Below are positions 1 through 18,982 of a stretch of 18,982 nt of DNA, piece by piece. Location of the stretch: the NCBI GenBank assembly GCA_023230825.1, contig JALNWO010000018.1, positions 1-18,982 of the forward strand, given 5' to 3'. The notes beneath the pieces were generated by a model. That model searched no databases. It had not been told where the DNA came from and saw only the letters and a program-made list of their open reading frames with translations. This DNA is from Acholeplasmataceae bacterium (GTDB taxonomy: Bacteria > Bacillota_I > Bacilli_A > Acholeplasmatales > Acholeplasmataceae). The translations under genes and the position numbers were made by a program. Each line of letters begins with the position of its first letter. The stretch's first letter is position 1.

Positions 1-69
1 CCGACATGAATTGAACATGCGACCTTAACCTTCGGAGGGTTACGCTCTATCCAACTGAGCTACGGATGC
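1..69 (-). tRNA. tRNA-Arg (anticodon CCG), cut by window edge
   Basis: The minus strand folds as a cloverleaf beginning GCATCCG at 69, with a D arm (GCTC/GAGC) and an anticodon stem TAACC/GGTTA enclosing the loop CTCCGAA. The anticodon CCG (33-35) reads the arginine codon CGG. The T arm is GCATG/CATGT around TTCAATT. Only three bases of the 3' acceptor strand (CGG) are inside the window, so the last four acceptor bases, the discriminator and any CCA lie off the left edge. It follows tRNA-Pro by 15 nt and is probably co-transcribed with it. Confidence 0.93.
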
Positions 70-84
70 CTGATTAACTTTAAA

Positions 85-161
85 TGGTCGGGATGACAAG
101 ATTTGAACTTGCGACCTCTTGGACCCCATCCAAGCGCGCTACCAAGCTACGCCACATCCCG
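85..161 (-). tRNA. tRNA-Pro (anticodon GGG), CCA encoded
   Basis: This is a complete 77-nt cloverleaf. The acceptor stem is CGGGATG/CATCCCG, the anticodon stem is CTTGG/CCAAG and the 7-nt loop is ATGGGGT. The anticodon GGG (125-127) is followed by G37, which is typical of proline tRNAs. The T loop is TTCAAAT. The gene encodes its own 3' CCA (85-87) after discriminator A. It reads CCC and CCU. Confidence 0.95.
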
Positions 162-169
162 ACTTATTC

Positions 170-178
170 ATTATATCA
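170..178 (-). promoter_or_regulatory. Extended -10 promoter for the tRNA pair
   Basis: The minus strand carries TGA-TATAAT, a consensus extended -10 element, just upstream of tRNA-Pro. No good -35 hexamer is present at 17 nt, which is acceptable for an extended -10 promoter. Transcription would start near 163, about two bases before the mature tRNA 5' end at 161. The start site is inferred from spacing only. Confidence 0.55.
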
Positions 179-186
179 AAATTAAA

Positions 187-224
187 GACAAAATAAAAGA
201 TGTTTATCTCTCGATAAACATCTT
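187..224 (-). terminator. Rho-independent terminator after pepC
   Basis: On the minus strand a perfect 12-bp stem (AAGATGTTTATC paired with GATAAACATCTT, loop GAGA) is followed by a T-rich tract (TTATTTTGTCTTT). It lies 10 nt beyond the pepC stop and closes the jetABC-pepC unit, separating it from the tRNA genes. Confidence 0.85.
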
Positions 225-234
225 CATTCTATTC

Positions 235-1572
235 TTATGCAAGAGACCCCATTGGATCCCAAGGTTTCAAGATAATTGGGGCTTTTTCCCATGCTGCTTT
301 TTGTTCTTTAGATAAGTGTTTATGGTGAATGACGGCTTGATAAACAAATCGATCAAACCATGTGTCACTACACATATAAAAGCCTTTATTACCGCTTTGT
401 TCGCCCCAGCTGTTTTCGATTTTCCACCGCTTAGTTTCATTGTTTTCTAGATGAATCGCAGTAAACACCATGGCGTGGTTCATTGCACTTTGAGAATAAT
501 CTAACTGGTCTTCTTTTGACATGTGAAGCGACATTCCTAATAAGGCTTCATCATCAAATTGTTCATCATCCCATATCCCTGTTTCACGATTGCCATAACG
601 GGCTACATCTGATCCAAACCAAACCACTTCGTTGTCTTCGATTTGTTTTCTTACAAGGGCTTTTAAATCATCCATTTCTAAGTTTAAGTATTTAATATCA
701 CGACCGCCAATCACATTACCTAAATATTCGACTTGAAAAGTGTGTAAGAAAGGTTTGTCTTGTGTAGGTGCATTAATTATGGAGACATAGTCTGATAAAT
801 TAACACCAACATGTTCTTGATAAAAAGTGAGGGGTGTTAAGTCTTTAATAACTTGATATTGGTTGTCTTCTTTTTTGAAGTATTCAAAGTTAAATGTTTC
901 AGGAGGAGTACCAAAGTTTAAGACTAAGAAAGTGTAGAGTTCATCTAGCGTTTGTTTTTTAAGATCTTCAATTGCATCACTTTGGTTATTTTGTGTCAAT
1001 TTTCGAGCGTTTGCGACATACTGTCTTAACTTCACATTAATGATTTGATTCATATAACGGGTTGAGTTTGATGACGTTGTTTCTGGCATCACTTCTTTTG
1101 GGACAACACCGTATTTTTCAACTAAAGAAACAAACATATCCCATTGACCACCGTCTTGAATTCCCATTTTTAAAATGTGTTGGAATTTACGGTCATCTTG
1201 ATCTGCTTCTAAAAAGTCGTCCATCACTTGAATAAAGTAATTGATTTTTTCAAACTTATCCCAAAAAGCGGTGTAGTTATGGGAAAATTCAAATGTCTTT
1301 AAGTCATATTTGCGAGCGAGTTCGTATTTCATAACGTTAAGTCCAGCGAAGATCCAACAACGACCCGTTGCGTGTTGATGGCTTATTGAAAGAGTCGGTA
1401 ATGTTTTAATTTCATGCGAGAACTTGTACTGGTTTTGTTGAGCTTGTTCTTGTTTCATAAAAATCTTACTGAGCTCGCTTTGCATGAGAACACGTTTCAA
1501 TGCTTTTTGAACTGGTTTGTTTTCGAAATTTTGTTGAAACTGCTGTAAATCTTTTTTGGTAATGGCTTTCAT
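235..1572 (-). CDS. pepC: PepC/bleomycin-hydrolase-type cysteine aminopeptidase
   Basis: This is a 445-residue cytosolic cysteine aminopeptidase of family C1B, which removes N-terminal residues from peptides. In known members it acts as a hexamer. The papain-type site is complete: oxyanion Gln66 and nucleophile Cys72 in QHATGRCWIFA, His366 in MNHAMVF, and Asn387 in KIENSWG. The C-terminus, PWDPMGSLA, is the family's conserved tail that reaches into the active site and limits cleavage to aminopeptidase activity. The open frame extends 26 codons further upstream, but the ATG at 1570-1572 is chosen because AAAAAGGAG sits just before it. It begins 13 nt after the jetC stop, with no promoter or terminator between, so it appears to be the last gene of the jet operon and occupies the slot where jetD is normally found. 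It looks like an ordinary housekeeping PepC, and any functional link to JetABC is speculative. Confidence 0.93.
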   Translation of the reverse strand: MKAITKKDLQQFQQNFENKPVQKALKRVLMQSELSKIFMKQEQAQQNQYKFSHEIKTLPTLSISHQHATGRCWIFAGLNVMKYELARKYDLKTFEFSHNYTAFWDKFEKINYFIQVMDDFLEADQDDRKFQHILKMGIQDGGQWDMFVSLVEKYGVVPKEVMPETTSSNSTRYMNQIINVKLRQYVANARKLTQNNQSDAIEDLKKQTLDELYTFLVLNFGTPPETFNFEYFKKEDNQYQVIKDLTPLTFYQEHVGVNLSDYVSIINAPTQDKPFLHTFQVEYLGNVIGGRDIKYLNLEMDDLKALVRKQIEDNEVVWFGSDVARYGNRETGIWDDEQFDDEALLGMSLHMSKEDQLDYSQSAMNHAMVFTAIHLENNETKRWKIENSWGEQSGNKGFYMCSDTWFDRFVYQAVIHHKHLSKEQKAAWEKAPIILKPWDPMGSLA

Positions 1573-1585
1573 TTCTTTCTCCTTT

Positions 1586-4500
1586 TTATATGTATAATCT
1601 TCTTTCATTGTTAAACGCTTCAACGATTGCATAATCATCATCTTTGACAATGACTAAACTGGTGTTGACATAGTTAATAATATTCGAAACTCTTTGCGGG
1701 GGTACCGCGATTAAAAGTTGAATACTTAAAGAATTATAAAACTTCATCATCGCATCGATACGGCTTTCATCCATGTTGTTGAAAGCTTCGTCAAATAAGA
1801 CGATACAGCCGGAGTCAACACGACGGTTTTTCGTTAACAATTGTTGGAAAGAAGCGGCGATAACAATGTAGAAAGGAACTTGTGTTTCCCCACCACTCTT
1901 TTCTTTTGATACTTTTGAGAAAAAGGATTTATTACCATTAATATTCGTCACTTCAATGTCATAAGACATGTAGTTACGATAATCTAAATACTTATACGTT
2001 AAGTGGTCATACTCAGGATCGTTTGAGGCAATCTTATCAAAGAGTTCTTTTAAGACCGCTTCGTGTCGTTTACTAAGGCCTTCAGTAAATAGTGTGTGTT
2101 TTTGAATGGCTTCATTACTCATAATGATGTCATAGTAAATTTTATAGTCTGAATCAACACTTGGACGATAAATTAACTGATAACTATCGGTGCCGAAACG
2201 TTTGTCTTGAAGGGCGAAGTTAAGTTCTTCTATTTGTTGTTGAGCATTTTCAATAGAGGCTCTCAGCTTACCAACAAATTCTTCTTTAAAACCAATTTCA
2301 GAATGCTTTCTAAGTTCGGTAGCTTCTTGTTCGTATTTAACAAGGTCGTTATTCCGGATTTTGAAAGCTTCTTGTTCATAATAGATCAATTCATCAAGCG
2401 ATGGATTGGCACCAAAGTGATAGTTGTCGTTGTATTGACGCATCATATTGGTTAGTTCTGAATTTTCTTTAATGAGCTGATGTTCAAGTGATGTTGATGA
2501 ACTTGCCAGATAGGCAGTAATCGCTTCATGGTCCTGTTTATGACGTTGTTTTAGAGCATAAAATTGGGTGTTTGCCATGCTGAGTTTCTCAGGATGCTTC
2601 CGCGCAAGTTCTTTTTGATTTTCAATGTATTCATCAAGACGCATTTGCGTTTCATCGATACGGTCTAAGACACGTTGTTTCTCTTCTCTTTGAGTTGCAA
2701 TCTTTCCGACCAATTCATCTGACTCAAAACGAAGTTCTCTCCGGGCATGTTTTGCTTTTTCGATTTGATCTTCGATATTTTGTAAGGTTTTACTCTTACC
2801 GAGGCTTTGAATTTGTTCTTCAATGTTCGCATATTCTTTTCGCGTTAAACGAATGAGATCTAAATAACGAATATAACCTTGATGTAAAAGTTGGGCACTC
2901 TTTGATTGGAGTAGCAAACGGGTGATTTGGTCGTTTGTATCGGATAGTTGATACAATGTGTTCATTTCATCTTCAAGGCGAATTAAGCGTTTTTGTTCAG
3001 CTTCTGTTTGTATTTTAGTTGCACTTTGACCGATGAATGGAGTTTCGTATGATCTTGGGTTTAATTGACGCGCTGTGTAATTACTATAGGTCATGCAAGT
3101 GGCAGTAATGGAACGACGATGATTTTTTAAATCTTGAACATGTTCTACCGTTTGTACACCGTTTAAGAGTAGGTTAACATAGTAACGTGCATAGGTATGT
3201 TCAGTCGTAATTTTTTCAGCCAATGAACCAGGAACAATGTCTTCATTTGGTTCTAGTTTTTGAGTGTTAACCAAACCAACTCCATAAATTTTATGTTCAA
3301 ATTTAACCCGTTCGTAAATATCTAAGGCATCGTTAAAATATCGAGGGTCAACGATGATATCAAAACGTTGGCCACCTAAATATCCTTCGAGGGCATTCCG
3401 CCACGTTTCGTCGTTGACTTCAATCATTTCAGAAAGAGCTTGGACGTTGATGTCTCGTTGGTGATGACGTGAAAGTTCCTCATTTAAAGTAGTAATGAGT
3501 TTTTGAACATAATAAGGATAGGTTTTTACATGTTTTTTAAGTTGATTGAGTTTTGTTCTTGATTCATAAATTTGTTCTGATAATTGTTGTTTGTCTGTTT
3601 CAAGTTTATCTTTTTCTAATGTGTAAGCTTGAATAAGCGCTTTGACCTCTTGGTCTAGGTTTGCTAAATGATGATTGAGTTCGGTTGTATCAAGCTGATC
3701 CATGTTTTGTTGGTAATAATTAACAAATTGTCTAAATGCTTCATTCGGAATGAATGTAGCAACTTCTTTAATAACGTTAAACTCTTTTTGTAAGTTTTGC
3801 CGAATTTCAAGAACGTAATCTTTTTGTTTTTCATATTCTTCTGCTTTTTTAGATAGAGCTTCTTGGTAAGAAGCCAACGTTCTTGATAGGTCATTATCGC
3901 TTCGAGCACGTTCTAAATGAAGGATTGAATTGTCGTTTTCTTCGATTTGATTATCAAGCTGTGCTTTGGCATCGCGTAAGAAATCGAGTTGTTTATTAAT
4001 ATGAACAATTTTATTTTCGTTTTCTTTAATAAATTGTTCACGTTTTTCAACCCAATTGAGTTGGTCAATAATCGCATTGATGTCTTTTTGTTTAGTATTT
4101 TGTTCAATCGATTCGCCTTTATCGGCAATGACATCTAATTTTTCCAGTTTTTCTTTATCGTTTTGAATTTGTTGTTCGATGCGTTTTAATTGAGCAACGT
4201 TATTTTTTAGCGATTTGATGTCAATCGGATCATCATCTAGTAAAAACTCGAAAACGAATTCTTGTAAGTCAATCGAACGGAAAGCCAAGGCTTTAGGAAG
4301 AATTTTAGCGTATTTAGTCGCGTCCATCCCGAAAAAACGAGCCAAAGCTTCACGGTATTTCCGTTGTGAGTCAAATGGTGTGAAATCAATATCTAATGTC
4401 TTTAAATATTGTTTCATTGATTTATAGTCACGTGGATATTTTTTGTCTAAAAAGAGTGAGTCATGAATCGAAACGTCATCAAATAAATAGAGTCGCTCTT

Positions 4501-4861
4501 TTAAGTTTCCTGTTTTGGGTAATTCTAAAATCGCGCCAATGATCGCGAACGTTTTTGCTTGTTCATCGTAAAACTCTAAAGCGATGTGGGTAATGACATC
4601 ACCATTACGTAAATACTCTTTATTTTCTGCCCCAATACGGCCTTTAATATAACCTTCTAAAGTCCGTTTCGCATCGTCGGTTGCGGCTACGTTAAATTTG
4701 GAACCACTTCTACCACCAACAAGCAAATATTGAAGGGCGTCTAAAAGTGTCGATTTCCCGGAGCCATTTTCGCCCGAGATTAAAGCATTGTCTTTAATTT
4801 CAATTGTTTGGTTGGTAAATAAATGCCAGTTAACAAGTTTAATCTTCGTCAGTTTCTTCAT
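1586..4861 (-). CDS. jetC: JetC: SMC/MukB-like ATPase of a Wadjet-type complex
   Basis: This 1091-residue protein has SMC architecture. Walker A is GENGSGKST (30-38), the ABC signature is KSGGE (about 988-992) and Walker B is CIVLFDEAF with Asp1024 and Glu1025, followed by the D-loop NNMDE. Long Gln/Glu/Lys-rich coiled-coil arms flank a central hinge-like globular region at about 470-600. The N-terminal stretch after the P-loop (FNVAATDDAKRTLEGY, then YLRNG and IALEFYDEQ) resembles Wadjet JetC more than MukB, and the length fits JetC (about 1100) rather than MukB (about 1480). In Wadjet, two JetC subunits with JetA and JetB extrude DNA loops and present circular plasmid DNA to the JetD nuclease. 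The start at 4861 has a strong GGGGGAGG site and overlaps jetB by 23 nt. All catalytic residues are present, so it should be an active ATPase. Assignment is from recognised motifs, not a database search. Confidence 0.92.
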   Translation of the reverse strand: MKKLTKIKLVNWHLFTNQTIEIKDNALISGENGSGKSTLLDALQYLLVGGRSGSKFNVAATDDAKRTLEGYIKGRIGAENKEYLRNGDVITHIALEFYDEQAKTFAIIGAILELPKTGNLKERLYLFDDVSIHDSLFLDKKYPRDYKSMKQYLKTLDIDFTPFDSQRKYREALARFFGMDATKYAKILPKALAFRSIDLQEFVFEFLLDDDPIDIKSLKNNVAQLKRIEQQIQNDKEKLEKLDVIADKGESIEQNTKQKDINAIIDQLNWVEKREQFIKENENKIVHINKQLDFLRDAKAQLDNQIEENDNSILHLERARSDNDLSRTLASYQEALSKKAEEYEKQKDYVLEIRQNLQKEFNVIKEVATFIPNEAFRQFVNYYQQNMDQLDTTELNHHLANLDQEVKALIQAYTLEKDKLETDKQQLSEQIYESRTKLNQLKKHVKTYPYYVQKLITTLNEELSRHHQRDINVQALSEMIEVNDETWRNALEGYLGGQRFDIIVDPRYFNDALDIYERVKFEHKIYGVGLVNTQKLEPNEDIVPGSLAEKITTEHTYARYYVNLLLNGVQTVEHVQDLKNHRRSITATCMTYSNYTARQLNPRSYETPFIGQSATKIQTEAEQKRLIRLEDEMNTLYQLSDTNDQITRLLLQSKSAQLLHQGYIRYLDLIRLTRKEYANIEEQIQSLGKSKTLQNIEDQIEKAKHARRELRFESDELVGKIATQREEKQRVLDRIDETQMRLDEYIENQKELARKHPEKLSMANTQFYALKQRHKQDHEAITAYLASSSTSLEHQLIKENSELTNMMRQYNDNYHFGANPSLDELIYYEQEAFKIRNNDLVKYEQEATELRKHSEIGFKEEFVGKLRASIENAQQQIEELNFALQDKRFGTDSYQLIYRPSVDSDYKIYYDIIMSNEAIQKHTLFTEGLSKRHEAVLKELFDKIASNDPEYDHLTYKYLDYRNYMSYDIEVTNINGNKSFFSKVSKEKSGGETQVPFYIVIAASFQQLLTKNRRVDSGCIVLFDEAFNNMDESRIDAMMKFYNSLSIQLLIAVPPQRVSNIINYVNTSLVIVKDDDYAIVEAFNNERRLYI

Positions 4862-5477
4862 CTAAATAAACCTCCCCCTCGGTGTATTCGTCAAGTTTAT
4901 TGACGACATCTCTAATTGAGTCTAAGTTTGTTACGTAAAGGATTGTTGGATAAATTTTAATTCGTGCATCGTCTTGAAGACCACGATCAATATAATCAAT
5001 TAAATTGTAACTACGTAAAAAAGTAAGTGCGGGTTTGAGACGATCTTTTGTAATCCGTTTATGATCTAAATAACCAATTCTCGTCAGTTCACTGTGAATT
5101 TCGTGCAAGTAGATTTCAACATCTTCATCTAAAGTCACAAAATCAATTTTTCGTTGATACAAAATCCTTAAGACTAAAATTAAAATACTTTCTGTTTTAC
5201 GCAAGCGAATGTGGTTAAAAAGTTGATCGTTAACGATGTGAACAACCTCGTTATCGCGATAGATATTTAAAGAGAAATCTGCAAGCGTAAAATACGCTTG
5301 GAAAACATCCTTAAAGGCCAGAATAAAGCGATAATCATTGGCGTCACCTGGTTTTCTTTTCGTAATGAAGTTAACTTGAAGCAACTTATTAACGATTCTT
5401 GAAACGTTGTTCTTTTCGCCTTCTTTTAATTCTAAATATTTTTCATTTAATAGTTTAATCGCTGCCGTTTTGTTCAT
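4839..5477 (-). CDS. jetB: JetB: MukE-like subunit (DUF4194)
   Basis: This 212-residue protein matches the size and pattern of JetB/MksE (DUF4194), the winged-helix (KITE-like) subunit that binds the kleisin JetA and DNA in the Wadjet SMC complex. Recognisable stretches are an N-terminal helical segment with FITKRKPGDANDYRFIL (about 37-53) and a central RKTESILILVLRILYQ. The C-terminal winged helix has RLKPALTFLRSYNLIDYID. The tail is very acidic (DEETDED). It starts at ATG 5477 after AGAGGAG, one nucleotide beyond the jetA stop, and its end overlaps jetC, so the three genes are translationally coupled. Confidence 0.9.
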   Translation of the reverse strand: MNKTAAIKLLNEKYLELKEGEKNNVSRIVNKLLQVNFITKRKPGDANDYRFILAFKDVFQAYFTLADFSLNIYRDNEVVHIVNDQLFNHIRLRKTESILILVLRILYQRKIDFVTLDEDVEIYLHEIHSELTRIGYLDHKRITKDRLKPALTFLRSYNLIDYIDRGLQDDARIKIYPTILYVTNLDSIRDVVNKLDEYTEGEVYLDEETDED

Positions 5478-5478
5478 G

Positions 5479-6855
5479 TTATACTCCTCTTATCGTGAAG
5501 TTTTGGAAACTAATACCGTTATTTTCTACCCGGTTTTTCGATGATTCAATTTGGTAATGCATTCCGGTTGATTTTGAATATAAGAAAATTAAAATAAGAC
5601 GCACGAGATCTTCCTGGGTTTCTAGTTGAATCTCACTTGCTTGGATGGATCCATTACCACCGAGTAATGTTTTTACATACGCATCGATTTCTTTTTTCCC
5701 ATAAATGTTATTTTTAAGGAGTGCTCGAATCTTTTCTCGCTTAAAGTCTTCACCGATGATGTTGTCATCATAATAAATTTCTTCTGGTTCTGCATAGACT
5801 CGAGGTCTTCTTTGATTATAAAGTGATTCTGTATCGATGTTTCGTGGTTGAATCAAATAAAACAGTTGGTTATAATCAAATGCTTTTTGTGATAAAACGA
5901 TACGGAAAAGGCGGTTGAAAATCCCCTCAATGTCGTCTGATTGATTTGAGAAAAAGAGAATTTTAGACGCTGCAGCTGTAATATATTGTTCGTTTTTCCG
6001 GTCGATGGCTAAAATTAAATGTTCCAAAGCACTAAAACTATCGGTAATAAAACGCATTCGTTCTTCAATATACAAATAGGCTTCATTATAGTCTTCGATG
6101 CGTTTAACTTTGATGACTGTATTAGCCAGTTCGTCCATGAGTTCAATGTTATTTTGCATTTTATTTATCGACTCTAAAATCCCCCGCTTATAGCGGTTTA
6201 AACTGTCGGTTGTTTTTAAGTTAAAATAGGCTGAATCAAAAAAGTTTTGTTTATATTCAACGAGAAGTTTTTCTAAAAGTTCTGGTAAATCGTCGTGTGA
6301 GTGTTTACGAGTAATATCGTAGTAATAACGATAAATATTTGCCTTGAGAGCTTTTAATTTACGAATGATGTCGTTGGTTTTAGAAAAGGCTTGTTCTAAA
6401 ACACCAATCCCCTCTTCAATTGTGAAGTTGTTTAAAAGAGAATAGACAGTATAAATTTCTCCAGTATATTCATCTTGTTGGTTATAGCGAATGCGATTTA
6501 AAATATCAATGATTTGGATTGAATAATCGAACAAATTCAATGATGTTTTATAGTCACCCAATTCTTCTTCACCAAGCCATCCATTTTTCTTGAGGACGTT
6601 AATAACATGAAGTGCTTTTTGTCTCGAAGTATTCGTTGTTTCTTCTGGTTCCACGTCTAAAAATTGATCGATATAAACATCATCAAAATAATCGACCAAT
6701 TTGCCAATAATAAATTCGCGATCCCCTTGAAAAGCGTCTTCAATGGTATCAATTGCATCGTAAATAATAAAAATACAATCAACGTAAGTCATTCGGTTAG
6801 GTGAGGCAAGCACACTAAAAAAGTTTTCTGGTAGACGATCAAACAATTGTGCCAT
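5479..6855 (-). CDS. jetA: JetA: MukF-like kleisin subunit (DUF5716)
   Basis: This 458-residue protein has the characteristic JetA N-terminus, LFDRLPENFFSVLASPNR, and a GWLGEEELGDYKTSLNLFDY segment (about 92-111), which I recognise from Wadjet JetA (DUF5716). JetA is the kleisin that bridges the two JetC heads and recruits JetB. The protein is mostly helical, with winged-helix-like ends and no catalytic motif, as expected. It is the first gene of the unit. The start at 6855 is supported by AAGGAGG. A candidate extended -10 promoter lies about 45 nt upstream, and the upstream frnE gene is closed by its own terminator, so jetA should start the transcript. Confidence 0.91.
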   Translation of the reverse strand: MAQLFDRLPENFFSVLASPNRMTYVDCIFIIYDAIDTIEDAFQGDREFIIGKLVDYFDDVYIDQFLDVEPEETTNTSRQKALHVINVLKKNGWLGEEELGDYKTSLNLFDYSIQIIDILNRIRYNQQDEYTGEIYTVYSLLNNFTIEEGIGVLEQAFSKTNDIIRKLKALKANIYRYYYDITRKHSHDDLPELLEKLLVEYKQNFFDSAYFNLKTTDSLNRYKRGILESINKMQNNIELMDELANTVIKVKRIEDYNEAYLYIEERMRFITDSFSALEHLILAIDRKNEQYITAAASKILFFSNQSDDIEGIFNRLFRIVLSQKAFDYNQLFYLIQPRNIDTESLYNQRRPRVYAEPEEIYYDDNIIGEDFKREKIRALLKNNIYGKKEIDAYVKTLLGGNGSIQASEIQLETQEDLVRLILIFLYSKSTGMHYQIESSKNRVENNGISFQNFTIRGV

Positions 6856-6899
6856 GCAAGTCCTCCTTAAACGGCTAATCTATCATAATAACTATAAAT

Positions 6900-6908
6900 A
6901 TTGTATCA
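6900..6908 (-). promoter_or_regulatory. Extended -10 promoter for jetABC-pepC
   Basis: The minus strand reads TGA-TACAAT, one mismatch from consensus, with the TGn extension. No clear -35 hexamer lies at 16-18 nt; a TTGAAA exists but is 24 nt upstream. The leader to the jetA ATG would be about 40 nt. A weaker alternative -10 (TATGAT) lies closer to the gene. Confidence 0.5.
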
Positions 6909-6910
6909 CG

Positions 6911-6952
6911 AAAACGATATTTTATCTATTTTCAATCACATTTTATCGTTTT
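6911..6952. repeat. Inverted repeat upstream of the jet -10 element
   Basis: AAAACGATA (6911-6919) is the exact reverse complement of TATCGTTTT (6944-6952), with 24 bp between the arms. The repeat spans the -35 zone just upstream of the jetA -10 element, where an operator would be expected. Centre-to-centre spacing is about 33 bp, near three helical turns. No regulator gene is adjacent, and the AT-rich content makes chance similarity possible. Confidence 0.4.
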
Positions 6953-6964
6953 TTGAAAAGGTTT

Positions 6965-6987
6965 TTTTGGGAAGGATACTTCCAAAA
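6965..6987. repeat. Hairpin between frnE terminator and jet promoter
   Basis: TTTTGGGAAG (6965-6974) pairs with CTTCCAAAA (6979-6987) around the loop GATA, giving 9 bp with one bulged G. On the minus strand it is followed by A residues rather than T, so it is not itself a terminator. It may be an operator or an accessory structure at the frnE 3' end. Confidence 0.4.
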
Positions 6988-7015
6988 GTAAAAAAAATCC
7001 ATTTAACTTGGATTT
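6988..7015 (-). terminator. Terminator of the frnE-like gene
   Basis: On the minus strand AAATCCA (7015-7009) pairs with TGGATTT (7001-6995), loop of seven, followed by a run of T residues and TTACTTTT. The stem begins inside the last codons of the gene and includes the stop region. The stem is short, but the position and U-tract are good. Confidence 0.65.
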
Positions 7016-7656
7016 CTTCTTTTACGGATGCAATGCTCGCCTTCACAAAATTCGTTTGGATCAATCCCAATTAAGGTTTTGTTTAAGCCTTCGATAATGC
7101 TTTGTTCCGACTGAAGTCCTTGCAATTTTAATTTCCCGTTAATTCTTAAAGTTGGCAGTTCGAAGATGCGTTTTAGTTGGGCATTTTCCTTATTTGATAG
7201 CACTTGTGAGTGATAAAGATCGGTTGTTAAAACACGATCAATATCTGCTTCAAGGAGGCCTGCTTCAAGACTTATTTTCTTAAGGGTGTCGTGGTTACTT
7301 AAATCAAGTCCATCTTCATAGATGGCTTTGAACACCATGTCGATAAATAATAATTGTTTTTTTGCTCGTTTTGCTAAATGAGACATCCGATGAACATCAT
7401 GAATACGAAAGAGTTTGATGTCAAGGTTATATTCTTTTAAAAGAGCTTCAACAGCTTGGAGCGGCAAATGACGATAGGATGCGATAAATTCGGCGTGTGT
7501 CATCGATGGATCCATCTGATCATCATCAACCATTTCGTAGTTGCGATAGATGAGCTCTAAATTATGAATTTCATAGGTTTGTAATAAATTGACGATATTT
7601 TTGTGTTGAATATAACATTTTGGACATAAGAAATCGAGCCAAAATTCTATTTTCAC
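7003..7656 (-). CDS. DsbA-family thiol-disulfide oxidoreductase, FrnE-like
   Basis: This 217-residue cytosolic protein has a DsbA-type thioredoxin fold. The N-terminal strand IEFWLDFLCPKC contains the CPKC redox site (Cys11, Cys14). A helical insertion fills the middle, ELPTLRINGK supplies the cis-proline loop, and a second cysteine pair, CEGEHC (Cys204, Cys209), lies near the end. CxxC plus C-terminal CX4C is the pattern of FrnE. No signal peptide is present. Two GTG starts are possible: the one at 7665 lies inside the ribosome binding site, so I chose GTG 7656, which has GAGG eight bases upstream. The gene has its own promoter and terminator. FrnE-like proteins are linked to disulfide exchange and oxidative-stress tolerance; the exact substrate is unknown. 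Confidence 0.85.
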   Translation of the reverse strand: MKIEFWLDFLCPKCYIQHKNIVNLLQTYEIHNLELIYRNYEMVDDDQMDPSMTHAEFIASYRHLPLQAVEALLKEYNLDIKLFRIHDVHRMSHLAKRAKKQLLFIDMVFKAIYEDGLDLSNHDTLKKISLEAGLLEADIDRVLTTDLYHSQVLSNKENAQLKRIFELPTLRINGKLKLQGLQSEQSIIEGLNKTLIGIDPNEFCEGEHCIRKRRNPS

Positions 7657-7680
7657 ATGAATCACCTCTTTATGACTGTT

Positions 7681-7709
7681 ATTTTATCAAGAAAAGGGGG
7701 GCTTCACAA
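7681..7709 (-). promoter_or_regulatory. Sigma-A-type promoter for the frnE-like gene
   Basis: On the minus strand TTGTGA (7709-7704) and TAAAAT (7686-7681) are separated by exactly 17 nt, and the -10 carries a TGA extension. Transcription would begin near 7674, leaving a leader of about 18 nt that contains the GAGG ribosome binding site. The promoter starts just after the stop of the upstream amidohydrolase. Confidence 0.65.
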
Positions 7710-7712
7710 GTT

Positions 7713-9185
7713 TTATACATTATGAAAAACAATCGCTTCATCAATCACAGTCATCTTCACGGTATTTTTAAGAAACTCGTGTTTTGGAACCGTTAATAGA
7801 TTTTTTTCAAAGACCGTAAAATCAGCTACATACCCTTTTTCTAAGTGACCACGATTCATGTGATAAGTTGGAATGTTTGCGCCAGATGTATAAAGTTTAA
7901 TTGCTTCATAACGGGAAAGTCTTTCTTTTTTCTGGTGGATTTGATTTTCACTCTCACGATAAACAGCAGCATAGATACCTAATAAAGGATTTGGATCTTC
8001 AATTGGTGCATCGCTCGAGCCAGATAAAATGAAACCTTTTTTAAGGTACGTCTTAAAAGGATATAAATAACGTGGTGGTCGAGAAAATAATGGATAGATT
8101 CGCGGTAGATCTGTTGTAATAAACTGAGGTTGGATATCAAATGTTACAGGCAAAGTTTTTAACAGTTTCAAAGCTTTTTTACATACCAAAGATGCGTGAA
8201 TGATACGATCTTTTTGACCTTTTTGCGGTGGATATTTTTTAAAGAGTTCAGCCACTTCTAGTAATCCCAAATCACCAATAACATGCACCGCAACTGTTAA
8301 GTGGTGCTTGCGGATTTTCTTCATTAATGTTTCGAGCTCTTGTTTAGCTAAAATACGGATTCCTTGATGATCTTTCCCTTGATAAGGTATATGAAGGAGT
8401 GCTGTTTCTGATGAAAAAGTACCGTCATAGTAAATTTTTACCGGGCCAAACTCTAAAAAAGGATGGCCTGAGAAAGCTTGGTGTTTTGCTTTTAAAAAAT
8501 CATCTAAGACATGATGATGGATAAGTAATTGAGTTCGGAATGGATATTTCTGACTAACCTTCTCAAAAATTTTTACAGTTTCGTTATAGCCATTGTAATA
8601 AGATAAATCTTCACTATGGCCCCCTGTAATTCCATATTGATAAAGTTTGTTTATCGCTTTGATTAATCGCTCGGTAACAACTTCATCAGATGCCGTTAAA
8701 AAATGTTGACTAATCGTTTCAGTATCTGCTTCTGTAACAAACCCAGATTCACTTTTAATACCAACAGTATTTAAAACAAAGTCGTTGACAGTTAACGAGT
8801 GATAGTCATTGTGCTTTAAAATCAGTGGTTTTGTTTCAGAAATTTCATTTAAGTCTTGTTTAGTAATTTTTTGATCAAAATAACCTTCAAAATAAGTTGC
8901 GCCTTTTTGTAATGAGGTCGCCACTTGTTTTAACACATCTGCTTTTGTTTGCCACTGACTTAAATCGACAACTTCTAAGTATCGTCCATAACCAATTAAG
9001 TGTAAATGTGCATCGACAAATCCAGGATAAAGATGATATCCTTTTAAATCAACGGTTTGTGTAAAAGGAAGATTGTTAATCTCTTCATCAAAACCGACGA
9101 TTAAACCTTGATGGGTCGCCATTTGATAGTGAGTATCTTTTGGTGATTTTAATGTGTGAATGGTTCCGTTTTTCCATAAAATCAT
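7713..9185 (-). CDS. YtcJ-like metal-dependent amidohydrolase
   Basis: This 490-residue protein belongs to amidohydrolase family 3 (YtcJ/ExoenzymeRegulatory type). The metal-binding strand is PGFVDAHLHL (His60, His62). A central GPVKIYYDGTFSSETA (Lys250 region) resembles the YtcJ 'VK..DG' motif, followed by HVIGD (His301), IIHAS (His330) and SGSSDAPIEDPNPL (Asp392). The N- and C-terminal beta-sandwich segments (MILWKNGTIHTL and GYVADFTVFEKNLL) are typical of the superfamily. It probably hydrolyses an amide or related C-N bond in the cytosol, but the substrate cannot be read from sequence. The ATG at 9185 follows AAGGAG and is 11 nt beyond recX, so it is the last gene of the secA run. I see no hairpin terminator after it. 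Confidence 0.85.
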   Translation of the reverse strand: MILWKNGTIHTLKSPKDTHYQMATHQGLIVGFDEEINNLPFTQTVDLKGYHLYPGFVDAHLHLIGYGRYLEVVDLSQWQTKADVLKQVATSLQKGATYFEGYFDQKITKQDLNEISETKPLILKHNDYHSLTVNDFVLNTVGIKSESGFVTEADTETISQHFLTASDEVVTERLIKAINKLYQYGITGGHSEDLSYYNGYNETVKIFEKVSQKYPFRTQLLIHHHVLDDFLKAKHQAFSGHPFLEFGPVKIYYDGTFSSETALLHIPYQGKDHQGIRILAKQELETLMKKIRKHHLTVAVHVIGDLGLLEVAELFKKYPPQKGQKDRIIHASLVCKKALKLLKTLPVTFDIQPQFITTDLPRIYPLFSRPPRYLYPFKTYLKKGFILSGSSDAPIEDPNPLLGIYAAVYRESENQIHQKKERLSRYEAIKLYTSGANIPTYHMNRGHLEKGYVADFTVFEKNLLTVPKHEFLKNTVKMTVIDEAIVFHNV

Positions 9186-9196
9186 CGAATCACTCC

Positions 9197-9964
9197 TTAT
9201 AGGTTCATTTCTTCTAAAACTGTATTGATATCATTCATTTTAAAGCCTTTTTGATACAGTTTTTGTTTTAAAGTTTGAATTAGATCATAACCTTGTTTTT
9301 TCTTTCCATATGATTGTAAGTATTTTTGTGCTGCTTTTTTTAAGTTTTCAATATCTTGAAAAATAAATGTGGGTTGAAGTTGAAAAAGAACCTTTTCAAT
9401 TACTTCACGTGTATATCCTTTTCTCATGAAATGGATCCGTGTTGCCTCAAGTGCTTGTTTTTTGGACCGGTTTTTATATGTTTTAACTTTTTTAGGAATG
9501 GTGTTGGTTAAAACCTCTTCTTCATCAATGGTTGCGACTAGTCGGTCGATTAAGGGGAAATAGACACCATCTGTTTTTAGTTTATCAGCAATCATTTTGG
9601 GTCCATGGATATATTTTTTTGTTTCAATATAAAGCCGCACATATGCTTCATCATCTAAGTATTTTTTCGTTTGAAAAGAATGAATCAATTTGTCTAAAAG
9701 TGGTTCTGGGCAGCCCTTTTCACGTAAAAAACTTTTTAACATAAATGTTGATTGCATTTTTTTAAGTTTCTCAATTCCTAAACGTTCATAATATAAATAA
9801 TCATTTTCTTGATTGAGCTGTTTCCATGTTACTTTATCAATTGTGAGACCCACTTTAAGACGAAATTTGAAAAAGAGGTCGAGCTCGACCGCCATAAAGG
9901 TTTCATCCGTAAACGTTAAGTAGACTTGTTTTTTAGTTTTCTTAATTTCTTGAATTATTTTCAT
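9197..9964 (-). CDS. recX: RecX-family regulator of RecA
   Basis: This 255-residue protein of tandem three-helix repeats resembles RecX, which binds RecA filaments and modulates recombination. Family-like segments include LERLG-type YYERLGIEKLKKM, FMLKSFLREKGCPEPLLDKLI, then KKYLDDEAYVRLYIETK. The following GPKMIADKLKTDGV and a repeat of the pattern near the C-terminus (KKKQGYDLIQTLKQKLYQ) complete it. Length fits Bacillota RecX (about 260). The frame stays open upstream to a TTG at 10003, but ATG 9964 (MKIIQEI) is preferred. It overlaps the S41 peptidase by 23 nt and has only a weak ribosome binding site, suggesting translational coupling to the upstream gene. Confidence 0.83.
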   Translation of the reverse strand: MKIIQEIKKTKKQVYLTFTDETFMAVELDLFFKFRLKVGLTIDKVTWKQLNQENDYLYYERLGIEKLKKMQSTFMLKSFLREKGCPEPLLDKLIHSFQTKKYLDDEAYVRLYIETKKYIHGPKMIADKLKTDGVYFPLIDRLVATIDEEEVLTNTIPKKVKTYKNRSKKQALEATRIHFMRKGYTREVIEKVLFQLQPTFIFQDIENLKKAAQKYLQSYGKKKQGYDLIQTLKQKLYQKGFKMNDINTVLEEMNL

Positions 9965-11459
9965 TGTCAATCCAATCGAGAAGCGTCTGTAATTGTGTAT
10001 CAACTGTTAAATCTTCTTGTTTGCTTTTCATAATTAAATACATTTTGCGAGCTGTTTCTAAAGTTAGAGTGCCTGTTTCAGCCAATTGATTATCGGTTTG
10101 AAACTGAGACAGTGCTTGACTTGTTTTTACATCGAGATAACCATCGGTACGAAGAATATTTGCACCCGTTGTTTCATAATAAACATTTAAGAACGTTTGA
10201 TATGATGCTAATGAAGCTTCAACTTCATCAAAATGAACTTCTTTTACAAAGGGGACCAATTCTAAAGCATAAAAGCCTGATTGATGAATCGTTTCAACTA
10301 TTAAAGGTGTTGTTTGGACAGAAAGATTGTTGCCATAACGCCAATAACCTTCGGTATAAGTTAAAAAATATTGTTGTTCATTTAATGTAAATAAACGGCG
10401 TGTTGTTTGGTAAACATCTTTGCCAAAAGTGGGGGTACCATAAAGTGGGTAATTGCCGTTAGTAGATAAAGCGGCAGCCAGCACTTCTGCAGCAGACGCA
10501 GATTTTTCATTTACTAAAATTTTAATTTGATAAGGCTTTGCTTGTGCAAGACCTCCGTAAAATTTCCGTTCTAGTCCGTTTCTATTCGCCATGGTGAAAA
10601 GAGGGTGAGCCAAGTCATTGAGAATAAGCTGTTGGGCAATGCCTGGAATTAGATTCGTCCCTTCATTGTGAAGTGCCGTCAAGGCACCACCGGGATTGTC
10701 TCTTAAATCTAAAATTAAAACTGCATTTTCATTTGTTAACGTTGATTCTTCTAAGGCACGAAGGGCATCGTTAAAGATTTTTGCAGTTCCTTCTGTTTCA
10801 TTTTCAATGTAACTAGAAAAAGTATTGATTTTAATATAACCAACGTGTCCAGCTAACGCTTCACCCCAAGCTGTTGGAGTTAAAATTTCCGTAATTGTTA
10901 ACGATTCTTGGCGTTCATCTCCTAAAGGATCCTCAACAAGTAAATGGATGATGCTGCCTGCTTCACCTTTTAAATGTAAACTGGATGAATCAAGTGTATC
11001 CGTTTTTGAAAAATAAATGTTTGTTCCATTTTTAACGACACCAATAATTTTATCACCAGGATAAAGGACACCAAAACTAGGACTCGCATAACGAACATCT
11101 AATACATGAAGGGCACCTTCAAAAAAATGAACAGTAACCCCTAAGCCTAAATACTTTTCTTGGTCACTTGAAGGTTGATAAACCGATTGGCTCGTTAATC
11201 TTGTATACGGATCTTGATTGCTTTCTGCGTATGCTTGGACAATGCCTTCAAGTTGCCCTAAAAAGGCCTTTTGTTTTGCTTCGGTATCTAATTCATATAA
11301 GTAATAGCGGTCTAATGTTGCTGTAATTTCATCATAAACATTTAAAACTGGGTTTGGATCGTTTTGATCCAAAAACCCCTTGATTTGAAATCCCGCAAAA
11401 AAGACTAAAATTAAAGCGGCAATATATAAAAGACTTAATCTTCGGTTTCGGTTTTCCAT
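9942..11459 (-). CDS. S41 (CtpA-like) serine peptidase with PDZ and peptidoglycan-binding domain
   Basis: This 505-residue protein is anchored by one N-terminal membrane segment (about 8-28) with the rest outside the cell. A PDZ-like domain covers about 100-190 (YLGLGVTV, YPGDKIIGV). The S41 core contains GHVGYIKINTF, LILDLRDNPGG (about 248-258) and the active site KSASAAEVLAA with Ser322, then TFGKDVYQ with Lys347 and Gln351. Spacing of 25 residues between Ser and Lys matches CtpB. A C-terminal peptidoglycan-binding-like domain (about 440-480, DGYLDVKTSQALSQFQ) follows. The start at 11459 has GGGAGTG. It overlaps yitT by 25 nt upstream and recX downstream. It probably trims or degrades exported proteins at the cell surface; substrates are unknown. 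Confidence 0.9.
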   Translation of the reverse strand: MENRNRRLSLLYIAALILVFFAGFQIKGFLDQNDPNPVLNVYDEITATLDRYYLYELDTEAKQKAFLGQLEGIVQAYAESNQDPYTRLTSQSVYQPSSDQEKYLGLGVTVHFFEGALHVLDVRYASPSFGVLYPGDKIIGVVKNGTNIYFSKTDTLDSSSLHLKGEAGSIIHLLVEDPLGDERQESLTITEILTPTAWGEALAGHVGYIKINTFSSYIENETEGTAKIFNDALRALEESTLTNENAVLILDLRDNPGGALTALHNEGTNLIPGIAQQLILNDLAHPLFTMANRNGLERKFYGGLAQAKPYQIKILVNEKSASAAEVLAAALSTNGNYPLYGTPTFGKDVYQTTRRLFTLNEQQYFLTYTEGYWRYGNNLSVQTTPLIVETIHQSGFYALELVPFVKEVHFDEVEASLASYQTFLNVYYETTGANILRTDGYLDVKTSQALSQFQTDNQLAETGTLTLETARKMYLIMKSKQEDLTVDTQLQTLLDWIDNENNSRN

Positions 11460-12313
11460 GATTCACTCCCACGACTAAAGCCATAGCCCAATGCTTCTTT
11501 TGTGCGTGTCACAAACGTAAAGGCCTTTGGGTCAATCTCTTGAATTAAATGCTTAAACGTATAAAGTTGAAACCGGTCAATCGTACAAACAATCATTTCT
11601 TTTTCTACGTTTTGATAGCCACCAATGGCTTTGATTTTAGTAATTCCTCGATCTAAACGCCGGTAAATTTCTGCTTGCATCTTTTCAACATGGTTTGTTA
11701 AGATGAAAGCTGTATATCCTGACTTTCCTTCAATATGCATCCGGTCAATAATAAAACCTGTCAAAAGCATCGTACCAAAAGCGTAAAGACCTGCTTGAAA
11801 GTTAATTAAAAGAGCAATGATAATAATAATGCCATCAGTAATATATAGAGCCCATGCAAAAGGAATCTTTAAATATTTGTGCATAATATTTTGAATCACA
11901 TCAACCCCACCTGTGGTGGCGTTATTGCGAATAACCATCCCTAACCCAACACCAAGTGATAAAGCCCCAAAGACAGAAGCGACTAAATAAGGACTTTCTG
12001 TCATATGTTTCATAAAGTAATCGGGTTCAATTGTTTTTTCTAAAATAAAAATAATGACTGGATAAACCAACGTTGCATAGGCAGTTTTAATAAAAAATTG
12101 TTTCCCTAGGAAAATTAAACCTGTCAATAACAAAATAACGTTAGCTAACATAATAAAGGTTGAAACACGAATAAAGCCTTGAGTGATAATCGCAATTCCC
12201 ATCACTCCACCAACAATTAAATCTTGTGGTAATAAGAAAAAATAGAATCCGAGAGTTAATAAAATAACACCTCCCGTAATTTCTAAAAATTCAAATATCC
12301 GTTCTTTACTCAT
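11435..12313 (-). CDS. YitT-family (DUF161/DUF2179) integral membrane protein
   Basis: This 292-residue protein starts with five or six hydrophobic segments (roughly 12-30, 33-48, 51-70, 78-94, 108-127 and 150-190). It ends in a soluble domain at about 205-285 (DUF2179; [39 protein letters not shown]). The motif [14 protein letters not shown] and [15 protein letters not shown] are the usual YitT repeats. The function of the family is not established. The ATG at 12313 lies 8 nt inside the end of prfB, with AGGTGAA as the ribosome binding site, so the two are coupled. Confidence 0.88.
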
Positions 12314-13406
12314 TCATTTCACCTGCTTTCAAAAAGGCGTTGATAAAGCCATCAATGTCACCATCCATCACCATGTCAATTTGACCCACTTCATAATTGG
12401 TGCGGTGGTCTTTCACCATTTGGTAAGGGTGAAAAACATACGAACGTATTTGTGAGCCCCAGGCAATATCTTTTTGTTCCCCTTTAATTTGTTTTAATTC
12501 TGCTTCTTGTTCGCGTATTTTTATTTGGAGTAATTTCGCTTTTAAAAGTCCCATTGCTGTTTCTCGGTTTTTAATTTGACTTCGTTCATTTTGACATGTC
12601 ACAACCGTGTTTGTTGGTAAGTGGGTGATACGAACAGCTGAGTCAGTTGTATTAACTGACTGACCACCAGCGCCACTACTTCTAAAAACATCAACTTTAA
12701 TTTCATCTTCTTTAATTTCAAAATCAATTTCGTCGTTAATTTCAGGCATGACATCAATTGAAACAAAGCTTGTATGTCTTCTTGCATTAGAATCAAAGGG
12801 TGAAATTCGGACTAAACGATGGACTCCACGTTCGGCTTTTAAATAGCCATAAGCATAAGGGCCTTTAATTTTTAATGTCGCACTTTTTAACCCTGCTTCA
12901 TCACCAGATTGATAATCAAGCACTTCAACTTTATAATTTTTGCGTTGCGCATAACGGGTATAAAGCCGATATAACATATCGGCCCAGTCTTGAGATTCAG
13001 TTCCTCCAGCACCTGGATGAATTTCTAATATCGCATTGTTTTCATCATAAGGTCCGTTTAAAATGATTTCCAATTCAAACGCTTTTAATTCTGCGTCTAA
13101 TTCATGAAGGTCTTGTTCTAAAATATCCCATTCTTCCGTTTGTTCTTCAGAAATTTCAAACCATTCAATGAGTTGATCATACTTTTGTGTTAGTTCATAA
13201 TAGCGATCGACTTTGGCTCTAAGGGTTGTTGCTTCTTGAGCGACTTTACGGGCTTCATTGGGTTGATCCCAAAAGTGTGGGTCTTGCATTTTCTCATTGA
13301 GTGCTTGAATCGTTTCTTCTTGCTTTTTAGGTTGAATGGCACGTTCAAAACCTGTGAGTGAATCTTTAAATTGTTCAATCATTTTATGAATTTCATAGCG
13401 TTCCAT
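12306..13406 (-). CDS. prfB: Peptide chain release factor 2 (no programmed frameshift)
   Basis: RF2 ends translation at UGA and UAA. The 366-residue length equals that of Bacillus RF2. The stop-codon recognition tripeptide SPF is at 202-204 (VRISPFD), and the peptidyl-tRNA hydrolysis motif GGQ is at 247-249 ([20 protein letters not shown]). Most bacterial prfB genes need a +1 frameshift at an in-frame UGA around codon 25; here codons 16-30 ([15 protein letters not shown]) read straight through with no stop, so that autoregulation is missing. The ATG at 13406 follows GAAGG, 9 nt after the secA stop. The secA-prfB order is conserved in Bacillota. Its presence argues that UGA is a stop codon in this organism. 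Confidence 0.97.
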
Positions 13407-13415
13407 AAAAACCTT

Positions 13416-15884
13416 CTATCTCCAAGGTAAGTTGCGTTGGCCTCGATTTTTCCTTGTTTTAGGTCGTCTTGGACGTGTTGCCGTAAGACCTTGGTTGGTT
13501 TGTGTGTTTTTAACAACTGCTTCACGTTCTTGGTCATAACGAATTTGCGCTCTAATGACGTAACGTGTAACGTCATTAGAAATGTTTAAGATCATTTCAT
13601 TAAACATTCTGAGTCCTTCTTGTTGGTAAATTGCGAGTGGTTGTTGCTGGCCATATGCTTGGAGAGTCACACCTTGACGAAGTTCACTCATCGCATCGAT
13701 ATGACGCATCCAATACGTATCAATGACTCGTAACATAACGACTTTTAAAAACTCATTAAAGACTTCAGGTGGGAAATTGGTTTTTTTCTGATTCAATTCT
13801 GCTAAACCAAGGTCGATGATGTATTCAACCAATTCTTCAGGATCTAAGTGCTCGATTTTTTCTAGTTCGATTGTGTCAACGAAAAAGACATTTCCATTAA
13901 AATGAGCAATGAGCGGTTCGTATTCAATTTTCATTTCGGTGCGACTAACGGCATGAATAAACATTTCTGTTTGTGACCGCAATGATTGCGTCATCGTTTG
14001 GATGATTTGATCTTCAATTGAATCTAAAACAAGAACATCACGACGGTTTTGATAAATGATTTCTCTTTGTTTTCGCATCACATCATCATATTTTAAAACT
14101 GTTTTCCGAGCATCGTAGTTATTGCCTTCAATCCGTTTTTGGGCGCCAGTAACAAAGTTAGAAAACATTCTTGATGAAAGTGCTTTACCTGATGTATTCA
14201 GTCGTTCAAGCATTTCAATTCGTTTCTTAAAGGTGTCTCCACCAAAACGAAGCATCAATTCGTCTTCTGCTGATAAATAAAATCTTGAATAGCCAGGATC
14301 TCCTTGACGACCACTTCGTCCACGAAGCTGATTATCAATCCGTCTTGATTCATGACGTTCACTGCCAATAACGGCTAAACCGCCAAGTTCAACGACTCCT
14401 TCACCCAATTTGATGTCCGTCCCCCGACCAGCCATGTTGGTCGCGATTGTAACCGAACCTTTCAACCCTGCTTTTAAAACAATATCAGCTTCACGAGCAT
14501 GATTTTTCGCGTTTAAAACTTCATGGGGGATCCGTTTTGCCTTAAGCATTCTTGAAATGTCTTCTGATGTTTCTACGGCAATCGTCCCAATCAAAACCGG
14601 TTGACCTTTTTTATAACGTTCTTCAACTTCATTGACCAAAGCTTCAAATTTATCGTCTAATGAAGCATATAAAAAGTCTGGGGCATCATCCCTTACAACA
14701 GGTGCATTGGTTGGGATTTCAATGACGTCCATATTATAAATATCTCTAAATTCTTCTTCTTCAGTTTTTGCTGTCCCTGTCATACCTGAAAGTTTTTTAT
14801 ACATTCTAAAAAAGTTTTGGTATGTGATGGTTGCAACAGTAATCGTTTCTTTTTTTACTTGAACATTTTCTTTAGCTTCAAGGGCTTGATGTAAACCTTC
14901 AGAAAACTGGCGGCCACGTAAAATCCGTCCAGTAAATTGGTCAACAATTAAAACTTCACCGTCTTGAACAACATATTCTTTATCGCGAGCCATAATTAAA
15001 TTAGCTCGAAGAGCATTGTTAATGTGGTGGACTAAAGAAACATGTCGTAAATCATATAAGTTTTCAACTTGGAAGATTCGCTCTGCTTTAGCAATTCCTT
15101 CTTTTGTTAAAACAACTGTTTTTAATTCAATGTCAATTTCAAAATCTTCATCCCGAAGTGACTTAACAAACCGGTCAGCAGATGCATATAAGTTTTGGTT
15201 TTGTTTGGCACCACCAGAAATAATGAGCGGTGTACGGGCCTCGTCAATTAAAATGGAGTCGACCTCATCAATAATTGCGAAATTTAAGCCACGTTGTGCC
15301 ACCATGTCTTTGGCATATAAAACCATGTGATCACGTAAGTAGTCGAAACCTAATTCTGAGTTAGTCGAATATAAAATATCGCAATCATATGCTTCTTTTT
15401 TCTGTTCTCTTGTTAAGTCACGAATATTTAAACCAACTGTCATCCCCAAAAAACGGAATAAATCACCGATTTCTCCGTCGGCTTCACGTCGTGCCAAATA
15501 TTCGTTCACAGTCACAATATGAACCCCTTCGCCATTTAGTGCATTTAAATAAGCGGGCATAACCGCTGTTAACGTTTTTCCTTCTCCGGTTTTCATTTCC
15601 GCAATATTGCCACGGAAAATAGCGACCGCTCCTAAGACTTGAACGTAATATGGAAAAAGACCCGTGACGCGTCTTGAAGCTTCTCTAACAACTGCAAAAG
15701 CTTCTACCATTAGGTCGTCTAACGTTTCTCCTTCAGCAAATCTTATTTTAAATTCATTTGTTTTATTTTGTAAATCTTGATCCGTTAGTTGCTCCATCTT
15801 TTTTTCTAAGACAAATACTTCATCCGCGATGTTTTTCGCTTCTTTAAGTAATTTACGACCCGGATCAAACCATTTTTTAAACAT
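13416..15884 (-). CDS. secA: Protein translocase ATPase SecA, lacking zinc tail
   Basis: SecA drives preproteins through SecYEG by ATP hydrolysis. The 822-residue protein has Walker A MKTGEGKT (97-104), the DEVD Walker B (206-209) in FAIIDEVDSILIDEARTPLI, and the second helicase half with TNMAGRGTDIKLGEG and LRGRSGRQGDPG. It ends in a basic tail (RRPKTRKNRGQRNLPWR) without the usual C-terminal zinc-binding cysteine cluster. A GTG at 15890 is in frame, but ATG 15884 is preferred because AAAAGGAAG is then correctly spaced. The stop is TAG. It is the first gene of a packed run reaching the amidohydrolase, with a promoter just upstream. Confidence 0.97.
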   Translation of the reverse strand: MFKKWFDPGRKLLKEAKNIADEVFVLEKKMEQLTDQDLQNKTNEFKIRFAEGETLDDLMVEAFAVVREASRRVTGLFPYYVQVLGAVAIFRGNIAEMKTGEGKTLTAVMPAYLNALNGEGVHIVTVNEYLARREADGEIGDLFRFLGMTVGLNIRDLTREQKKEAYDCDILYSTNSELGFDYLRDHMVLYAKDMVAQRGLNFAIIDEVDSILIDEARTPLIISGGAKQNQNLYASADRFVKSLRDEDFEIDIELKTVVLTKEGIAKAERIFQVENLYDLRHVSLVHHINNALRANLIMARDKEYVVQDGEVLIVDQFTGRILRGRQFSEGLHQALEAKENVQVKKETITVATITYQNFFRMYKKLSGMTGTAKTEEEEFRDIYNMDVIEIPTNAPVVRDDAPDFLYASLDDKFEALVNEVEERYKKGQPVLIGTIAVETSEDISRMLKAKRIPHEVLNAKNHAREADIVLKAGLKGSVTIATNMAGRGTDIKLGEGVVELGGLAVIGSERHESRRIDNQLRGRSGRQGDPGYSRFYLSAEDELMLRFGGDTFKKRIEMLERLNTSGKALSSRMFSNFVTGAQKRIEGNNYDARKTVLKYDDVMRKQREIIYQNRRDVLVLDSIEDQIIQTMTQSLRSQTEMFIHAVSRTEMKIEYEPLIAHFNGNVFFVDTIELEKIEHLDPEELVEYIIDLGLAELNQKKTNFPPEVFNEFLKVVMLRVIDTYWMRHIDAMSELRQGVTLQAYGQQQPLAIYQQEGLRMFNEMILNISNDVTRYVIRAQIRYDQEREAVVKNTQTNQGLTATRPRRPKTRKNRGQRNLPWR
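13551..13580. repeat. Perfect inverted repeat inside the 3' end of secA
   Basis: TCTAATGACGT (13551-13561) and ACGTCATTAGA (13570-13580) form exact 11-bp arms around an 8-bp loop. They lie within secA codons for the segment SNDVTRYVIR, about 130 nt before the stop and 145 nt before the prfB start. There is no T-run after it, so it does not look like a terminator. Confidence 0.6.
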
Positions 15885-15911
15885 AGGCACACTTCCTTTT
15901 CGCTCTTTAAT

Positions 15912-15940
15912 ATCTTACACTATTTATGGCTTTTTTACAA
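15912..15940 (-). promoter_or_regulatory. Sigma-A-type promoter for secA
   Basis: On the minus strand TTGTAA (15940-15935) and TAAGAT (15917-15912) are 17 nt apart. Transcription would start near 15905, about 20 nt before the ATG at 15884. It sits downstream of the lemA terminator, consistent with secA opening a new unit. Confidence 0.6.
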
Positions 15941-15993
15941 GTATTTTAGTGAGATTCGTTTCGATTAAAAAAGGCTTAAAAAGACATTTTTAA

Positions 15994-16023
15994 CAAAAAA
16001 AGATCTATGATAATCACAGATCC
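15994..16023 (-). terminator. Rho-independent terminator after lemA
   Basis: On the minus strand GATCTGTGA (16022-16014) pairs with TCATAGATC (16010-16002) with one G-T pair and a loop of three, followed by seven T residues. It ends the metK-DUF3137-lemA unit. The 197 nt between lemA and secA hold only this terminator and the secA promoter; I see no gene. Confidence 0.85.
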
Positions 16024-16080
16024 TTTTCATTCATTATTCTTTTCGAAAAAACGTTATTTGACTTTGTTTAGCTTGTCATC

Positions 16081-16641
16081 TTAAAAATCAAAGACAACAT
16101 CTTCGCGCTTCGCAGCTTCCGCTTCAAAGAAGGCACGTTTTTCAAATTTTTTCATATTGGCAACGATGTTTGTTGGGAAAACAACAACTTTTTGATTGTA
16201 AATGGAAACGTTAGAGTTATAAACTCGACGTGACGCTTGTAAGTTTTCTTCAACCGCAATCGTCGCTTCTTGAAGGGTTTTCACATTTTCACTGGCCTTT
16301 AAGTCAGGGTATTGTTCCACAACAATATTGATGCTTTCTAAACCACGAGCAATTTCATCTGAAAATGCTTGTTTTTCAGACATCGGTGCTCCTCGTCCAG
16401 GTTGACGCATCGCCACAACTTTTTGTAAAGTCTCAGCTTCGTGTTTCATATAACCTTTCGCTGCTTGGAAAAGTTTATTTAACATGTCAAAGCGTTGGGT
16501 TAATGCCACATCAATACTTGATTCTGATTCATCAATTTTAATTAGCATGGTTCTAAAGCTGTTTAAAGTAGAAATGAACCAAGAAATAACAATAATAGCA
16601 ATCCCTAAAATGACTAATAAAACGATAAAGATTGGATTCAT
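16081..16641 (-). CDS. lemA: LemA family membrane-anchored protein
   Basis: This 186-residue protein has one N-terminal membrane segment (about 4-24) followed by an all-helical domain. The family signature runs LNSFRTMLIKIDESESSIDVALTQRFDMLNKLF (about 26-58, quoted in two parts: LNSFRTML then IDVALTQRFDML). It ends with ASRRVYNSNVSIYNQKV and FPTNIVANM, as in LemA proteins. LemA function is not defined; it is a widespread inner-membrane or cell-surface protein. The neighbouring DUF3137 gene is a common LemA partner. ATG 16641 is the only possible start because TAG lies nine bases upstream in frame, yet no ribosome binding site is at normal distance: AGGAGG is 44 nt away, across a hairpin. Confidence 0.93.
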   Translation of the reverse strand: MNPIFIVLLVILGIAIIVISWFISTLNSFRTMLIKIDESESSIDVALTQRFDMLNKLFQAAKGYMKHEAETLQKVVAMRQPGRGAPMSEKQAFSDEIARGLESINIVVEQYPDLKASENVKTLQEATIAVEENLQASRRVYNSNVSIYNQKVVVFPTNIVANMKKFEKRAFFEAEAAKREDVVFDF

Positions 16642-16651
16642 AGCGTTCTAT

Positions 16652-16690
16652 TCTAATATAAGCTTGTCCCTTTTTATATTAGATCCTCCT
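16652..16690 (-). promoter_or_regulatory. lemA leader: AGGAGG displaced from ATG by a 10-bp hairpin
   Basis: Minus strand order is AGGAGG (16690-16685), one base, then TCTAATATAA (16683-16674) pairing perfectly with TTATATTAGA (16661-16652) across a 12-nt loop, then ATAGAACGCT and the ATG. The linear gap from AGGAGG to ATG is about 43 nt, but folding leaves about 11 unpaired nucleotides, near a usable spacing. This suggests the structure delivers the ribosome binding site to the start codon. The effect is inferred. Confidence 0.6.
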
Positions 16691-16717
16691 TTTCTTATAT
16701 TTTTAGGACTTTTTTTT

Positions 16718-16726
16718 AGTATATCA
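16718..16726 (-). promoter_or_regulatory. Candidate extended -10 promoter for lemA
   Basis: The minus strand reads TGA-TATACT, close to the extended -10 consensus, 77 nt before the lemA ATG. The nearest -35-like hexamer (TTAACC) is 18 nt upstream and weak. lemA may therefore be transcribed alone as well as from metK read-through. Confidence 0.45.
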
Positions 16727-16749
16727 CAATTATGAACTTAAGGTTAAGC

Positions 16750-17652
16750 TCATTTAAATTTTGGGCCGTTTAAACTAAATTCATTAATAATTGCAGGAAT
16801 AATATCGATGTCAGCCATAAAGTTTTTTAAGGCTTCTTCCGTTAGAGGTGTTTTAATTCCTAGTTCCATATAATCTTTTCTATCGTTAATTCCAATGTGG
16901 AGCTCATTGTTTTGGAAACAATACAAAATGGTGCCACGATGCATCGATTCTAAATGGAGTAGTTTTTCTATCATCAGCGAAGTAATTAAATAAAAACCGA
17001 ATTGTTGTGAGCTTGAAAAGATGTTGAATTTTTTGTTAAAAGCGATACTTTCTGTTTCAAACTTTTCAAGGTTACGGCGATTCACATAGCTGCTTCTACC
17101 TTCAACTATTTTTAAAACTTCATCAAAGTATTTAGGATATTGATAAATATACCAGCGCCCTTTAAAATACGTTTCATAAGTAACTACGACGTTACCATTT
17201 TTATCGCGAGTTTCAATTCGCTCTTTTAAATCAACATCAGAAACTTCAAATTGAACACCTTTATAGACACCTTTAATATAATCTTCACCATAAAACCGAT
17301 CTGGTTTACGAACAGTTCCAGTGCCGTTGATTCGATCTAAAGCAATTGTCCCATTAGGTGAATAACTAACATCTGAAAATTCATTTTCAAGAAGTGAGTG
17401 AATGAGGTCATTTTTAATAACATCTCGATATTTACTCGCTTCTGATTGTGCTTTTGCGAAAAAGACAATGCCGATAATAAAGGTAATAACCGCGATGATT
17501 AATAAAGCTGGTATTAGTCCTCCGCCAATGAAACTAGCAACAAAGAGAACGATGGCGATAACTAAAAAAATGATTCCTATCCGGCTATGTTTTAAAAATG
17601 TTTGAAGTAGTTGTTGCCGTTTTTGTTCTAATTTCTCAAGTTTTTTATCCAT
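16750..17652 (-). CDS. DUF3137-like two-helix membrane protein
   Basis: This 300-residue protein has a short basic coiled N-terminus (MDKKLEKLEQKRQQ) and two membrane segments (about 25-42 and 46-66). A long cytoplasmic domain follows. The stretch FNKKFNIFSSSQQFGFYLIT, then SLMIEKLLHLE and NNELHIGINDRKDYMEL, matches DUF3137 proteins, whose function is unknown. The open frame extends 33 codons upstream into metK, but ATG 17652 with AGGGTGAT before it is the sensible start. It follows metK by 19 nt and precedes lemA by about 108 nt; DUF3137 genes often neighbour lemA. It ends in TGA, the only TGA stop among the genes here. If UGA were read as Trp only two residues would be added before TAA. Confidence 0.8.
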   Translation of the reverse strand: MDKKLEKLEQKRQQLLQTFLKHSRIGIIFLVIAIVLFVASFIGGGLIPALLIIAVITFIIGIVFFAKAQSEASKYRDVIKNDLIHSLLENEFSDVSYSPNGTIALDRINGTGTVRKPDRFYGEDYIKGVYKGVQFEVSDVDLKERIETRDKNGNVVVTYETYFKGRWYIYQYPKYFDEVLKIVEGRSSYVNRRNLEKFETESIAFNKKFNIFSSSQQFGFYLITSLMIEKLLHLESMHRGTILYCFQNNELHIGINDRKDYMELGIKTPLTEEALKNFMADIDIIPAIINEFSLNGPKFK

Positions 17653-17671
17653 TTTTATCACCCTACTTATT

Positions 17672-18823
17672 TTATAATAATTCTTTGAATATAGCAATAC
17701 GGTCCGTTTTTTCCCATACAAATTGGGGTAATTCACGGCCAAAATGACCATATGCAGATGTTAATTTATAAATGGGGCGATTTAGATCAAGCATTTTAAT
17801 CATTCCTTTTGGTGTTAAAGTGAAATGTTTTTTAACTGCTTGATAGATTTTATCCAACGCTACTTTTTCTGTTCCAAAGGTGTCAATAAATAAACTAACT
17901 GGTTCTGAGACACCAATTGCATAGGCAATTTGAACTTCACAAGCTGAGGCAATTCCACTTGCGACAATATTTTTCGCAATATAACGAGCCATATAAGCTG
18001 AACTACGGTCAATTTTTGTTGCATCTTTTCCTGAGAAGGCACCACCACCATGGCGGGCATAACCACCATAGGTATCGACGATAATCTTTCTTCCCGTTAA
18101 ACCCGCATCCCCTTGAGGACCGCCCGTGACAAATTTACCTGTTGGATTGATGCGGTATATCGTTTGGGAAAGATCATAATCTTTTAAAACTGGATAAATA
18201 ACGTGGGTTTTAATTTGCTCATGGAGCGCTTCTTGGTTTTCGACCCAACGCTCGTCGTGTTGTGTTGATAAAACAATGGTATGAATATATTTTGGTTTCT
18301 CATTTTCATAGGCAACCGTGACTTGTGTTTTCCCATCGGGACGAAGGCCTTCTACGAGGTTTTCTTTCCTCACAAAAGCCAATCGTTCAGCTAAACGATG
18401 TGCTAAATAAATTGGTAATGGTAAAAAAGTATCCGTATCTCTATTCGCGTAACCAAACGTAAAGCCTTGATCGCCCGCACCAAGTTCTTTTTCTTTATTT
18501 AAGTTAACACCTAAAGCGATATCACCGGATTGCTCTTTAATGCGAATATCAATCTCAACTTCTTCAGCACTAAAACCTGAGTCACGGTTGGTATAACCCA
18601 CATCATGAATAGCTTGTTTTACAATTGCTTTGTAATCAACATGAGCGCTTGTCGAAATTTCTCCAAATAACAACACGTAATCGGTTGTAACAGCGGTTTC
18701 AATCGCCACCCTCGCGTGGGGGTCTTGTTTGAGACAGGCATCTAAAATACTATCAGAAATGTAGTCACTCACTTTATCTGGATGACCCTCGGTCACCGAT
18801 TCACTTGAAAATAATTTAATCAT
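17672..18823 (-). CDS. metK: S-adenosylmethionine synthetase
   Basis: MetK makes S-adenosylmethionine from methionine and ATP. The 383-residue protein has the active-site segment [12 protein letters not shown] (His14, Asp16), [11 protein letters not shown] (115-125), [14 protein letters not shown] and the P-loop-like GGGAFSGKD (259-267). Length is slightly shorter than Bacillus MetK (about 400). The ATG at 18823 follows AAAAGGAG. The upstream leader is a SAM riboswitch with a terminator, so transcription should stop when SAM is plentiful, which fits the enzyme's product. DUF3137 follows 19 nt later with no terminator between. Confidence 0.98.
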
Positions 18824-18834
18824 GGTTGTTCTCC

Positions 18835-18873
18835 TTTTATTATTATAAAAGCCGCTTCCATAAGGAAAGCGGC
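18835..18873 (-). terminator. metK leader terminator (riboswitch expression platform)
   Basis: On the minus strand GCCGCTTTCC (18873-18864) pairs with GGAAGCGGC (18859-18851), with one bulged T and loop TTAT, followed by TTTTATAATAATAAAA. It ends just before the metK ribosome binding site. The alternative pairing ATAAGGAAA (18886-18878) with TTTCCTTAT (18868-18860) is a perfect 9-bp antiterminator that excludes the terminator. Confidence 0.85.
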
Positions 18874-18881
18874 CATATTTC

Positions 18882-18973
18882 CTTATTGTTGGGAAGATCC
18901 CCTCGTGAAGAGCACCTAATTTAAGAGGTTGCTGCTACGTCTACGGTCACTGGCCTCAGTAGCTCTGAATAAG
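18882..18973 (-). ncRNA. Divergent SAM-I-like (S-box clan) riboswitch aptamer
   Basis: The leader of metK folds like a SAM-I aptamer. P1 is CTTATT (18973-18968) with AATAAG (18887-18882). CAGAG follows, then P2 GCTAC/GTAGC (18963-18959 with 18938-18934). The P2 interior has GA...GUAGA features of a kink-turn. The conserved GCAACC (18932-18927) and GGTGC (18916-18912) sit around P3 (ACCT/AGGT). The P2 loop GUGA (18950-18947) can pair with UCAC (18908-18905), the pseudoknot position. The 3' P1 strand also belongs to the antiterminator, so ligand-stabilised P1 would release the terminator. It departs from the standard S-box in P2 (no GAGGGA...CCC) and after GGTGC (no AATTCC). Position ahead of metK supports SAM sensing; subclass is uncertain. 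Confidence 0.78.
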
Positions 18974-18982
18974 ATTCATTTA

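Follow-up and report, generated by a model that had tools for sequence, protein, structure and literature searches.

JetABC without JetD as a probable condensin of the Acholeplasmataceae

A KITE-type complex that lacks JetD and acts on the chromosome is already known as a kind. An example is MksBEF of Pseudomonas aeruginosa, which is regarded as a chromosomal complex that has lost its JetD (PMC10586767) and which works alongside Smc (PMC7485682). MukBEF of enterobacteria, also a complex of the KITE type, apparently replaced Smc-ScpAB as the condensin (PMC10586767). In type-I Wadjet (JetABCD, or MksBEFG), a system directed against plasmids, the toprim nuclease JetD forms the fourth subunit. The stretch of DNA analyzed in this study (the window) is a contig of 18,982 nt from a bacterium of the Acholeplasmataceae, a wall-less organism that we know from this contig; all the counts of genome content given below come from the genomes of its relatives.

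The window carries jetA, jetB and jetC on its minus strand. The jetA gene (5479..6855) encodes a MukF/MksF-like kleisin subunit of 458 aa (PF18982, 272 bits), and jetB (4839..5477) encodes a MukE/MksE-like KITE subunit of 212 aa (PF13835, DUF4194, 83 bits; PADLOC JetB1, 212 bits). The product of jetC (1586..4861) is a MukB/MksB-like, SMC-like ATPase of 1091 aa, which matched the PADLOC JetC1 model PDLC00519 with 1074 bits over residues 1-1087. Pfam and PADLOC place all three proteins in the Wadjet families, and the genes stand in the Wadjet order. The original prediction, made from the sequence alone, had described three intact and tightly coupled genes without jetD, and our analysis confirmed this. 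The ORF coordinates give the predicted 1-nt gap between jetA and jetB and 23-nt overlap between jetB and jetC, and the Walker A (GENGSGKST), signature (SGGETQ) and Walker B (LFDEAF) motifs of JetC can all be read. Neither JetD nor any other nuclease, both of which had been reported missing from the unit, was found among the 10 window ORFs scanned with Pfam.

The predicted borders of the unit held in part. A strong Shine-Dalgarno sequence of jetA, AAGGAGG, was read directly at 6862..6868 on the minus strand (6868-6862 in reading direction), in line with the strong ribosome binding sites that had been claimed. The intrinsic terminator that had been placed at 190-224 is real: a stem at 196..225 (minus strand), after pepC, folds with z = -5.2, and none of 200 shuffles folded as well. 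For the promoter proposed near 6900, there is a weak promoter-like site at 6900..6928 on the minus strand (TAGATA-17-TACAAT, 9/12 matches, with TG before the second hexamer), but the window holds 25 such matches compared to a mean of 26 in shuffles, and they are thus no commoner than chance. The gene pepC (235..1572, minus strand; PF03051), for a C1B aminopeptidase, runs in the same direction as jetC. Read from its conserved start, ATG 1572, it encodes 445 aa and begins 13 nt past the jetC stop; a start at TTG 1650 was rejected because ATG 1572 is the start in the ORFs of most relatives. A tRNA-Pro(ggg) lies at 85-161, directly past the pepC terminator. Upstream of jetA lies a dsbA-like gene (7003..7665, minus strand; PF01323), which is a neighbour only, and other ORFs of the window are those that we take to be PrfB, SecA, a LemA-like protein and MetK.

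The proteins were then compared with known SMC systems. JetC scored 35.6 bits against the curated NCBIfam model of Smc (cut-off 567) and 37.3 bits against the MukB model NF003422 (cut-off 699), so it is neither Smc nor MukB. The solved structures nearest to the JetC profile were the JetC chains 9qxt, 8as8 and 8dk2 of the E. coli and P. aeruginosa Wadjets, and the fold of the JetA model resembles MukF. Families, gene order, PADLOC type-I models and nearest structures all liken the locus to type-I Wadjet; it differs in that the JetD subunit is missing here, and in that jetABC of the Acholeplasmataceae is clade-wide, vertically inherited and slow to change, in genomes that yielded neither Smc nor ScpA. 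With MksBEF of P. aeruginosa it shares an SMC-kleisin-KITE set without JetD (MksG), a likeness drawn from the gene set and its description; P. aeruginosa, however, has Smc beside this set, whereas the Acholeplasmataceae show no Smc or ScpA. The locus resembles MukBEF as a KITE-type complex in the place of Smc-ScpAB and in the MukF-like fold of the JetA model, but JetC, with its 1091 aa, is shorter than the MukB chains that have been solved at full length (1482 aa), and it scores far below the MukB cut-off. With Smc-ScpAB it shares the presumed role; JetC falls far below the Smc cut-off and ScpA was found in none of 113 genomes of the order.

The family set consisted of 67 genomes of the GTDB family around Tenericutes bacterium MO-XQ (G021), requested at a completeness of at least 85%. 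Twenty-two of them, of 0.5-0.9 Mb (G044-G065), were taken as phytoplasmas and are called phytoplasma-size here; G028 and G067 (0.9 Mb) were excluded from this group. Among relatives, 34 of 56 pattern matches in genome contigs encode a homologue with 56-80% identity (best segment, N-terminal part present), from taxa named Acholeplasmataceae, Acholeplasma, Peloplasma, unplaced Tenericutes, Mycoplasmatota and Bacillota. In a larger database, 721 of 7992 scored candidates matched at E <= 0.001, of which the best 120 were listed.

JetA was found in 52 of the 67 family genomes, including one (G032) with a 76-residue piece only. All 15 JetA-negative genomes were searched for JetC, which was found in G033, G040, G041 and G051 (in G041 as a C-terminal piece at a contig end). 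Thus JetA or JetC is present in 56 of 67 genomes, and in 43 of the 45 outside the phytoplasma-size set. JetD, on the other hand, was found in a single family genome, that of G021, where it belongs to a second, complete jetABCD locus. It had been suggested that JetD is encoded elsewhere in the genome or that it was deleted recently from this site. In the relatives the first suggestion fails, and the second is contradicted by the JetD-less form being clade-wide in the Acholeplasmataceae, with jetD consistently absent from the locus when relatives are compared.

The profile search found ScpA in 0/67 family genomes, and no family genome had Smc above the curated cut-off, with at most eight candidate stretches scored per genome. 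The weaker Smc matches listed are coiled coils, P-loop pieces or JetC itself, as judged from the profile range and the place of the match. The same ScpA and Smc models found 121 and 120, respectively, of 257 genomes of the class, where 12 of the ScpA matches carry an in-frame TGA and two Smc candidates only were scored per genome. We therefore consider the detection of ScpA and Smc to be sound.

In order to clarify how jetABC is inherited, we compared JetC with SecA. In a JetC tree of 87 rows, the 33 JetD-less rows of the family (30 plus 3 of phytoplasma size; G010b aside) fall into one starred group. JetC distances track SecA distances among 30 genomes (r = 0.938, Mantel 0/2000), with a median ratio of 0.97 (5-95%, 0.75-1.33). 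Among 33 genomes, 17 of 30 splits are common to the JetC and SecA trees, whereas shuffled sets shared 0.3 splits on average and never more than 3. With this agreement, and with JetA in 52 of 67 genomes, jetABC does not behave as a patchy, horizontally moving defence set. The other groups without JetD and Smc are not all equally slow, because their median JetC/SecA ratios are 1.05 (120 pairs), 1.36 (36 pairs) and 1.72 (6 pairs). In Smc-positive genomes, the ratio was 1.35 for JetD-bearing rows (3 pairs) and 3.0 for JetD-less rows (6 pairs among the four compared), meaning that the latter change about three times faster than SecA. The jetABCD copy of G021 groups with that of G109, a genome of another family, the distance between the two being 0.49 for JetC and 0.81 for SecA; the JetD-less copy of G021, unlike the jetABCD copy, follows SecA. 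One family genome (G010) has a second, diverged jetABC, which is cut by a contig end (L131), and no JetD was found in that genome.

Judging from these genome comparisons, we think it quite likely that jetABC encodes an SMC motor of the type-I Wadjet/MksBEF class without JetD, which does the housekeeping work of a condensin instead of Smc-ScpAB and is apparently the sole SMC-kleisin complex of the lineage. That is, because jetABC lacks JetD, is inherited like a core gene and is apparently the only such machine, it has probably taken over the organizing of the chromosome. An MksBEF-like chromosome organizer was among the explanations offered in the original prediction, and it is the one that the comparison supports. 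We infer this function, and we take the mechanism from the known biology of Wadjet, MukBEF and MksBEF. A JetC dimer with the kleisin JetA and the KITE subunit JetB would hydrolyze ATP, and the complex would extrude loops of the chromosome and contribute to the compaction and separation of the sister chromosomes. In the absence of JetD, the DNA would be released rather than cut once an extrusion is finished or has stalled. Given the knowledge of Wadjet and MukBEF (PMC10586767, PMC10512200), the natural reading is that JetABC extrudes loops as a dimer of dimers. Two features described above for separate complexes, the loss of JetD (MksBEF) and the replacement of Smc-ScpAB (MukBEF), would then come together in a single lineage.

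The genes that follow jetC were examined next. In all 10 distinct loci that hold both genes, jetD overlaps jetC or starts at most 15 nt from it. In JetD-less loci the gene after jetC varies by lineage, and no common fourth subunit was seen. It is pepC in 30 loci, the window included, which belong to one branch of the family only; a PEP-utilizing enzyme of the ptsI type in 11 loci (two from one genome; 1 scanned); an RNA methyltransferase of the rsmE type in 6 loci (1 scanned); a nucleotidyl transferase of the glgC type in 4 loci (1 scanned); small membrane proteins in 5 loci; and single genes in the remaining ones. In other families of the Acholeplasmatales, sepF follows jetC in 7/7 JetD-less loci examined (L107, L108, L110, L112, L114, L118 and L119; PF04472 in 4/4 scanned), G083, at a contig end, standing outside the seven. 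As sepF is a cell-division gene, its position beside jetC hints at a link with the cell cycle. Since other genes follow jetC in other JetD-less lineages, pepC is only a neighbour. The weight given earlier to a peptidase in the fourth slot was thus misplaced, and the proposal of another effector fails as far as the gene neighbourhood tells. In three JetD-less loci of Smc-positive genomes (L082, L087 and L088), a related protein on the opposite strand follows jetABC; it has about 294 aa in two of them and is a 134-aa ORF in L088, and the one scanned had no Pfam match.

The neighbourhood also bears on the explanation that JetABC is still a defence system, in which the complex would recognize circular plasmids and call in, in trans, a nuclease encoded at an unlinked site, be it a distant JetD or some other effector. 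JetA keeps an N-terminal LFD(R)-like motif both with and without JetD, and this motif resembles the IFDR motif that is reported to touch JetD, although that motif was placed on JetB (PMC10586767). In addition, no JetC was seen next to the JetD of G098, a genome of the class, within the stretch fetched, where the contig breaks off 946 bases upstream. However, the one JetD among the family genomes is part of a separate jetABCD locus, the JetD-less lineages share no gene after jetC, and JetABC is inherited vertically at the pace of a core gene and kept in 0.5-Mb genomes. We therefore regard recruitment in trans as quite improbable.

Across the class, JetA was found in 69 of 257 genomes and JetD in 18 over the cut-off (19 at E <= 0.001). 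JetA occurs together with Smc or ScpA in 9 genomes, 7 of which have a JetD match; six of these matches lie directly after jetC, and the weak one of G121 lies on another contig. JetA without Smc and ScpA occurs in 60 genomes, of which 5 have a JetD match: in second loci in G021 and G089, broken in G173, apart from JetC in G098, and in the only jet locus of G109. The last genome, of the same order, has a full jetABCD there (L096), and no ScpA or Smc was found in it; its assembly may be incomplete, or JetABCD may do both jobs. A JetD-less JetABC coexists with Smc in 6 of 13 JetC rows from Smc-positive genomes. Among the JetA-negative genomes, 114 have Smc or ScpA and 74 do not. A search for JetC in 52 of these 74 gave nothing beyond P-loop scraps (E >= 2e-7), and the 74 may have another MksB-like complex or none. 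From these numbers, life without a known condensin seems to be tolerated in the class. The absence of every complex sought is common there, and any claim that such a complex is essential is therefore weakened.

These absences, in 74/257 class genomes and 9/22 phytoplasma-size genomes, favour another explanation, namely that JetABC has an accessory role on the chromosome, in repair or in the handling of replication forks or the terminus, and that these bacteria have no condensin proper. Against this stand the presence of JetA or JetC in nearly all family genomes outside the phytoplasma-size set (43/45) and the pace of JetC, which equals that of SecA. An accessory role thus seems quite unlikely to us. 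It is very unlikely, moreover, that JetABC curbs plasmid or phage DNA by compaction or sequestering without cutting it, with little role on the chromosome. The silencing of circular viral DNA through compaction by Smc5/6 has been discussed (PMC10586767), but from a pure defence system one would expect a patchy distribution, mobility and fast change, whereas JetABC is clade-wide and as slow as SecA, and neither Smc nor ScpA was found in the 67 family genomes.

We also calculated dN/dS values, which are rough because dS is high. They were 0.02-0.09 in four JetC, three JetA and three JetB pairs, compared to 0.03-0.06 in three SecA pairs and 0.09 in a JetD-bearing JetC pair, and no internal stops were found in the jet gene pairs tested; the genes are thus under purifying selection. 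Of 99 JetC rows, 98 reach each of the three ATPase motifs, and these retain the Walker A, signature and Walker B residues apart from conservative changes at one Walker A position in three rows (T for S in G060 and G033, T for N in G298). The idea that jetABC is the decaying remnant of a Wadjet that lost jetD, which the original prediction had rightly rejected, is therefore almost certainly wrong, although such decay exists: besides an intact JetD-less jetABC, the genome G173 has a second Wadjet (L086) in which jetA is split and jetD is broken, and this illustrates what real decay looks like.

As to the direction of change, the JetC tree was rooted with five JetC of plasmid Wadjets, all of which have jetD. 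JetD-less and JetD-bearing rows were interspersed, and the starred branches forced at least five changes of the JetD state in this tree, which was made by a quick method and has several long branches. The tree fits repeated loss of JetD, with repeated gain as the alternative; it favours, but does not prove, that jetABC arose when a defence system of the JetABCD type lost JetD. The jetABC of the order forms no single line of descent in the tree, because the sepF-linked jetABC is not sister to that of the Acholeplasmataceae. An independent-pairs test of JetD loss against Smc loss comprised 3 pairs only, which gave it no power. We would give an even chance to the fuller history, in which an anti-plasmid Wadjet, after the loss of its nuclease, supplanted Smc-ScpAB and came to serve the whole family, including phytoplasmas of about 0.5 Mb, as its only condensin, with similar take-overs occurring several times in neighbouring lineages of the class. 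If this is true, these genomes preserve in living bacteria the path that has been proposed to lead from immunity to the organization of chromosomes.

In the literature searched, we found no report of an entire family, with its phytoplasmas, that has JetABC of type-I Wadjet as its sole complex of this kind. A genomic study that deals with gene losses in the Acholeplasmataceae does not mention smc, scp or segregation in its main text (PMC4221730). As JetABC is the only such complex found in the clade, its role is testable in cultivable, saprophytic Acholeplasma. Our results also warn annotators that matches to JetA, JetB and JetC alone do not make a defence system.

In phytoplasmas, a review of 2011 considered the known repertoire for partitioning to be sparse and anticipated a part for conserved hypothetical proteins (PMC3322544). 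JetA, JetB and JetC are candidates for chromosome partitioning in part of these bacteria. The help is limited, because three of the four genomes in that review (OY-M, AY-WB and 'Ca. P. australiense') showed no JetA or JetC. Neither protein was found in 9 of the 22 phytoplasma-size genomes, at least three of which are closed chromosomes; these three, G044 (OY-M), G046 ('Ca. P. australiense' rp-A) and G057 (AY-WB), showed no ScpA, JetA or JetC and no Smc over the cut-off. Full-length JetC is present in the other 13, of which 12 also have JetA. In all 13, jetB adjoins jetC, although its ORF in G047 is short (155 aa). The jetA gene, where found, lies away from the jetBC pair (L133-L144 vs L232-L234 and L240-L249). 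Despite this relocation, JetA, JetB and JetC look full length in most phytoplasma-size genomes. In two places (L249 and G064:C1:482923-483402), fragments of a second jetC lie just beyond the intact one.
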